Shown here: positions 1 through 64,000 of the stretch, in pieces
How positions within the stretch are numbered: the first letter of the stretch is position 1
Layout of the letters: each line of letters starts with the position of its first letter
Origin: Rivularia sp. PCC 7116
GTDB lineage: Bacteria; Cyanobacteriota; Cyanobacteriia; Cyanobacteriales; Nostocaceae
DNA length: 64,000 bases
Reading direction: 5' to 3'
Assembly: GCF_000316665.1 (NCBI RefSeq)
Contig: NC_019678.1
Location: forward strand, 6,977,001-7,041,000
Program-made: the position numbers and the translations under genes
Notes under the pieces: model-generated
What the model saw: the letters and a program-made list of their open reading frames with translations, nothing else
Databases searched by the model: none
Told to the model about the DNA's origin: nothing

Positions 1-2
1 AC

Positions 3-182
3 CACAATCTTGGTTACGAACAAGCCGCTATCAAGGATTTACAAACAGCAGCAAATCATTTTGTAAATCGAGGTGAGAAAATAGCTTATCAAAGAACGGT
101 AAAATTAATCGAAACCGTACAACAGAAAATGACTGGGAAAGTGGAAATTGCCAATAAATTGGGAGTTGGAAATTGGGTATAG
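3..182 (+). CDS. C-terminal end of a TPR-like protein (5' truncated by window edge)
   Basis: An open frame runs in from the left edge and ends at a TAG at 180-182, leaving 59 residues. The start [17 protein letters not shown] is Ala-rich and helical with the spacing of a last TPR helix pair, followed by a basic amphipathic helix. The final residues, about KLGVGNWV, are encoded by the beginning of the heptamer repeat tract that follows, so the present stop codon comes from repeat sequence. The TPR call is inference from composition; the rest of the gene lies outside the window. Confidence 0.5.
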
Positions 183-325
183 GGAATTGGGCATGGGGCA
201 TGGGGGATTGGGAATTGGTAATTGGTAATTGGTAATTGGTAATTGGTAATGGGTAACTGTTCACTGTTCACTGCTCACTGCTCACTGCTCACTGCTCACT
301 GTTCACTGATAACTGTTCACTGTAA
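166..325. repeat. STRR-type tandem heptamer tract
   Basis: Two kinds of tandem short repeats lie next to each other: GGTAATT / AATTGGG units (about 166-250) and ACTGTTC / ACTGCTC units (about 256-325). Short tandemly repeated sequences of 7 bp are a known trait of heterocyst-forming cyanobacteria. The tract ends immediately before the start codon at 328. Confidence 0.85.
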
Positions 326-327
326 AT

Positions 328-621
328 ATGAAAGCCAGAATTGAAGATGATTTATTGTATATAAGCCACGAAGATATACCGGAGTATAAAAAAGGTGGTT
401 CGGTGGTGAGAAATAGTTATTTCTGGGCTTTGCGTTCGATTGCTGGTAAAGCTGGGCGTTATGGTGATTGGGAGTATGAAAGTGAAGTTTGGTTTGCTTT
501 AGGAAGGATGTTAATGTCTTTTACTGAATCGGGATATTTGGGTGTTAGAGAAACTGTATTAGAATTTCCCCAATCGACAGAAATTCCTCAAGTATTTCGA
601 GATGTGGCTACTTGGGAATAG
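328..621 (+). CDS. Conserved-looking hypothetical protein, 97 aa
   Basis: The ATG lies just after the repeat tract and no clear ribosome binding site is visible. The product is soluble, with no signal peptide or membrane segment, an acidic N-terminus (MKARIEDDLLYISHEDIPEY) and an aromatic-rich middle (SYFWALRSIAGKAGRYGDWEYE). Codon use looks like that of its neighbours and no overlapping frame competes, which supports a real gene. I do not recognise the family and assign no function. Confidence 0.6.
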   Translation: MKARIEDDLLYISHEDIPEYKKGGSVVRNSYFWALRSIAGKAGRYGDWEYESEVWFALGRMLMSFTESGYLGVRETVLEFPQSTEIPQVFRDVATWE

Positions 622-699
622 GAAATTCTGAATTACTCAATGATGCCAAATTTGAATATATAGGAATCCGGTTTGATTTCTGAATAAAATTAGGTATTT

Positions 700-780
700 G
701 TAGGGTGTGTTACGGCTTTAGCCTAACGCACCGGAACCAATACCCGATGGTGCGTTGCGCTCCGCGACAACACACCCTAC
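700..780. repeat. Palindrome-ended dispersed element (GTAGGGTGTGTT ends)
   Basis: GTAGGGTGTGTT at 700-711 is inverted as AACACACCCTAC at 769-780, and the interior holds further partial palindromes around CTAACGCACC and GGTGCGTTGC. No ORF fits inside. The same AACACACCCTAC end occurs at about 48210-48312, so this is a dispersed, probably MITE-like or REP-like family. Confidence 0.75.
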
Positions 781-936
781 GTATTTTTCAATAATCAAAT
801 AGTAGTCCTATAGATAGGTTCAAGTCGATTCATAAGTGATTATTTGTGTAAAATAGCTACATAACCATGGGGTATTTTTGCTGATTAATACTTTAGAGAC
901 TATAGTGCTTAATGTACAGTTATCAGCAGCACTCCC

Positions 937-2421
937 ATGTCAAATATTAACGGTACGATAATGCAGTATTTCCATTGGTACATTCCCGGCGATGGAATGC
1001 TGTGGGATAAAGTGAAGACAAGAGCGGAAGAATTAGCCCAAGCGGGTTTTACGGCGATGTGGCTTCCACCTGCTTATAAGGGAATGGGTGGAACTTACGA
1101 TGTGGGATATGCTGTTTACGATATGTATGATTTGGGTGAGTTTGAGCAAAAGGGAACTGTTCGCACTAAGTACGGTACCCGTCAACAATATGTAGATGCT
1201 GTTCATTCTCTCCAAGGTGCGGGAATTGAAGTTTATGCGGATACGGTATTAAATCACCGCATTGGTGCAGATGATACAGAAATCGCCAAAGCGACTCCTT
1301 TTTCTCAGAGCGATCGCTTAAATCCTAAAGGTGAGATGCGCGATATTAAATGCTATACCCATTACAAATTTCCCGGCAGAAAAGGTAAATATTCAAAATT
1401 TGAGTGGCATTGGTGGCATTTTGATGCGGTAGATTACGACGAATACACTCAGGATTCTTCAAATATATATTTACTCGAAGGTAAGGTGTTTGACGATTAT
1501 GTTGCTTTAGAAAACGGCAACTTTTCTTATTTAATGGGAAGCGATTGCGATTTTCAAAATAAGGAAGTGCAAGACGAAGCAATTAATTGGGGTAAATGGT
1601 ATCTGGATACAACCGGTGTGAATGGTTTCCGCTTAGACGCTATCAAACATATTTCATCGTGGTTTTTCCCGATATGGTTGGATGAAATGGAGCGCCATGC
1701 TGGTAAAGAATTATTTTCGGTAGGCGAATATTGGTATAACGATATCGGTACTTTACACTGGTTTGCTGATGCAGTGGGTGGAAGAATGTCACTTTTTGAT
1801 GTTCCCTTACACTACAATTTCCACTACGCCAGCAAATCCGGTGAAAGTTACGATATGCGGCGTATTTTCGATAATACATTTGTACAGCAACGTCCGACTC
1901 ATGCCGTTACTTTTGTCGAAAATCATGATTCGCAGCCGTTGCAAGCTTTGGAAGCTCCCGTAGAACCGTGGTTTAAACCTTTAGCATATGCTTTAATTTT
2001 ACTGCGTCAAGAAGGTTATCCCTGTGTATTCTACGCAGACTATTACGGTGCGGAATATGAAGACTATGGCAGGGATGGAAATCTTTATCCGATTTATTTA
2101 CCTTCCCATCAGTGGTTGATAGATAAATTTCTTTATGCTCGTAAACATTTTGCCTATGGCTATCAGTACAATTACTTTGACCATTGGGACATTATCGGGT
2201 GGACTAGATTGGGCAATCCAGAACATCCTCAAGCAATGGCAGTAATCATGAGTAACGGAGCAGGGGGAACTAAATGGATGGAAGTTGGTAAACCAAATAC
2301 CAAGTTTTACGACTTAACCGAACATGTCAAAGAACCCGTTTCTACTAACGAGTGGGGTTGGGCTGAATTTCGCTGCAATGGTGGTTCCGTTTCCGTTTGG
2401 GTAGAAGATGTTGTCCGTTAA
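937..2421 (+). CDS. Cytoplasmic alpha-amylase, glycoside hydrolase family 13
   Basis: The enzyme hydrolyses internal alpha-1,4 bonds of glycogen or malto-oligosaccharides. All four GH13 regions are present: DTVLNH at 102-107, GFRLDAIKH at 230-238 with nucleophile Asp234, the acid/base Glu264 in VGEYW, and FVENHD ending at Asp331. Their spacing matches the Bacillus liquefying amylases (subfamily GH13_5), as does the N-terminal MQYFHWY motif and the 494-residue length. There is no signal peptide, so it should act in the cytoplasm on stored glycogen. It stands alone, with a 316-bp repeat-bearing upstream gap and a heptamer tract downstream. The start is an ATG in SNINGTIMQYF context and agrees with family length. 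Confidence 0.93.
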   Translation: MSNINGTIMQYFHWYIPGDGMLWDKVKTRAEELAQAGFTAMWLPPAYKGMGGTYDVGYAVYDMYDLGEFEQKGTVRTKYGTRQQYVDAVHSLQGAGIEVYADTVLNHRIGADDTEIAKATPFSQSDRLNPKGEMRDIKCYTHYKFPGRKGKYSKFEWHWWHFDAVDYDEYTQDSSNIYLLEGKVFDDYVALENGNFSYLMGSDCDFQNKEVQDEAINWGKWYLDTTGVNGFRLDAIKHISSWFFPIWLDEMERHAGKELFSVGEYWYNDIGTLHWFADAVGGRMSLFDVPLHYNFHYASKSGESYDMRRIFDNTFVQQRPTHAVTFVENHDSQPLQALEAPVEPWFKPLAYALILLRQEGYPCVFYADYYGAEYEDYGRDGNLYPIYLPSHQWLIDKFLYARKHFAYGYQYNYFDHWDIIGWTRLGNPEHPQAMAVIMSNGAGGTKWMEVGKPNTKFYDLTEHVKEPVSTNEWGWAEFRCNGGSVSVWVEDVVR

Positions 2422-2612
2422 TGGGTAATTGATAATAGGTAATTGGTAATTGGTGATAGCTTTAGGTTCTAAGTAAGCAATTAACCAGGCTTGCTATAAC
2501 TATTACTTTCTGGTTTTAAAATTAGTTAAAAGTTGTAAGCGCTCTTTAAGAAAGAAAGCCTATCACTACGTCCAATTACCTGTTACTTTTAAACAAAAAT
2601 AAGATTAATTAT

Positions 2613-2734
2613 AGGACTTACGCAGCTGTCATAATGCTAGGCTGGTGCGTGACACTAAAAACCCTATTACTACGTTGAAAATTAATGGAAGTCACAGCAC
2701 CCTACAAGAAAAATGTGCCGCTTGCGTAAGTCCT
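2613..2734. repeat. Palindrome-ended element with AGGACTTACGCA termini
   Basis: AGGACTTACGCA at 2613-2624 is perfectly inverted as TGCGTAAGTCCT at 2723-2734. It lies in the 433-bp gap between the amylase and the kinase gene. The same termini occur at 62722-62877, and degenerate relatives occur at 20749-20875 and 59049. There is no coding capacity, so a non-autonomous transposon or REP-like element is likely. A short heptamer tract (GGTAATT) sits at about 2421-2457. Confidence 0.75.
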
Positions 2735-2854
2735 GAATTATTCAAGTTATTTATGATATACAACTGCAAGTTTAACTTGATTAAATTTGATTGTGATTAA
2801 TATAAATAAAAAATAGAATATATTTTCAATTGTGATTTGATAATTGCAGATAAT

Positions 2855-4222
2855 TTAGAAGGGAATTTTAATTATAAACTCCGTACCTTCTCCAGGAGAA
2901 GAAATACATTGTAAATTACCTCCATGATTTTCGGTGATAATTTGGTAACTAATTGAAAGTCCTAAACCAGTACCCTTTCCTTCAGGTTTAGTAGTAAAGA
3001 AAGGTTGGAAAATATCATTCATCACTGATTCCGGCATTCCCTTGCCATTATCAGCAATTGTGACAGTAACGTGATGTTTATCTATGGTAGTTCCAATACG
3101 AATTTGAGGATTAATAGGAATATATTCTTCATGATTTACACAAATACTATCGTTCATTGATTCTTCTAAAACATCGATAGCATTAGCTAATAGATTCATG
3201 AACACTTGATTAAGTTGTCCCGGATAACATTTGATTTTAGGTAAAATGCTATAGTCTTTAATTACTTGAATAGCGGGACGTTTAGAATAAGCTTTAAGAC
3301 GATGTTGTAAAATCATTAATGTAGCTTCTATACCTTGATGAATATCAACTAATTTTTTCTTGTCTCCATCGGTACGAGAAAAGTTTCGTAAAGATTGCAT
3401 AATTCCTTTTATAGTGTCGGTACCTAGCTTCATTGAAGACATTAATTTAGGTAAATCTTTTGCAATATGACCTAAATCCATATTTTCTATTTGTGCTTCA
3501 ATTTCGCTACCGGGATTAGAGCAATTTTTTTGAAAAAGCCCTACTAATATCAATAAGTCTTCTATATACTGATTAGCGTAATGTAAATTTGTAGAAATAA
3601 AGCCTATAGGATTATTAACTTCATGAGCAACACCAGCAACTAACTGTCCTAAGGAAGATATTTTTTCTGTCTGAACTAACTGTAGCTGAGTATGTTTTAA
3701 TTGCTCTAAAGTTTGAGAAAGTTCTAAAGTTCTCTCTTTAACTCGTACTTCTAATTCTTGTTTTTGTTTATCTAATTCTAAGTTTAACTTTCGTAATTTT
3801 AAATGCAGGCTAATTCTAGCTATAACTTCTTGTTGCTCAAATGGTTTTGTGATGTAATCTACAGCCCCTAAATTTAAGCCTTTAACTTTTTCTTCTGCTT
3901 CTGTAAGTGCTGTAATAAAAATGATGGGAATATCTTTTGTAGAAGGATCGGCTTGCAATCTACGACAAGTTTCAAACCCATCTATTTTCGGCATCATCAC
4001 ATCTAGTAATATCAAATCAGGCGGATTAGTTTCTACTTGTTCAATTCCACTAGCGCCATCCATTTCTACTAATACTTCATAACCAGCATTTCCCAAGACA
4101 TCGTGGAGAATTTCTAAATTTGTTGGACTATCATCAATTACTAATATAGTTTCTGTATTTTTATGAAATTCGAGTTCTTGTTCGTCGGATGAGTTCATAT
4201 TGTTTAAATAGTTATTGCTCAT
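2855..4222 (-). CDS. Response regulator/histidine kinase hybrid (REC-HisKA-HATPase)
   Basis: A soluble two-component protein of 455 aa. An N-terminal receiver domain spans about residues 24-140, with acidic residues Asp30/31, phospho-acceptor Asp74 in LLDVMMP and Lys126. A coiled coil (about 145-190) leads to a HisKA H-box with His200 in GVAHEVNNP, and the C-terminal ATPase has the N-box NLLANAID and G-box GKGTGLGLSI. It is cytoplasmic, with no membrane segment. The gene begins 34 bp after the stop of the upstream membrane hybrid kinase on the same strand. The likely scheme is that the larger kinase signals to this REC, which gates its own kinase domain. The stimulus is unknown. Confidence 0.9.
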   Translation of the reverse strand: MSNNYLNNMNSSDEQELEFHKNTETILVIDDSPTNLEILHDVLGNAGYEVLVEMDGASGIEQVETNPPDLILLDVMMPKIDGFETCRRLQADPSTKDIPIIFITALTEAEEKVKGLNLGAVDYITKPFEQQEVIARISLHLKLRKLNLELDKQKQELEVRVKERTLELSQTLEQLKHTQLQLVQTEKISSLGQLVAGVAHEVNNPIGFISTNLHYANQYIEDLLILVGLFQKNCSNPGSEIEAQIENMDLGHIAKDLPKLMSSMKLGTDTIKGIMQSLRNFSRTDGDKKKLVDIHQGIEATLMILQHRLKAYSKRPAIQVIKDYSILPKIKCYPGQLNQVFMNLLANAIDVLEESMNDSICVNHEEYIPINPQIRIGTTIDKHHVTVTIADNGKGMPESVMNDIFQPFFTTKPEGKGTGLGLSISYQIITENHGGNLQCISSPGEGTEFIIKIPF

Positions 4223-4256
4223 ATCAATTTATTGAATTTAAAATATTTTGATCGAA

Positions 4257-6605
4257 TTATTCTTTGACGTTTTTTTGTAAATAAGCACGGATTTTGTTGA
4301 TATTAAAAGATTTAGCAAATGCATAAAGCTCGTTGACAAAATCTTGATATTTCTCATCTATTAATGCAATCCGATCTAATTCCTTTTGGATACCCGTAAT
4401 TTTACCTTTTTTAGCGAATTCTAATAGCATACTTAGTTCAGATATTGGGGGAATAATTATCTTATCTCTAGTAGAAGATTTTTTAATAGTTGGTCTGACT
4501 ATTTCTTCTTCGCTATATAACCAAGTTAATTGAAAATATTTTGCTAATGCACGATAAAGTTCTTTTGACTTAACAGGTTTATTCAGAAAATGATTTGCCC
4601 CTGCTTGAATTGCTTTTTGGCTCAAATTATCGGATGAATTTACAGAGCAGAAAAAGAACAAAGTGTTTTTCAAATTGTCATTTTTGCGTATTTGCTCAAG
4701 CATATCCCATCCATGCATCACAGGCATTTTTATATCGGAAATAATCAAGTCGGGCTTGTATTTTACTGCTTGTTCTAAGCCGTCTTTACCGTTTTCTGCT
4801 TCTATTAACTCAAAGCCGATAGACGACAGGAGATTAATAAATAAAGAACGATTTTCCCATCTGTCATCTACTATGAGAATTTGTTTTCTTTCTCCTGCAT
4901 AACCAACAATTTTACCTGTTCTAGTAATACTATTTGATTCCGTCCAATCTTCAGCAACTGGACATTCTATTTCAAATTGAAATACACTCCCCATATCTAA
5001 TTTGCTTTTAACATTAATCGTACTATTCATCATTTGGATTATTTTTTGACTTAAAGCTAATCCTAATCCCGTACCTTCTGACTTATTTTTTGTAGTACCT
5101 AATTGCTCAAAAGGTAAAAATATTTTTTCTAAAACTTCAGGTTTCATACCGATACCAGTATCTTCTATATGAAAAAGCAATCTGACTTTTTCTGAGAAAG
5201 CTTCTTTTTTTATTTCTAACACCTCTACCTGTAAAGTTACGCAGCCTTTATCAGTAAATTTAATTGCATTACTAAGCAAATTTATTAATACTTGCCGCAA
5301 TCGTCTTTTATCAATATTGATACCGGATGGTAAGTTTTTTGGAGTTAAGTAAATAAAACTCAAACCTTTATTTTCAGTCTTAATACGACATATTTCTACA
5401 ATTCCTTGTAAAAATGAAGGTAAATGAAAATCACTATTATGAAGCTTAATTTGATGTGCTTCTATTTTAGAAAAATCAAGAATGTCATTGATTAGTGTTA
5501 ATAAATGCTTGCCGCAGCGATGAATTATTTCTACACCCCTTTGTTCCTTTTTAGACAAGTTTGGAGAATTTTGAATAATTTGGGTATAACCCAAAATGCC
5601 ATTTAATGGAGTACGAAGTTCGTGACTCATATTAGCCATAAATTCGCTTTTCGCATAACTTGCAGCATCGGCAGAAATTCGGGATTCTTCCTGTTTTTCT
5701 ATATTAATTTTGATTTGTTCAAAAAGTTGGTTGACAGAAGCTGCAAGTTTTCTAGTTTCTAAATTTCCGATTGTAGGAATTTGTAAGTCATAGTTTGCTT
5801 CTTCCAAAGCTTTTTCTGTGAAGCTAGCAACTGTTGTAATCGGTTTCGCAATCATTCTGCTGCTATAAATTACAATCAAAGTCGCTATAGTCAAAGACGA
5901 AATTATACTAATGAGTGCAACTAGCAACCTCAGTATTTGCGCTCGACTTAGATTATTTTCTGCGTTTTCTGACTCTGCCTCTATGGATTCAAGGAAATAT
6001 TTTAATTCATCTATAAACTTGAGCGTCTGGATACGAGAGTTATCTACAATTAACTTTGCTACTAATTCTTTTTTTTTATTTTCTTGTGACTTCAACTGAA
6101 TTGAGTCAATTTGTTTTAAAGTAGTTTTAGAATCCTTACCAAATTCTTCTAAGCTAACTTTATATTTATCGAATATAGGTTGAAACTTAGTTGAAGCATT
6201 TATCCCTACTTCCGTTAGTATTTTTTGAAAATCCTTTACGTTATTAATAGCTTTTTGCAGTTCTTGAGGCTCTTGTAAATAAGGATAAATATCGCTAATT
6301 GGCTGTAAAGTTAAAGTTGCATTAAGTAGTTTATTTAACAATTTTAATTCTCGATGTATATCCTTTCTCTCCTGGTTTGCCTGGTGAACCCAAAAGTTTC
6401 CTACGCTCAAACCGAAGCCGCTACCCCCAACAGCAATGCCTAAAGCAACAATGTATCCGATGCAAATATTTTTTTGCAGGGTGAGACGATTTTCTATCCA
6501 AGATATAGGGTTAAAACGGTTTCGTGCTGACAAAACCCAAGAAGCTTTTTCATGCTTATGGGTATCGGGTTGGGAAATGTGATGCTCTGAAGAAGGATAA
6601 GTCAT
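4257..6605 (-). CDS. Membrane hybrid sensor histidine kinase (TM-sensor-TM-HAMP-HisKA-HATPase-REC)
   Basis: This 782-aa protein has a first membrane segment at about 47-70 and a second at about 222-248. Between them is a helical extracytoplasmic region of about 150 residues that looks like a four-helix bundle sensor. HAMP follows (about 250-305), then the H-box with His328 in SHELRTPLNG, the N-box LLSNAIKF, and G boxes ending GTGLGLAL. A receiver domain at about 574-690 has Asp624 in ISDIKMP. A C-terminal helical tail (about 715-782) resembles tails seen on other cyanobacterial receiver proteins. It is the first gene of a two-gene operon with the REC-kinase 34 bp downstream. The ligand cannot be read from the sequence. 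Confidence 0.92.
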   Translation of the reverse strand: MTYPSSEHHISQPDTHKHEKASWVLSARNRFNPISWIENRLTLQKNICIGYIVALGIAVGGSGFGLSVGNFWVHQANQERKDIHRELKLLNKLLNATLTLQPISDIYPYLQEPQELQKAINNVKDFQKILTEVGINASTKFQPIFDKYKVSLEEFGKDSKTTLKQIDSIQLKSQENKKKELVAKLIVDNSRIQTLKFIDELKYFLESIEAESENAENNLSRAQILRLLVALISIISSLTIATLIVIYSSRMIAKPITTVASFTEKALEEANYDLQIPTIGNLETRKLAASVNQLFEQIKINIEKQEESRISADAASYAKSEFMANMSHELRTPLNGILGYTQIIQNSPNLSKKEQRGVEIIHRCGKHLLTLINDILDFSKIEAHQIKLHNSDFHLPSFLQGIVEICRIKTENKGLSFIYLTPKNLPSGINIDKRRLRQVLINLLSNAIKFTDKGCVTLQVEVLEIKKEAFSEKVRLLFHIEDTGIGMKPEVLEKIFLPFEQLGTTKNKSEGTGLGLALSQKIIQMMNSTINVKSKLDMGSVFQFEIECPVAEDWTESNSITRTGKIVGYAGERKQILIVDDRWENRSLFINLLSSIGFELIEAENGKDGLEQAVKYKPDLIISDIKMPVMHGWDMLEQIRKNDNLKNTLFFFCSVNSSDNLSQKAIQAGANHFLNKPVKSKELYRALAKYFQLTWLYSEEEIVRPTIKKSSTRDKIIIPPISELSMLLEFAKKGKITGIQKELDRIALIDEKYQDFVNELYAFAKSFNINKIRAYLQKNVKE

Positions 6606-6883
6606 TCGTCTGACAGCTTTTGCACCGAGATATGGGATTTGCAGCTAAATATATGATTCCCAAAATGCGGTTGATAATCGTCATTAGTTTTGGATAATTA
6701 TCTATTAACGGCTGCTTGTAACGGTATTCACATCCTCTGAATCTATCTTGTATTCAATATTTGAGCATTATTAGGATAGCTGAAAAAGAATTTTATTCAT
6801 CGTATTGCCTCCCATTGTTGTATTTGCCATCCATAAAGTATCATGCAACAAATAACTATCGTGACTTAGTCATCTTTAGCTTT

Positions 6884-7180
6884 ATGGATAAAAATATTAA
6901 AGTCTGGTTTATTTGCTTTGTAGTACTATTTGCCTTATCACAGCTATTCGATTGGGTAAAAGATTTTTCTTTGCCTTTGCCAATCTATATTTTAGGTGGA
7001 GCATTTTTAGCAGTTGCTTCCAATTATGAAAAACTTTTTGGTAGTTATTTAGGGGAATATTCAGGGGAAAGCTCTACTCAACAGCAACAGTTGGATGCTG
7101 CTTCTCAACCTGAAGTATCTGCCTCTTTTGATACCTATGAATCTGTTAAAGAAATTCAAGAATCGGAAATTAGGGAATAG
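6884..7180 (+). CDS. Small membrane protein with two TM segments, 98 aa
   Basis: I chose the ATG at 6884. The frame stays open upstream to a TTG at 6761, but the extra 41 residues look non-coding, while the protein from the ATG starts MDKNIKVWF directly before the first membrane segment (about 5-25). A second segment spans about 31-48. The C-terminal half is hydrophilic, rich in Gln, Ser and Glu. Its family and function are not recognised. It is transcribed away from the kinase operon, with a 278-bp gap between the genes and no visible partner. Confidence 0.6.
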   Translation: MDKNIKVWFICFVVLFALSQLFDWVKDFSLPLPIYILGGAFLAVASNYEKLFGSYLGEYSGESSTQQQQLDAASQPEVSASFDTYESVKEIQESEIRE

Positions 7181-7279
7181 CAAGTAATGACTATGCTTTT
7201 AGTAAATCTCTAGATTATATTTTTTGTGACATAAGCTAAGAATTTATCTTGATTTTTTCTCTGTAATTTAACAATCAAA

Positions 7280-7296
7280 AGCGGGCATTACCCGCT
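7280..7296 (+). terminator. Short GC hairpin downstream of the small membrane protein gene
   Basis: AGCGGG CATTA CCCGCT forms a 6-bp stem with a 5-nt loop about 100 bp after the stop codon. The following bases (CTATTG) are not a good T-tract, so termination is weak inference. The hairpin at 8241-8257 carries the same GCGGGCA arm, which suggests a repeat family instead. Confidence 0.35.
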
Positions 7297-7454
7297 CTAT
7301 TGATGAATTACATTTATATTTAATTGAGAAATTTAAATCTGGTTGTAACCAATAATTGCAATTTGGCTTTATTCCATAACTAATATATCTTTTAAACATA
7401 ATTTTGTATTTATCCTAGGGTTATTTGGAAAAGCATTTGTATCGTAAATGCTAA

Positions 7455-8033
7455 TCAACTTACTTTGGATTTTTCTCCATCGGAAACTAACTCAAAAAGA
7501 ATATTCCCAGTTAAATCTAAAAGTTGATCTAATAATAATCCAATAGCTCCAATACAGATTATTCCTTCAATGATGTTATCAACTTGACTTTCTTTATAAG
7601 CATTCCAAATTACAAAACCAAGACCTTGATTTAGAGTTAACATTTCTGTGGCAATTGCGCTAAACCAAGCAATCCAAACAGCAAACCTTAAACCTTCAAA
7701 TATATGCTTGATGACTATTCTGAAGTTTCTACCTTGCTTGCGTCCGCACCGTATGCCCTTGGCAGAATTAAGAATAATTGACCAGATAGCGCTAAAAAAT
7801 ACAACTACAATTGCAGCGGCTTCAGCTTCTTTAAAAACGATTAAAGCAATTGGTAATAAAGCAATCGAAACAAGAGTATTTGGAACCTGAAGAATCCATT
7901 TACATACTTGATAAACAATTTTATTTATACCAATAAAATACCCAATTACAATACCTAAAACCGCAGCAGAGATATAACCTACTAATAATAATTGTAAACT
8001 CGATAACAGATTAAAAAAAATACTTCGTTCCAT
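7455..8033 (-). CDS. Reduced ABC transporter permease (NrtB/SsuC/TauC-like), EAA loop missing
   Basis: The 192-residue protein has about five hydrophobic segments. AAAIVVVFFSAIWSIILNS and EGLRFAVWIAWFSAIATEML align well by eye with the permeases of nitrate, sulfonate and taurine ABC importers (usually about 250-280 aa). Between GIRC (93-96) and EGLRF (113-117) only 16 residues remain, where relatives carry roughly 35-40 including the EAA-x3-G loop that docks the ATPase. The first TM segment of full-length relatives also seems absent. No ATPase or binding-protein gene is adjacent. It could be a decaying gene that still has an open frame, or a repurposed membrane protein. Confidence 0.65.
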   Translation of the reverse strand: MERSIFFNLLSSLQLLLVGYISAAVLGIVIGYFIGINKIVYQVCKWILQVPNTLVSIALLPIALIVFKEAEAAAIVVVFFSAIWSIILNSAKGIRCGRKQGRNFRIVIKHIFEGLRFAVWIAWFSAIATEMLTLNQGLGFVIWNAYKESQVDNIIEGIICIGAIGLLLDQLLDLTGNILFELVSDGEKSKVS

Positions 8034-8240
8034 GCTTCAATCTTTTATGCGGAACATTTAAGAAATGGTCTCACGATAATATCAGCGAAGCAATAAGACA
8101 AGCTGTTTGAATTGTACTTAATCTTGAAAACCATAAAAATCTGGTTTATATCATCTTCAGTTAGGCAGTTACTATATCTGTGAGGGCGGGTAATTGGTAA
8201 TTGGTAATAAACAACTATCAAGTTAATTTTTATATCATCA

Positions 8241-8257
8241 GCGGGCATTTTGCCCGC
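8241..8257. repeat. GCGGGC hairpin with adjoining heptamer tract
   Basis: GCGGGC ATTTT GCCCGC is a perfect 6-bp palindrome in the 298-bp gap between the permease and the coiled-coil gene. A short GGTAATT tract lies at about 8190-8210. On the minus strand it could act as a weak terminator for the upstream coiled-coil gene, but no T-tract follows. Confidence 0.4.
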
Positions 8258-8331
8258 ACTACAGTATTCAAAATAAAATTTTTATCTTTTGCAATGAGAG
8301 CTACATATCAGCGAAGTTGATAACCGATCCT

Positions 8332-8916
8332 TCACTGATTCATTTTGCGTTTCATTTCTTCTAATTCCGCTTCCGTCTCCCACCGGAGAAATTTCTCTTC
8401 TAAATCGTCGTATTTGTTTGAACTAGGATAGGTGCTGCTTGCACTCCACCAACCAGTGTCTGTTTCCATGCGTTGTTGCGTCTGGGCTTTTGTGCGTGCT
8501 GCTTGAGCTTCTGCTGCTTTGGCTTGTACTTCCTGTCGTCGCTGTCGCACTTGTTTTAGTAATTCTTTACCTTGGCTAATGCGCTCTTTCATGCCTTGCA
8601 TTTGCCCCCAAAGCTGATTTCCCTGACGTAATAACGCTGCTTCTCTTTCTTGAGCTTTGAGTGCCAAGTCTTCTCTACCAGCATTTTTGGCTTTTTGTAC
8701 CCGGATATGCCATCTTTGAATTTCTTGCGCGGTGGATAATATTTCGTCTTGCTTGCGCTTTTCTTGCAACTGCAAATCTGCAATTAGCTTCAAAGTGTCT
8801 TCTTCTTGCTCTCGTAACTGTTCGAGTAGCGCATCTAATTCTAAATGCGGGTTATTCCGCAGAAATTCTTCTAAACGACTTTCCAAAAATTTACTCAAAT
8901 CGTCAAATAAGCCCAC
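8332..8916 (-). CDS. PspA/IM30-like coiled-coil protein (TIGR04376-type)
   Basis: This 194-aa protein is almost wholly helical. Residues about 25-145 form a long charged coiled coil with heptad-like Leu, Glu and Gln spacing (LRNNPHLELDALLEQLREQE, then a Lys/Arg/Glu-rich stretch), followed by a short linker with GWWSAS and a C-terminal helix KFLRWETEAELEEMKRKMNQ. This layout matches the cyanobacterial TIGR04376 family, whose members look like shortened PspA/IM30 proteins. A membrane-surface role is possible but not shown. The start is a GTG preceded by AAGAGAAA; no better ATG exists. Confidence 0.75.
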   Translation of the reverse strand: MGLFDDLSKFLESRLEEFLRNNPHLELDALLEQLREQEEDTLKLIADLQLQEKRKQDEILSTAQEIQRWHIRVQKAKNAGREDLALKAQEREAALLRQGNQLWGQMQGMKERISQGKELLKQVRQRRQEVQAKAAEAQAARTKAQTQQRMETDTGWWSASSTYPSSNKYDDLEEKFLRWETEAELEEMKRKMNQ

Positions 8917-9151
8917 TTTCTCTTAGCTCCCAAACCTAAGCATGATTAGGTTAATTGTAATGATTATTATCGGTAATGCGAAAGTATGCTTTACCTGTGA
9001 TTTCTAACTTATTCTCTTCCCGGTTCCATCTTGGGTAATAGCAACTACTCAGACCTCATTCAGCTAAAACAGCAAGGAGCCTCTCACCTACCGCGACAGC
9101 AGAGGTGATGAGAGGAATTGCGAGATAAAAACGAAACGTCCCTTGACCACA

Positions 9152-9331
9152 TCAATCCGCAGGATTGACCGGGAGAGGGACAGTTGAGTTTTTATCAATT
9201 TCTTTATTTGGCAGTCGGTCAATCCAGTCCTCAACTATCTGCGTCACGGTTTTATCTTTGTTTGCTGCATACTGCCTTATTTTGTTTAATCTACGCTCGG
9301 ACATCCTTACATTTAATCTAGTTGTTTTCAT
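9152..9331 (-). CDS. Small ribbon-helix-helix DNA-binding protein next to tnpB, 59 aa
   Basis: Reading the minus strand from the ATG at 9331 gives 59 residues before a TGA at 9152. The start [18 protein letters not shown] is followed by a short loop and the helix [13 protein letters not shown]. This is the beta-strand plus two-helix pattern of CopG/Arc-type RHH proteins. It is divergent from tnpB, with only 64 bp between the two starts, so it could bind the shared promoter and control the element. The tail VPLPVNPAD is probably disordered. It may instead be an antitoxin-like passenger; no toxin gene is adjacent. Confidence 0.65.
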
Positions 9332-9395
9332 AACTTTGTCTACCCATTGTTATCACAGTTCTGTTATCATATCCATAACAGCAGATGAGAAACAA

Positions 9396-10622
9396 GTGAG
9401 AACGGCATACCAGTACAAACTACGTCCAACAAAACAACAAGCGCAAGATATAGACCGATGGTTATCTATGTGTTGCGCTCAATACAATTATTTGCTGGCT
9501 GATAGATTCAACTGGTATGAGCAAAATCGTTGTCCTATTAATGCTTGTCCTCTTATTTGTTATCTACCAGAATTAAGGGATAAACCTGAATATTTTGGAC
9601 AAAAAAGAACACTCCCTAAACTTAAAGAAACACATCCACATTACAAGGATGTTTACTCTGATGTTTTGCAAGATGTAGTTAAGCGAGTTAAAGTAACTTT
9701 TGACCGTTTCTTGAAAGGTGATAGCAACGGCAAGCGTAGCGGTAGACCAAGGTTTAAAGCGCGTAACCGTTATCGGACTTTCTTGTATCCAAGAGTTAAG
9801 CCTGACTGCATAACCAACGGTAAAATATCATTGCCTAAATTGGGAAATATTAAAGTCCTAAAGCATCGGCAAATCCCAGATGGTTTTAAAATCAAAACCG
9901 TGTCTATCACCAAAAAAGCTGATGGCTATTACGTAACCCTTAGCTTGGAAGATGAAACAGTCCCAACAATTAAACCTGATTTTAATCCTGATTCGATTGC
10001 TGGAATTGATGTAGGTTTAAAGGAGTTTTTAACAACTTCTGAAGGCGATAATGTTGCGATACCTCAACATTATCGCAAATCTCAAAAACGTTTACGAGTT
10101 ATCCAAAAACGTGTTTCCCGTCGCAGGAAAGGGAGCAACAAAAGATTAAAAGCGTTAAAACAGTTGGGCAAGCAACATAAAAAAGTTGCTGATAAACGAA
10201 AAGATTTTCATTTCAAAACTGCCAACAATCTATTGAAAAAATATGATGTTGTTGCGGTTGAAGATTTGAATATAAAAGGACTTGCACGTACTCGATTGGC
10301 AAAGTCTGTTCTTGATGCTGGATGGTCAAGCTTCTTGTCGATACTGACAAACAAAGCCGAAAAAGCTGGTTTGTTGGTTATCCCGGTTAAAGCGTCCGGC
10401 ACAAGTCAAGACTGTTCTAGTTGTGGCGTTAAAGTGCCTAAAAAACTGCATGAGAGATGGCACGACTGCCCACATTGTGGATGTAGTTTGGATCGCGATC
10501 ATAACGCAGCAATAAACATAAAGAATAGAGCGGTGGGGCATCCCGTTCTTAAAGCCAAGAGTCTCCTAAGCAATAGCCGGATTGTCTTGGAAGCCTACAC
10601 TGTACTCGAAGAGTCAGTGTAG
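9396..10622 (+). CDS. tnpB: TnpB RNA-guided nuclease of an IS1341-type element
   Basis: TnpB proteins are RNA-guided DNA nucleases, relatives of Cas12, that help IS605-type elements persist. The start is taken as the GTG at 9396 ([12 protein letters not shown]), because the open frame upstream runs through the divergent RHH gene and has no good start. That gives 408 aa, normal for the family. The RuvC residues look intact: Asp205 in [10 protein letters not shown], Glu289 in [11 protein letters not shown] and the DRDHNAA motif at 366-372. The zinc finger is also present (CSSCG at 340-344, CPHCG at 358-362). The C-terminus with VGHPVLKA is typical of cyanobacterial copies. The omega RNA is expected to overlap the 3' end and right end of the element. 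No frameshift is seen, so it may be active. Confidence 0.93.
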
Positions 10623-10970
10623 GAGTATGTCACATAAACAATACGTTGATTATCCTGCAATTCTCTTCCTTGGAGGTGGTGAGGTGCAGAATAATTTTGC
10701 AGCGTTTTAAAATTCCAATTTTTGCACCATTGAGAATTTCAATAGCGAATTGAACCTTGATAAAGCGCGTCTTCCTGTTGGAGATGATAAGCAAAAGTTT
10801 CAACTAAATTTTGTTATTATACGGCAGAATGGTTGAATCGGAAAGGTTGGTAGTTGCGCTACTCTGAGAGAAAGCTATGTGCTTACGGACAAGCTCCGCT
10901 AACGCTTACAGCGTCTCTAATCGCAAGCGAAGACGGCGCAACCACGAACCAGATATAATAAATAAAAAGA
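10623..10970. repeat. Right flank of the tnpB element and a dispersed CGCTCCGCTAACG repeat
   Basis: This 348-bp gap has no ORF. The first 75 bp hold the likely right end of the transposable element. At about 10884-10915 the words ACGGACAAGCTCCGCT and AACGCTTACAGCG belong to a dispersed repeat that recurs at about 39610, 41612, 62823 and 63315. Confidence 0.6.
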
Positions 10971-12311
10971 TTAATTTATCTTCAACCTTGATATTTTATT
11001 ACATTTATCAACGCAAATAATTTTAAATTCCGTACCTTGAATAGTAGAATTTAAAAAGTTTTTAAATTGTTTAAACCCTTGCTTTTTATAATCAAAGCCT
11101 GAAATTTGTTCTTTAAAAACTTTACTCACCTGTGAAAAATCTACACCATTTTGTTTTAATGCAGTTCGATAAGGCTCATTTTTTTTCAAATAATTTAAAA
11201 CTTCTTGATAATTACTTTTGCTTTTTTGTGTTTCAACTGTAGCTTTTACATTATTGGAATTATTGCTTTCGTTTGAATTTTTTGGTTCGGGCAATCGAAC
11301 AAAGTAATCACACACAGCAGGAAGCAACTTATTAGTTTGATTCTCGTAAGCGCATCCAATGACTATTTTTCCATATTCATGCAGCTTTTTAGCCAAGCAG
11401 GAAAATCCACCATCACCAGATACAATTGCAAAAACTTGTAACCACGGTTTGCTATGAATTAATTCAACTGCATCAATGACTAATTGAATATCCGCTGCAT
11501 TCTTCTGATTGCTGAAAGCAAAAATTTGCATTGCTTCAATTCCAAGTTTTTGGATATTAGGTTTTATTTGTTTTAATCTATTATTGCTCCAGTCAGCATA
11601 AGCATATTGTCCGGCAATTTTATCAACTAAATTATATGCCTTTATTTTTCCGATAATATCTTCTAAGGAGAAATTGAATTGAGGATTATTATTACCTTTA
11701 ATTAAATTTTCGATGTCGTAGAGGATTACTGTGTTGAAATTTGGCGATGGTGATTTAGTTTCTTGAATCGCCGAAAATATGGGTTGTAAATCGATTGCTG
11801 CTGCAGGTTGTGTTTGAGACTCCATCGCTTTCAGGAGTTGTGTTTTTAGCTCGGAAGATTGCTGTTTTTCTTGTTCAAATTTTTCTATTAAATCGTTTAT
11901 TTGAATCTTGTTTTGAGAGGTATTTTCTTTTAATTCGCTAATCGTTTGAGATAAAATGCCTTGACGCTGCTGATAGACACTAATCAAACTTTGCTGAATA
12001 TTAGCCCAAATTTGTGGAAAAGCCTGATGAGTAATGACTTCAAGCGCTGATTCGTAACCTGCGATCGCAATCTCTAAATTACTCGCGTGGTTTCCTTGTT
12101 CAAACTTTTCAATTAAGTTACTAAATCTAACAATAATCTTAGCTATACCAACAGCTTTAGCAGGTTGATTTGCAAATGTTAGGCTTGCAAAACTTCGTAA
12201 TTCAGATGCAAAGGCGTTATCAAGTTTCTCTAAATGCTCTACAAGCAGCGAAGATATATCTTGATTTTGACTAATTGCTTTTAAAAACTGGAATATTAAA
12301 TCTTGATGCAT
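10971..12311 (-). CDS. NYN-domain (PIN-like) ribonuclease candidate with C-terminal LOTUS/OST-HTH-like domain
   Basis: The 446-aa protein has three parts. The N-terminal helical region (about 1-165) contains a coiled coil near 115-165. A NYN/DUF88 domain (about 193-342) holds the expected acidic residues: Asp199 in LYDIENL, Asp274 and Asp280 in NAADIQLVID, and Asp300 in VSGDGGF. After an Asn-rich linker, residues 368-436 (NYQEVLNYLKKNEPYRTALK and on) fit an OST-HTH/LOTUS winged helix, a common RNA-binding partner of NYN domains. NYN proteins are metal-dependent nucleases acting on RNA. The gene begins 91 bp after the M15 peptidase stop, with a heptamer tract in between. The substrate is unknown. 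Confidence 0.8.
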   Translation of the reverse strand: MHQDLIFQFLKAISQNQDISSLLVEHLEKLDNAFASELRSFASLTFANQPAKAVGIAKIIVRFSNLIEKFEQGNHASNLEIAIAGYESALEVITHQAFPQIWANIQQSLISVYQQRQGILSQTISELKENTSQNKIQINDLIEKFEQEKQQSSELKTQLLKAMESQTQPAAAIDLQPIFSAIQETKSPSPNFNTVILYDIENLIKGNNNPQFNFSLEDIIGKIKAYNLVDKIAGQYAYADWSNNRLKQIKPNIQKLGIEAMQIFAFSNQKNAADIQLVIDAVELIHSKPWLQVFAIVSGDGGFSCLAKKLHEYGKIVIGCAYENQTNKLLPAVCDYFVRLPEPKNSNESNNSNNVKATVETQKSKSNYQEVLNYLKKNEPYRTALKQNGVDFSQVSKVFKEQISGFDYKKQGFKQFKNFLNSTIQGTEFKIICVDKCNKISRLKIN

Positions 12312-12364
12312 TGCTGTAATTCCGATAATGCAACGATAAACTTAGTTTTCCCAAGTTTTCGTCA

Positions 12365-12400
12365 CAGTTATCAATTACCAATTACCAATTACCAATCCAA
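12365..12400. repeat. CAATTAC heptamer tract
   Basis: Tandem CAATTAC units lie between the NYN gene and the peptidase gene. The sequence is the reverse complement of the GGTAATT family seen at the left edge of the window. Confidence 0.7.
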
Positions 12401-12402
12401 AA

Positions 12403-13263
12403 TTACAGCGGCGTTACCCAATAAGTAGTGTTCCCAATAACTTTCTTTCTAAAACCTAATTTAAGTAATTTTTCTGGTGGATAACCTACATAACTCCAAT
12501 GCGGTACGTCATATTCTACGGTGCGATACCAACCATTTTGATTTAAAGCTTTTATTTGCTTTTGATTGTTAACTCCTAAATCAATTGCCAACCCCCATAA
12601 ATGTTGTGAAGTTCCTGGTGGTGCAACTGTACCTAAAATTCTGGTTTCTTTTCCTTTTTTGACTAAATCTAATGTCTTTGAATTAGTATATTTTCTCCAA
12701 AATTTTGCTGTTGTAGCGAAATTACGAATGCAGTCGCTGTTTCCAAATCCTGATTTCAGCCTAAATCTTGTTTGCTTACGAGCTTTATTTAAAGCATCGG
12801 CGGCTGATTTTTGTAAATAACAGTTTCTCGTACCGACTATTTTAGCTTTTGTCAGGGTAGCTTGAAATATTTGAGTTTCTTCATCGTTACTAAATACTAC
12901 TTTCTTAGGTAGCCTAATTGTTGGTTCTAAATTTACCAATGGCGCACCATAAGCACGCAGCAAAATATACTCATAAGTATCTGGTTGAGGAATCTGGGGG
13001 AATTGATTCATCAATGCTGCAATAAACCTTTGTTTATCTGTGAGAACTGTAGTTGGAGTTGGTGAAACAACGGGTATAGGAGTAATCTTAGGTTTTTCGG
13101 GAACGGTACATTTCTTATTAAGCAGTCTATTTATCAGGCAGTTTTCTATATTGCTAATCTCATCACTGGTATTGCTACGAGCAATCTGATTGCTTGCGAC
13201 TACGGTTATAAGCAAACATATAGCAACTATCAAAAAAGCTATTTTCTGAAAGATTGTGTTCAT
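12403..13263 (-). CDS. M15-type D-Ala-D-Ala carboxypeptidase-like protein, exported or membrane-anchored
   Basis: Residues about 7-25 form a signal or anchor segment, followed by a Pro/Thr-rich linker. The C-terminal domain carries the M15 (VanY/DacB-like) zinc pattern: His221 and Asp228 in TSQHLWGLAIDL, and His255 in DVPHWSYVGY, corresponding to the SxHxxGxAxD and ExxWH signatures. It should trim peptidoglycan stem peptides in the periplasm. The total of 286 aa with a long N-terminal extension is usual for cyanobacterial members. Two Cys pairs in the exported part could form disulfides. Substrate specificity is not readable. Confidence 0.8.
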   Translation of the reverse strand: MNTIFQKIAFLIVAICLLITVVASNQIARSNTSDEISNIENCLINRLLNKKCTVPEKPKITPIPVVSPTPTTVLTDKQRFIAALMNQFPQIPQPDTYEYILLRAYGAPLVNLEPTIRLPKKVVFSNDEETQIFQATLTKAKIVGTRNCYLQKSAADALNKARKQTRFRLKSGFGNSDCIRNFATTAKFWRKYTNSKTLDLVKKGKETRILGTVAPPGTSQHLWGLAIDLGVNNQKQIKALNQNGWYRTVEYDVPHWSYVGYPPEKLLKLGFRKKVIGNTTYWVTPL

Positions 13264-13529
13264 TTATTTTTATAGTAATACTTGATACTAAAGCAGTACA
13301 TTAGTCAATATAAAAGTCAAAACGATAACATAAAATTTAATCGAATATTTAATTAATCGACCCAATAAAATATCTCATATCTGGGCTATCAATCACAACA
13401 ATAATTTTCTTTTTGTAAAAAAATAACGGTGATTTTGCTGAGTATTTTATCAACACTGTACAATCATTAATTGACTGTATCGGTTAAAATTAGATTAATT
13501 CCAAATAATGCTGAACTCTAGGTAAGACC

Positions 13530-15461
13530 ATGCACAATTGTGTTGAGTTCCAAGACTCTTTTGATGTCATAGTTGTCGGTGCAGGTCACTCTGGTTGTGA
13601 AGCGGCTTTAGCTACTGCACGCCTGGGCTGTCGTACCCTGCTGTTAACCCTTAACTTGGATAAAATCGCTTGGCAACCGTGTAACCCCGCTGTTGGTGGT
13701 CCGGCTAAATCTCAGTTAACCCACGAAGTCGATGCACTTGGTGGAGAAATCGGTAAAATGGCAGACCGCACCTACGTGCAAAAAAGGATTCTTAATTCTT
13801 CAAGAGGTCCTGCTGTTTGGGCATTACGCGCTCAAACTGATAAGCGCGAATATGCTGCGATAATGAAGGGCATTGTAGAAAATCAAGAGAACTTGAGCAT
13901 TCGTGAAGCAATGGTCACGGATTTAGTTTTGGGCGCGAATGATGATGTAATTGGCGTTCAAACTTATTTTGATGTTGCTTTCGGATGTAAAGCTGTTGTC
14001 CTTACCACCGGTACTTTTCTAGGAGGAAGAATTTGGGTTGGTAATAAGTCAATGGCAGCCGGAAGGGCAGGAGAATTTGCTGCTGAAGGTTTGACGCAAA
14101 CTCTCCAAGATTTGGGATTTGAAACAGGTCGCCTCAAAACTGGAACTCCCGCACGAGTAGACAAGCGCACGGTTGATTACAGCAAAATGACTCCCCAACC
14201 GGGTGACGAAGAGGTTCGGTGGTTTAGTTTCGATCCAGAAGTATGGGTGGAAAAGGAACAGCTACCTTGTTATATGACTCGCACGACTGCCGAAACTCAT
14301 CAATTAATTCGCGATAATCTCAATCTTTCCCCGGTGTACGGTGGTTGGGTAGATGCCAAAGGACCCCGCTATTGTCCCAGCATTGAAGATAAAATTGTTC
14401 GTTTTGCCGATAAAGAAAGTCATCAAATTTTTATTGAGCCGGAAGGAAGAGACATTCCCGAACTTTATATTCAAGGGTTTTCTACAGGTTTACCGGAAAA
14501 TTTGCAACTACGTATGTTACGTACTCTTCCGGGTATGGAGAACTGCGTAATGTTACGACCTGCTTATGCAGTTGAGTATGATTACTTACCAGCTACTCAG
14601 TGTTTTCCCACATTGATGACTAAAAAAATCGCCGGTTTATTCTGTGCGGGACAAGTCAACGGTACAACTGGCTACGAAGAAGCCGCAGCCCAAGGAATTG
14701 TGGCTGGAATAAATGCTGCTAGATTTGTTCGCAATCGGGAAATGATAGTTTTCCCCCGCGAGCAAAGCTATATCGGGACTTTAATTGACGATTTGTGTAC
14801 CAAAGATTTGCGCGAGCCTTACCGCGTGTTGACTAGTAGATCGGAATATCGTTTGCTGCTGCGCTCCGATAATGCCGATCGACGACTGACTCCTTTAGGA
14901 AGAGAAGTTGGCTTAATTGATAACCGACGTTGGGAATTATTTACTCAGAAGCAAGCTAATATTACTGCCGAGAAAGAACGGCTCTATGCTAAGCGGATTA
15001 AGGAAAATGATGATGTTGGGAAAGCAATAGTCGCAGATACCAAACAAGTAATCAAAGGTTCTATTACCCTTGCCGATTTATTGCGTCGTCCAAAATTTCA
15101 TTATGCCGATTTAATTAAGTATGGATTGGGAAATGCTGATTTGCAGCGTGCTGAGAAAGAAGGTGCAGAAATTGATATCAAATATTCCGGTTATTTAGCC
15201 AGACAGCAAAATCAAATCGATCAAATTGCCCGTCAAGCAAATCGTTTGCTTCCGGGGGAATTAGATTATGACTCCATAGACACTCTATCCAAGGAAGCAC
15301 GCGAAAAACTAAACAAAGTAAAACCTCTTACTATCGGACAAGCCGCACGTATCGGTGGAGTTAATCCTGCCGATGTCAATGCTTTACTCATATATTTAGA
15401 ATTGCGTAAAAAACATGACCAGAGCGAATTTACAGCCTTAACGTCAACACAATCTTCATGA
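13530..15461 (+). CDS. mnmG: tRNA uridine 5-carboxymethylaminomethyl modification enzyme MnmG (GidA)
   Basis: MnmG works with MnmE, using FAD, to install the (carboxymethyl)aminomethyl group on wobble U34 of several tRNAs. The FAD dinucleotide-binding motif GAGHSG is at residues 17-22, and the family signatures [20 protein letters not shown] and [16 protein letters not shown] are all visible. The C-terminal helical tRNA/MnmE-binding region is present ([19 protein letters not shown]). The length of 643 aa is normal. The ATG at 13530 starts [19 protein letters not shown], a usual distance ahead of the motif. It is monocistronic here, with mnmE not in the window. Confidence 0.97.
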
Positions 15462-15703
15462 AGCGGGAGTATAGTAGTATGGTGTCTCCGGGAATGCTGG
15501 TATGATTAATGACATAGTAAAAATCAAAAAATCATTGATAACTCCCTAGCATATGTCGAAATAGATACTTAAACTTGATGAACTCTTCCGTAACTATCTA
15601 AGTGAGGAAACAGTTGTTTTTATTCAAATTTACGAAGGCAAATTTTTAAAGATAAAGATTTCATAAATTGCCTCAACCGAATGAATTAATACTGAAAATT
15701 ATT

Positions 15704-17047
15704 ATGTCTCAAACAGCTAGCAAACATCTTGTAATTCCAGAACCCTCTGAAGAATTAATCGTCAGCGAACCTTGGACGATGGACAATTACGCTGACGGCT
15801 TAATGGATGAATTATTTTCCGACATTGACTGTATTCTCGATGGCAAAGCTCATCTGAGCAAGCAAATTGTCCAGCCGCAGCAACAATTAATTCTTCATCA
15901 AGCAACACCACCCCAGGTAGTTGCACCGCCAACTATTGTCAGTCCTTTTCAAGAAACCGAACAGCGACGCATCGAAGCCGAATTTAATCGCGTTGTCAGA
16001 GGTGATTCTCCCAAAACTGCTAAAACAGTCAAGAAATCCCGTCGGAAAATTTGGCGGAACCTCGGACAAATACTTAAGGTAGGAGCCGGTTTAGGATTGG
16101 CGATCGCTGCAATTAACTGGGCAATTAGTAACGGATTGTTGAATCGTCTGACTTCTCAATCGCTGCAATTTGCTTTACAGGAGCCAGCTTTGAAGCAGAA
16201 AGTAATCGAAGCGCAATCGGCACCGACTCAAGCTGAAATTAAGTCGGAATTAGTTGATTACATGTTAAGTGCTTTAGAAGTTATTGACAGTCAAAAAGGT
16301 AGGCAGGATAGAGCATCGGCTAATAACATTGCTCGCGCTACTCCCGTACCCGCAAATCAAGCAACTTTAGCTTATGCCAATCAACCACCGGCAAATCTTC
16401 CACCACCAAGAATTGCTAACAACGCTAAACCATTACCCAGTCGTAATACCAGGGTTGTAGAAAGAATTTACATACCCGTATATCAAGCGCCGCAACCAAT
16501 GCGCTACGCACCTCCAGAGATTGCACAAGCGCCAACACCAACACCATTGCCTCCAATCAAGACTGCTTCCAAAGGAGTTGCGCCGAAACCATCCGACACC
16601 AAAGCCAAAAAACCCGCACCGGTGAAAGTTGCTAAAGCCAACACACCAAAAAACATTCAAGCTTTTGCTTCTATTCGAGAAATTAAGCCATTAGCGGTAA
16701 AAAACAAACCCGTTAATGTAAAACAAGCTCCCGAAATACCAAAAATGAAGCAGACTGCGACTGTTGCACCATCAACTCCCGAAAAAGCAGCACCAGTTCC
16801 AAAACCAGTTGCAAGCAAAGAGCAAAAAGTGGCATCAGTTCCAACTTCTTCCCACGTATTAGAAGGATTGTTAGAACTAGGAGAACAATCTGCGGCACTA
16901 TTTAAAGTTAATGGCGTAAGTCGTCGCGTTCAAAAAGGCGAAACCATTGGTGCTAGTGGTTGGACATTAGTCGATGTAGCCAACGGAGAAGCTATTATCC
17001 GTCGCAATGGAGAAGTTCGTTCAATTTTTGCAGGGCAGAAATTTTAG
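15704..17047 (+). CDS. Membrane-anchored Pro/Ala-rich protein with a GspC/PilP-like C-terminal domain
   Basis: I prefer the ATG at 15704 (MSQTASKHL) over a TTG 36 bp upstream, giving 447 aa. A cytoplasmic N-terminus of about 120 residues is followed by one membrane segment (about 122-140, LKVGAGLGLAIAAINWAI). A long Pro/Ala/Lys-rich linker comes next, then a small C-terminal domain (about 383-447, VLEGLLELGEQSAALFKVNG to RSIFAGQKF). That domain has the beta-rich, short-strand look of GspC/PilP-type secretion-system domains. This topology suits a periplasm-spanning connector. The family assignment is inference; no secretion genes are adjacent. Confidence 0.6.
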   Translation: MSQTASKHLVIPEPSEELIVSEPWTMDNYADGLMDELFSDIDCILDGKAHLSKQIVQPQQQLILHQATPPQVVAPPTIVSPFQETEQRRIEAEFNRVVRGDSPKTAKTVKKSRRKIWRNLGQILKVGAGLGLAIAAINWAISNGLLNRLTSQSLQFALQEPALKQKVIEAQSAPTQAEIKSELVDYMLSALEVIDSQKGRQDRASANNIARATPVPANQATLAYANQPPANLPPPRIANNAKPLPSRNTRVVERIYIPVYQAPQPMRYAPPEIAQAPTPTPLPPIKTASKGVAPKPSDTKAKKPAPVKVAKANTPKNIQAFASIREIKPLAVKNKPVNVKQAPEIPKMKQTATVAPSTPEKAAPVPKPVASKEQKVASVPTSSHVLEGLLELGEQSAALFKVNGVSRRVQKGETIGASGWTLVDVANGEAIIRRNGEVRSIFAGQKF

Positions 17048-17520
17048 TTAATATCTAGTTAATTTCTAGTTAATTACTAATTAATTACTAATTGAATTCT
17101 CGTGTTTCTTGCAAAAAGCTATTTTAGGTAGCAAGCTACAGACTTAATTTCAAACTGCATCAAGACATAAGAACCGAAGCTAATTAAAACAAACAGAAAA
17201 ATCAACAGAAGTGTTGTAGCGGTAAGCTAATCTGTTATTACAAACATATCATCAGGGCAAGCTTTTATAAAGCATCTAGGGCAACAATTTCGGTTCTTTA
17301 ATACTTTTTTCTACAAAAGTTCTTACTTAAAAAATATATTCATGCATCATATTATCGAGATTATTCAATTAACGAAAATATCAGCTTCTTTCTAAACTTT
17401 ATGTTCTTATTCCCAGGCAGAGCCTTAATTAAAATTGATACAATTCCCAGCTTGAATCAAGTAACCTAAAACCATATACTTAAAGGCTGGTAAATTCCCA
17501 AAAAAGCCGCGCATCTACAA
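17045..17520. promoter_or_regulatory. Intergenic region upstream of speE with tandem TAGTTAAT / TACTAATT units
   Basis: The gap is 473 bp. Its first 55 bp hold AT-rich tandem units (CTAGTTAAT, then TACTAATTAAT). The remainder is unremarkable AT-rich DNA that should contain the speE promoter. No ORF, strong terminator or recognised operator was found. Confidence 0.4.
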
Positions 17521-18405
17521 ATGACTATTTCAGAGCAACCCAGTAAAATAAATGCTACCGAATGGGTAACAGATAGCAATGGAAATTTTGCTATATCCAT
17601 TCGTTTGAAAGGAGAAAGGCTTTTTCATGAAGTATCGCCCTTTCAAACAGTAGAAGTATTTGATACTCATGATAGAGGAAAAATGCTGACTATCGACCGC
17701 ATGGTGATGTGTACCGAAGCGGATGAAGCGGCTTATCATGAAATGATTGCTCACGTACCAATGTTGACTCATCCTCATGTAAAAGATGTGTTGGTAATTG
17801 GTGCTGGTGATGGTGGTACTATTCGCGAACTAGTGCGGCATCAAGGAATTGAGCGAATTACAATGGTAGAAATCGATGAAGCGGTGGTACGTGCTTCCAA
17901 GGAATTTTTACCTACTATTTCATCGGCTTTGGAGCATCCAAAGTTGAATTTGCTTATAGATGACGGCATTAAATTCGTTCAAAATGCTGCCGATAATTCC
18001 TATGACTTGGTAATAATTGATTCTTCCGATCCTGTGGGACCATCGGAAGGTTTATTTACAAAATCCTTTTATCAAGATGTGTATCGCACTCTTCGTGTTG
18101 GTGGAGTCGTAACGGTACAAAGTGAATCGCCAATTTTTCATCGCAAGGCTTTTGTTGATTTAAATCAATGTCTCAAGCAGGTTTTTGGTAACGATTCGGT
18201 ACATTGCTATTTAGTATTTATTCCCATGTATCCCACGGGTATGTGGAGTTTGACTTATTGTTCTAAACAAGGTGTTCATCCAATAGAAAATTTAGATGGC
18301 GACAGGGCAGCACAATTTGTCAAAGAACATAATTTACGTTACTACAACACAGAGGTTCATAAAGCAGCTTTTGCTTTACCTGGGTTTATTCAAGAAATGA
18401 TTTGA
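17521..18405 (+). CDS. speE: Spermidine synthase (polyamine aminopropyltransferase)
   Basis: The enzyme transfers an aminopropyl group from decarboxylated S-adenosylmethionine to putrescine. Motifs seen are the substrate-binding YHEM (72-75), the nucleotide-binding GAGDGGT (94-100), VEIDEAVV, DDGIKF, and the catalytic-loop aspartates in IIDSSDPVGP (Asp167, Asp170). The 294-aa length is normal for bacterial SpeE and the enzyme is cytoplasmic. No clear Shine-Dalgarno precedes the ATG. speD is not in the window. A short repeat tract follows the stop. Confidence 0.96.
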   Translation: MTISEQPSKINATEWVTDSNGNFAISIRLKGERLFHEVSPFQTVEVFDTHDRGKMLTIDRMVMCTEADEAAYHEMIAHVPMLTHPHVKDVLVIGAGDGGTIRELVRHQGIERITMVEIDEAVVRASKEFLPTISSALEHPKLNLLIDDGIKFVQNAADNSYDLVIIDSSDPVGPSEGLFTKSFYQDVYRTLRVGGVVTVQSESPIFHRKAFVDLNQCLKQVFGNDSVHCYLVFIPMYPTGMWSLTYCSKQGVHPIENLDGDRAAQFVKEHNLRYYNTEVHKAAFALPGFIQEMI

Positions 18406-18462
18406 GAATTGGGAATTGGGAATTGGGCATAGGGCATAGGGCACTACTACGAACTTTGTGCA
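18403..18462. repeat. GGGAATT / GGGCATA heptamer tract with CACTACTACGAAC repeat
   Basis: AATTGGG and GGGCATA units follow the speE stop directly, then a copy of the CACTACTACGAAC word that also occurs near 39310 and 39735. The tract separates speE from the methyltransferase gene. Confidence 0.65.
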
Positions 18463-18538
18463 AAAACAAATCGCTCGCTATAAACCTCTTAATCTAAGCC
18501 TTGCATGGTAATAGGTTGGGTAGAGCAGAGCCGATATA

Positions 18539-19303
18539 ATGACATTTAGAAAAAAACAACAGTTAACCCAAACCTCGCGGGGTAAACGATTCGCCCTACT
18601 TATCTACGGAATTGCTGCTTACGCGATCGCAATGCTGACTATACTATATTTAATTTTTTACAGCGCAGGAAAACACCCGTTAGCTTCAATATCTTTAAAT
18701 CAAAACTCTATTTTTTTAGCACTATCTATTAATCTACTTTTAGTGTTTTTATTTGGGCTGCAACATAGCATTATGGCACGTCCATTTTTTAAGCAATGGT
18801 GGACGCAAAAAATACCCGTTGCTGTGGAGCGAAGTACCTATGTGTTATTTTCTGCTATCGCTTTAGCTACACTATTATACTTCTGGCAGCCGATACAAAT
18901 AACAATTTGGTCGGTTAATAATATAAAACTAAAATATTTTTTTTGGGGATTATTTGGCTGCGGTTGGATTTATTTTGTTCTCGCCACTTTTGCCATTAAT
19001 CATTTTGATTTATTTGGTTTGCGTCAGGTATATCTTTACTGGAAAGGAGAAACCTATCAAGAATTTCCCTTTATGAAGCGCTGGATGTACAACTTTAACC
19101 GTCATCCAATCCAAACCGGTTTACTGATAGGTTTATGGGCAACTCCATATATGAAACTTGACCATCTCATTTTATCAATAACACTTACATTTTATATATT
19201 AATTGGAATAGCCTTGGAAGAAAGAGACTTAATTCGTATTTATGGGGAAGAATATCAACGCTATCGTGACGAAGTTGGAGGATTATTTCCTTGGAAAAAT
19301 TAA
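18539..19303 (+). CDS. Membrane methyltransferase, MddA-like (methanethiol S-methyltransferase) / NnrU family
   Basis: The 254-aa protein has five to six membrane segments. GLQHSIMARPFFKQWWT, VERSTYVLFS, HFDLFGLRQVYLYW, FNRHPIQTGLLIGLWATP and LEERDLIRIYGEEYQRY follow the order and spacing of MddA. MddA is an isoprenylcysteine-methyltransferase-like membrane enzyme that makes dimethyl sulfide from methanethiol and S-adenosylmethionine. The conserved RHP and the C-terminal Glu-Glu/Tyr-x3-Tyr are the usual SAM-binding positions in this superfamily. Substrate assignment rests on similarity recalled by eye; other thiols or isoprenoid substrates are possible. The gene is convergent with the DAHP synthase gene. 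Confidence 0.75.
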   Translation: MTFRKKQQLTQTSRGKRFALLIYGIAAYAIAMLTILYLIFYSAGKHPLASISLNQNSIFLALSINLLLVFLFGLQHSIMARPFFKQWWTQKIPVAVERSTYVLFSAIALATLLYFWQPIQITIWSVNNIKLKYFFWGLFGCGWIYFVLATFAINHFDLFGLRQVYLYWKGETYQEFPFMKRWMYNFNRHPIQTGLLIGLWATPYMKLDHLILSITLTFYILIGIALEERDLIRIYGEEYQRYRDEVGGLFPWKN

Positions 19304-19357
19304 AGTACGTAAAGCCATTTCCCTTAATAATCTGATTCACAAATACAAAACCTCTCT

Positions 19358-19388
19358 CCCACAAAAAGGAAAGAGGTTGCAACTTGTA
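19358..19388. terminator. Hairpin between convergent mddA-like and DAHP synthase genes
   Basis: AACCTCT near 19361 and AGAGGTT near 19378 form a stem around an A-rich loop in the 113-bp gap between convergent genes. Its position suits a bidirectional terminator, but neither side has a strong T-tract. Confidence 0.4.
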
Positions 19389-19416
19389 ACATTACCATCA
19401 AGTTACCGCTGATTAA

Positions 19417-20478
19417 TTACAACTTTTCATGAGCGGCTAAAATAATTTGTTCTGTTTCCTCCCAACCGATACAAGCATCCGTTACGGAAACACCATGCTT
19501 TAAGTCTTCTAAATTGCTAGGAATCTTTTGATTGCCTTCATGTAAATTAGATTCCAACATCACACCCACGATAGATGTGTTGCCTTCCACTATTTGGTTA
19601 ACGATATCTTCTAAAACACCTGGTTGCTTTCTATAGTCTTTATTTGAATTGCCGTGACTGCAATCAATAACAATCCTTGGTGGTAAATTTGCTTTTTTGA
19701 GTTGTTCTTCGGTAAATTTAACACTTTCGCGATCGCAGTTTGGTTGTCCACCACCACCACGTAAAATTACATGCCCGTAATTGTTTCCTTTGGTTTGAAC
19801 AATACTAACCTGTCCTTGTCGATTTAACCCTAGAAAATGATGGCTATTTTTAGCTGACTGCAAAGCATTCAAAGCAACTTGAATATTACCATCCGTACCA
19901 TTTTTAAAACCAACTGGCATGGAAAGCCCGCTAGACATTTCCCGGTGAGTTTGTGACTCGGTGGTACGTGCGCCAATTGCAGACCAAGAAATTAATTCGC
20001 TGAGGTACTGAGGTATAATCGGATCTAGAGCTTCCGTACCTGCGGGCAATCCTAATTCATTGATTTTTATCAGCAATTCCCGTGCAGTCAAGATACCTTT
20101 CTCGATACGGAAAGAATCATCCATGTCTGGGTCATTAATTAAACCTTTCCAGCCTACCGTTGTTCTAGGTTTTTCAAAATAAACCCTCATAATCAACAGC
20201 AACTTATCTTCAACTTTTTCTTGAAGCTGCTTTAATCTTCGAGAATATTCTAAAGCTAGTTCTGTATTATGAATCGAACAAGGACCAATTACAATAAATT
20301 TTCTTCTATTTTGAAAATCTAATATATCCTTTAACTCTTGTCTGTACTTTACAACATTTGCTTCCGCTGAGGGTGTTAAAGGTAATTTTGATTTAACTTC
20401 TTGTGGTGTCAATAAAACGTGATAATTCTCAATGTTAGCATCGAATACCTTCTGACGAATCGATTGTCCTAGGGTCAT
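19417..20478 (-). CDS. aroF: 3-deoxy-7-phosphoheptulonate (DAHP) synthase, class I AroF/G/H type
   Basis: This is the first enzyme of the shikimate pathway, condensing phosphoenolpyruvate with erythrose-4-phosphate. Class I motifs are clear: GPCSIH at 65-70, KPRTTVGWKG at 103-112, GARTTESQTHR, and the metal site region around DCSHGNSNKD. The length of 353 aa matches the E. coli isozymes. The symbol among aroF, aroG and aroH cannot be fixed from sequence alone, nor can the feedback-inhibiting amino acid. A 520-bp gap with a palindromic repeat lies upstream. Confidence 0.93.
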   Translation of the reverse strand: MTLGQSIRQKVFDANIENYHVLLTPQEVKSKLPLTPSAEANVVKYRQELKDILDFQNRRKFIVIGPCSIHNTELALEYSRRLKQLQEKVEDKLLLIMRVYFEKPRTTVGWKGLINDPDMDDSFRIEKGILTARELLIKINELGLPAGTEALDPIIPQYLSELISWSAIGARTTESQTHREMSSGLSMPVGFKNGTDGNIQVALNALQSAKNSHHFLGLNRQGQVSIVQTKGNNYGHVILRGGGGQPNCDRESVKFTEEQLKKANLPPRIVIDCSHGNSNKDYRKQPGVLEDIVNQIVEGNTSIVGVMLESNLHEGNQKIPSNLEDLKHGVSVTDACIGWEETEQIILAAHEKL

Positions 20479-20748
20479 ATGATTTTACTTTCAACACTGA
20501 ATTTATCTATACATTGTATCCAAAAAGATACCATTGCTAAAAACTAAAATTTACCTAAAATTATCAATTGTTTGAACTATTTATAGTATTTTAGATTTTC
20601 TAAAACTAGATATAGGCTTACGAAACTTGAGGATTAAATTTGTTGCATACCCTTGTTATGGAATAGATTGCCAGCCATAGTTTAACTACGCAAATTATGC
20701 TGTTGGTTGCTTGCTCAAACTTCGACTTAAGATAGCCTTAATAATTTC

Positions 20749-20875
20749 AGGAATTACGCAGATAGCACATTGTTGATTGTGGGATGTGTGACACTTTGAG
20801 TTATCTTAAACGTAATAATAAGGGTTGCAGTGTCACGCATCAATTCGATATTGTGACAATCGCGTAAATTCTGTA
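20749..20875. repeat. Degenerate AGGAATTACGC-ended palindromic element in a 520-bp gap
   Basis: AGGAATTACGC at about 20749 is imperfectly inverted near CGCGTAAATTCTG at 20865. An inner pair, TGTGACACT and AGTGTCACGCA, resembles the inside of the 2613-2734 element. The rest of the 20479-20998 gap is AT-rich without ORFs, apart from a short CAGTTAA tract at about 20941-20960 near the next start. Confidence 0.55.
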
Positions 20876-20998
20876 TTTAAGTCAATAAATCTTTGTGAGA
20901 TAATAAAGTTTCTTGAAAAATCGTGAATAATTATTCGGCGAACAGTTAACAGTTAACAGCGAATAATAAATATAGCTCCTAACTCCTAATTCCTGAAA

Positions 20999-22186
20999 AT
21001 GCTTGAAACCTCAAAACAACAAAATAATTCCCAAGACTACTCATGGAAATTCTGGTTTACTTTGCCAATTTATCCATTTGGTAAACGGCAAACAATCCGT
21101 AAGGAAGTAGTTAAAGATACTATTTGGACTTTTGACCAGCTTCAAGGCATTTTCTATGTTGTCGTTCCCATTCGCATGACGGTAGTAAAGCTGGAAGAAG
21201 GAGGTTTATTAGTTTATGCGCCAGTAGCACCGACTCCTGAATGCGTGCGTTTGGTTGAGGAATTAGTGGCAGAACATGGCAGAATTAAATACATAATTTT
21301 ACCTACTATTTCTGGTTTAGAGCATAAAATATTTGTTGGCCCATTTGCCAGACGCTTTCCCGATTCCCAAGTATTTGTAGCACCCAAACAATGGAGCTTT
21401 CCCGTAAATCTTCCCCTCAGTTGGTTGGGTATACCTGCTAAGCGTACTCAAGTAGTTCCAGAAGACAGCAACAAAACACCTTTTGCAAATCAGTTTGACT
21501 ACGAAATTCTAGGTCCCATCGAACTTGGTGCTGGGAAATTTGCTGAAGTCGCATTATTTCATAAATCATCCAAAACACTTTTAGTTACGGACTCAATAGT
21601 TTCCGTTCCCGAACAACCTCCTGCCATAATTCAGTTAGATTCTTATCCCTTACTTTTCCACGCCAGAGATAAAGCAACCGACATCGTTGCAGACAACCCC
21701 GAAAATCGTCGTAAAGGATGGCAGCGAATTGCTTTATTTGGTTTATACTTTCGTCCCAGCGTTTTAGATGTACCTAAGTGGAGTCAAGTCTTTCGCGATG
21801 CTGCTAAAGCTCCAAAACGCTCTAAAAAAAATTATTTTGGCTTATACCCTTTTCAGTGGAAACAAGATTGGCAGCGTTGTTTTGAAGCTTTGCGGGGTGA
21901 TGGTAGATTATTCGTAGCACCAATTTTACAAACTTTAATTTTAAATCGGGCACCACAAGCAACTATTGCATGGGCTGAAAAGATAGCACAATGGGATTTT
22001 AAACGAATTATTCCCTGTCACTTTGATGCACCAATAGAAGCTACACCAAATCAATTTAGACAAGCATTTTCATTTTTAGAAAAATATAGCGGTAGCACTT
22101 TACCACAAGAAGATTTTCAGGTTTTAGAAGAGATTGACGCTACTTTGGATAAATTGGGGATTCCTTCAGCCAAAGAGAAGGTTTAA
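20999..22186 (+). CDS. DUF4336 family protein (metallo-beta-lactamase-fold related), 395 aa
   Basis: The sequence has the DUF4336 hallmarks: an N-terminal PIYPFGKRQTIR, the strand-like MTVVKLEEGGLLVYAPVAPT, then HGRIKYIILPTISGLEHKIF and FKRIIPCHFDAP near the C-terminus. DUF4336 proteins resemble hydrolases of the metallo-beta-lactamase fold but usually lack the full HxHxDH zinc motif, as here. The protein is soluble with no signal peptide. Function is unknown, though members are common in cyanobacteria and plants. The ATG follows a run of small repeats without an obvious Shine-Dalgarno. Confidence 0.8.
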   Translation: MLETSKQQNNSQDYSWKFWFTLPIYPFGKRQTIRKEVVKDTIWTFDQLQGIFYVVVPIRMTVVKLEEGGLLVYAPVAPTPECVRLVEELVAEHGRIKYIILPTISGLEHKIFVGPFARRFPDSQVFVAPKQWSFPVNLPLSWLGIPAKRTQVVPEDSNKTPFANQFDYEILGPIELGAGKFAEVALFHKSSKTLLVTDSIVSVPEQPPAIIQLDSYPLLFHARDKATDIVADNPENRRKGWQRIALFGLYFRPSVLDVPKWSQVFRDAAKAPKRSKKNYFGLYPFQWKQDWQRCFEALRGDGRLFVAPILQTLILNRAPQATIAWAEKIAQWDFKRIIPCHFDAPIEATPNQFRQAFSFLEKYSGSTLPQEDFQVLEEIDATLDKLGIPSAKEKV

Positions 22187-22192
22187 TATTTA

Positions 22193-22516
22193 TCACTTAA
22201 CAATAGGATTATCTTTACCAATTCCTAATTCCCTAAGCTTGTTTTTCACATCTTGCCATTCACTACCGCAATAGTAATATTTCTTATCCAAAATATTAGC
22301 GATATAATAACCTTGTTTTCCACCATTGATGCATCTTAGTTCATTAGCTACTTGCTTCATCGAAATATCAAATAATGAAAATAAATCTTCTTGTTCAAGC
22401 CAAGGTACGTTAAATAAATTCACAAAAGGTTCACCCTTTGTAAAATACCAACTCTTATTACGTCGGACAATTAATCGATAATAAACAGGATAAACAATAG
22501 TGGCATTAGCGGACAT
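22193..22516 (-). CDS. Hypothetical protein, 107 aa
   Basis: This is a compact soluble protein with many aromatic residues (VYPVYYRLIVRRNKSWYFT, YYIANILDKKYYYCGSEW). It lies tail to tail with the DUF4336 gene, with only 6 bp between the stops. The high Tyr/Trp content and unbroken frame favour a real gene. I do not recognise the family. The small TTG-started gene lies upstream on the same strand, but a hairpin separates the two. Confidence 0.6.
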   Translation of the reverse strand: MSANATIVYPVYYRLIVRRNKSWYFTKGEPFVNLFNVPWLEQEDLFSLFDISMKQVANELRCINGGKQGYYIANILDKKYYYCGSEWQDVKNKLRELGIGKDNPIVK

Positions 22517-22558
22517 AATGTTTTATCTTAAAATTATCTATAACATTCAGTTAAAGAA

Positions 22559-22585
22559 TAGCCCCTAGAGGCGAGCTAGGGGCTA
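22559..22585 (-). terminator. Perfect 10-bp hairpin after the small TTG-started gene
   Basis: TAGCCCCTAG (22559-22568) pairs with CTAGGGGCTA (22576-22585) across a 7-nt loop. On the minus strand it follows the 22595-22789 gene by 9 bp and is trailed by TTCTTT, so it is a likely Rho-independent terminator for that gene. Confidence 0.65.
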
Positions 22586-22594
22586 AATTGTTAA

Positions 22595-22789
22595 TTAGTT
22601 ACGGTCATTTTCAGGAAATTCTGATTCTTCGTCACTCATATCATCCAAATCGTCTTTGACGACTTCAGAGTTTACGAGATAAGTTTCATCATTCACCAAG
22701 TCGCGTTTTTCCCATTGTCCTAACAACAAACGAATAAAAATTCGTACTGGGTTAAAAACCTTCTTATGACCGTTACCGTTTTTGCTCAA
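22595..22789 (-). CDS. Small acidic protein, 64 aa, TTG start with a very strong ribosome binding site
   Basis: The start is the TTG at 22789 (MSKNGNGHKKVF). It is set by a near-perfect Shine-Dalgarno, AGGAGGTGA, centred 7 nt upstream, one of the strongest in the window. The nearby ATG in GATGCATTG is out of frame and stops at once. The N-terminal half is basic with a short hydrophobic helix (VRIFIRLLLGQW), and the C-terminal half is strongly acidic (DDLDDMSDEESEFPEND). Hairpins flank the gene on both sides. The family is unknown; the features suggest a well-translated small protein that may bind a membrane or partner through the helix. Confidence 0.7.
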   Translation of the reverse strand: MSKNGNGHKKVFNPVRIFIRLLLGQWEKRDLVNDETYLVNSEVVKDDLDDMSDEESEFPENDRN

Positions 22790-22815
22790 TGCATCACCTC
22801 CTAAATGTTAAATAC

Positions 22816-22842
22816 TTGGGGACAACTAATTTTGTCCCCAAA
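22816..22842. promoter_or_regulatory. Perfect hairpin in the leader of the small TTG-started gene
   Basis: TTGGGGACAA and TTGTCCCCAA form a 10-bp stem with a 6-nt loop, about 14 bp upstream of the AGGAGG site. In the minus-strand mRNA this would sit at or near the 5' end and could stabilise the message. On the plus strand it is followed by ATTTATTG, so it could also act as a terminator. Confidence 0.45.
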
Positions 22843-22983
22843 TTTATTGTTAATTATTTTCAGGCTAGTTTTTATTAATAATGATGAAAATTTAGAAGGG
22901 TAAATAATTTAATATTTATGTTTCTAAAAAATACATATCAAATACATTCCCAAGCCAAAGCCTGGGAACGAAAACATCAATCT

Positions 22984-24000
<1,017 letters not shown>

Positions 24001-24166
24001 CTATATCTATTTATCAAGGTTGATTTTAAATATGTTCTCATAACTTGCTTGCTTACTATTGCTTTTGTTAAGAGTACTTTACGAATATTAAGATTATTAA
24101 GGAAAGTTTGTCTAAGCTAAAGATATGCTTCCGTTAATAGTTGTCAATTTAACGCCATAATTCTAT

Positions 24167-25183
24167 TTATCGATCGTCTTGTAAATTTCCGTGTTCATCG
24201 CAGCCAAATAACAAGCATCCGCAGCTTTCCAATAAGTAATAGTTGTTTATATTTATATTTGGCTTATCTAATGCAAATTTTTTCTCTAAATTAGTCAATC
24301 GCATCACTTCTGACTTTAATTCTACTAATTCTTCTTGTTTTTCTTCTTCACTGTAATCATCCCAGTTTTGATGATTGTCTTTAATTTGTTTTATCAAATT
24401 TTCTTGATTATCAATTTCACCAGCAACTAATCTATGGTATGTATCTATATCGTTTATATATATTAAATAAGGAATATGCTGCCAACTGAATAAAGCATAA
24501 TGATTCCAGTCACAGTTTTGGCAACAACTGTATGCACTATCGTAATCATTCAAGAGATAATATAGATAAGCTACTTCAAAACTATCAATTTCATCACATT
24601 TATTAATCTCTTGTTCTAATTCTTTTACTATCTTCCGAGCATCTTCTTTTTCCCCAAGCTGAATTTTGACTATTGCTAAATTGTGCTTACTTCTATTTTC
24701 AATATCTTTATCGTTAGTTACTGCAACCAAATATTCTTTAGCAATATCAAAATTACCTGACTTTGCATATGCTGTACCTAAATTATGGGTTATCTCTCTA
24801 CTTTTATGTTTAGAGTAGGCAATTTCTAAATTTTCGATAGCTTCATGCAGTTGATTATTTTCTAAAAGCAAATAGCCATAAAGAGAGTATGGATAAAAGC
24901 TTTTAGGTTGCATTAATATACATTCTTTCTGTATTTCAAGGGCTTTTTCTAAACTTCCCCAACACTCTAAAAAATAAAACCAAGCTAGGTTATGAGTCGA
25001 TTTAATTGTCTTTTTTGTTGCATATGCTTTTTCCATTAATCTCAAATCCTCTTTATCTTTCACCAAGCTAGGATTATTCAAATATCCAATAGCTAAGGTA
25101 TTCATGAGATTAATATCGTTAGGATTTTCGGCTAAGGCTTTTTGTAATTTTTGGATATTTTCTGAGTTTAGTTTTGAATTCAT
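24167..25183 (-). CDS. Tetratricopeptide-repeat protein, 338 aa
   Basis: The ATG at 25183 (MNSKLNSENIQKLQKALAEN) is preferred over the longest open frame, because the 40 residues upstream look non-coding and lie antisense to an oxygenase remnant. TPR-like helix pairs recur, for example LQKALAENPNDINLMNTLAIGYL, LEKALEIQKECI, LHEAIENLEIAYSKHKS and FDIAKEYLVAVTN. It is soluble. The C-terminus has a short Cys-containing tail, CGCLLFGCDEHG, that might bind metal. TPR proteins are scaffolds; the partner is unknown. Confidence 0.75.
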   Translation of the reverse strand: MNSKLNSENIQKLQKALAENPNDINLMNTLAIGYLNNPSLVKDKEDLRLMEKAYATKKTIKSTHNLAWFYFLECWGSLEKALEIQKECILMQPKSFYPYSLYGYLLLENNQLHEAIENLEIAYSKHKSREITHNLGTAYAKSGNFDIAKEYLVAVTNDKDIENRSKHNLAIVKIQLGEKEDARKIVKELEQEINKCDEIDSFEVAYLYYLLNDYDSAYSCCQNCDWNHYALFSWQHIPYLIYINDIDTYHRLVAGEIDNQENLIKQIKDNHQNWDDYSEEEKQEELVELKSEVMRLTNLEKKFALDKPNININNYYLLESCGCLLFGCDEHGNLQDDR

Positions 25184-25280
25184 TTTTGGCTTGTTATGTT
25201 TATTTGAAATTAAATATTTTCTATGATAAAGTTTTGACTTTAAAAATGTCATATCTTGCACCATTCGCAACAACCACCTT

Positions 25281-25883
25281 GGAATAAATTCCCAGGCTAA
25301 CAAAATTCCTGAAAGTTTAAAGCGATCGCAACAGTCTTACTACGTTCATAGCGAAATCTGGAAAGCTCACTGGACGAGGATTATAGAAAACGCAATGGAT
25401 TTTGTGCATCTGCCATTTGTGCATCGTAACTCTTTCGGTGGCGCTATTGGCAAAAAAGCTTTAGAAGCAAAAAGTGTTGCAGAATATGAAATAGAAAAAA
25501 CCGCAGAAAGTATTAAAGTTTTTAATCGTTTTGATAATATTCCCTCTGGCTTTGCATTGGAATGGCATCAGCCCAATCTGGTTGTATTGAAGTTTGATGA
25601 AATGGGGGTACCAGTTCGCGTTCATTTGTTTGGGGTACCAATTAACGAACATCAAACTAGGTATATATTAACTATTTTGGTGTTAGGAGAAACTGATGAA
25701 ATATCAAAAGCATCTATTGCGGAAGAATTTATCAAGCCCGTTATTGAAGACAAAATAGTAATTGAATCTCAAATTGGTGAAATTCCCAACACAACAAAAG
25801 AATGCAATGTCCCTACCGATAGAGCAACTTTGTTATTTCGGAATTGGTATAGCGCTACGCGAAGGTTAAAGGTTAAAGGTTAA
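25281..25883 (+). pseudogene. C-terminal remnant of a Rieske-type oxygenase (PaO/Tic55-like), Rieske domain missing
   Basis: The frame is open from upstream, and recognisable oxygenase sequence begins near 25281 (SQANKIPESL, then YVHSEIWKAHWTRIIENAMD). The mononuclear iron motif D-x2-H-x4-H is present in AMDFVHLPFVH, followed by sequence typical of chlorophyll-related oxygenases. The N-terminal Rieske 2Fe-2S domain (CxH and CxxH) is absent, and no start codon precedes the homologous part apart from the internal ATG at 25395. The last residues (ATRRLKVKG) run into AAAGGTT repeats. A truncated, probably non-functional gene is the best reading. Confidence 0.65.
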
Positions 25884-26048
25884 AAGTCAAAGGTTTAAGA
25901 TAACCGGTATAACTTAAATCTATATTTTCAAATTTTAGGAGCATAGGCAGGGAAGAGGGGAAAAGGAGATAAGGAAGACAAGAGAAAATAACTCTCCACT
26001 CTTATCTATTCCAAATGCCCAATGTCCAATGCCCAATTCCCAATTCAT
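25858..26048. repeat. AAAGGTT heptamers, purine-rich tract and AATGCCC heptamers
   Basis: AAAGGTT repeats begin inside the end of the oxygenase remnant (about 25860-25900). A GGGAAGAGGGGAAAAGGAG-like purine tract lies at about 25950-25985. AATGCCC / AATTCCC units occupy about 26017-26048, up to the M56 gene's stop. Confidence 0.65.
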
Positions 26049-26050
26049 AA

Positions 26051-26890
26051 TCAACTATGAAATACAACACTAACTAAAGGAATAAAAGTCCATAAAAGCC
26101 ATTTTAAAGAAGTGAATTTAACCTCTGGAGTAGGTTGTGGTTGAGATAAAAGGGCTTCGACTCTTTCTTCTAAACGATTAGCATGGGGGGAACCTAATGC
26201 TGCACAAAGAATTTCTGAAGATATCGGTGAACTATTAACAACCATGAGCAAGGATTCGGCTAGCAGCAAGGGATCTACATATGAAACCGCATGAGCATCA
26301 GCTCGTAATTCTCGTAAAGTTAGTAATTCTTGCCATAAAGTTTCAGTGTAAGGCAACCAAGAAGTACATTCTCGCATCCAACCCAACCAAAAGAACCAAA
26401 ACGTATCTTGGTAATAATAATGTCCTTGTTCGTGAGCTAAGACAGTTTCTATATGATTGCTCGAAAGAGTTTTTAATAATCCAGAACTTAAGACTAATTC
26501 AGGTTTCAAAAAGCCAATTTGTCCGGCAAATAATGCCCCTGTATCGAGCAAGCGAACTTGTGTTCCGGCTACATCAACTTTTGGACAATTGCGAGTAGAC
26601 TTTACAGATAGCCATCCCAGCCATGCCTGTTTAATGCAGACGACGGCGAAAAACGCCATACAAATTAATGCGATTAAATAGCCATAACAACCAGTTTGCA
26701 ATCCTCCCATGGTACCTTGAGGTCCCATAAACAATAAAGCAAACGTTGTCATGAAAATTAACAAGGGAGGAAATAGAAAGAAAAATAGTGCTTTGTGCCA
26801 GCGCTCATTCCATTTAGCTGAGCTTTGATTCCATTGACATCTAGTGATGTAAGCAACCATCAAAGCTAAAAAAATTATCAGTAAATGCAT
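26051..26890 (-). CDS. M56-family membrane metallopeptidase (BlaR1/MecR1-like, without sensor domain)
   Basis: Three N-terminal membrane segments (about 2-17, 34-56, 69-90) precede a zinc-peptidase domain with HEQGH at 153-157 and the downstream glutamate in ELRADAHA (about 194-201). A final segment lies near 262-277. Family members cleave a cognate BlaI-type repressor after sensing a signal. At 279 aa it lacks the C-terminal penicillin-binding sensor of BlaR1, so it must sense something else or depend on a partner. The gene starts 3 bp after the BlaI-like gene and they form one operon. No beta-lactamase gene is nearby. Confidence 0.85.
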   Translation of the reverse strand: MHLLIIFLALMVAYITRCQWNQSSAKWNERWHKALFFFLFPPLLIFMTTFALLFMGPQGTMGGLQTGCYGYLIALICMAFFAVVCIKQAWLGWLSVKSTRNCPKVDVAGTQVRLLDTGALFAGQIGFLKPELVLSSGLLKTLSSNHIETVLAHEQGHYYYQDTFWFFWLGWMRECTSWLPYTETLWQELLTLRELRADAHAVSYVDPLLLAESLLMVVNSSPISSEILCAALGSPHANRLEERVEALLSQPQPTPEVKFTSLKWLLWTFIPLVSVVFHS

Positions 26891-26893
26891 TTT

Positions 26894-27313
26894 TTATTTC
26901 TCCTCCCTTGCTTGTCGCGCAGCTTCAATTCGTTTTGCTATTGCTTGTATTTTCGCAGAATCTGCTTCATCTAAACTATCTGCAAAAGCGGCAATTACAT
27001 CGGGATTTCCCACTTTAAGAAATTGCTGTAACTGCTCGTGGGCTTTAATAACTTCCGCTTGCTGCTTTGTTAACAGCGGCTGCCAGTAAAAAGCTTTTCC
27101 TCTTTTATTACATTCAAGCCAACCTTTATCTGTTAGTCGTCGCAGCACGGTAGTAACTGAAGTATAAGCTAATTCGCGATTGGGATCGGCTAAAATGCGG
27201 TCGTGTACATTTTTTACACTAGCTTTGCCTAACTGCCAAACAATATTTAGAATTTCTGCTTCCAACGGACCTAGAGAAAGTTGTTTGGGACGGTAATCTG
27301 GTAAAGGAGCCAT
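26894..27313 (-). CDS. BlaI/MecI/CopY-family transcriptional repressor
   Basis: The winged-helix DNA-binding domain is at about 12-85: LGPLEAEILNIVWQLGKASV, VHDRILADPNRELAYTSVTT, then LRRLTDKGWLE. The C-terminal half is a helical dimerisation region. At 139 aa it has the usual family size. It is the first gene of a two-gene operon with the M56 peptidase, the usual repressor/protease pairing, and probably autoregulates the operon. The repressor's other targets cannot be told from here. The upstream gap contains CAGTGAGCAGT-type repeats. Confidence 0.9.
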   Translation of the reverse strand: MAPLPDYRPKQLSLGPLEAEILNIVWQLGKASVKNVHDRILADPNRELAYTSVTTVLRRLTDKGWLECNKRGKAFYWQPLLTKQQAEVIKAHEQLQQFLKVGNPDVIAAFADSLDEADSAKIQAIAKRIEAARQAREEK

Positions 27314-27374
27314 TTAGATTTGAGATTTGAGGATTTTGAATTTTAGATGTCAGCTAAAATATCGTTCTTGTTTC

Positions 27375-27520
27375 CAGATTACAGCTAACAGCGAACAGTA
27401 ACCAGTGAGCAGTGAGCAGTCAACAGTGAGCAGTCAACAGTGAGCAGTTAACAATAAATAATTTATTTCTTCCCCCTCTTCCCACTCTTCCCCCTCTTCC
27501 CCCTCTTCCCCCTCACTCTT
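27375..27520. repeat. CAGTGAG/CAGTCAA heptamers and CCCCCTCTT pyrimidine tract
   Basis: Tandem CAGTGAG / CAGTCAA units (about 27395-27450) are followed by repeated CTTCCCC units (about 27472-27515). These lie in the divergent gap between the blaI-like gene and comB. Confidence 0.75.
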
Positions 27521-27590
27521 TCAACTTTCCCATTAACACCGGCAGCGTATTAAAATCTCGGCAGTATATAAAGGCAAGTGTATCAAGCGG

Positions 27591-28328
27591 ATGAAGTTAT
27601 TTATTTATCATGCTCCAGAAGAAACTCCCACAGACAAGATGCCAGAATGCGCGATCGCGGTTGATGTGTTGCGTGCGACTACAACAATGGCAACGGTTTT
27701 AGCTGGTGGTGGTGAAGCTGTTCAATTTTTCAGCGATTTGGACAAATTGGTAGAAGTTAGCGATAAGTTTCCTGCCGAAAAACGCCTGCGGGCTGGAGAA
27801 AGGGGAGGTGCGAAGGTTCCTGGTTTCGATTTGGGAAATTCTCCCCTCGACTGTAAACAGGAAGTTGTGGAGGGAAAGCGCTTGTTTATTAGTACTACCA
27901 ACGGTACTCGTGCTTTACAAAGGATACAAGAGGCTAAAACAGTTATTACGGGAGCTTTTGTAAATCTGACAACTGTGGTTGAGTATTTAGCTAAGAATCA
28001 GCCAGAAAATGTTTGGATAGTGGGTTCGGGATGGCAAGGTAGTTACTCTCTTGAGGATACTGCTTGTGCTGGTGCAATTGCTGCTCATCTATTGGAAAAA
28101 ACTAAGTTATCTATAGATGAAGTAGCAGGTAATGATGAAGTCGTTGCGGCAATGGCACTTTATTCTCAATGGAAAGATAATTTATTGCAAATGTTTAAAC
28201 ATGCTAGTCACGGTAAACGTTTATTAGGTTTGGATTGCAATGATGATTTAAAATACTGTTCCGAAATTGATACTTTAGATGTTTTGCCAATGCAGCAAGA
28301 GCCGGGAATTTTGAAAAGACAAGGATAA
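27591..28328 (+). CDS. comB: 2-phosphosulfolactate phosphatase
   Basis: ComB-family enzymes hydrolyse 2-phospho-3-sulfolactate to sulfolactate, a step of coenzyme M synthesis in archaea; bacterial homologues are common in cyanobacteria, where the physiological substrate is less certain. The family motifs [33 protein letters not shown] and [11 protein letters not shown] are all visible. The 245-aa length is normal. The gene is monocistronic, and a palindromic element follows 12 bp after the stop. Confidence 0.9.
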
Positions 28329-28340
28329 AATATTCCTGCT

Positions 28341-28524
28341 TGTAGGTTGGGTTAGGTTCACTTTAAATCTAATCACCAACCAACAATGTATGTTTGAACC
28401 GTAACCCAACATTAACTTATCGGTATGAAGCAATTTCATTTACTATAGAAATGTTGGGTTACGACACGATTATTCAAATTTTCGTTGCTAATTAAATCGG
28501 TTTTCGTGTCTAACCCAATCTACA
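28341..28524. repeat. Palindromic element, copy 1 of the GTAGGTTGGGTTAG family
   Basis: The left end TGTAGGTTGGGTTAG (28341-28355) is inverted at the right end CTAACCCAATCTACA (28510-28524), 14 of 15 positions matching. Inside are GAACCGTAACCCAACAT and TTTTCGTGTC, which also occur in copy 2 (30638-30810). It lies between the convergent ends of comB and the LysR gene and may serve as a bidirectional terminator. Confidence 0.85.
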
Positions 28525-28533
28525 ACCTAAAAA

Positions 28534-29439
28534 TCACAACTTAGACGCTGAAATATAATTTTTCAATTCCTCAACAAATACCCTTACTTTAAGAGGCATG
28601 TAAGCACGACTCGGAAAAACTAGCCAAGCTGCGGTATTAAAATCTGTGGCGGTAACTTCGTAATCTGGAAATAGCTTAACTAATTTACCACTACGAATAT
28701 CTTCATCAATTAGCCAATGGGGAAGCAGGGTTAAACCCATTCCTGAAATTGCACACTGTTGCAGTGCTATAGCATTTGAAATAATCGTGTTTCCGCTAAC
28801 GGAAATTTCTTGATTGTTGCCAATTTTATCTTTAAATATCCATCTTGTTCTAAAGCCAACTAAGGGAAAAAGCAAACAATTATGCTGCTCGATATCTTTC
28901 GGTTTTTGCGGTTTTCCGTATTTTTGTAAATAATCTGGACTTGTACAAACAGAATAACGAGTTCGCATCAATTGTTGAATAATTAATGTTGAATCAGTAA
29001 GTTGTCCTAAACGAATTGCAACATCAATTCTTTCAGTAAATAAATCAACAACTGAATCTGTAAGTAATAAATCTACTGTCAATTCTGGATATTTCGCTTC
29101 AAACTTGGGTAACAACGGCACAATACACTTAAGCCCGAAAGAAACCGAAGCCGTAACCCGGATTGTTCCTTTAGGGTTTCCAGAAATATCCTTTGCAACT
29201 GCTGCTGCTTGTTGGATTTCTTCGATAAGCGGCTCAATTCTTTCAAAGTAAGCTATTCCTGCTTCGGTTGGCGACAGTTTACGGGTTGTACGCTGAAATA
29301 ACCTAATACCGAGTTCCGATTCTAAACCAGCAATTGTTCGCGATACAGAAGATGGATCGATATTTCTTTCTCGTGCGACAGATGCAAAATTACCGTGTCG
29401 CATCACTTCCACAAAAGTTTGCAGTACGGATAAATCCAT
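28534..29439 (-). CDS. LysR-family transcriptional regulator
   Basis: The N-terminal winged HTH spans about residues 1-60 (LSVLQTFVEVMRHGNFASVA, then RNIDPSSVSRTIAGLESELG and the LFQRTTRKLSPTEAG wing). A substrate-binding domain follows at about 90-295. At 301 aa the length is normal. It is divergent from the NAD-dependent dehydrogenase gene at 29756 across a 316-bp gap, which is the usual arrangement for a LysR regulator and its target. The inducer is unknown. The closest group by eye resembles the DmlR/CrgA-type regulators. Confidence 0.92.
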   Translation of the reverse strand: MDLSVLQTFVEVMRHGNFASVARERNIDPSSVSRTIAGLESELGIRLFQRTTRKLSPTEAGIAYFERIEPLIEEIQQAAAVAKDISGNPKGTIRVTASVSFGLKCIVPLLPKFEAKYPELTVDLLLTDSVVDLFTERIDVAIRLGQLTDSTLIIQQLMRTRYSVCTSPDYLQKYGKPQKPKDIEQHNCLLFPLVGFRTRWIFKDKIGNNQEISVSGNTIISNAIALQQCAISGMGLTLLPHWLIDEDIRSGKLVKLFPDYEVTATDFNTAAWLVFPSRAYMPLKVRVFVEELKNYISASKL

Positions 29440-29507
29440 TTTTAAGTAATTTATATAAAAAACGCGGCGTTGCCCAATTGAAATATGAATTTATTTTTCT
29501 AGCATTT

Positions 29508-29588
29508 ACTAGCCCCCTAAATCCCCCAATTCTGGGGGACTTGAAATGATTTATCTCCCCCAGAATTGGGGGTTGGGGGGCAAATCAT
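29508..29588. repeat. Long inverted repeat of CCCCCAATTCTGGGGG units in the divergent gap
   Basis: TCCCCCAATTCTGGGGGA is itself a palindrome, and AGCCCCCTAAATCCCCC is inverted downstream as GGGGGTTGGGGGGCA, giving a nested hairpin of about 75 bp. It sits in the LysR/dehydrogenase promoter region. Related CCCCCC/GGGGGG words occur at 41680-41712 and 60700. Confidence 0.7.
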
Positions 29589-29755
29589 ATTTTAATCAGC
29601 AACGCCAAAAATGCAGATATTTAGAAACCTGGTTTTTCAAAAAAAGCAGGTTTGTGATTCGTGCGTTAATTACATGAGTTTAATTCATCAATTGCTATTT
29701 ATTGTTTTTGATGCAGCAAATATATTGTATTCACCGTCAAATTAAATTATCAAAT

Positions 29756-30628
29756 ATGAATAAGCAGAAAGTAACCGTACTCGGACTTGGTGCGATGGGT
29801 TCGCGCATGGGTGTTAATCTGTTAAAAGCAGGATATAGCGTAACGGTTTGGAATCGCTCTCCTAAACCTACAGAAGCTTTAGCGGCAAAAGGTGCAGTTG
29901 TCGCGACTACACCGAAGCTTGCAGTTAAAGAAGCTGATGTTGTTATTAGCATGGTTACAGATAGCGATGCATCGAGAGCAGTTTGGTTGGATTCGGAAAC
30001 CGGTGCATTATCAGCAATGCGTCAAAGTGCAATTGCAATCGAATCGAGTACTTTAACAGTAAGTTGGGTAAAAGAATTAGCAACAGAATTCAAACACAGC
30101 GGAATTGCCTTTCTGGATGCTCCGGTAGTTGGTACTCGCCCCCAAGCAGATAGCGGAAATTTGATTTATTTGATAGGTGGAGAAATTGAAACCTTGAAGC
30201 AAGCAGAAAATATTTTTTTATCTGCCGGTGGTGGAAAAATCAATCATGCGGGAGAGATTGGTAAGGGAATGGCGATGAAATTAGCTGTAAATGCAATGTT
30301 TGGTATTCAAGTTGCTGCTATTAGTGAAATTATTGGGATGTTGATCAAAAACGGGTTTGGATTAGAAAAAGCAGTTCAATATTTAGCCGAATTACCCGTA
30401 ACTAGCCCAGCAGCGAAGAATGCAGCAAATTTAATATTGAAAGGCAATCATGCAGCAATGTTTCCGATTGATTTGGTAGAAAAAGATTTTCGTTACGTGA
30501 TGCAAACTGCTAAAGATGTTGAAGCAGCAAGTCCAATATCGGAAGCAATTCATCGAGTTTATTTGGATGCTGTTGATAAGGGATATGGTGGCGACAATAT
30601 TACCGGTGTTGCAAAACTTTTTGTTTAG
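29756..30628 (+). CDS. NAD(P)-dependent beta-hydroxyacid dehydrogenase (3-hydroxyisobutyrate dehydrogenase family)
   Basis: The ATG at 29756 (MNKQKVTVLGLGAMGSRMG) puts the dinucleotide motif GLGAMG at residues 10-15, as in the family. The 18 residues upstream in the same open frame look non-coding. Other family signatures are the substrate-binding DAPVVGTRPQA and the catalytic-lysine region GKGMAMKLAVNAM. At 290 aa it fits the 3-HIBADH, tartronate semialdehyde reductase and glyoxylate/succinic semialdehyde reductase group. The exact substrate cannot be fixed. Its divergent LysR neighbour is the likely regulator. Confidence 0.88.
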   Translation: MNKQKVTVLGLGAMGSRMGVNLLKAGYSVTVWNRSPKPTEALAAKGAVVATTPKLAVKEADVVISMVTDSDASRAVWLDSETGALSAMRQSAIAIESSTLTVSWVKELATEFKHSGIAFLDAPVVGTRPQADSGNLIYLIGGEIETLKQAENIFLSAGGGKINHAGEIGKGMAMKLAVNAMFGIQVAAISEIIGMLIKNGFGLEKAVQYLAELPVTSPAAKNAANLILKGNHAAMFPIDLVEKDFRYVMQTAKDVEAASPISEAIHRVYLDAVDKGYGGDNITGVAKLFV

Positions 30629-30637
30629 TTGGCATTT

Positions 30638-30810
30638 TGTAGGTTGGGTTAGGTTCACGAAGATACACCATCAAAAATAAATAAATTAGATTTGAACCGT
30701 AACCCAACATCGTTTTGAACAATCTTACAAAATTTATGTTAGGTGACGACACGATAAATTAGCATTTTTGTCACAAATTAAATTGATTTTCGTGTCTAAC
30801 CCAACCTACA
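30638..30810. repeat. Palindromic element, copy 2 of the GTAGGTTGGGTTAG family
   Basis: TGTAGGTTGGGTTAG (30638-30652) is perfectly inverted as CTAACCCAACCTACA (30796-30810). Interior words GAACCGTAACCCAACAT, GACGACACGAT and TTTTCGTGTC are shared with copy 1 at 28341-28524. It again separates two convergent genes, the dehydrogenase and the M61 peptidase. Confidence 0.88.
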
Positions 30811-30819
30811 ACTAATAAA

Positions 30820-32607
30820 CTACACTCCAAGAAACCCATTAAAATTATCTTTCTGAGGATTAGAAAGATTTTCAACTGGTGCTACCCGATATTTATTCGC
30901 ACGGGGTTCTGCTAAGGTAACGCTATAAGTTCGCAATTCATCTTGATGAAATACAGTAATCTCAATATTCTCTTGCGGCTGATAATCCTTTAATCTTGCG
31001 CTTAATTTATTTGCGGTTACTTTAATTCCGTCAATTGCTAATAATTCATCACCAGCATCTATTCCGGCAACTTGTGCGGGAGAATCATATTCTACAAATT
31101 TTACTGATTCTTTTCCATTATTACTAACTACTTTAATTCCTAAAAATGGTTCATCCACTTTATCTGCAACTAACTTTAAACCAAAAGGTTCGAGATATTC
31201 GTTAAAAGGTAACTCTTCTCTACCGCTAACATAACGTTCAAAGAATTCTGTTAAATCACTACCCGCTACTGATTCGATAACCTGTTTTAATTCCTCAGCA
31301 GTATAACCAATTTCATCTTTACCAAACTTCTGCCATAATTTCAGCATTACGTCATCAAGAGAGCGCTGGTTTTGATGGCGGGAACGAATCAACAAATCTA
31401 ACAATAATGTAATCATTTCCCCTTTTAAATAATAGGAGATTTGAGAATTTGGACTGTTAGCATCTTGACGATAAAGTTTAATCCAAGCATCGAAACTCGA
31501 TTCCGCCACTGGCTGTACTTTACGCCCTGGTGTGGTTAGATATCGAGTTATTTCTTTACTTAAATTATTCAAGTATGAATCAACATCGTAAATTCCCGCT
31601 CTTAAAGGAATTAATAAGTCGTAATAGCTTGTAGTTCCCTCGCAAAACCACAAAGAAGGTGTATAGTTTTCTTGGTCGTAATCAAAAACTTCTAATTCTT
31701 TGGGACGAATTCGCTTTACATTCCATAGATGGAAGAATTCATGAGCCACTAACTGCATAAAACGTTCGTATTTTTCGCGATCGCTAAATCCAAAACGACG
31801 ATAAATTAAGGAGCAAGAATCCTTATGTTCTAACCCACCAAAGGATTGTGCGGATAAGTGTAGCAAAAATAGATATCGTTCGTAAGGTAAACCCTCAAAC
31901 ATATCTGCTTCAACTTCGACGATTTTCTTGATATCCTCAATTAATGGTTCGACTTTGACATTACCTTTGCCATAAATCGCTAATTGATGGGGTTTTCCGT
32001 TGACTTCAAAGTCATGTAGCTGATGGGTACCGATTTCAAAAGGACTGTCTACAAGGGTATCAAAGTCCGCAGCAATAAAAGTATTTTTTTGTTCTTCAAC
32101 TACTGGCAGTGTAGTAGTGACTTGCCATTGAGGATTGGGCGTTTCAACAGCAACGCGAATCGGTTGCTTATCAAATTCCGGTATTCTAAAAAATATTGCC
32201 GCTCCATTAAAATAACCGTGGGTTGGATCTAAATGATTTGTCCGTACTGTTAATTCATTCGCGAAAATACGATATTTTATAGTAACTTCGGAAGCTCCAT
32301 TTGTCTCAACTTGCCAATGATTTTTACCAATTTTCTGCCAATTTAAAGCTTTATTATGGCTGGTTGCGGAAAAATCTTGTAAATGCTTGGCATATTCCCG
32401 CACTAAATAAGAACCAGGAGTCCAAACCGGCATTTTCAAATCTAAAGCCGATGATGAATAATCTACTAAATGTAAAGTAACCTCAAACAGATGGTTTTCT
32501 GGATGAGGCATTGCAACTTGGTAATTTATTGTTGCTGTAGCTTGTTTTGCAGAATTTGGGAGATGAGGAGCTGTACCTAATGTCATTTGTTTTGAGTTAT
32601 CGGTCAA
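30820..32607 (-). CDS. M61 glycyl-aminopeptidase-like metalloprotease with PDZ domain
   Basis: The 595-aa protein has the M61 layout: an N-terminal beta-rich domain (about 25-200), a gluzincin catalytic domain with HEFFH at 289-293 in VAHEFFHLWNVKRIRP, a downstream glutamate in the CEGTTSYY region, and a C-terminal PDZ domain (about 470-570, FLGIKVVSNNG to LAIDGIKV). No signal peptide is seen. Family members release N-terminal glycine and alanine; the cellular role in cyanobacteria is unknown. It lies convergent with the dehydrogenase gene, with a palindromic element between them. Confidence 0.88.
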   Translation of the reverse strand: MTDNSKQMTLGTAPHLPNSAKQATATINYQVAMPHPENHLFEVTLHLVDYSSSALDLKMPVWTPGSYLVREYAKHLQDFSATSHNKALNWQKIGKNHWQVETNGASEVTIKYRIFANELTVRTNHLDPTHGYFNGAAIFFRIPEFDKQPIRVAVETPNPQWQVTTTLPVVEEQKNTFIAADFDTLVDSPFEIGTHQLHDFEVNGKPHQLAIYGKGNVKVEPLIEDIKKIVEVEADMFEGLPYERYLFLLHLSAQSFGGLEHKDSCSLIYRRFGFSDREKYERFMQLVAHEFFHLWNVKRIRPKELEVFDYDQENYTPSLWFCEGTTSYYDLLIPLRAGIYDVDSYLNNLSKEITRYLTTPGRKVQPVAESSFDAWIKLYRQDANSPNSQISYYLKGEMITLLLDLLIRSRHQNQRSLDDVMLKLWQKFGKDEIGYTAEELKQVIESVAGSDLTEFFERYVSGREELPFNEYLEPFGLKLVADKVDEPFLGIKVVSNNGKESVKFVEYDSPAQVAGIDAGDELLAIDGIKVTANKLSARLKDYQPQENIEITVFHQDELRTYSVTLAEPRANKYRVAPVENLSNPQKDNFNGFLGV

Positions 32608-32743
32608 GAATTTTTAATTTAACTTATAATCTACAGTTTGATATGCTTTCTCTCCAACAAAGACAAAAAGTAAGATTTTCTTAAAATCCGAGTTTATTCA
32701 AGGGTTTTGCTGAAAATAAGAGAACACCCACAGCCTATAAGAC

Positions 32744-32810
32744 TGGGGCTATCCAAACAAAGCCCATCTGCATGGGCTAAATTCGGTGCATCTTTATAAA
32801 CAAATGGTAT
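32744..32810. repeat. Dispersed element TGGGGCTA...GGGCTAAATT...CATCTTTATAAA
   Basis: A 67-bp block containing an AGCCCATCTGCATGGGCT hairpin and GCATCTTTATAAACAAATGG recurs at 63347-63413 with a changed hairpin (GCCCGCCTACGCGGGC). The paired changes in the stem suggest that the hairpin is under structural constraint. Confidence 0.75.
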
Positions 32811-32815
32811 TAATC

Positions 32816-32843
32816 AAAAAACCCGGTTTTTCCAAACCAGGTT
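32816..32843 (-). terminator. Rho-independent terminator of the Crp-type gene
   Basis: On the minus strand AACCTGGTTT and AAACCGGGTT pair, and the stem is followed directly by TTTTTGATT. It lies about 36 bp after the regulator's stop codon. Confidence 0.75.
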
Positions 32844-32878
32844 CATAAATAACTTAAACTATTGCACAAAAACTTAAC

Positions 32879-33562
32879 TTAAATTCTGCCAGCTAAATTT
32901 ACCAATTGCTTGAAATTAAGAAGATGAATTAAATCTTGAGTTGTATTGATGTTTACCCAAGCTTTTTCATGCAGCTTTTCCATAATTTGGGTAGTTTCTT
33001 CTATTCCGATATCGGTAATATCGGCTAAATCTTGAAAAGGAATATTGTAAATATCTTTCCCTTTTGGAGCTTCTTCACCGTAACTTTCACCCAAAGAAAC
33101 CAACGTATGAGATAACTTAACTGCTGGTGGTGCAGCTCGCATTTGCAGACGTAAGTTAACATAACGCAACCGTCTTACCATCAGTTGCAGCATTCGGTGA
33201 TGTAGTTGGGGATCTTTAAATAGTATCTGAATAAAACTTTCCCTCGATACGCTAATCAACTCCACCGGAGAAAGAGCAATTACATCGGTGGAGCGGGGAG
33301 ATTCATCTAAAATAGCCATTTCGCCGAAAAAATCACCTTTGCCCAAAATCGCTAAAGCGCGAGAGTCTTCGCTGGTAGTACGCCTAACTTTTACCCAACC
33401 TGAAACAATAAAATAAACTGCATTACCCCAAGAATCTTCCATTAAAACGGCTCTTCCTGCTGGATATTCGTGCATTGTTGCAACGTTGAGCAGCCATTCT
33501 AAAGTTTGGGGATTAGCCGTACTCATTAAAGGGAAAATTTCACTAAAAACCTCTGTCTGCAT
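32879..33562 (-). CDS. Crp/Fnr-family regulator with cyclic-nucleotide-binding domain
   Basis: The N-terminal cNMP-binding domain (about 1-130) contains a phosphate-binding cassette GEMAILDESPRSTDV, whose Glu and Arg-Ser fit cAMP-binding members. A dimerisation helix follows (LMVRRLRYVNLRLQMRA), and a C-terminal winged HTH at about 165-215 includes FQDLADITDIGIEETTQIME. At 227 aa it has normal length. It resembles the SyCRP-type regulators of cyanobacteria, which control motility and other genes, but the exact orthologue is uncertain. It is followed by a good terminator. The next gene upstream on the same strand is the PilB-like protein, 213 bp away. Confidence 0.88.
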   Translation of the reverse strand: MQTEVFSEIFPLMSTANPQTLEWLLNVATMHEYPAGRAVLMEDSWGNAVYFIVSGWVKVRRTTSEDSRALAILGKGDFFGEMAILDESPRSTDVIALSPVELISVSRESFIQILFKDPQLHHRMLQLMVRRLRYVNLRLQMRAAPPAVKLSHTLVSLGESYGEEAPKGKDIYNIPFQDLADITDIGIEETTQIMEKLHEKAWVNINTTQDLIHLLNFKQLVNLAGRI

Positions 33563-33775
33563 GAAATATCTGCCACAAATAGATTAAAAAACTCAACAGC
33601 TTAAAAATGTATAGATAAAAGCGTATCTATAACCTAATATTCAGCAGATTACGGTTGCAAAATGTGATTTTATCAAACCGCATTCCTGCTTAGCTAACGG
33701 TTTATGTCTCTATTACAACACAATGCTTTGCGAATACTCATCAGCGGTTTTACTGACTATTCACTCAATACTAAT

Positions 33776-35044
33776 TTACATGTTGGAAATTTCAGTAAGT
33801 ATTCTCAAATGATGGTCTAAATTGTCTATAAGTTTGCTTAAGGAGTCTAAAGCTTGGGATTGCTGGGGATTTAATTCTCGTTTGTTTAAAGTCAGTCTTT
33901 GTTGTAGTTCGCGTACTTTATAGTTTAGCTGCTGGGAAGCTCCTAAAGCATCGCGACTCAGACGTGTTAACTGCTGCTGCTGATAAAATTTTAATGCGGC
34001 TCCACGCAATACCTGTAAAGTAGCTTCCTCCCCATGCACTCCTAGCATGACTCGCAGACGCAATAACAAGCGCTGTTTTTGATATAAACATTCTATTTCG
34101 ACTTGTTTTGCTTGCGATAATGTCCTTATAGGTAAAGAACCTAACCGCTTTAATTCATTGAGTACGCCTTGAAACGCCGACAATGGTAATTCTTCTACCA
34201 CTGACTGTACTATCCCATTTAAACTCCAGAGTATTCTTCCTTGATAAGGCTGCCTTTCTAAATATAAACGACCTATACCTCCTTCAAGAATTCTTGCTAA
34301 TAATTCATTGAGTAATTGCTTTGGTGGAAGCATTGACAGTGTTTCATCAGCATTGAATGATTCTGGAAGAGGCAGTCTTAATAAAGGGATATTTTGTGCG
34401 GAGATAATTTCAAAGATATCTGCACCAGTATTTTCAGGTGTATTTTGCTTGTCTGACTTTAAGGGCTTGCCCACAGGAGGTTTTTTAATTTCTTTTGCCG
34501 ATAAATTTTTGAAGTTAGCTCCCGCAGAAGAATCAAACAGTATTAATGTATTATCTCCTGGTTGTGATTCTTCTTCGGAATCTTCTACATCTAATCTATT
34601 AACAACTTTTGCCGGATTATTTTGTGAATTATTAGAATCTACTTGAGTTTCTTTTTCATGTAGCTTAGATTCTTCACATGCGTTTTTGTGATTAAGATAC
34701 TCTGACAATATGATGCGGTGAGTATCAGCAGACACGGTTCGAGTTATTACCCGAATTTTTAAGTAAGATAAGATACTATTAACATAATCTAATGCTACCG
34801 TGTCTTTAGGGTTAACGATGCCCAACAACAGACTGTTGTATTCTAACTTCAAAGGTAAAATTTGATGGTAGAGGCAAGCCTCAAAACACAGAATACCTTC
34901 TTCAATAAGTCGAAATATCTGTTCGCGTTCTAGTTGTTGGTTCTGTTCGAGAGATGATGCACCGTCAGTCCCTATAGTCTTAGATGGCTTGTGATTGGCA
35001 TTTGCCGAACTAGTATCAGTTGGTTTGCCTTCGGAAGACAACAT
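33776..35044 (-). CDS. GspE/PilB-like protein lacking the ATPase domain
   Basis: Residues about 40-118 fit the MshEN/GspE N-terminal domain (ILPLKLEYNSLLLGIVNPKD and on), which binds c-di-GMP in some relatives. After an acidic, low-complexity linker (about 120-220), residues 240-348 resemble the N2 domain of PilB/GspE (LLNELLARILEGGIGRLYLE, SLNGIVQSV, VHGEEATLQVL). The sequence then ends in a coiled coil (350-415), with no Walker A, Asp box, Walker B or zinc motif. At 422 aa it is far shorter than PilB. The likely role is a regulator or adaptor of the type IV pilus motor rather than a motor. The ATG is at the start of MLSSEGKPTD. Confidence 0.65.
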   Translation of the reverse strand: MLSSEGKPTDTSSANANHKPSKTIGTDGASSLEQNQQLEREQIFRLIEEGILCFEACLYHQILPLKLEYNSLLLGIVNPKDTVALDYVNSILSYLKIRVITRTVSADTHRIILSEYLNHKNACEESKLHEKETQVDSNNSQNNPAKVVNRLDVEDSEEESQPGDNTLILFDSSAGANFKNLSAKEIKKPPVGKPLKSDKQNTPENTGADIFEIISAQNIPLLRLPLPESFNADETLSMLPPKQLLNELLARILEGGIGRLYLERQPYQGRILWSLNGIVQSVVEELPLSAFQGVLNELKRLGSLPIRTLSQAKQVEIECLYQKQRLLLRLRVMLGVHGEEATLQVLRGAALKFYQQQQLTRLSRDALGASQQLNYKVRELQQRLTLNKRELNPQQSQALDSLSKLIDNLDHHLRILTEISNM

Positions 35045-35242
35045 AGGTCAAATCGCTTAATATTTTACTCCATACTATTCGCTCCATCAGTAATTTGGCA
35101 CTATTTTGTCAAAAACTTTTTAGCTGGCGAAAGTTAAATTAATTACTACGAATCATAATTAACTTTAGTATTCTTCTGCATCTAAGAGCTTGACTTGGTT
35201 ATCGAGTCGAGGATACAAATGCTGCAAGATGCGAGCGTCATC

Positions 35243-36415
35243 TTATTCGCTGCGTATAGCTTGTGCCGCTAAATAAACCTTTGTCCACTCTCCCATCACT
35301 TGATGAGTTTTGCGTTTGAGATTTTTAGCAATTTCTTCTGTCGTTTTACCCATTTTCGACATCTCCAAAATTTGCTTCTGCACGGGAGATATTTTTTCTT
35401 GCAATTTCTCCCACTGTTGCGGCGTTAGTCCTAAATTATGTTCTAGCAAAGAAGTTTCCAACCAGTTTGCTACCAATTCCGGTTTATCTTTAAGAGCAAA
35501 AACCCGTACCGCATGATAGCCAATCTTTTCCCGCAAACGATAAATTTCTTTGATGGGTTTACCTAATTTTTTGGCAATGGCATCTTGGGTTAAGCCTTTA
35601 AGATACAGTTTCAACCACATTGTTGCGTCTTCTCCCAAGTTTTCTTTGAGATACTCTGCAAATTCATCTTTCACCAGTTGACGCTGTAGCTGTTGTGCCT
35701 GGGCTTTTTCTTCTTCCTGGTAATCTTCTATGGCGTTTTGATCGACTAAACTAACTCGATTTTCACCGTCTTCACCAAGTACTTCTTCAGAAACCAAGCG
35801 CACCATATCTTTTGTTGGTACCTGGGTTAAACCACCTCTTTGAGTTCTCTTCAAATAGTTAACAAAACGATATACCAACAACGGTTGATTGCGTATTGGT
35901 CGCATACAATACTCTTCTAAGCTGGCGAATACCAAGGCATTTCTCAATCTACTATCTTGGGTAAACTCAGAAATACAAGCCATTTGAGAAACCATATATT
36001 TATCGCTCTGCAATAATTCTTGGAGTATCTCTTGCAACACATCCAATACCTTACGCTGGCGATCGCGACTTAATGAAATCCAAGTTTGAATTTTGGATCG
36101 CAATGTCGTAAGGCTTCCCAAACGAGTAACCAGGTTGCGATAGGCACGCTCTCTACCCATACCTAAATAACGTTGACACAAAATCCTATAGCGATATTCC
36201 ATCGCTTGCTTGGCAATTTTTAATTCTTTAAGATTTAAATTGTCAAAACGTTCTTTGTCGCTTCCTATTAGCCACTTGACTATGCTGGCTCTTGTGACTT
36301 CGCTATGCCCAGAACATTCATCAGCCAAGCGATTTTGCCAATACTGTGCCAGTTTTTCTGCTTCAGATGTCATATTGAGATTGCGCTCCTCAAAACCCTG
36401 CTTTAAAGTTTGCAT
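35243..36415 (-). CDS. HetZ-like regulator (HetZ-related protein), HTH-containing
   Basis: The sequence (EAEKLAQYWQNRL, YRYRILCQRYLG, AYRNLVTRLGSLTTLRSKIQ, GLTQVPTKDMVRLV) looks like the HetZ-related proteins of filamentous cyanobacteria, relatives of the heterocyst regulator HetZ. A sigma-region-4-like HTH lies in the C-terminal half (GLTQDAIAKKLGKPIKEIYR), and a second possible HTH is near the end (KTTEEIAKNLKRKTHQVMGE). Start choice is open: GTG at 36427, ATG at 36415 (used here) or ATG at 36373, which gives MTSEAEK and has GAGGAG 12 nt upstream. A large gene-free region of about 950 bp lies upstream. The identification is from memory of the family. Confidence 0.6.
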   Translation of the reverse strand: MQTLKQGFEERNLNMTSEAEKLAQYWQNRLADECSGHSEVTRASIVKWLIGSDKERFDNLNLKELKIAKQAMEYRYRILCQRYLGMGRERAYRNLVTRLGSLTTLRSKIQTWISLSRDRQRKVLDVLQEILQELLQSDKYMVSQMACISEFTQDSRLRNALVFASLEEYCMRPIRNQPLLVYRFVNYLKRTQRGGLTQVPTKDMVRLVSEEVLGEDGENRVSLVDQNAIEDYQEEEKAQAQQLQRQLVKDEFAEYLKENLGEDATMWLKLYLKGLTQDAIAKKLGKPIKEIYRLREKIGYHAVRVFALKDKPELVANWLETSLLEHNLGLTPQQWEKLQEKISPVQKQILEMSKMGKTTEEIAKNLKRKTHQVMGEWTKVYLAAQAIRSE

Positions 36416-36427
36416 CACAACCCCCAC

Positions 36428-37365
36428 TTATCACAATTGGTGTATCTAACTATTTGTCGCCACATCAGACCAAAATATCCAAAAAAACATTTTATGGATT
36501 CTATTTTTAATACGTCTGAATAAGTCAAAGTTATGCAGTTTTTTTCCCATCAACTTAAAAACCAATTAATATAACGTGCAATCCAATTGTGTTTTTAAGC
36601 TATCTTCCTTAGTTTCAGACAATGTAAATTTTTTTTAAGAAAAATCTTTCATTTTTCAGATAAACAATTCATATCTGTCCTAAGGTAGATTTACAAATAA
36701 CCAGCTTATCTATTCTTAAGTCTTACAATATAAGACTATTTTTAACGTAATAAATAGAATTCACTTTCACCGAGACGTTGTATTATGCATATTAGTTTCA
36801 CTATAAAAGCCTATGTATATATTAGTATTTATTTTTACATGATTAATTATTTAATAAGGTTTAATCAGATATAATCACGGTTACTATAGAGTTCGCTTGC
36901 TTAGTATAATCTACAGCTTTATATTCTATGTTTATCCCTATGACTAATGTCATGAAAAATTAACCAAATAGTTAAAGAAGTTAATTAGATAGTCATTAAA
37001 CATTAAAAATAGATGGTTGACAAAGGTAATTAATAGCCTTCTTGCCATCGCAGAGCAAGATACTCCTATTACAAAAAAATATTTGGCACAATTGCAAAAT
37101 ACCGAGCAACAAATACGCATTATATATAACTCATGACAAACTGATATAGATGCATGAGTTTAGACAATGCAATTATTTAAACAAGGTTTATCTAAAACCC
37201 TTAAATGAATTATGAAAAAAATACTGAAAATGTAGAAGTACCCCTACGGGTACTTTTTTAACGTAATGAAACCGACAAAAAGGCTTAGCGTAGTTCAGAT
37301 AGAAGATGCAACTATAGCAAACAGTCCGCACTTAGGGAATGAGAACTCATTATTTCATTAACAGT
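36428..37365. promoter_or_regulatory. Gene-free AT-rich region of about 940 bp upstream of the HetZ-like gene
   Basis: No ORF of useful length occurs on either strand. This is the longest non-repeat gap in the window, between the carboxysome genes and the HetZ-like gene. It should hold the promoter of the HetZ-like gene and ends with a plus-strand terminator at 37235. No NtcA-type palindrome was confidently seen. Confidence 0.45.
37235..37260 (+). terminator. Strong Rho-independent terminator without an upstream plus-strand gene
   Basis: AAGTACCC CTAC GGGTACTTTTTT is an 8-bp stem with a 4-nt loop followed by a T-run. No plus-strand coding gene lies in the preceding 800 bp, so it may end an unannotated small RNA. 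Read on the minus strand it could also serve ccmK4, but the tail there (CTACATTTTC) is weaker. Confidence 0.65.
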
Positions 37366-37716
37366 TTAACGACCATTCGACCTGCCTATAACTGGATTTT
37401 CCACAGCAAGTCGATATTCTTCAACTGCTTCTGAATAAGCAATCGGTAAGACAGCTTCAACGTTTTCATGGGGACGAGGAATAATTACCCAAGATTCAAG
37501 AGTACCGCCATAACAGCTTTCGGCGGCTTCAACACCGGCTGCCATAGCAGTTTTAACTTCCGAAACATCACCGCGAATATTAACTGTAAATCGGGCACTA
37601 CCAACTCTTATATAGCCGACAAGGGTAACTCTACCCGCTTTTACCATTGCATCCGCCGCTGCTAATACGGCAGGAAAACCTTTAGTTTCTAAAGCACCAA
37701 CTGCCTGTAGTGGCAT
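37366..37716 (-). CDS. ccmK4: Carboxysome shell hexamer protein CcmK4
   Basis: This BMC-domain shell protein of the beta-carboxysome has 116 aa. Core motifs are [59 protein letters not shown] and [27 protein letters not shown] and the longer C-terminus fit CcmK4 rather than CcmK1 or CcmK2. An AGGAG site 8 nt before the ATG supports the start. It lies 96 bp downstream of ccmK3 on the same strand. In beta-cyanobacteria this pair is commonly a satellite locus apart from the main ccm operon, and the two proteins can form mixed hexamers that tune shell permeability. Confidence 0.93.
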
Positions 37717-37812
37717 TTATAAATCTCCTGTATTAATAAACGTATGAGCTGCTATGACTTAGAACAGCTACAGATATTTTCTTTATCTTCTCAGAAATCG
37801 AACAATTGCGTA

Positions 37813-38124
37813 CTACAGACGGAAAGGTTCTGATTTTGAAGTAAAGTGGATTGGTAAAACGCTTTCCACATTCTCTGGAGGATTGGGGACGATGTAATAC
37901 TCCATTACTTGCCCGCCATGAGATTCTTTTTCAACAACTTCAATCCCCGCTTCCACAGCACGGGTGACTTCAGCAACCCTCCCCCTAACAGCCACAAAAA
38001 AGCGTCCGCTTTCCGACTTATCGTAAAATACTATTGAAACTTCGGCAGCCTTAACCATAGTATCCGAGGCTATAAGTATTGCAGGAAAACTTAGTGTTTC
38101 AATTACCCCTACTGCCATTGGCAT
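37813..38124 (-). CDS. ccmK3: Carboxysome shell hexamer protein CcmK3
   Basis: This BMC-domain protein was called CcmK3 from MPMAVGVIETLSFPAILIASD, the pore-region variant FYDKSESGRFFVAVRG, and the HYIVP-like segment EYYIVPNPPENVESVLPI. The ATG at 38124 is preferred over one 21 bp upstream, because AGGAG lies 9 nt before it and MPMAVGV is the usual family start; this gives 103 aa. It is the first gene of the ccmK3-ccmK4 pair. CcmK3 does not usually form homohexamers and is thought to need CcmK4. The DUF3616 gene lies 83 bp upstream on the same strand and may share its transcript. Confidence 0.92.
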   Translation of the reverse strand: MPMAVGVIETLSFPAILIASDTMVKAAEVSIVFYDKSESGRFFVAVRGRVAEVTRAVEAGIEVVEKESHGGQVMEYYIVPNPPENVESVLPIHFTSKSEPFRL

Positions 38125-38207
38125 GGCTTTACTCTCCTGACTCAAGCTATAAGTAAAAATAATTATACGGCGATGCGTAGTATTTTATTCACCAGATATG
38201 TGTTGTT

Positions 38208-39290
38208 TTATTTCTGAGACTTAATTTGAAAAACATCAACGAGTATTCTTTTGTCTTCTCGCAAGCGGCTACTATCTGGAGAATCATAAAATATCATCAA
38301 GCTATTTTGTTCTCCCCAACAAGAATACAGCGCTAAACCTTCAGCATGATCCGAACCAATGGTAAAAGGTAAGTCAAATAAAGGAAACAAATTATCATCT
38401 TGCAGGTGAATATTATTACCCGAATGATTGAAAATATCTTTCCAACGAAAAACCTGCATTTCTCCTTCTACAGCCATCGTCGGCCCTGCTAAGATAATTA
38501 AATCTTCCCCTTGCAAACATAATTCTCGTATTCCCAAACCATTTAAATCGAGAAAATGCTTCTTGTATTTTGCACCTTCATCGGTTATCTCTTCCAAAGT
38601 AAGAACACCAGGTTCAGATTCCGTTAACTGTATTTCAAGGATGATAGCCCATCCTCGTAAAACAGGGCCGCGTAAACCAAGAAAAATGCGATTATTATTT
38701 GCTATAGCTAAACCTTCGATATCCAAACCGTTATCTTTAGAAGGGATTCCACTAGTAATAAATCGTTTCAAATGCGCGTCTGATTTCAAAACCTCAAATA
38801 ACAAATTACGCCGATCAATTTTCTGCAAACAAGCTGCCGTTTTGCTTTCACCTTCAGCAAGAACGCAAGATTTAATTAATTCACCATTAACAACAGGAAT
38901 TCTCGCTAAAATAAACCGATTTAGATCGGTAGTAACAGTAGCAAGCCTTTCTAAATCTGTTTCTAAATCTTTCCCTTTAGGTTTCTTGCGTTTAGTACTA
39001 TGAGAACCAGTTAACCAAAGATAACCATTCTTAAAATCCATACCTTCAATATCAATTTCATCATCATCAAATAAATCGATATAATCCTTTAACAAAAAGC
39101 GTTGATGCTTCCCATAACTATGGCAGCCGATAGGAGAAAGACGCTCAACCCCAACCATTTCATCAGAGCCAACCCATAAGCTACCATCATCGCTAAAAGT
39201 AGCAGATGAAATATCGCTGACAATATCATCACTTCTACGATCGAACTGAAGTAAAACGCGAGTTAATAAAAAATATTCTAATTGAGACAT
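38208..39290 (-). CDS. DUF3616 family protein, probable beta-propeller
   Basis: The 360-aa soluble protein contains repeated segments of the form DIEGMDFKNGYLWLTGSH, DIEGLAIANNNRIFLGLRGP and HAEGLALYS. This spacing is typical of DUF3616 proteins and suggests a beta-propeller fold. No signal peptide or catalytic motif is seen and its function is unknown. It is the upstream neighbour of ccmK3 on the same strand with an 83-bp gap, but a link to carboxysomes is not supported by anything in the sequence. Confidence 0.75.
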   Translation of the reverse strand: MSQLEYFLLTRVLLQFDRRSDDIVSDISSATFSDDGSLWVGSDEMVGVERLSPIGCHSYGKHQRFLLKDYIDLFDDDEIDIEGMDFKNGYLWLTGSHSTKRKKPKGKDLETDLERLATVTTDLNRFILARIPVVNGELIKSCVLAEGESKTAACLQKIDRRNLLFEVLKSDAHLKRFITSGIPSKDNGLDIEGLAIANNNRIFLGLRGPVLRGWAIILEIQLTESEPGVLTLEEITDEGAKYKKHFLDLNGLGIRELCLQGEDLIILAGPTMAVEGEMQVFRWKDIFNHSGNNIHLQDDNLFPLFDLPFTIGSDHAEGLALYSCWGEQNSLMIFYDSPDSSRLREDKRILVDVFQIKSQK

Positions 39291-39734
39291 AAAGCTTTTA
39301 ATGGTTCGTAGTAGTGCTGTCTTCGCCTGTTAATTCCGAATTACTTCATCCTACTATAAATCATCCCACTTTTTTCCAAAATAGGATGAGGAGGTGAATG
39401 TGGAGGAAAGCGTTTTTTTTATCTTTCTTCTACGATAGCTGCTTTTTGTTCATCTGTAAGTTTGCGATATTCGTACACTCTTTTTAAAGAGCGCTAAAAC
39501 GCTACTAATAACTAATAATTTATTTGGTAACAGACGAATTCGTGCTGCGTCATTCGTAGTTTTTCGTAATGCGATAAAAATGGCTCGTAGTAGAGCTAAA
39601 AGCAAGCGGCACGCTCCGCTAACAGCGCATCCGGATTAACCCAACTTACTTCCTTGAAAGAATCGCTGTATCATTCGTAGTTTTACTAATTTGGATATTA
39701 TCTTTGATTTAAATTAAGAGGCGCTGAAGCGCTA
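39291..39734. repeat. Repeat-filled gap: CGTAGTAGTGCT, GCGCT palindromes and CACGCTCCGCTAAC
   Basis: The gap has no ORF. GGTTCGTAGTAGTGCT lies at about 39304-39319, AGAGCGCTAAAACGCTACT at about 39488, GGCACGCTCCGCTAACAG at about 39608, and GAGGCGCTGAAGCGCTACTA at about 39719. All belong to dispersed families seen elsewhere in the window. CATTCGTAGTTTT occurs twice in the gap (about 39552 and 39672). Confidence 0.6.
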
Positions 39735-40331
39735 CTACGAACCTATTAATAACTTCTCATAATCATCCGGCGTATCAATATCAATCGCTGCTTCCGGTAT
39801 CTCAATAGCTAACACTTCATCTTGATATTTCCGCATCAAAGCTTTAGCACCTTTATCACCTTCAAGCTGCATTAATTCTACAAAGAGATTTTGATGAAAT
39901 AAAGCCGGAACACCAACAACATCATCGTAAGCAGAAGCAATAATTTTATTCTCCGTTTCTTGATATTTCTGAATTAATTGATTAAATACAGCTTCAGAAA
40001 TTAAAGGTTGGTCTGTAAGTCCAATAATTACTGCATCTAAGTTATGATTGCTTTGTTTTATAGCTTTAATACCGGCACTAATTGAAGAAGCCATTCCCGT
40101 TTCCCAAACCGGATTTTCTAATATTTGTACGGGGAATTTATCTATTTCTGGTTTAATCTTTTCTGCATAAGCTCCTAAAACTACTAAAACTGGTTTGCAA
40201 ATAGAATTTAAACCAATTTTTACAGCATGAGATATCAAATTATTTCCTTGGTAAGTTAGCAGTTGTTTTGGTTTTCCCATGCGGCTGGCTTTTCCCGCAG
40301 CTAATATTATTAAACCAACATTTTTCATCAA
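39735..40331 (-). CDS. mocA: Molybdenum cofactor nucleotidyltransferase, MocA-like
   Basis: The nucleotidyltransferase start LIILAAGKASRMGKPKQLL and the motif GLTDQPLI match MocA/MobA-type enzymes, which attach CMP or GMP to molybdopterin. MocA (CTP-specific) prepares the cofactor for xanthine-oxidase-family enzymes, and this gene closes a cluster that encodes one. The 198 aa are close to the normal size. CTP specificity is inferred from context. The C-terminal IDIDTPDDYEKL is typical. The gene starts 83 bp after the XdhC gene. Confidence 0.88.
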   Translation of the reverse strand: MMKNVGLIILAAGKASRMGKPKQLLTYQGNNLISHAVKIGLNSICKPVLVVLGAYAEKIKPEIDKFPVQILENPVWETGMASSISAGIKAIKQSNHNLDAVIIGLTDQPLISEAVFNQLIQKYQETENKIIASAYDDVVGVPALFHQNLFVELMQLEGDKGAKALMRKYQDEVLAIEIPEAAIDIDTPDDYEKLLIGS

Positions 40332-40365
40332 TTATTAATTAACTCTAGTACTGTAACTCAACTGT

Positions 40366-40414
40366 TTTCCCTCTCCTTAATAAGGAGAGGGATGTCCGTT
40401 AGGATAGGGTGAGG
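40366..40414. repeat. CCCTCTCCTTAATAAGGAGAGGG palindrome family, intergenic copy
   Basis: An 11-bp perfect palindrome (CCTCTCCTTA with TAAGGAGAGG) at 40369-40391 is followed by GGATAGGGTGAGGTTATT. The same palindrome and GGGTGAGGTT tail are found, amplified and in frame, inside the RNA-repair gene at about 55448-55738. Confidence 0.75.
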
Positions 40415-41524
40415 TTATTCTTTATTCGCATGAATTGGAGCATTTCTATTTCTCAAAAAACCAGCATTACGTTGAGATATTACTGATTTAATTTCGGAAA
40501 CTATCGAAAGCGCTATTTCTTCAGCGTTATCTGCACCAATATCTAATCCAACGGGACTGTGAATATTAGCATTTTGCATAATTCCTTCTGCTTGTAATTC
40601 TTTTAATATCCGATTTGTTCTTTTTTTAGGCCCAAGTATTCCTAAATAATTTAAATCGGAAGGTACAAGTAGTTTGAGCATTTCTAAATCATCTAAATAA
40701 TTATGACTCATAACTACGGCGACGGTACGCTCGGTAATTTCGATATTATCTAAAATCTCTTCGGGGCCACAAAGCTGTATTTTATCGGCTTGTTCAAATC
40801 GCTTTTTACTAGCTTCCCGCTGACGATTATCTACTACTGTTACATCCCAACCAAGCTGCTTGCCAAAGTTTACTAATGGTAGAACATCGTAACCAGCACC
40901 AAATACGATTAAAGATAAGGGTGGTTGAATAACTTCGATAAAAACTTCTATCCTACCAGCTTTTAAACTATATTCTTTTAAAATAGAACTATTATTTTGC
41001 AATGCTGCTTTTGTATCGCTTAAAACTTCCGTTAATAAATTGTCATCTGTCAAATTATTAATAATAGTATCTTCACCCAATAACAAACGCTGCCCTACTT
41101 GGGTTTCAGTTTCACCTCCTACTGTTATTACCCTGGCGATCGCCCCATAGCTTCTACTTAACAAACATTTCTTAATAAAAGCGATTTCCTGTAATTGATT
41201 TTCTCGTAAAGGTTCAATTAAAACATAGGCAATTCCTTGACAGCCAAGCCCCAAACCCCAAATCATATCTTCTTCTGAGGTCGTATCGTACTTAATTACG
41301 CGGGGATTTTTTGATTCAATTACAGCTTGAGATTTTTCAAAAACATCGCTTTCCAAACAACCACCGCTAATTGCACCAATAGTATTACCATTATTATTAA
41401 TTAACATTCTTGCGCCAGGGCTTCTATAAGTTGAACCGCTGACTTTTACTAGAGTTGCTATTGCTGTTTCACCAATTTTTTCTAAATCATCAATTGCTGA
41501 AATTATATTTTTTAATTCTTTCAT
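40415..41524 (-). CDS. XdhC/CoxI-family maturation factor for molybdenum hydroxylase
   Basis: XdhC/PaoD-type proteins bind and sulfurate the molybdenum cofactor before insertion into the large subunit. Motifs are the N-terminal GSTYRSPGARMLI and GGCLESDVFE, and the C-terminal Rossmann part with VFGAGYDVLPLVNFGKQLGW and ILGPKKRTNRIL, then HSPVGLDIGADNAEEIALSI. At 369 aa it is a full-length two-domain member. It lies between the Mo subunit gene and mocA on the same strand, in an order typical of these clusters. Confidence 0.92.
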   Translation of the reverse strand: MKELKNIISAIDDLEKIGETAIATLVKVSGSTYRSPGARMLINNNGNTIGAISGGCLESDVFEKSQAVIESKNPRVIKYDTTSEEDMIWGLGLGCQGIAYVLIEPLRENQLQEIAFIKKCLLSRSYGAIARVITVGGETETQVGQRLLLGEDTIINNLTDDNLLTEVLSDTKAALQNNSSILKEYSLKAGRIEVFIEVIQPPLSLIVFGAGYDVLPLVNFGKQLGWDVTVVDNRQREASKKRFEQADKIQLCGPEEILDNIEITERTVAVVMSHNYLDDLEMLKLLVPSDLNYLGILGPKKRTNRILKELQAEGIMQNANIHSPVGLDIGADNAEEIALSIVSEIKSVISQRNAGFLRNRNAPIHANKE

Positions 41525-41564
41525 TATCTCTCTATTTCTTTCCTCTGCGCTCTCTCTCTTGAAA

Positions 41565-41715
41565 AGTTGTTCATGGGGGAAACCCCCAAGACCACACTTT
41601 ATGTCCTGGCGGACACGCTCCGCTAACGCTGCGTCTCTGCGGTTTTTTATTAAATTTTTTTTAATATTCGACCCATTTAGATCCCCCCAACCCCCCTTAA
41701 AAAGGGGGGCTATTT
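41565..41715. repeat. Mixed repeats: GGACACGCTCCGCTAACG and CCCCCC/GGGGGG palindrome
   Basis: A TGGGGGAAACCCCCA hairpin lies at about 41573-41587. GGCGGACACGCTCCGCTAAC is at about 41609-41628. TCCCCCCAACCCCCCTTAA with AAGGGGGGCT is at about 41682-41712. All lie in the 197-bp gap between the Mo subunit gene and the XdhC gene. Confidence 0.65.
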
Positions 41716-41721
41716 GATTAA

Positions 41722-43863
41722 TTACATCACCTTATCTGGGGTAATTGGTAAACTGCGAATCCGCTTACCTGTAGCATGATAAACAGCATTTGCTACCGCA
41801 GCAGCAGCCCCCGTAATTCCAATTTCACCGATACCTTTTGTACCAATAGGATTGACATGATTATCAACTTCTTCGACCATTTCTATGTCAATATCGGGAA
41901 TATCGGCATTTACGGGAACGTGGTATTCACCTAAGTTTGCATTCATTACCCGACCGAAATTTGGATCGACTACGCTTTCTTCCATCAATGCCATACCGAT
42001 ACCCATGATGATACCGCCCATAAATTGCGATCGCGCTGTTTTATGATTAAGTATCTTGCCGCAAGCGAAGGCTCCCGTACAACGGTTGATACGCACTTCA
42101 CCAAAATCTGGATCTATTCTTACTTCTACAAATTGAGCGCCGAAAGAATGTTTGGAATAATTTTGTTCTTGCTCTGGCTGAAAACTGTAGTCGGCTTCGA
42201 TTTGTTCGAGATTATTTTGCTTGAGTATTTGTGAGTAGTCTTCAATTGTCAAAGACTCGTTTTTGTCTTTACCGGCAAGTTCTAAAACTTTTGCCTGTAA
42301 AGCTTTTGCAACACCATGTACCGCAGAACCGACACTGCCCACGGTGGCAGAACCACCACTGACGGGTGCTTGTGGTAATCTGGTGTCACCATATTCAAAG
42401 CATACTTTGTCAAAGGGTAAACCTAAGGTTTCGGCAATCAGTTGTGCCATCACGGTAGCAGTACCACCACCCATTTCGTGTGTGCTGCTTTGTACCACAA
42501 CGCTACCGTCTGAGAGCATTTTAGCTTTAGCACTAGCGGGGAAAACCATTACAGGGTAAGTCGCAGTTGCCATGCCCATACCGATTAAATAACGCCCGTC
42601 GCGCATCGAACCAATTTCGGGATTGCGTTTCGACCAGCCAAATTTTTCAGCACCGACTTGGTAACATTCTTTCAGTGACTTACTAGACCAAGGTATATTC
42701 TTAGCAGGATCGGTATCTGCATGATTGCGTAATCTTAATTCTACGGGGTCAATTTTCAAAGCATAAGCAAGTTCATCCATTGCCGATTCAATGCCGAAAG
42801 TTCCCGAAGCTTCCCCAGGGGCACGCATAAAGGTTGGTGTAACTCGATTCAAACGTATCAAACGCTGGGAAGCCTGTAAATTTTCACAAGCATACAGCAT
42901 ATGACTAGCAATGGTGAACGGTTCGACAAAATCATCGTACATCGAAGTATGAGAAACACCATCGTGGACAATTGCCGTTAACTTACCATCCTTAGCTGCC
43001 CCTAACTTAACGTTTTGTTCGGTTTCGGCGCGATGTCCGACTACGTTAAACATATCTTGGCGAGTCAACACTAACTTTACCGGACGATTGACATGACGAG
43101 AGGCGATCGCTGGTAATAACATATGCGACCAAAAAGCACCTTTACAGCCGAATGCACCACCGATAAACTGACAAATTACCCGCACGTTTTCTTCGGGGAT
43201 TTGTAAACTAGTTGCTAAAGCTTTTTTTGTACCGTAATTATTTTGCGTAGAGGTGTAAACCGTTAATTTATCGTTTTCCCATACAGCAATTGTTGCCGAA
43301 GGTTCTATGGGATTATGGTTTTCGGTGGGTGTTGTGTAAACTTCGTCTACTTTGATATCCGCTTTTTCAAAAGCATCTTGAGGATTACCCCGGATAAAAG
43401 TTGGTTCTTTACCAAAAACTGTCTGCGGCTCAAATTCTTCATTCCGGTGCTTTTGCATCTCCACTATTGGAGTTTCTTCATCATAGGTAACTTGCACCAA
43501 GGAAGCAGCATAAGTTGCTTGTTCTAAAGAATCTGCTATTACTATTCCAATATGTTCGCCGCTGTAATAAACAGCATTATCTTGTAAAGGTGAATATTCT
43601 TCTGCTGCCGTACCACCTTTCATAAAGGATTTTAAGGGTTCAAATTTTGGTGCATTTTCATGAGTAATGATGCCGATAACGCCAGGTAAACTTTCCGCAG
43701 CGCTGGTATCGATACTTTGAATTTTTCCTCTTGCAATAGTGCTGGGAATACCAACAGCATAAGCTAGATTTTCTTGAGGAAATTCAGCCGAATAATGTGC
43801 CCCACCTGTAACTTTAAGACTACCATCAACGCGATTTAAAGGTTTTCCGATTGTGTTAACCAT
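41722..43863 (-). CDS. Molybdopterin-binding (large) subunit of a xanthine-oxidase-family dehydrogenase, PaoC-like
   Basis: The start is the ATG at 43863 (MVNTIGKPLNRVDGSLKVTG), which begins exactly at the family's usual N-terminus; the longer open frame adds 28 residues encoded by repeats. The 713 aa contain the cofactor-binding signatures GGAFGCKG and RAPGEASGTFGIE, the Gly-rich HEMGGGTATVMAQ, and the catalytic glutamate in GIGEIGITGAAAA near the C-terminus. Relatives (YagR/PaoC) oxidise aldehydes; xanthine or other N-heterocycles are possible. It forms one cluster with the FAD and 2Fe-2S subunits upstream and XdhC and MocA downstream. Confidence 0.93.
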   Translation of the reverse strand: MVNTIGKPLNRVDGSLKVTGGAHYSAEFPQENLAYAVGIPSTIARGKIQSIDTSAAESLPGVIGIITHENAPKFEPLKSFMKGGTAAEEYSPLQDNAVYYSGEHIGIVIADSLEQATYAASLVQVTYDEETPIVEMQKHRNEEFEPQTVFGKEPTFIRGNPQDAFEKADIKVDEVYTTPTENHNPIEPSATIAVWENDKLTVYTSTQNNYGTKKALATSLQIPEENVRVICQFIGGAFGCKGAFWSHMLLPAIASRHVNRPVKLVLTRQDMFNVVGHRAETEQNVKLGAAKDGKLTAIVHDGVSHTSMYDDFVEPFTIASHMLYACENLQASQRLIRLNRVTPTFMRAPGEASGTFGIESAMDELAYALKIDPVELRLRNHADTDPAKNIPWSSKSLKECYQVGAEKFGWSKRNPEIGSMRDGRYLIGMGMATATYPVMVFPASAKAKMLSDGSVVVQSSTHEMGGGTATVMAQLIAETLGLPFDKVCFEYGDTRLPQAPVSGGSATVGSVGSAVHGVAKALQAKVLELAGKDKNESLTIEDYSQILKQNNLEQIEADYSFQPEQEQNYSKHSFGAQFVEVRIDPDFGEVRINRCTGAFACGKILNHKTARSQFMGGIIMGIGMALMEESVVDPNFGRVMNANLGEYHVPVNADIPDIDIEMVEEVDNHVNPIGTKGIGEIGITGAAAAVANAVYHATGKRIRSLPITPDKVM

Positions 43864-43973
43864 AACAATTTTAGATTTTGGATTAATTCTTCTCAGCGCT
43901 ATTCTGCATTTCAAAAAAATATTGTATTTTAACGCAAAGGCACGCAAAGTAAGCGCAAAGGTTCGCGGAGGGT
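43864..43973. repeat. GCAAAGG-type tandem units between the FAD and Mo subunit genes
   Basis: AACGCAAAGGCACGCAAAGT and AAGCGCAAAGGTTCGCGG form a degenerate tandem in the 110-bp gap. Similar GCGCAAAGG units are a known intergenic repeat of filamentous cyanobacteria. Confidence 0.5.
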
Positions 43974-44957
43974 TTATTCTGCTAAAGTCGTTAGTGCCCT
44001 TACTATTGCTCTTTTCGCTAGTTCGATTTTGAAATTATTATGCTGATAACCTTGCGCTCCCTGTAATGCAGTTTCTGCTGCTTGTCGAAATACTTCTTCT
44101 GTTGGGGAAGCACCAATTAAAATTTCCTCAGCATTTGTTGCTCTCCAAGGTTTATGAGCAACCCCACCCATTGCCAAACGTGCTGTTTTAATGGAATTAT
44201 TTTCAATTTCGAGTGCGGCAGCAACGGAAACTAAAGCAAATGCATAGGATGCTCTATCTCTAACTTTTAAGTAATAAGACTTTGCCCCAGAATTAGATGG
44301 AGGTAAATCGACAGCAGTAATTAATTCGTTTTCTTGTAAATTAGTGTCAATATTTGGCGTATCTCCCGGTAAGCGATGAAATTCTGTCGCCGGTATTTCT
44401 CTTTCTTCACCGGATGCATTAACTACTCTAACTACAGCATCCAAAGCTGCTAATGCGACACACATATCTGAGGGATGAGTTGCAATACACGCATCGGTTG
44501 CACCTAAAATAGCGTGAATTCTGTTGAAACCCTCTACCGCTGGACATCCAGAACCCGGTTCTCTTTTATTACATGGTGTTGCGGTATCGTAGAAATAATA
44601 GCAGCGGGTTCTTTGCATCAAATTTCCGCCAACTGTCGCCATATTGCGTAATTGTTGGGTAGCTCCAGAAAGAAAAGCTTGTGACAACAAAGAATATCTT
44701 TCCCGAATCAAAGGATGATTTGCAGTCGCAGTATTACGAGCTAACGCACCAATACGCACCCCACCATTGGGTAATTCTGTGATATCAGCCAGCGGTAATT
44801 TAGTAATATCAATTAAACTATCCGGTACTTCCACACCGGATTTCATTAAATCGAGTAAATTCGTACCACCACCGATAAACTTGGCTTGGTTATTACTGCT
44901 TAATTCTTGTACCGCAGCATTGGAAGAATTAGCTTTTTGATAATTAAATGGTTTCAT
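43974..44957 (-). CDS. FAD-binding subunit of the molybdenum hydroxylase, PaoB-like with 4Fe-4S insert
   Basis: The ATG at 44957 (MKPFNYQKANSSNAAVQ) is chosen; the longer frame begins in heptamer repeats. The FAD-binding motif FIGGGTNLLDLMKSG and NMATVGGNLMQRTRC are visible. The latter leads into a Cys-containing insert (YYFYDTATPCNKREPGSGC) of the kind that binds an additional 4Fe-4S cluster in PaoB/YagS, in place of the plain loop of standard xanthine dehydrogenase FAD subunits. The length is 327 aa. It transfers electrons between the Fe-S subunit and FAD. It is the second gene of the cluster. Confidence 0.92.
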   Translation of the reverse strand: MKPFNYQKANSSNAAVQELSSNNQAKFIGGGTNLLDLMKSGVEVPDSLIDITKLPLADITELPNGGVRIGALARNTATANHPLIRERYSLLSQAFLSGATQQLRNMATVGGNLMQRTRCYYFYDTATPCNKREPGSGCPAVEGFNRIHAILGATDACIATHPSDMCVALAALDAVVRVVNASGEEREIPATEFHRLPGDTPNIDTNLQENELITAVDLPPSNSGAKSYYLKVRDRASYAFALVSVAAALEIENNSIKTARLAMGGVAHKPWRATNAEEILIGASPTEEVFRQAAETALQGAQGYQHNNFKIELAKRAIVRALTTLAE

Positions 44958-45113
44958 GTTTTTCAGTGAGCAGTGAATAGTTATCAATTGGTAATTGAGC
45001 ATTGGGAATTGGTAATGATGAGAGGGGGTAGAAAGGGTAGAGGGGGTAGAGGGGGTAGAAAATTTCTATTCCCAACTCATTACTCATTACTCATTACTCA
45101 TTACTCATTACTC
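44958..45113. repeat. GGGGGTAGA tract and ACTCATT heptamers
   Basis: GGGGGTAGA units (about 45024-45060) and five to six tandem ACTCATT units (about 45074-45112) fill the 156-bp gap between the 2Fe-2S and FAD subunit genes, with an AATTGGT tract at about 44985-45015. Confidence 0.75.
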
Positions 45114-45695
45114 CTAACCTTTGACCTGATAAGCTTCTCTAACAGCAGCCACAATATGGGGATAAGCGCCGCAACGACACAGGTTTCCGCTCATGCGTTC
45201 GCGAATTTCGGTGTCGGTTAATTCAATTGATGCGGTTGGGTTGGCTATTTCTTCTAAATCAGTTACCGTACTTGCTTGCCCTGCTTCTATTTCTGAAAGT
45301 AATGCCACCGCAGAACAAATTTGTCCCGAGGTACAGTAACCGCATTGAAAACCATCGTTATTTACAAATGCAGTCTGCATTGCATGAAGTTCATCACCAT
45401 CAGCAAGCCCTTCGATAGTTGTAATCTCATCCCCTTCATGCATAATTGCTAAAGCCAGACAAGAATTTATTCTTTCTCCATTAATTAATACTGTGCAAGC
45501 ACCACACTGTCCGTGATTGCAGCCTTTTTTACTACCAGTTAAATTTAAACGTTCTCGCAGCGCATCAAGAAGAGTAACGCGGGGTTCAATGTTTAAAGTA
45601 TGTTCTGTACCATTAATCTTTAATTTCACCGGAACGGTATCAACACTTTTGCTTTGTGCATTAGTTGATAGCGGATTTGGCTTTGTTGTAGTCAT
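45114..45695 (-). CDS. 2Fe-2S subunit of the molybdenum hydroxylase, PaoA-like, without a Tat signal
   Basis: A plant-type ferredoxin domain carries the first cluster (CNHGQCGACTVLINGERINSC region, residues about 59-79, with Cys spacing C-x4-C-x2-C). A C-terminal helical domain carries the second (CGYC and CRC motifs). At 193 aa it has normal length. The N-terminus MTTTKPNPLSTNAQSKSV has no twin-arginine signal, unlike E. coli PaoA, so the enzyme should be cytoplasmic. It is the first gene of the five-gene set, and a gap of about 890 bp upstream must hold the promoter. Confidence 0.93.
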   Translation of the reverse strand: MTTTKPNPLSTNAQSKSVDTVPVKLKINGTEHTLNIEPRVTLLDALRERLNLTGSKKGCNHGQCGACTVLINGERINSCLALAIMHEGDEITTIEGLADGDELHAMQTAFVNNDGFQCGYCTSGQICSAVALLSEIEAGQASTVTDLEEIANPTASIELTDTEIRERMSGNLCRCGAYPHIVAAVREAYQVKG

Positions 45696-46369
45696 TTTGA
45701 TAATACGTGTCCCTCTCGAAAAATATTAAGTCCAGACTTTGGGGAGTAGCACTATCTAAAGAGATAAGTTAAGCAAAATACATAAAACTTTAAATAACTA
45801 ACAACTACTAATATTCATTTTACCGATAGTAAACAGCTAGCATTATTGATAAGACCGATATTGTCACAATATTATTTGACAGTAGTAAAACCCATATCTA
45901 TTATCTATATCAATCTAAATCTAAATCGCAATATAAATATGGCGATCGCCGCAATTACTTGCTTATATATTTAAAGGTCAGGATATTGAAAAATATGCTC
46001 GGTTGATGACGTGGAGAAAACTGAACTATATAATCAAGTGATTTCTAAATTTCTCAACCAAAATTTCAAATAAATGCCTGTGAAGTAAATAATTTAATAG
46101 CAACGAAAGACAGGTCATTTGTTTCGACCGCATTTCTCTAAAGATGAGCTATGAATCTATAGCTTTATCAGAATATTTTTTATCAAAATAAATCTAATCA
46201 ATGCTCAATCAAGTTGGACAAAATAGTACATCAACAACAAAAATAATCTAATAATATTATTCGTCGAATTAGTTCATCAATTTAGTTCTTGTTTTTTGTT
46301 GTTTTTGCAAATCTGCTTGTTAGCTTTATTATGAGCATGTAGTGTTTTCTAACCAATTGCCATTATTTA
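45696..46369. promoter_or_regulatory. Long gap between the divergent molybdenum-hydroxylase and mgtE genes
   Basis: AT-rich DNA without useful ORFs. It must hold promoters for both flanking transcripts. A TGGGGAGTAGC word at about 45737 resembles part of the manganese-riboswitch core, but the rest of that motif is missing. Confidence 0.4.
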
Positions 46370-46425
46370 CGAGTCTAATGGCTAGTGGCGAAAGCTGCTA
46401 AATACGTAAACATATGGGCTACTCG
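46370..46425 (+). promoter_or_regulatory. Candidate structured RNA leader of mgtE
   Basis: CGAGT (46370-46374) pairs with ACTCG (46421-46425), enclosing a 7-bp stem capped by a GAAA tetraloop (TAGTGGC GAAA GCTGCTA, 46383-46400) and a third AT-rich arm. It lies 165 bp before the mgtE start. The fold was drawn by eye and matches no riboswitch class that I recognise. Confidence 0.3.
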
Positions 46426-46589
46426 CAAAGCAAAAACTATGACTTAAGAATGAAAAAAATCTTGTCGAATAACCGATAAATATCCATCAAGGGAGTGAAA
46501 ATTAACCGGTTGAACGTTTTTGGCTACCAAATTCCCATAAACTATGATTGGTAAACCATTATCGAATCACCGAATCGGAGATACCCGAA

Positions 46590-47990
46590 GTGACTGAAAT
46601 GAACAATGTAGCTTCTGTCATTCAGGAATCAACTCGCCGGGAATTGCGGGATTTAGTACGAACTCAATTGCAAATGCTGCTCGAACAAGGAGACTTGCGG
46701 GGTGCAAAAGCAATTCTCGTACCGGTACAACCTGCGGATACGGCGGAGGTGATTGAAGGTTTACCGGAAACGATGCACGCTTTAGTGTTTCGCTTGCTTT
46801 CTAAAAATGAAGCAATTGAGGTTTATGAGTATCTCGATCGTAGCGTTCAAGAAAAATTGATAGAGGAATTTCGCTCTCAGGAAGTGCTTGATATTGTTGA
46901 TAAAATGTCACCTGACGATAGAGCGAGATTATTTGATGAATTACCGGCAAAAGTTGTTAATCGTCTCTTAGAACAACTTAGTCCAACTCAAAGACAAGCT
47001 ACTGCTCAACTCTTGGGTTATGAATCCGGTACCGCCGGAAGACTCATGACTCCTGAGTTCATTTTGCTCAAGGAAAATTTTACCGTAGCGCAAGCTTTGG
47101 AAAGAATTCGCCGTCAAGCTAATGCTAGCGAGATGATTTATTATCTTTACGTTACGGATAATGCTAGGCATTTCACCGGAATTGTTTCGCTACGACAATT
47201 AGTAACGGCTAGAACAGATCAAACAATTGATGAGATAATTAATCACGATTTAATCTACGTTCATACAGATACAGATCAAGAAGAAGTTGCCAGAGTTATT
47301 CAAAAGTATGATTTTCTAGCCGTACCTGTAGTAGATAAAGAAAAACGTTTAGTCGGTATAATTACCGTAGATGACGTTATAGATATTATTCAAGAAGAAA
47401 CTACAGAAGATATTTACGCTCTGGGTGGTGGCGTACAATCTAACGGTGATAACTATTTTCAAACTGACTTATTTACTGTCGCTCGCAAGCGGGTAGTCTG
47501 GTTATTAGTTTTGCTCGTAACTAATACCGTTACGGGAACGATTATTAAATCTGAAGAAGATATTTTACGAAAAGTAGTAACCTTAGCTGCTTTCATTCCC
47601 TTACTTACCGGTACGGGGGGTAACGTCGGCGCTCAATCATCTACGGTGGTGATTAGAGGCATGAATACCGATGAAATCCGTAGTTTAGGGACGATTCAGG
47701 TAATTGCTAGGGAAGCCCTCGCTGGTGCAATCTTAGGAGTAACATTAGGAGCGATCGCCACTTTATGGGCATTTTTACTACAAGGTAACTTACAAGTTGC
47801 GATCGCAGTTGGTAGTAGTTTGGTTGCTATATCGATTTTGGCTTCAGTTTCGGGTTCCTCGCTACCGTTTCTATTCCGCTTTATGAAACTAGATCCGGCA
47901 TTAATGTCTGCACCATTTATTACAACAGCGGTAGATGTTGCAGGTGTATTAATTTACTTTGGTTTAGCGCGGCTGATTCTCAATTTATGA
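46590..47990 (+). CDS. mgtE: MgtE-family magnesium transporter
   Basis: MgtE is a magnesium-gated channel in the plasma membrane. The GTG at 46590 (MTEMNNVASVIQ) is chosen because GGAG lies 9 nt upstream and the family N-terminus fits; a TTG 42 bp upstream is less likely. The 466 aa show the superhelical MgtE_N domain (about 20-125, with HALVFRLLSKNEAIEVYEYL), two CBS domains (about 130-255) that sense magnesium, and five membrane segments (about 285-465). The selectivity Asp is in TTAVDVAGVLIYFGLA. A long leader with a possible RNA fold precedes it. Confidence 0.95.
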   Translation: MTEMNNVASVIQESTRRELRDLVRTQLQMLLEQGDLRGAKAILVPVQPADTAEVIEGLPETMHALVFRLLSKNEAIEVYEYLDRSVQEKLIEEFRSQEVLDIVDKMSPDDRARLFDELPAKVVNRLLEQLSPTQRQATAQLLGYESGTAGRLMTPEFILLKENFTVAQALERIRRQANASEMIYYLYVTDNARHFTGIVSLRQLVTARTDQTIDEIINHDLIYVHTDTDQEEVARVIQKYDFLAVPVVDKEKRLVGIITVDDVIDIIQEETTEDIYALGGGVQSNGDNYFQTDLFTVARKRVVWLLVLLVTNTVTGTIIKSEEDILRKVVTLAAFIPLLTGTGGNVGAQSSTVVIRGMNTDEIRSLGTIQVIAREALAGAILGVTLGAIATLWAFLLQGNLQVAIAVGSSLVAISILASVSGSSLPFLFRFMKLDPALMSAPFITTAVDVAGVLIYFGLARLILNL

Positions 47991-48088
47991 TTAAAAATTG
48001 TTATTAAACACAAAATCAAATTTTTAATTTATTATTCGCTATTTAACTTGTTCTTTGGCTCTAATAAGAAATAATAAGCTTAAAATTG

Positions 48089-48313
48089 TTACGCACCAAC
48101 AGGATTTTGTGACAATTGCAGCCATTCATGTTTTATGTGTCAACGCTATGGTGCGTTAGATGATGTTTTAAAATTTTTCGTATTAACAGATAGATCCAGA
48201 GTGCATCTAACACACCCTACAATGTGTTCGTTGCTAAGTTAAAATGATGCGTTACGGCAACATAAAATTTCAAATTTATGTTTGCAGATGCTTATGCCGT
48301 AACACACCCTACA
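48089..48313. repeat. Composite repeat with CACACCCTAC ends
   Basis: TTACGCACCAACAGG, GGTGCGTTAGATG, TCTAACACACCCTAC (ending 48220), GATGCGTTACGGC and GCCGTAACACACCCTAC (ending 48312) make two linked units of the family seen at 700-780. They fill most of the 344-bp gap between mgtE and the following minus-strand gene. Confidence 0.65.
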
Positions 48314-48334
48314 ATTTGATAACTGATAACTGAT

Positions 48335-48592
48335 TTACAAATCTGCTGGAGTATCGGGGGCAACAACTTCCCCAGTATTAATATTCAACCTTGCATCAGG
48401 AGTGGTAATTAATTCGTTCAATTCGGAAACTTGCAAATTCATTTCACTACAAGCATCGCTTAATTCTTGTCTAAATTTATTTAAATCATCACCATAGCCA
48501 CACTGAAGAGCAGCAGTTTCTATTCCCTGCTTCGCGTTTGCTTTCGCGCAGTCTACTAAATCTGTACCTTTTAGTGGTGTAGGAGATGCCAT
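48335..48592 (-). CDS. Small hypothetical protein, 85 aa
   Basis: A small acidic soluble protein, MASPTPLKGTDLVDCAKANA and on, with three Cys residues and predicted helices in the middle, ending in a Pro/Asp/Ala-rich tail. No signal peptide or known motif is visible. It is convergent with mgtE across a repeat. I do not recognise the family. The ATG is the only good start; codon use and unbroken frame support it moderately. Confidence 0.55.
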   Translation of the reverse strand: MASPTPLKGTDLVDCAKANAKQGIETAALQCGYGDDLNKFRQELSDACSEMNLQVSELNELITTPDARLNINTGEVVAPDTPADL

Positions 48593-48823
48593 ATTTATAT
48601 TTGTAATCGGGTTAACAATAATATTGCAATATTAACAGTAGTTGTCCCTATGCTCATCTCTCAAATGGTTGAACAGCTTTTAGGCTATTAGGAAGAAATT
48701 TTGCTGAATTAGTAACTGATAGTAAGAATGTCAAGATATTTTGCATTCATTTGCTTGTTTGATTAGGCGAACTGTAGTTAATCACTGATAATTAATAATG
48801 ATAAATAACTAGCAATTGATAAG

Positions 48824-50422
48824 ATGCTTCATATATCTGATTTAGAACAACTGGAGAAATTTCGTTATCTTCAATCAGACTTACGGGATAGATGGAAGTG
48901 TGTAGAAGGTGATGAAAGCGATACAAGTGATGTTGATATTTTAGTAATTCCTTCTCTTAGTCTCGATCAACGCGAACTTAAAAAAGTTGAAGGTTACGAA
49001 CATTATGAAGAACGTTTGTTGTTTGCTTTAATTCGCTTGTGGAACCCACGCAATCGGTTAATTTATGTGACATCGGTTCCTTTACATCCTAGTATTATCG
49101 ATTATTATTTACAGATGTTACCGGGAATCCCTTTTTCCCACGCTCGCAATCGTTTGTTATTGCTTTCTACTTATGATTCTTCCCTCAAACCTTTGAGTCA
49201 AAAGATTTTAGAGCGTCCCCGGTTATTACAGCATATTCGACATGCTTTAAGAATAGATAAGTCTTTTATGATATGTTATAACTCCACTGGTTTTGAAGGA
49301 CAATTGTCTTTAAAACTGGGAGTTCCATTGTATGCTGCGGCTCCAGATTTGCAAATTTGGGGGACAAAAAGCGGTTCTAGACAAATTTTTGCCGAATCTG
49401 AAGTTCCTCATCCAGATGGTAGCGAACTTATGTGGAATATCTCAGATTTAGCGGAAGCTGGGGCAAAATTATGGGAACGTGAGCCATCTTTAAAAAGGAT
49501 GGTAATAAAACTAAATGAAGGCATTTCTGGAGAAGGAAATGCGCTGTTAGATTTAAGACCGATGCTTGAATTTGCTCCCTCGAAAGCATCTCACCAAGAG
49601 AGGGTAACGAAAATTACTGAAAGTTTCAATAATATGAGTTTTCAAGCAAAACAAGAAACTTGGTCTACATTTTCCGGAAGAATACCCGAATTAGGAGCGA
49701 TTGTAGAAGCTTTTGTGGAAGGTAATATTAAGCTTTCGCCCAGCGTTCAGGGAAGGATTACACCGACTGGAGAAGTCGAAATTCTTTCTACTCACGACCA
49801 AATTCTAGGTGGCCCCGACGGTCAAATTTTTCTCGGATGTAAATTCCCTGCTGATGAAGATTATAGATTGCAGTTACAGCAATTAGGTTTACAAATTGGT
49901 CTTAAATTAGCGGAAAAAGGGGCTTTGGAAAGGTATGGTGTAGATTTTATCGTCGTCAAGCAAGACGGAAGATGGGATATTCAAGCAATCGAAATCAATT
50001 TACGAAAAGGTGGAACTACTCACCCCTTTATGACTTTAAAATTACTTACCAACGGTCGTTACGAACCTTCTACAGGTTTATTTTATTCTCAACAAGGACG
50101 ACCAAAATACTACATTGCTACCGATAACTTGCAAAAAGACCGCTATCGGGGACTTTTACCCAACGATTTGATGGATATTATTGCTCAACACAGATTGCAT
50201 TTCGACACCGGAACAGAAACTGGAACCGTATTTCATTTAATGGGTTGTCTTTCAGAATTTGGTAAATTAGGATTAACCAGCATCGGTGATTCCCCCCAAC
50301 AAGCAGAAGAAATCTATAACAAAGTAGTAAAAGTTCTTGATGAAGAAACCCCCAACAGCGATGATGATTTCTCATCGCTATCAAAACAAACTTTCCCCAT
50401 TTCTTGGGAAGGGTTTAGTTGA
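48824..50422 (+). CDS. ATP-grasp ligase, PGM1-related (peptide ligase type)
   Basis: This is a 532-aa soluble protein. The C-terminal two thirds form an ATP-grasp fold: RMVIKLNEGISGEGNALLDL for the lysine and Gly-rich loop, GAIVEAFVEG for the hinge, and the metal-binding end AIEINLRKGGTTHPF. Together with the C-terminal region (YRGLLPNDLMDIIAQHRLHF, then GTVFHLMGCLSEFGKLGLTS) this matches PGM1-related ligases, named after the peptide ligase of pheganomycin synthesis. It probably forms a carboxylate-amine bond, but the substrates are unknown. No precursor peptide or biosynthetic genes are adjacent. Confidence 0.78.
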   Translation: MLHISDLEQLEKFRYLQSDLRDRWKCVEGDESDTSDVDILVIPSLSLDQRELKKVEGYEHYEERLLFALIRLWNPRNRLIYVTSVPLHPSIIDYYLQMLPGIPFSHARNRLLLLSTYDSSLKPLSQKILERPRLLQHIRHALRIDKSFMICYNSTGFEGQLSLKLGVPLYAAAPDLQIWGTKSGSRQIFAESEVPHPDGSELMWNISDLAEAGAKLWEREPSLKRMVIKLNEGISGEGNALLDLRPMLEFAPSKASHQERVTKITESFNNMSFQAKQETWSTFSGRIPELGAIVEAFVEGNIKLSPSVQGRITPTGEVEILSTHDQILGGPDGQIFLGCKFPADEDYRLQLQQLGLQIGLKLAEKGALERYGVDFIVVKQDGRWDIQAIEINLRKGGTTHPFMTLKLLTNGRYEPSTGLFYSQQGRPKYYIATDNLQKDRYRGLLPNDLMDIIAQHRLHFDTGTETGTVFHLMGCLSEFGKLGLTSIGDSPQQAEEIYNKVVKVLDEETPNSDDDFSSLSKQTFPISWEGFS

Positions 50423-50800
50423 TGAATTGGAAGTTGGGAATTGGGCATTGGGCATTGGGCATGGGGGATTGGTAATTGGTAATTGGTAATTGGTAATTGA
50501 AAGTAAATTCTCTCCCCCTCTTCTCCCCCTACCCCCTCTCCCCTCTCTCCCCTGTTGTCACATTTTCTTGAAAATAGAAAATCAAAAAGCTTTCTGTGGA
50601 AACTAGCTATAAGTGAAAGATATAAAAGAGTGCTTCGCTACTAAACCGCAAAAATACAGATCAAAATTTCTTGGTGTGACTCAACTTTCTTTAACTTTTG
50701 ACTCCTAATTCTTAACTCCTAAATCCCAAATCCTCATCTAAAATCGAGAAATCCATGCCCTGCGCCCAATCCCCAATGCCCCATGCCCCATGCCCAATTC
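50423..50800. repeat. Heptamer and pyrimidine-rich tracts before the kinase gene
   Basis: AATTGGG / GGGCATT / GGTAATT units fill about 50430-50502, CCCCCTCTT / CCCCTCT units about 50511-50552, and TGCCCCA / ATGCCCA units about 50755-50800. The last tract overlaps the start codon of the kinase at 50790. The rest of the gap has no ORF. Confidence 0.75.
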
Positions 50801-52520
50801 CCAACCCAATTTAAATGCGATTCACTGCGTAAATCCAAATTGTTCCCGCCCTTATCCCCAACCTTGGGGAAATAAATTTTGTCTTGCTTGCGGTTCGCAG
50901 TTGCAACTTCAAGATAGATTTATTCCTCTCGAACGTTTGGGTGCTGGGGGTTTTGCTCGCATTTATACGGTTTGGGATGTCAATACACAAACAGAAAAAG
51001 TTTTGAAAGTGTTGGTGGAAACTTCTCCAAAAGCACTGGAATTATTTGCCCAAGAAGCAGAAGTTTTACAGCGTTTAAAGCATGGGGGTGTTCCTAAAGT
51101 TGAAGCTGGTGGGTATTTTTTCCATAATCTCTCAAATTCAGTTCAAGAGCTAGATTTACCTTGTCTGATAATGGAAAAAATCAACGGTCAAACTTTGGAA
51201 GAAGTTCGTTATTTATATCCGCAAGGTTGTTCTGAAGAATTGGTATTGGATTGGCTCAAGCAAGCGGTAGATATCCTGCGACATCTCCACGAACACATGA
51301 TTATTCACCGCGATATCAAACCTTCCAACTTGATGCTGCGTAATCCTGCTTCCAACTTAAAAAACTCTCAGTTGGTAGTAATTGATTTTGGTGGTGCCAA
51401 ACACTTTAGCGTTGCAAGTTCTCATCGCCAATCTAGTTCTACGCGATTATTTTCTACTGGATACAGCCCACCAGAACAAGTTACCGGGCGCAATGTTGGT
51501 CCCACAGCCGATTTTTACGCTCTTGCCAGAACAATGATTGAATTGCTAACGGGAAAAAATCCTCAAGAATTAGAAGATATCCGTACAGGAACATTACGCT
51601 GGCGGGCAGCATTAAAATTTTCAGAATATGGCAGTGATGTCAATCCTCTTTTGGTAGACTTACTCGACGACATGGCACAAGAAGAAGTGCGATCGCGTCC
51701 GGAAAATGCGCTAATTATTCAAAAACGTTTATCACAGATAATCAAATCAACATCATATTTACCAGCACATCCGCGCAAAGGGTTTTTTAAGGGAACAAAA
51801 GAATTTATCCAACAATTTATTTCAGGAACAACTCAAGGTGTAAGCAATACTACACTATTCGCTTTTAATATAATTACAGGAATAATTCGCGGTAGCTTTG
51901 AAACTTTGTGGACAATAATCTTAGCCTGTATTGGCGCTTGTATAGGTACAGTTGCAGGTTTTTTCCTCGCATTTGCCACGGCTTTAGGCGATAAAGTTGG
52001 AGAAGTAGTAAGTAATATACTGATAGCTTTCACATCAACTCCTCAACCCGTATTAGGTTCGGAGATAGTATTATTCGCAGTATCTGGGCTGACAACAGCT
52101 TGGGCAATAACTTTAGCAGGAGGTTTCAATCAAAGAAGAAGATTTTTGATAGCCTCCGTAATGGGAATAATTGGATATAGCGGGGGTTGGTTTATCTTAC
52201 AGCTAATACCACCGCAACAAGGAGAAGGCTGGGTAGGGCTAATACTATTTTCCATCTCCTTACTCACCTTCGGCTTGGGGCTTCGCTCTCATCACATTAT
52301 CCATGCAATCATGACTGCATTTGGTACGGCGATTATTTTTGCAGGGTTAATAAACTTAGGTTTATCGCCAACTATATTAAATGCAGCAACTCCCTTCGAT
52401 ATATCGCAATTGTGGATAAAATTAGCCTTCTTTTGTATGTTAGGTAGCTTTACGAGTTTTTGGTTGGGAGTCAGTACCTACCTAATCGTTCCTGCATTGA
52501 AAATTTTGGGCTGGAGATAA
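50790..52520 (+). CDS. Ser/Thr protein kinase with N-terminal zinc ribbon and C-terminal membrane domain
   Basis: A 576-aa Hanks-type kinase. Four cysteines (13, 18, 31, 34) form a short zinc ribbon. The kinase domain (about 43-310) has the Gly loop LGAGGFARIY, Lys73, the catalytic IIHRDIKPSNLM (Asp175, Asn180), Asp199-Phe-Gly and GYSPPEQ. The C-terminal part (about 345-575) contains about six membrane segments. This layout is common in filamentous cyanobacteria. The ATG lies inside a TGCCCCA/ATGCCCA repeat and no clear ribosome binding site is seen, so the exact start is less certain. The signal and targets are unknown. Confidence 0.9.
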   Translation: MPNSQPNLNAIHCVNPNCSRPYPQPWGNKFCLACGSQLQLQDRFIPLERLGAGGFARIYTVWDVNTQTEKVLKVLVETSPKALELFAQEAEVLQRLKHGGVPKVEAGGYFFHNLSNSVQELDLPCLIMEKINGQTLEEVRYLYPQGCSEELVLDWLKQAVDILRHLHEHMIIHRDIKPSNLMLRNPASNLKNSQLVVIDFGGAKHFSVASSHRQSSSTRLFSTGYSPPEQVTGRNVGPTADFYALARTMIELLTGKNPQELEDIRTGTLRWRAALKFSEYGSDVNPLLVDLLDDMAQEEVRSRPENALIIQKRLSQIIKSTSYLPAHPRKGFFKGTKEFIQQFISGTTQGVSNTTLFAFNIITGIIRGSFETLWTIILACIGACIGTVAGFFLAFATALGDKVGEVVSNILIAFTSTPQPVLGSEIVLFAVSGLTTAWAITLAGGFNQRRRFLIASVMGIIGYSGGWFILQLIPPQQGEGWVGLILFSISLLTFGLGLRSHHIIHAIMTAFGTAIIFAGLINLGLSPTILNAATPFDISQLWIKLAFFCMLGSFTSFWLGVSTYLIVPALKILGWR

Positions 52521-52690
52521 TCAGTCAACAGTGAACAGTCAACAGTGAGCAGTTAGGAATTATCAATTCTCAATGTAGTGGGAGCGTCTCGCTCCCTAGA
52601 AAAATCTCAATGCCCCATGCCCAATGCCCAATCCCCCATGCCCAATGCCCAATGCCCAATCCCCAATTACCAATTACCAATTACCAATGC
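52521..52690. repeat. CAGTCAACAGTGA tract and ATGCCCA/CAATTAC heptamers
   Basis: AGTCAACAGTGAACAGT units (about 52525-52550) and a long run of ATGCCCA, AATCCCC and CAATTAC units (about 52610-52690) follow the kinase stop. The remaining 270 bp up to the pentapeptide gene are AT-rich with no ORF. Confidence 0.75.
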
Positions 52691-52959
52691 CCAAAAATAG
52701 TGAATCCCTCCGCCACCATATAAACTGGGCTAGAGGGATTCGATAATTCGTTGACTATAGAACTTTCGGTATATCTCTTGATGTCCCTATTTTAAGATCT
52801 GTATGTGGGATTGAGTAGTCCAAAATCCACTATTTACAACTTTTTTATATTTTTTTTATCAATCCTTTATACTTGTTATATAATTAGCGGCTTGTATATG
52901 TAAGTATAGCAATACATAATTGTTTAAAACCCCTATCTTGATAAGTATCTCTAAAGAAT

Positions 52960-53523
52960 ATGAAATCAGCAATTGTAGCTAGTATTACTTTGTTAGCTTG
53001 TTTTGGCTTTATGGAACAAGCAAAAGCATTTAATCCACAAGATGTAGAACGTTTTAAGGCTAATGGTGCTTGTCCAAGATGCGATCTAAGTGGTGCTAAT
53101 TTGTCACAAGCTAATCTGTCAAAAGTAAACCTACGGGATGCAAATTTGAGGGGTGCGGATTTAACAGGCACAAATTTATCCAATGCCGATCTCACAGGTG
53201 CTGATTTACAAAATGCGGTATTGATTGGTGCTAATCTTTCAGGTGCTTCTTTAATGGGTGCTAACTTGCGATCGGCTTCTATGGAAAATGCCAATCTTTC
53301 TTTTGCTGCTTTAATGAGTGCTAATTTATCAGCAGCTAACCTATCTGGAGCGAATGTATTTCTAGCAAACTTCCGTGGGGCAAATTTCCGATTAACTACT
53401 TTGAGAAATGGTGTAGTTTCATCTGACAAACCTTACTGGTGGTCTTTACAATCAGAAAGCCTTAAAGACTGTAATAAGTTTACATCTGAAAATGCTCGCG
53501 GTACAACTTGTTATAACGAATAA
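52960..53523 (+). CDS. Secreted pentapeptide-repeat protein
   Basis: The 187-aa product has a signal peptide (about 1-23, MKSAIVASITLLACFGFMEQ then AKA). Residues about 40-145 form some twenty A(N/D)LxX pentapeptide units (LSGANLSQANLSKVNLRDAN and on), which fold as a right-handed quadrilateral beta-helix. A CPRC pair precedes the repeats and two Cys residues (about 169 and 184) lie in the tail, so a disulfide is possible. It should be periplasmic or luminal. The role of such proteins in cyanobacteria is mostly unknown. A terminator follows at 53590. Confidence 0.88.
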   Translation: MKSAIVASITLLACFGFMEQAKAFNPQDVERFKANGACPRCDLSGANLSQANLSKVNLRDANLRGADLTGTNLSNADLTGADLQNAVLIGANLSGASLMGANLRSASMENANLSFAALMSANLSAANLSGANVFLANFRGANFRLTTLRNGVVSSDKPYWWSLQSESLKDCNKFTSENARGTTCYNE

Positions 53524-53589
53524 GTTCGTTTGATAATTGCTGATTGCTAATTTATAACTAATAATTACATTTAGATTTTTATTAGATAT

Positions 53590-53620
53590 ACCCGGTGATT
53601 TATGACCGGGTTTATTTATT
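53590..53620 (+). terminator. Rho-independent terminator after the pentapeptide gene
   Basis: ACCCGGT and ACCGGGT form a 7-bp stem around GATTTATG, followed by TTATTTATTTTT, 66 bp after the stop. Confidence 0.75.
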
Positions 53621-53700
53621 TTTAAATAGCAGTTTTACTTGGATAGAATACAGATAAACCTCACCCCGTCTGTAGGATGAGTTGATTTTTATGTGAGTTG

Positions 53701-56700
53701 CTATGTCTCCACTTCAAAATCATGACAATATTGCGACATAAAATCTCTAGCTAATTCTTTTATTAAACTTAAATCCAAGTTTAAAGGAATTTTTAAGCCT
53801 AATCTTATACTAGCTGCATTTTGTATCCTATACATTTCTGCCCAAGGTCTAACAAAGATACCATGATTTTCAAGTTGAATAATTAAGCTAATAATATAGC
53901 CTTCTAAATAACCGCATTCTTTTTCTAGCTGTTGTTTGTCATTACCTATTAACTTTAAATTTAAGAATATATCCGATTCTTGCTGTAAATTAATTGGTTC
54001 AAATAATGATGACCAATCAAGATTACCGGCTGCAATCTCTTGAGTCATTTCTGTAGCTCTTGCAAATTCACCAGATAATATTTCTGCTGTCGAACGAGTG
54101 ATATTGCGAGCAGTATTTTGACAAGGTTCTATTGATGTAATTATTGGTAATAAATCCCTTGGCACTTGTACTGAATATTGCTTTCCTGCATCTGTTAAAG
54201 CAATCGGTTGTCTCCAATTGTATTGATTGAGATGATTAAAGAAATTAGCAAGTAATTTATCCGGTTGAGTATGATTTTTATCGCAATACTGGCAACTCCA
54301 AGCACTCAGTAAAGCCCAAGACAAGCCACCCAAGAAACCCCAATTGTTGCCGTAGATTCGGCGGGATTTTGCCCATGCTCTAACAGCCCGTAACAACCAT
54401 TGAAATGAATCAAATGGCACATATTCCTGCACGAATTCTCTAATAAAATCAGCTTCCCAACAACCGATAATAGCCATCTCCGATTTTGTTGGTTTAGGAT
54501 TAATGCCCGATGCCCAATTCTTATCAACACCTGTATAAAGCAAATCAAGAGATATTCCTTCTAACTTCAAACGCAACAATGGCACTTTGGCATCTAAAAC
54601 TAGTTGAATACTTTCGCAAAGTCCTTTTAAACGTTGTTGTACGTTTTTGAGAAAATCATCCCCAGATAAATAAGTAGGAATCTGACAAACAACGTCTAAG
54701 TCGCTTTCGGGACTTTCTACTCCCAAACGATAAGAACCCAATAACTGTAAATTTGGTTGAAAACCTAAACATTCTTTACAGGCTTGACTAACAATTTCTA
54801 AAACAGTATCGCGCTGTATTTGCTGTGCTTGATTTAATTTTGGTTGGAGTTGATTGACTAAATTAATCAATTCAGAAGGAATAATATCGCTTGCTTCTGC
54901 TCCTAAATCAATAATACGTCTTACTTCAAAAGCTTCATTGCCTCGACGACTAATTAAAGCTATAGATTTAACGGTGAAACTTCGAGGATGCCATTGGGGT
55001 AGTTTTGCAAAAGCTTCTTCTGGAGTAGAAAATTGTCCGACACTAAGATGGGGTGTAAATCCTGCATCCGATTTACGACTTTGTTCGTTGCATTGAGGAA
55101 ATAAACTTTGTAGTAATGCCTGTAATTGATGCAAAGCAGTTTCCGGTTGGGCGATAGGATGCAACCAAGCTGTAGAACTTTTGCGGTGAGTAAATGTCTC
55201 AAAGTTGTTTAAGTTAACTGTAAATGGCTGTATTTGAGCAACTGCTGAGGTAATTATTTCCGCAGCTTCATCAAAATAAGATTCTGGTAGAAAACCGTAA
55301 ATCAAATTAATATGTGGCATCCAACGTTCAAATCTTGCATCGTAACGCTGACGTATTGTTTGGATTGCTGGGACAATATCTTCTGGTGGAATTATTACAA
55401 TAGCGCTTTGATAGACGGGAGCAATTGTCTTTAACTCATCCCTGATAACCTCACCCCCTTCCCCTCTCCTTGTTAAGTAGAGGGGTGTCGCAAGGTTTTC
55501 TTCCCCTCTCCTTGATAAGGGCGGGGTGAGGTTTTCTTCTTCCCTTCTCCTCGATAAGGAGAGGGGTGTAGCAAGGTTTCCTTCCCTTCTCCTTGACAAG
55601 GAGAGGGGTGCCCGGAAGGGCGGGGTGAGGTTTTCTTCTTCCCTTCTCCTCGATAAGGAGAGGGGTGTAGCAAGGTTTTCTTCCCTTCTCCTTGATAAGG
55701 AGAGGGGTGCCCGGAAGGGCGGGGTGAGGTTTTCTACAACCGCTCGTATACCAAAATGGTCTGAGGGGAATATTTTTTCTTCGGTATTATCTACAGGTTC
55801 AATAGCAAATAAGTCTACAGACTGCGGTACCCAGCTATCTTGCTCGCTACACATCAAAATCCGGTCAAATCGTGCTGCTTCTCCTGCCAAACTCATTAAT
55901 TCTGCTAAAGGATTTAGCTGCGGATTGAAAGTATAACCTGCTTCATCAGGACGTAAATCCTGCCAAACATCAACAAAACTACTAATATCTGGTACTTGTT
56001 CTTGGAGATTATTTCTAGTATTAAAATCACCAACAATAAAGTAATTTCCTGGCTGCTTTCGCAGATAATCAACTACAGTTGTTAATTGGTATTTTCTTTT
56101 TTTGTCAGCATTTTGAGCGCGATTGCTTGTCAAATGCACCGCCGCAACCTGTAATAACTCACTATTGATAAACCAGCTTCCCACTAATACATGCTTATGA
56201 GCAGAAAACTTATGTTCGACTAATGTATATGGCAAACGCGACAACAATAAATTAGCAAATGTTTGAATATTTTCAGCCGTACTTGATTCAGAAACATAAT
56301 AATCCCGTACCCAATCTTGGGCTAAGAGAAACCTGACAAAATCTGGTGTTGCTTCTTGAATCGCAATAATATCCGCATCGCATTTACGCAATTCTTCAAC
56401 AATTACCGGCAAACGTTTTTCAGTTTGGATTTTCTCCTTTTCATAAACATCACATAGCACATTGAAACTAGCAACTGTTAAAGAATTTGATTTAACTGAC
56501 TTTGATAAATAATCAATAGCTTGCCAACCATCAACTTTGTATTTATAAACAGGCTTTGTACTAAAAGTTGCGGGTTGTTCTTTTATATCTGAAGTACTTT
56601 TATCGGTTTCATCTGCTTGATTGTTATTCCACGCAAAAGCCGGTAAATGTCCGCTGGAAATCAAATCCAAATGCTGCTCTCTATCCCAAACAACAATATC

Positions 56701-56904
56701 TTGAGCGCGAATATAGCGGATACGATGCCAAGGGATATCGCCATCAGCAGCCCAATGAGCCAAAGGTTTTTCGCGAATACCGCTTGCAGAAACCCTGTCT
56801 TCAAAACCAGCAATAAAAACATTGCTATCAAGACGAGAATCCCAAATAATTCGATTATAAATTTCCCAGCTAGTTGCCATTTTTGGCTTATCTTGTTTAG
56901 ACAT
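53701..56904 (-). CDS. Multidomain RNA-repair protein: MJ1316 (DUF504) - EEP phosphatase - 2H phosphoesterase - poly(A)-polymerase-like nucleotidyltransferase
   Basis: I use the ATG at 56904 (MSKQDKPKMATSWEIYNRII), giving 1067 aa; the longer frame overlaps the upstream kinase stop and begins in repeats. Domains in order: MJ1316/DUF504 (9-78, ending IPWHRIRYIRAQDIVVWDRE), predicted to recognise RNA ends; EEP nuclease/phosphatase (about 140-390: SFNVLCDVY, Glu184, GDFNTR, SDHFG); a repeat-encoded linker (about 391-488); 2H phosphoesterase (about 498-668, His531 in HINLIYGF and His619 in HLSVGQF), which opens or hydrolyses cyclic phosphates; and a Pol-beta/PAP nucleotidyltransferase (about 720-1000, GSYRLGVESPESDLDVV, Asp735, Asp737, Asp787). 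It is the last gene of an operon with a polynucleotide kinase and an RNA ligase. An end-healing and tailing enzyme is the inference. Confidence 0.85.
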   Translation of the reverse strand: MSKQDKPKMATSWEIYNRIIWDSRLDSNVFIAGFEDRVSASGIREKPLAHWAADGDIPWHRIRYIRAQDIVVWDREQHLDLISSGHLPAFAWNNNQADETDKSTSDIKEQPATFSTKPVYKYKVDGWQAIDYLSKSVKSNSLTVASFNVLCDVYEKEKIQTEKRLPVIVEELRKCDADIIAIQEATPDFVRFLLAQDWVRDYYVSESSTAENIQTFANLLLSRLPYTLVEHKFSAHKHVLVGSWFINSELLQVAAVHLTSNRAQNADKKRKYQLTTVVDYLRKQPGNYFIVGDFNTRNNLQEQVPDISSFVDVWQDLRPDEAGYTFNPQLNPLAELMSLAGEAARFDRILMCSEQDSWVPQSVDLFAIEPVDNTEEKIFPSDHFGIRAVVENLTPPFRAPLSLSRRREENLATPLSLSRRREEENLTPPFRAPLSLSRRREGNLATPLSLSRRREEENLTPPLSRRGEENLATPLYLTRRGEGGEVIRDELKTIAPVYQSAIVIIPPEDIVPAIQTIRQRYDARFERWMPHINLIYGFLPESYFDEAAEIITSAVAQIQPFTVNLNNFETFTHRKSSTAWLHPIAQPETALHQLQALLQSLFPQCNEQSRKSDAGFTPHLSVGQFSTPEEAFAKLPQWHPRSFTVKSIALISRRGNEAFEVRRIIDLGAEASDIIPSELINLVNQLQPKLNQAQQIQRDTVLEIVSQACKECLGFQPNLQLLGSYRLGVESPESDLDVVCQIPTYLSGDDFLKNVQQRLKGLCESIQLVLDAKVPLLRLKLEGISLDLLYTGVDKNWASGINPKPTKSEMAIIGCWEADFIREFVQEYVPFDSFQWLLRAVRAWAKSRRIYGNNWGFLGGLSWALLSAWSCQYCDKNHTQPDKLLANFFNHLNQYNWRQPIALTDAGKQYSVQVPRDLLPIITSIEPCQNTARNITRSTAEILSGEFARATEMTQEIAAGNLDWSSLFEPINLQQESDIFLNLKLIGNDKQQLEKECGYLEGYIISLIIQLENHGIFVRPWAEMYRIQNAASIRLGLKIPLNLDLSLIKELARDFMSQYCHDFEVET
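55448..55738. repeat. In-frame 99-bp tandem repeat inside the RNA-repair gene
   Basis: The word CGGGGTGAGGTTTTCT occurs at 55522, 55621 and 55720, an exact 99-bp period (33 codons), so the frame is kept. Each unit holds two CCTTCTCC...GGAGAGGGG palindromes. The encoded linker repeats SLSRRREENLATPL and related words, basic and Pro-rich. The unit is related to the intergenic palindrome at 40366-40414. Confidence 0.9.
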
Positions 56905-56969
56905 GATTTTAATTTGGTAATTGGTAATTGGGCATTGGGAATCATAAATTTTTCTCCTCCCTCTCTTCC
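56905..56969. repeat. CAATTAC heptamer tract between kinase and multidomain genes
   Basis: The 65-bp gap carries AATTTGGTAATTGGTAATTG and GGGCATTGGG units. They would lie in the operon message just before the start codon of the large gene. Confidence 0.65.
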
Positions 56970-58088
56970 TCAACTCGCAATCCAATCCACGCGGTGCGCT
57001 TCAATAATCGTCGGAACTTCCAAACGATTTTTCATGCGGTAGAGTACTTTTTCTGGCACTTTATCGGTACGGGTTTTGTTTCTTTTCAACAAGTTTGACC
57101 AAGATGTTTCTAGATAAACAATGCGAATATCAGCTTGGTAAGCTGCAAATAAACGAATCAACATTCCCCGTAATTGCTTGTTTAAATTAGTTGCATTCCA
57201 AACAAAAGAAACTCCTGTTCGCATATATTCTTTCGCCAGATATTTAGCTGCATTTGCAACTTCACCTTGATTATCACCTGGTTTAATACCCATTTCGCGA
57301 CGCAAGTCATCCAGGGATATGACTTTATATTCTGGTAAATTTTCTTGAATCCAAGTGTCTTTTCCCGAGCCGGGTAATCCTGACATGATTACTACTTGAA
57401 AACGAGTATCGTCATAAGCGTGATAATCAGGATTACCGTTTTCTTTTTGGAAATATATAAACCGACTATGGGCTGATGGAAACAAGCGTGGTTGGGAAAA
57501 ACAATTGTTTTCTCGGCAGAATTCACGAAAGAAATCAATACGTTCAAATAATTGATTTTGGTCATTACAATAACGTCCCCTTACATCAGCTTCTGCGAGC
57601 ATAGCTAACATATCGCAACGAATAATTTGGCTGGCTTTAATAACAGCTTTTTGCGGATTTAATTTATCCCAAAACCATAAAGGTAAACTTCCGTATTTTA
57701 CTAAAGAGACAATTTCTTCTCTTTGTTGAAAAGGTACGTTTAAATCCCAAAGAATTTCTTGTGCCATTTTTGCACCTTGTAATACATGCCCCTTTGAACT
57801 AATGGCACCAGAATCTTCTATTTTGGTAGCCTTTGGTTTTGCGACATCGTGTAATAAAGCCCCAGCAAACAGCATCGAGCGCTGTATTTCAGGTAAAGCT
57901 TGCCATTGGGGTAATGCAATCAAAGCTTCACACACTAACTTTGTATGAGTAAGAACATCACCCTCCTCGTGATAGCGTGCATCTTGCGGGCAATCAGCAA
58001 GTACTCGCAACCACTCAAATTTATTTTCTAATTCACGCCAATTTATGGCAAAATCACCCTTATTTGGGCAATAAGGAAAAGTCCACAT
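56970..58088 (-). CDS. HD-domain phosphohydrolase fused to polynucleotide kinase (Pnkp-like)
   Basis: The 372-aa protein has two domains. The N-terminal HD domain (about 25-200) has His48, the His80-Asp81 pair in LLHDVAKP, His101 and Asp168 in EADVRGR, resembling the HD part of CCA-adding enzymes that removes 2',3'-cyclic or 2'-phosphates. The C-terminal P-loop kinase (about 230-372) has Walker A GLPGSGKDT (237-245), SLDDLRREMG, WNATN and a lid region KRNKTRTDKVP, the pattern of T4-type 5'-OH polynucleotide kinases. Both activities would prepare broken RNA ends for ligation. It is the middle gene of the operon, 79 bp after the ligase and 65 bp before the multidomain gene. Confidence 0.88.
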   Translation of the reverse strand: MWTFPYCPNKGDFAINWRELENKFEWLRVLADCPQDARYHEEGDVLTHTKLVCEALIALPQWQALPEIQRSMLFAGALLHDVAKPKATKIEDSGAISSKGHVLQGAKMAQEILWDLNVPFQQREEIVSLVKYGSLPLWFWDKLNPQKAVIKASQIIRCDMLAMLAEADVRGRYCNDQNQLFERIDFFREFCRENNCFSQPRLFPSAHSRFIYFQKENGNPDYHAYDDTRFQVVIMSGLPGSGKDTWIQENLPEYKVISLDDLRREMGIKPGDNQGEVANAAKYLAKEYMRTGVSFVWNATNLNKQLRGMLIRLFAAYQADIRIVYLETSWSNLLKRNKTRTDKVPEKVLYRMKNRLEVPTIIEAHRVDWIAS

Positions 58089-58167
58089 AGTATTAGTTAG
58101 TAGTTAGTGGTTAGTGGTTGGTGGTTAGTAGCGAATAAAGAATGATGATGGAGTAATGGAGAGAAAA
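58089..58167. repeat. TTAGTGG/TTAGTAG tandem units between ligase and kinase genes
   Basis: TTAGTTAGTAGTTAGTGG and similar 7-mer units occupy about 58090-58130 in the 79-bp gap. They lie within the expected operon transcript. Confidence 0.6.
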
Positions 58168-59016
58168 TTATTTTCTTACCCCCTCTACCCCCTCTCCCTC
58201 TCTTCCCCCTCTACTACTCCCTGATAACTGCTCGCTAAATAAATCAACACCATCACACAACTGATTCGGAATTATCGGACGATTCAGCCAATGTCCATCT
58301 GATTGTTGAATGGTGGTTAAAAAGCTCGAACGCACGTATTTATAACGATTTATAACCGTATCTGCCGATTCAATTTTGATGTATAAACCTTCAATTACAG
58401 AGCTTCTATCGGTTTGTTGTAAAGAGCGTTCGACATCTAGCCCTTTTTCTAAACAAATCTTTTCAAAGTTCTGTAAGTGTTCGGAGGTTTGATAATATGA
58501 TTTTCCTAAGAAACTAATTAATTGTTTATAGGATTGAATTTCTCCAGCAAATAAGAGGGGTACGGAAACTATCGGCAAACCTGCTAATAGCTGTTTTCTT
58601 TTAGCAGTACTTAGAAATACTTGTTTTTCTAAATCAAGCACATCGAATTCTAAGAAATAATGAGGCAAAGCATCGTAAAATACCGTATGTTTTGCATATA
58701 GCCATTCTCCGTAAAGAATATAGCGACTACCTAATACTTCCCAAAAACTAGCAACGTGAGTATTAGCCCACTGCTTGAACAAGTTGAAGTGCTTTTCTCG
58801 CGCTCCACCAGTTAAATAGTGTCCCCGACTTTGCAGTTGAATTTGTCCGTCAGCACTGAAGCTAATTGCAGCATTCGCACCATCTACTTTTTCTTCAACT
58901 ACTGCATAGCGCTGCTTAATTTCTGCAAAAGGGATATCATTTAAATCTTCATCCCCAGGTTGCAATCGCGAACCCTGAATATGATGGGTACGCGGATATT
59001 TATAAATTTGTTTCAT
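58168..59016 (-). CDS. ATP-dependent RNA ligase
   Basis: The nucleotidyltransferase motif I is EEKVDGANAAIS, with Lys43 as the AMP-accepting residue. Others follow in order: SRGHYL (Ia), LYGEWLYAKHTVFYDALPHY with FLEFDV (III region), EGLYIKIE (IV) and RYKYVRSSF (V). At 282 aa it is close to the Rnl2-like/bacterial RNA ligases. It should seal 3'-OH and 5'-phosphate RNA ends produced by its operon partners. It is the first gene of the operon. The C-terminal tail GGREGEGVEGVRK is encoded by a CCCCCTCTA repeat tract, so the stop has probably been moved by repeat insertion. The ATG begins MKQIYKYPRTHHIQGSR. Confidence 0.88.
   Translation of the reverse strand: MKQIYKYPRTHHIQGSRLQPGDEDLNDIPFAEIKQRYAVVEEKVDGANAAISFSADGQIQLQSRGHYLTGGAREKHFNLFKQWANTHVASFWEVLGSRYILYGEWLYAKHTVFYDALPHYFLEFDVLDLEKQVFLSTAKRKQLLAGLPIVSVPLLFAGEIQSYKQLISFLGKSYYQTSEHLQNFEKICLEKGLDVERSLQQTDRSSVIEGLYIKIESADTVINRYKYVRSSFLTTIQQSDGHWLNRPIIPNQLCDGVDLFSEQLSGSSRGGREGEGVEGVRK
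58171..58216. repeat. TACCCCCTC pyrimidine tract overlapping the ligase 3' end
   Basis: Tandem TACCCCCTC and CCCTCTC units encode the last residues of the RNA ligase. The same tract type lies at about 27475, 45025 (inverted) and 50515. Confidence 0.65.
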
Positions 59017-59439
59017 TGCTTTTAACTCTTAATAAGTTCAATCAAAGATAGGAATTACGCAAATTGCATATACTCTACGTGTTACTTCTTGTAAAGCAAC
59101 ATAAATAATACAAAATGCTAAAAACCTAAAAAATTTCGCAGCGAATGAAGAATAGAAGCGTCCGAAAAGACAACATTCGCGCTAAATCACAAACTTGACT
59201 GAATTGAGGAACTACATATCCCGTTACCGTTAATTCTAAGAGTTGGTATTTTATATATTACATCATAATACAGAATTAGGTCAAAGGTTAAAGGTTAGAT
59301 TTTTTCGATGCCTATTACCAATTACCAATGCCCTATGCCCAATTTCCAATTCCCATTAAATTAATTTGTATCAATTGAACGGTAATAAGCGCTACACTTC
59401 TCTATTATGTGGAAAAAGCGATAGTAGAAGAAATAATCA
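59017..59439. promoter_or_regulatory. Divergent gap upstream of the RNA-repair operon, with repeats
   Basis: The gap of 423 bp must contain the promoter of the operon and that of the amidohydrolase. It holds half of the AGGAATTACGCA family at about 59049 and a CAAAGGTTAAAGGTTAG tract at about 59282. ATTACCA / ATGCCCA heptamers lie at about 59313-59356. No ORF or recognised operator was found. Confidence 0.5.
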
Positions 59440-60663
59440 ATGCTTTCTCGTATTAAAGATTTAGCAGCAGAATTAGCACCGCGTTTAATCGAAATTCGTC
59501 GCCACATTCACTCTCACCCGGAATTGAGTGGTGAAGAGTTTCAGACAGCAGCTTTTGTTGCTGGGGTTTTATCTTCTAACGGTATTCATGTTGAGGAAAA
59601 TATTGGTAAAACCGGCGCGATTGGGGAACTTGAAGGTAATGGTAGCGATAAACGTATTTTGGCTATTCGTACTGACATGGATGCTTTGCCGATTCAGGAA
59701 TTAGCGCCACTCGATTATGCATCCCGCAATCAAGGAATTATGCACGCTTGCGGACATGATGTCCACACTACTGTGGGTTTGGGGACGGCAATTATTTTGT
59801 CTAAGTTATCACAGGAGATACCTGGAAAAGTACGATTTATATTTCAGCCTGCTGAGGAAATTGCTCAAGGTGCAAGTTGGATGGTTGCAGATGGAGCGAT
59901 GGAAAATGTAGAAAGTATTTTAGGAGTTCACGTTTTCCCTTCTATACCTGCGGGTTCGGTTGGTATACGTTACGGTGCATTAACAGCAGCAGCAGATGAT
60001 TTAGAGATTACTATTACTGGTGAATCTGGACATGGGGCACGCCCTCACCAAGCCATAGATGCTATTTGGATAGCCGCACAGGTAATTACTACGCTGCAAC
60101 AAGCAATTAGCCGCACGCAAAATCCCTTGCATCCGGTAGTATTGAGCATCGGAAAAATTACTGGTGGTAGAGCGCCCAATGTTATTGCCGATTCCGTTCT
60201 TTTGCAAGGAACAGTGCGATCGCTACATCCAGATAGCAGCAAGGAATTACCAAGTTGGATTGAAAATATTGTCAAAAATGTTTGCGATACTTATGGTGCA
60301 AAATACAAAGTAGATTATCGTCAGGGCGTACCCAGTGTTCAAAATGACCTAGCACTTACTCAAATTTTACAGACAGCAGCTGAAGAAGCATGGGGTAGCG
60401 ATCGCGTTGAAATTTTACCGGAACCTTCTTTGGGTGGTGAAGATTTTTCTATGTATTTAGAAAAAGCACCCGGCTCAATGTTTCGTTTGGGTGTAGGTTT
60501 TGCAGATAGAGAGGTAAATCACCCATTACATCATCCCAAATTTGAAGTTGACGAATCTGCCATTATTACTGGGGTTGTTACTGTTGCTTACGCTGCTTAT
60601 AAGTATTGGGGACTTAAGAGCGATACAGTTCAAAATTTGACTCCTGTGGCAACGAACAGTTAG
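59440..60663 (+). CDS. M20-family amidohydrolase (N-acyl-L-amino-acid / hippurate hydrolase type)
   Basis: The 407-aa zinc enzyme carries HACGHDVHT (Cys104, His106, Asp107, His109), PAEEIAQGASWM with the catalytic glutamates, SGHGARPHQAIDAI in the dimerisation domain, and GGEDFSMYLEKAPG near the C-terminus. This is the M20D group (hippuricase, IAA-amino-acid hydrolase, N-acetyl-amino-acid deacetylase). It cleaves an acyl or aryl group from an amino acid; the substrate is not readable. It is cytoplasmic and monocistronic. The ATG at 59440 (MLSRIKDLAAELAPRLIEIR) is standard for cyanobacterial members. Confidence 0.93.
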   Translation: MLSRIKDLAAELAPRLIEIRRHIHSHPELSGEEFQTAAFVAGVLSSNGIHVEENIGKTGAIGELEGNGSDKRILAIRTDMDALPIQELAPLDYASRNQGIMHACGHDVHTTVGLGTAIILSKLSQEIPGKVRFIFQPAEEIAQGASWMVADGAMENVESILGVHVFPSIPAGSVGIRYGALTAAADDLEITITGESGHGARPHQAIDAIWIAAQVITTLQQAISRTQNPLHPVVLSIGKITGGRAPNVIADSVLLQGTVRSLHPDSSKELPSWIENIVKNVCDTYGAKYKVDYRQGVPSVQNDLALTQILQTAAEEAWGSDRVEILPEPSLGGEDFSMYLEKAPGSMFRLGVGFADREVNHPLHHPKFEVDESAIITGVVTVAYAAYKYWGLKSDTVQNLTPVATNS

Positions 60664-60955
60664 CAGCTAATAATTACCAGTTACCAGATAAAAACTCCAT
60701 TCCTTTTTAAGGGGGGTGGAGTTAGAGAATGGGAAAGTATTACCAAAAATCGATTAACTATCATGCTTTTTCAATTCATAAATATACTAAAAAATCAAAA
60801 AACTTGAAAGCTCTCTCGCATAAAAATCATCAAATCATTAGCTCAAAGTAATTGATTCAGATTAATCTTTTCTCTAACCCCCTAGCCTTCCCTTACAAAT
60901 ATTTAATACCGTATAACCAGTACAGAATAACCTTGATTATTTACTCTTTCTTGCT
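60660..60955. repeat. Gap with short heptamers and GGGGGG palindrome remnant
   Basis: CAGTTACCAGAT units follow the stop, then CTCCATTCCTTTTTAAGGGG and GGGTGGAGTTAGAGAATGG at about 60692-60730, related to the CCCCCC/GGGGGG family. The rest is AT-rich with no ORF. Confidence 0.45.
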
Positions 60956-61522
60956 CTATTCTCTATTGACTCTGATAAAACTAGTTTTCTTCTTTTGACC
61001 GGAATTTATTCCATATCCTTTTTCTTTTAAAATCTTAATCAGTTCGCCATTTCGTGGCTTGTTGGCACTTTCTTCTAAGCCCAACAATAATTTCAAATAC
61101 TTATTTAAACCTTTCGATGCTTCTTTCTGCAAGTTTCTAATCCTAGCATCAAGTTTGTCTTTATATTGAATTAGTTCTTCTTTTTTTGGTAGTCTATTCT
61201 CATCATATATAAAAGCAATTTCGCGACCCGAATATCCATGAAGACATAAACACAGATAACGCTTTTCAAATTGTGTCAGCCTACAATTCGGTTTAAATTC
61301 GCAATATCTTTTTATTTGTTGAAGCGTATGAAGCAAGCGGTTGATGTCAAGCCCTGACTTCTTTTGAGCTAAATTTATCGGGTGTAAGTTAATTAGTTCG
61401 TCAAGCAAACAATTAATATCAGGCTCGGATTTTTTTGGGGCTGAATCAGTCGGGTCTACGTTAATCAGTTGATGGAGTAAGCAGTTAATATCAAGTCTTT
61501 GAGAAGAATCACGATATTTCAT
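60956..61522 (-). CDS. Hypothetical protein with three 24-residue repeats and an HTH-like domain, 188 aa
   Basis: The motif DIN(C/R)LL recurs at residues 11, 35 and 59, a strict 24-residue period (72 bp in the DNA), each followed by a His/Pro-rich link such as QLINVDPTDSAPKKSEP. Residues about 80-150 (LTQFEKRYLCLCLHGYSGRE and on) resemble the LuxR/sigma-4-like HTH found at the N-terminus of several cyanobacterial regulators. The C-terminus is basic. It is probably a small DNA-binding regulator, but the family is not recognised. A hairpin lies 68 bp upstream of its start, in the gap to the divergent M23 gene. Confidence 0.55.
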   Translation of the reverse strand: MKYRDSSQRLDINCLLHQLINVDPTDSAPKKSEPDINCLLDELINLHPINLAQKKSGLDINRLLHTLQQIKRYCEFKPNCRLTQFEKRYLCLCLHGYSGREIAFIYDENRLPKKEELIQYKDKLDARIRNLQKEASKGLNKYLKLLLGLEESANKPRNGELIKILKEKGYGINSGQKKKTSFIRVNRE

Positions 61523-61589
61523 ACTTTGAAATAATTCGGTAGATACAAAACCTTCTGTCTCAAAATATCATTAATTCAATCCGAAATAA

Positions 61590-61628
61590 ACCCGACATTT
61601 AATAAATTTGCAAAAATAATGTCGGGTT
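61590..61628. terminator. Hairpin in the divergent gap upstream of the M23 gene
   Basis: ACCCGACATT (61590-61599) and AATGTCGGGT (61619-61628) form a 10-bp stem with a 19-nt A/T-rich loop, followed by TGCTTTTGTG. It lies between divergent genes, so it may end a small RNA or act as a leader structure. Confidence 0.45.
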
Positions 61629-61911
61629 GCTTTTGTGTCAGTTTTTTGATTAATCTGTTTAATGTAGTAAAGCAATTGCTTCAACAAATGCAGCAAAGAA
61701 TAAAGCGATACAAAACTCATTGTAAATATTATTACTTTTGTACTCGAATATAAAAGTTAGCTTCTGAATAAATACGTTAATCGAGGGATGAAAGCAATAG
61801 CGAAGAAGTAATTGATTGAACCAATAATTACTTTTATTTCATTAGGCAATTTAGTTAGTCCCTACAACCTTTCCAGCAAAATTTGATTACTACTTGATAG
61901 GATTTTCAGCG

Positions 61912-62694
61912 GTGTTTTTTAAATCTAAACTTCTTATTTCCACTTTGGTTGCGTTACCTCTTAGTGTCTTGTCATTCAAAGCTTTGTCTCCAACGTTTCA
62001 AGCTATTGGAAGTGCGTCATCAAGCGTAAATAAAAATGTTCAAAGCGATGCACAAAAATCTACCGAGACTGAGCCTAAAGCGAATACTGGAGGAAGCAAA
62101 TCTAGGTTTGGTATAAGCTCAAAAGCGATGTTAGTAGCTCATGCTCCTAGAAGTTCGAGAACTATCAGAGCATCTCGTACCTCTAAGAAAAGAAGATCGA
62201 GAGCTATCAGAGCAACTAATGCTTCTAAGAAAAGATCGAGAAAGATTAAAGTAGCTCGTGCTTCTAGAAGAAGACTGTATTGGAGATTGCCTTGGGTTGG
62301 AGCAACCGCAACAGTAACTCAGCGCTGGCATTCGGATAGCTGGGGTAGATATAAAAGTGTAGATTTTGGATTACCTGCCGGAACACCTGTAGTAGCTCCT
62401 ATTGCAAGTAGAGTCTTATCGTTCTGTAATGCAGGTAGAAATCATCTAGCAATTCGCCTACAAGCGGCAGATGGCAACAGGTATAGCTTAGTTCACGTTA
62501 AATCGAGAAGCGTGTATGTCAATAAAAGGTATAGAAAGGGTCAAATTATAGGAGTTATAGCCCGTAATACACCCCGCAATCGTTGCGCTAGATCGACTGG
62601 TCCGCATTTACATATGTCTTTCCCAAGACAGAATTTTAAATTAGGTAGATATTGGTTTTCGCGCTCTTATATCCCTAAAAGATTGAAACCTTAA
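61912..62694 (+). CDS. Exported M23-family (LytM-like) peptidase with an Arg/Lys/Ser-rich region
   Basis: The GTG at 61912 (MFFKSKLLISTLVALPLSVL) is chosen over a TTG 18 bp upstream, because AGGA lies 9 nt before it and the signal peptide then starts cleanly; this gives 260 aa. After the signal comes a basic low-complexity region (about 80-121; SRTIRASRTSKKRRSRAIRA and related copies), then an M23 domain with Asp151 in SVDFGLPAGTPVVAP, His195 in LVHVKS, and His232/His234 in GPHLHMSF. The usual ligand His four residues before Asp is Tyr; His140 lies further upstream, a spacing seen in some M23 variants. A peptidoglycan-binding or cleaving role in the periplasm is likely. Confidence 0.82.
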   Translation: MFFKSKLLISTLVALPLSVLSFKALSPTFQAIGSASSSVNKNVQSDAQKSTETEPKANTGGSKSRFGISSKAMLVAHAPRSSRTIRASRTSKKRRSRAIRATNASKKRSRKIKVARASRRRLYWRLPWVGATATVTQRWHSDSWGRYKSVDFGLPAGTPVVAPIASRVLSFCNAGRNHLAIRLQAADGNRYSLVHVKSRSVYVNKRYRKGQIIGVIARNTPRNRCARSTGPHLHMSFPRQNFKLGRYWFSRSYIPKRLKP

Positions 62695-62721
62695 GATTAA
62701 TTTCAGAGGCTTAATAGATTC

Positions 62722-62877
62722 AGGACTTACGCAAAGCAAAATTGTCATTGCAACCGAAACAGAGTGTAGGGAAGCAATCCCAAGCTTTCGAGAGACGATC
62801 TACCTCGCTGTCGCATGTCCTAACGGACACGCTGCGCTAACGTAATGACGCAATCACCTTAGCGCAGCGTAAGTCCT
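62722..62877. repeat. AGGACTTACGCA-ended element with nested GGACACGCTGCGCTAACG repeat
   Basis: AGGACTTACGCA (62722-62733) is inverted at the right as CGTAAGTCCT (62868-62877), with AGCGCAGCGT just before it. Inside lies AACGGACACGCTGCGCTAAC (about 62823), a member of a second dispersed family. This is probably a nested insertion of one repeat in another. Confidence 0.7.
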
Positions 62878-62886
62878 AATATTAAG

Positions 62887-62912
62887 AGGTTTCCTATTAA
62901 GGGAACCTTTTT
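62887..62912 (+). terminator. Rho-independent terminator downstream of the M23 gene
   Basis: AGGTTTCC (62887-62894) pairs with GGGAACCT (62901-62908) and is followed by TTTTTG. It lies 192 bp after the M23 stop, with the repeat element between. Confidence 0.7.
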
Positions 62913-63671
62913 GTCGATTGTTGAACAGAGCAATTTATGTTTAATGGCTTGGTATGCTTTGCAACTTTGACCAAATATTAAATAACAGTATTAGATAAAT
63001 TCATAACTTCTGTCCGGAGTTATGCAATTAATGCATGAATTTTATAACAACTAGAGGGACGCAATGTTTATGTAGGATGTTCATTGTCCATCCTACATTT
63101 TCTTAGTTAGATGCAATAAAAATGTATGCTGTTCGATATTCGCCGCTATCCGGATAAAAAATGAAAATAATTTTCTAAGTCAAAATAATAAAAAATATTG
63201 TCTTAAATGATAAAGTCTTAAAGACAGTTTGAAAATAAGAGTATTAATTGATTGTAAATATTTTTAATTGTAATACCAATTCTGTATGAGGCTGCGCTTA
63301 ATCGCCCATGTCCTTACGGACACGCTCCGCTAACAGCCTGGAAGGCTGGGGCTACTGAAACTAAGCCCGCCTACGCGGGCTAAATTAGGCGCATCTTTAT
63401 AAAGAAATGGTATAAGGTGTGTGATTGAAGAGTATAATACACCTGCTTTAGTAGGAATTTTAACAAATTAATTTTTGTAGCTGAATGATAAAAAAATTAG
63501 TCGGTTTTGTGTTTCCCTGTGCCATAATCTCTACTTGCTTTCCCGAAAAATAATTTAATTAAGTAAACCGAATTTCAATATTCATGTTTTAATAACAACA
63601 TTCGCGGAACCTCAGTAACGCTAAAACACTCATACAGTACACATAAAATACAAAGAATTACTCAACCTCGA
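62913..63671. repeat. Gene-free region with dispersed repeats at 63300-63413
   Basis: No ORF was found over about 760 bp. At about 63308-63340 lies CCTTACGGACACGCTCCGCT with AACAGCC, and at 63347-63413 the second copy of the element seen at 32744-32810, here with the hairpin GCCCGCCTACGCGGGC. The rest is AT-rich and should hold the promoter of the next gene. Confidence 0.55.
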
Positions 63672-64000
63672 ATGTCTAAAAAGTCTTCTCTAAGTTTACT
63701 ATTATTATTCTTCGGAGTTCAATTTGGTGTCAATCAGCAAGCAGCAACAGCACAAACAAATTCGGGAGTAGTAATACCAACAACCCCCAGAAATACACCT
63801 CGGGTTCCCAGTCGAACTATACCTACACTTCCTAGAAGAACACCTACAACTCCTAGAAGAACTCCCGCACCTTCAGGAAATAGATTTTGCGCTTCTCAAT
63901 TAAATTATGCAGTTGATTCTATAACAAATCGTACTCAATTTAACAGAACGCATTGGGGCATTATGGTGCAAAATCTGGGTTCACCACGAACTTTGTATAG
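63672..64000 (+). CDS. N-terminal part of a D-alanyl-D-alanine carboxypeptidase, PBP4/S13 type (3' truncated by window edge)
   Basis: The ATG at 63672 opens a signal peptide (MSKKSSLSLLLLFFGVQFGV, then a QAATAQ cleavage region), followed by a Thr/Pro/Arg-rich linker with repeated TPRRTP words. The mature start CASQLNYAVDSITNRTQFNR with HWGIMVQNLGSPRTLY matches the first strands of S13 penicillin-binding proteins, which release D-Ala from peptidoglycan. Only about 109 codons lie in the window, and the SxxK motif is beyond the edge. Confidence 0.75.
   Translation, partial: MSKKSSLSLLLLFFGVQFGVNQQAATAQTNSGVVIPTTPRNTPRVPSRTIPTLPRRTPTTPRRTPAPSGNRFCASQLNYAVDSITNRTQFNRTHWGIMVQNLGSPRTLY

What the first reader, a model, noticed from the sequence alone, without database searches (positions are those of the whole stretch)
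53701..59016. Three-gene RNA-repair operon with a four-domain end-healing protein
Seen: an RNA ligase (Lys43 in EEKVDGAN), an HD plus P-loop polynucleotide kinase (GLPGSGKDT) and a protein joining MJ1316/DUF504, EEP, 2H phosphoesterase (HINL and HLSV) and a Pol-beta/PAP-like nucleotidyltransferase (SDLDVV), all on one strand with gaps of 79 and 65 bp. Known: each domain handles RNA ends or nucleotides in other systems. Inference: together they recognise cleaved RNA, remove cyclic or terminal phosphates, phosphorylate 5'-OH ends, replace lost nucleotides and ligate. This would suit tRNA or rRNA cut by toxins or during stress. A single chain that can both erase and rewrite an RNA 3' end, paired with its own kinase and ligase, is unusual.
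Basis: partly seen in the sequence, partly recalled or inferred. Interest (0 to 1): 0.85.

Follow-up and report, generated by a model that had tools for sequence, protein, structure and literature searches.

The report
RNA-repair operon with eukaryotic-type poly(A) polymerase
A cyanobacterium carries three neighbouring genes that look like a kit for mending cut RNA, one of them a single protein that joins end-recognition, end-cleaning and RNA-tailing modules, the tailing module closely resembling the poly(A) polymerase of our own cell nuclei; the kit recurs in distant bacteria, but nobody has tested here what it mends.

Summary
Three minus-strand genes encode an ATP-dependent RNA ligase, an HD-phosphoesterase/polynucleotide kinase (HD-Pnk) and one chain of MJ1316, EEP, 2H and nucleotidyltransferase domains. 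Every domain exceeds its Pfam cut-off, and catalytic residues are near-invariant in 60 aligned sequences. The partnership is real. In 386 sampled cyanobacterial genomes ligase and HD-Pnk occur in the same 10, and the MJ1316 gene in 4, all among those 10. In 147 genomes of the Streptomyces order a ligase-kinase fusion occurs in 34; all 34 have an MJ1316 gene, adjacent in 33. RNA end-healing and sealing is therefore the best reading. Refinements: the nucleotidyltransferase belongs with eukaryotic nuclear poly(A) polymerases (E 3e-74; next kind 2e-14); the EEP domain is closest to TDP2, not to a 3' deadenylase; HD-Pnk plus ligase should suffice to heal and seal, so the four-domain protein is an add-on in cyanobacteria. 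In Actinobacteria the fused partner has no recognisable HD domain, so the four-domain protein probably does the 3' healing there. Rebuilding lost nucleotides stays untested. The architecture is probably sketched in Burroughs & Aravind 2016, which I could not read. Verdict: new variant of a known kind.

The parts
58168..59016 (-). ATP-dependent RNA ligase, 282 aa (RNA_ligase PF09414); nucleotidyl-acceptor Lys43 codon at 58888-58890
   Evidence: Pfam 6e-35; Lys43, Asp45, Gly46 in 12 of 12 ligases chosen for the alignment, 4 of them actinobacterial fusions
56970..58088 (-). HD-Pnk, 372 aa: N-terminal HD phosphoesterase plus C-terminal P-loop polynucleotide kinase
   Evidence: Pfam AAA_33 2e-24, HD 1e-4; HDIG 2e-8, bacter_Pnkp 2e-8 below its cut-off; H48, H80, D81, H101 in 34 of 35 and K243, D260, R263 in 35 of 35 aligned sequences, window included
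57444..58088 (-). HD domain part of HD-Pnk (residues about 1-215)
56970..57407 (-). kinase part of HD-Pnk (residues about 228-372)
53701..56904 (-). four-domain protein, 1067 aa, MJ1316-EEP-2H-PAP
56629..56883 (-). MJ1316 domain (PF04457)
   Evidence: 65.1 bits against a cut-off of 26.3; W21, D22, G55, P58, H60, R61, W73, R75, D80 in 60 of 60
55705..56493 (-). EEP domain (PF03372), TDP2-like
   Evidence: profile best hit TDP2 4e-23; Foldseek TDP2 2e-14; N148, E184, H257, D293, N295, D347, D382, H383 in 60 of 60
55456..55713 (-). disordered 86-residue linker encoded by a dispersed genomic repeat
   Evidence: pLDDT under 50 for 398-483; absent from the 6 sequences of other genera in A1; repeat copies
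54889..55431 (-). 2H phosphoesterase domain (PF13563); HINL and HLSV motifs
   Evidence: 1e-35; H531 and H619 in 60 of 60; third residue of motif I is N in 42, T in 18 of 60
53704..54837 (-). eukaryotic-type poly(A) polymerase: palm NTase, central domain, C-terminal RRM-like domain
   Evidence: PAP_central 5e-30; poly(A) polymerase gamma 3e-74; D735 and D737 in 60 of 60, D787 in 59 of 60; secondary-structure order of 979-1066

Best explanation
This is an RNA end-healing and sealing system with an added 3'-end processor. Ribonuclease cuts that leave 2',3'-cyclic phosphate and 5'-OH ends are healed by HD-Pnk (HD removes the 2',3'-cyclic, 3' or 2' phosphate; the kinase phosphorylates the 5'-OH), and the ligase seals 3'-OH to 5'-phosphate. 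The four-domain protein docks on damaged 3' ends through MJ1316, opens or removes the cyclic phosphate with its 2H domain (helped by the EEP phosphodiesterase), and its poly(A)-polymerase-type NTase adds nucleotides, in cyanobacteria probably A, to 3'-OH ends that have been nibbled back, so that ligation restores length. In Actinobacteria, where the partner is a ligase-kinase fusion without a recognisable HD domain, the four-domain protein is the likely 3'-healing subunit. Shown here: domains, conserved catalytic residues, order, co-occurrence. Inferred: every reaction, the substrate, the order of steps, and repair as the purpose.
For: All domains confirmed; catalytic residues near-invariant in 60 sequences. 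Ligase and HD-Pnk (E up to 1e-50) in the same 10 of 386 cyanobacterial genomes, the MJ1316 gene in 4, all inside the 10 (hypergeometric 2e-7). Of 25 cyanobacterial genomes with the four-domain protein or a piece of it, 24 have HD-Pnk and 23 the ligase. In 147 genomes of the Streptomyces order the ligase-kinase fusion is in 34, all 34 with an MJ1316 gene, adjacent (up to about 210 nt) in 33. The actinobacterial middle domain does not match HD (hhalign probability 0.7%) while the kinase does match (99.3%). MJ1316 is described as recognising RNA 2',3'-cyclic ends (PMC6514570, passages); 2H phosphoesterases and polynucleotide kinases working with ATP-grasp RNA ligases are described for phages (PMC7824862, passages).
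Against: No activity is shown. The Myxococcaceae/Archangiaceae genomes searched have the four-domain protein without HD-Pnk (0 of 6) and without a close ligase homologue, so it can act outside this trio, although each has 1 to 5 PF09414 matches. In 15 of 25 cyanobacterial genomes no HD-Pnk was seen beside it in the stretch held (some contigs end there). 2H is missing from the protein in the three intact short variants examined. Of the ATP-contact residues of yeast Pap1 that I checked (roles recalled), Asn226 is kept in cyanobacteria but is Ala in 22 of 22 Actinobacteria, and Asn189 and Val234 are kept in 0 of 18 cyanobacteria, so adenylate specificity is not secure anywhere and least so in Actinobacteria. 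The 'no HD' result rests on shallow alignments (Neff about 2.5), and another frame of the S. scabiei genome has an HD-like match (6e-7). MJ1316 has no solved relative by profile. No tRNA or Rfam gene in the window points to a substrate. Co-occurrence values ignore shared ancestry.
Confidence: 0.6

Rival explanations
1. Triage: the four-domain protein tags RNAs that cannot be repaired. It clears the blocked 3' end and adds a poly(A) tail that marks the fragment for PNPase/RNase decay, while the ligase/HD-Pnk pair separately repairs what can be saved.
For: The NTase is a full poly(A) polymerase type; polyadenylation promotes decay in bacteria (general knowledge); the protein is dispensable to the pair in 6 of 10 cyanobacterial genomes and occurs without HD-Pnk in 6 of 6 Myxococcaceae/Archangiaceae genomes.
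Against: Immediate coupling to the ligase-kinase gene in 33 of 34 genomes of the Streptomyces order suggests it feeds ligation. A cyclic-end reader on a degradation tagger is not required.
Confidence: 0.17
2. RNA maturation rather than damage repair: the set splices, circularises or matures particular tRNAs or small RNAs made with cyclic-phosphate ends.
For: In domain content the actinobacterial ligase-kinase plus 2H partner resembles fungal tRNA ligase Trl1 (ligase, kinase, 2H; recalled); fungal Trl1-LIG-KIN is a weak whole-length Foldseek hit (5e-5, rmsd 19.8).
Against: Patchy distribution (4 of 386 cyanobacteria; 34 of 147 in the Streptomyces order), plasmid copies and an apparent loss by transposon insertion (L018) do not fit an essential maturation step. 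No tRNA or Rfam gene in the window.
Confidence: 0.1
3. Nucleotide signalling: the NTase makes 2'-5' or other oligonucleotides, and the 2H and EEP domains degrade them.
For: The NTase region has a weak match to a CBASS cyclase model (5.6e-5, far below its cut-off) and to CdnC (1.5e-5); 2H and EEP families include 2'-5' phosphodiesterases (general knowledge).
Against: It scores far better against poly(A) polymerases (3e-74) than against any cyclase and has a PAP-like C-terminal RRM-like domain; the partners are ligase and kinase, and the three proteins hold no other effector domain.
Confidence: 0.05
4. DNA break repair: ligase, kinase and TDP2-like EEP heal and seal DNA ends.
For: EEP is closest to TDP2; HD-Pnk of Runella also acts on DNA 3' phosphate (recalled).
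Against: MJ1316, 2H and a poly(A)-polymerase-type NTase are RNA-end modules; the ligase belongs to the RNA ligase family PF09414, though Naegleria-type members seal nicks in duplexes (recalled).
Confidence: 0.06

Closest known systems
Bacterial RNA-repair systems surveyed by Burroughs & Aravind 2016 (NAR gkw722; not held, recalled; cited in PMC6514570)
   Same: Ligase, terminus-modifying kinase and phosphoesterase, and a nucleotidyltransferase together; patchy, laterally spread; MJ1316 as cyclic-end reader
   Different: I could not check whether that survey lists this exact trio, the poly(A)-polymerase identity, the actinobacterial fusion or the co-occurrence counts
HD-Pnk with ATP-dependent ligase (Runella HD-Pnk, Munir & Shuman 2017; RM378 PNKP; both recalled)
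   Same: HD plus P-loop kinase domain order and adjacency to a ligase; such pairs are also seen on a Variovorax and a Pseudomonas plasmid
   Different: Those two plasmid loci show no four-domain protein in the stretch read
Fungal tRNA ligase Trl1 (ligase-kinase-2H CPDase; recalled)
   Same: The actinobacterial ligase-kinase fusion plus a 2H domain in the partner gives the same three activities
   Different: 2H is on another chain with MJ1316, EEP and PAP; only a weak, loosely fitting Foldseek match
Eukaryotic nuclear poly(A) polymerases (PAPOLA, PAPOLG, Pap1, Pla1)
   Same: Palm, central and RRM-like domains; catalytic Asp triad; Asn226 of Pap1 kept in 18 of 18 cyanobacteria
   Different: 16-34% identity to the three eukaryotic sequences, 25-33% for cyanobacterial rows; fused to three other domains; Asn226 replaced by Ala in 22 of 22 Actinobacteria, Asn189 and Val234 not kept in cyanobacteria
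Pnkp-Rnl-Hen1 bacterial RNA repair complex (PMC4411300, search listing only)
   Same: Kinase, phosphatase and ligase on ribotoxin-cut RNA
   Different: Here HD and 2H domains; no methyltransferase in the three proteins
Hyperionvirus protein A0A3G5AFW8 (giant virus, predicted structure)
   Same: Aligned over 1086 columns to the four-domain model, Foldseek E 3e-52
   Different: 845 aa; rmsd 29 over the whole, so domain by domain only; its domain content was not examined

Membership tests
MJ1316 domain (PF04457) | Pfam score over curated cut-off | tested here: met
   65.1 against 26.3 bits
MJ1316 domain (PF04457) | binds RNA 2',3'-cyclic phosphate ends | not testable with these tools
   literature statement only (PMC6514570 passage)
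EEP phosphodiesterases (PF03372) | catalytic N, E, H, GDxN and SDH motifs | tested here: met
   60 of 60 aligned sequences
TDP2-type EEP | closest relatives by profile and fold are TDP2 | tested here: met
   4e-23; next kinds beta-hemolysin 7e-12, CCR4-type 8e-7, PDE12 5e-5, ANGEL2 7e-4; Foldseek. Activity untested
2H phosphoesterases | two HxS/T motifs | tested here: inconclusive
   Both His in 60 of 60; motif II third residue S or T in 59 of 60; motif I third residue N in 42 of 60 and T in 18
Canonical (eukaryotic-type) poly(A) polymerase | palm plus PAP_central, with an RRM-like C-terminus | tested here: met
Canonical (eukaryotic-type) poly(A) polymerase | three catalytic carboxylates | tested here: met
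   D735, D737 60 of 60; D787 59 of 60
Canonical (eukaryotic-type) poly(A) polymerase | ATP-contact residues of Pap1 (roles recalled) | tested here: inconclusive
   Asn226: N in 18 of 18 cyanobacteria, 2 of 2 Acidobacteriota, 1 of 1 Bacteroidota; A in 22 of 22 Actinomycetota; H in 10 of 16 Myxococcota. Tyr224: Y in 13 of 18 cyanobacteria. Asn189 and Val234: 0 of 18 cyanobacteria
HD-Pnk | N-terminal HD with metal ligands, C-terminal P-loop kinase | tested here: met
HD-Pnk | 2',3' phosphoesterase and 5'-OH kinase activities | not testable with these tools
   sequence only
HD-Pnk (actinobacterial fusion partner) | HD domain | tested here: not met
   hhalign 0.7% for the middle domain of 27 aligned fusions, shallow alignments; no Pfam HD hit at E up to 1 in 2 of 2 fusions scanned
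ATP-dependent RNA ligase (PF09414) | KxDG nucleotidyl motif and profile score | tested here: met
Pnkp-Rnl-Hen1 system | Hen1 methyltransferase | tested here: not met
   no methyltransferase domain in the three proteins; the rest of the genome was not searched

The most novel reading that the evidence does not exclude
The nucleotidyltransferase of this bacterial RNA-repair protein and the nuclear poly(A) polymerase of eukaryotes are one family, and the eukaryotic mRNA polyadenylation enzyme may descend from a bacterial RNA-end-repair protein of this kind (or a shared ancestor). In bacteria its job would be to rebuild damaged RNA 3' ends with adenosines before ligation.
Probability: 0.2. Interest if true: 0.85.

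Novelty: new variant of a known kind. Interest (0 to 1): 0.55.

Why it matters
If right, bacteria have an RNA-repair route in which a eukaryotic-type poly(A) polymerase rewrites an end before ligation, so repair need not be limited to intact cut ends. It gives a concrete bacterial relative for the question of where the nuclear poly(A) polymerase came from, a natural comparison (HD present or absent, 2H present, split off or absent) that isolates the role of each healing domain, and a ready enzyme set for RNA biochemistry.

Tried and rejected
Considered and set aside: a phage-borne system (no match to the four-domain protein in 50,697 phage records, nor a confirmed one in viral contigs; HD-Pnk and ligase do have phage relatives, 42 and 148 records, mostly partial). 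A defence-island setting: the window neighbours look unrelated by eye, and of the recurring neighbours in 24 cyanobacterial loci HD-Pnk (8) and ligase (7) hold a fixed side and strand, while a Ser/Thr-kinase-like family (7) and an ABC-ATPase family (5) recur at varied places. A guide or substrate RNA encoded nearby (no tRNA; no Rfam match). An OAS/CBASS-like cyclase. EEP as ANGEL2 or PDE12 type (much weaker than TDP2). Promoter- and terminator-like sites were not above shuffles, so the operon claim rests on spacing, strand and conservation. The tree of the NTase places three eukaryotic PAPs beside the cyanobacterial/acidobacterial clade with SH-aLRT 87, unrooted, quick method, several long branches: suggestive only. 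Searches for a printed description; nothing in the listings I saw shows this trio, but the library lacks most subscription papers and the key survey. My first reading that the actinobacterial fusion contains an HD domain was dropped. The VIA structure library could not be used.

Dropped rows: of 80 loci, 75 passed for full-length use; 4 were skipped by length and 1 (L042) fell under the score limit. A6 used 59 of the 75 plus the window; the domain alignments A2-A5 used 24 chosen loci plus the window.
Full report
What is there. The window holds three minus-strand genes in the order ligase (58168-59016), HD-Pnk (56970-58088), four-domain protein (56904-53701), with gaps of 79 and 65 bp. Pfam assigns RNA_ligase; HD plus AAA_33; and MJ1316, Exo_endo_phos, 2_5_RNA_ligase2, PAP_NTPase and PAP_central in the third, all over cut-off. 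NCBIfam adds HDIG over its cut-off and, below their cut-offs, PSTK- and Pnkp-type kinase matches. AlphaFold models the third protein with mean pLDDT 86 and one long disordered linker, residues 398-483. pTM is 0.51, so the arrangement of the domains is not known.

Active sites. In 60 aligned sequences (window included) from six phyla, the EEP residues N148, E184, H257, D293, N295, D382 and H383, both 2H histidines, NTase D735 and D737 and the MJ1316 residues W21, D22, P58, H60, R61, W73 and R75 are in 60 of 60; D787 is in 59 (phyla as). The 2H motif I is unusual: its third residue is Asn in 42 and Thr in 18 of 60. In 35 aligned HD-Pnk sequences H48, H80, D81 and H101 are in 34 and the kinase K243, D260 and R263 in 35.

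Which relatives. The NTase profile finds eukaryotic nuclear poly(A) polymerases first (PAPOLG 3e-74, PAP alpha 5e-69, Pap1 4e-65, Pla1 2e-63) and then drops to a uridylyltransferase at 2e-14 and a CD-NTase at 1.5e-5; Foldseek agrees. Secondary structure shows an RRM-like C-terminus, as in those enzymes. PAP_central was found in only 3 of 386 cyanobacterial genomes, each time in this protein; the fourth MJ1316 carrier, G377, has its copy broken. The EEP profile finds TDP2 first (4e-23), above beta-hemolysin (7e-12) and well above CCR4-type, PDE12 and ANGEL2 enzymes. The 2H profile finds BSU11850 of B. subtilis (1e-9; I take it to be YjcG, recalled). MJ1316 finds nothing in the PDB. The ligase finds nothing as a single sequence and only an entry named DNA ligase and Naegleria ligases, weakly, as a profile (E 0.02 and 0.6).

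Distribution. A genome scan found 341 encoded relatives, of which the best 80 were kept, in Cyanobacteria, Actinobacteria, Myxococcota, Acidobacteria, Bacteroidota and a Proteobacteria bin. Plasmid records hold 7 relatives, including a conjugative Calothrix plasmid. Phage records and viral contigs gave none, but a giant-virus protein matches along the whole model in fold (Hyperionvirus A0A3G5AFW8, 3e-52). HD-Pnk and ligase have phage relatives, mostly partial.

Partnership in cyanobacteria. In the same draw of 386 genomes the MJ1316 domain is in 4, HD-Pnk at E up to 1e-50 in 10 and the ligase in the same 10; all 4 lie among the 10. If genomes were independent, chance would give this with probability 2e-7, but shared ancestry inflates that. 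I also searched 39 genomes carrying the protein or a piece of it (of 41 handles given; one record was too large and two handles fell in one genome). Of the 25 cyanobacterial ones, 24 have HD-Pnk and 23 the ligase; the exceptions are G433, a 3.5 Mb assembly with neither, and G438, without ligase; in G435 HD-Pnk and in G432 the ligase match in two pieces. HD-Pnk is beside the four-domain gene in 10 of these 25, in 9 with the ligase; in the other 15 it was not seen in the stretch held, and in some of these, such as G145, G377 and G425, it lies megabases away. So the pair is the core and the four-domain protein an add-on.

Partnership elsewhere. In 27 of 28 actinobacterial loci a kinase homologue lies directly upstream, in one chain with the ligase in 24; in the other 3 the stretch held begins inside that gene. 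In 147 genomes of the order of S. scabiei (Streptomycetales, name assumed) the fusion occurs in 34 and MJ1316 in 42 (41 over cut-off); all 34 fall inside the 42 and, by the listed coordinates, 33 of 34 are adjacent within about 210 nt, G468 being the exception. The other 8 MJ1316 genomes have short frames (273-426 aa; one sub-threshold match in a 602-aa frame); the one examined, G553, is MJ1316-2H. The fusion's middle region does not match HD (probability 0.7%) while its kinase matches HD-Pnk's (99.3%), and over cut-off Pfam finds ligase and AAA_33 only. A fold search of the fusion gave kinases and ligases, with no HD protein among the 50 listed of 636 matches. Hence the inference that the four-domain protein supplies 3' healing there; a strongly diverged HD fold, or an HD enzyme elsewhere in the genome, is not excluded. 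Three variants in that order (G503, G581, G583) lack the 2H domain; G503 and G583 have a second MJ1316 frame elsewhere, G581 does not. Six of six Myxococcaceae/Archangiaceae genomes have the protein without HD-Pnk, but each has at least one PF09414 match over cut-off.

Mechanism. HD-Pnk plus ligase can turn 2',3'-cyclic phosphate/5'-OH breaks into sealed RNA by established chemistry of those families (recalled: Munir & Shuman 2017, not read). The add-on would read the damaged 3' end (MJ1316, as stated in passages of PMC6514570), resolve cyclic phosphate (2H, proposed for ATP-grasp ligase systems of phages in passages of PMC7824862), and add nucleotides (PAP). Asn226, which contacts adenine in yeast Pap1 (role recalled), is kept in 18 of 18 cyanobacterial, 2 of 2 acidobacterial, 1 of 1 Bacteroidota and 3 of 3 eukaryotic sequences but is Ala in 22 of 22 actinobacterial ones; Asn189 and Val234 of Pap1 are not kept in cyanobacteria. 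Adenylate preference is therefore a tentative prediction for the former only. The EEP substrate is the least certain step.

Novelty. The syntax of ligase, terminus-modifying enzymes and NTase is known (Burroughs & Aravind 2016 recalled, not held; kinase, 2H and ligase in passages of PMC7824862), and HD-Pnk/ligase pairs are known (recalled) and seen here on other plasmids. What I did not find described in the listings of the searches named under Tried and rejected is the poly(A)-polymerase identity, the TDP2-like EEP, the HD-less actinobacterial ligase-kinase fusion tied to the same protein, and the co-occurrence numbers. I therefore call it a new variant of a known kind, with the caveat that the 2016 survey may already show the architecture.

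Noticed in passing
window 55456-55713: The linker between EEP and 2H is made of in-frame copies of a dispersed repeat (core TCTCCTTGATAAGGAGAGGGG, 12 exact copies in the whole genome, reversed control 0). It is present in the sister Rivularia genome and absent from the 6 sequences of other genera in A1.
   Followed up: partly
window 58168-58224: The ligase has a low-complexity C-terminal tail (GSSRGGREGEGVEGVRK) that its 262-aa sister in L015 lacks; it looks like read-out of C/T-rich intergenic repeat sequence.
   Followed up: no
L018 5000-9796: In genome G377 the four-domain gene is split by inserted frames that look like a TnpB-type transposon (recognised by eye), while the ligase/HD-Pnk pair lies elsewhere in the genome.
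   Followed up: partly
L038 6965-10012 and L021/L007: Calothrix brevissima NIES-22 has a chromosomal copy whose frame is broken late in the NTase and an unbroken copy on a conjugative plasmid.
   Followed up: no
L044 3677-10273: Pyxidicoccus fallax has two tandem copies of the four-domain protein.
   Followed up: no
L011 4280-5158, L012, L013, L179: Streptomyces-order genomes carry stand-alone MJ1316-2H proteins, some on plasmids (L011-L013), suggesting that MJ1316 is a portable aiming module.
   Followed up: partly
24 cyanobacterial loci; window 50790-52520: Ser/Thr-kinase-like frames recur within about 5.5 kb in 7 of 24 cyanobacterial loci, on both strands and at varied distances; the window also has one downstream of the operon.
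   Followed up: no
BFVD entries A0A649VPI5 and A0A7T1KS78: Gordonia phage proteins annotated as RNA ligase match part of the four-domain model in fold, hinting at phage ligase fusions with a related healing domain.
   Followed up: no
L175: Genome G505 has a decayed copy of the operon: a ligase-kinase fusion with a large internal gap and a broken four-domain frame.
   Followed up: no
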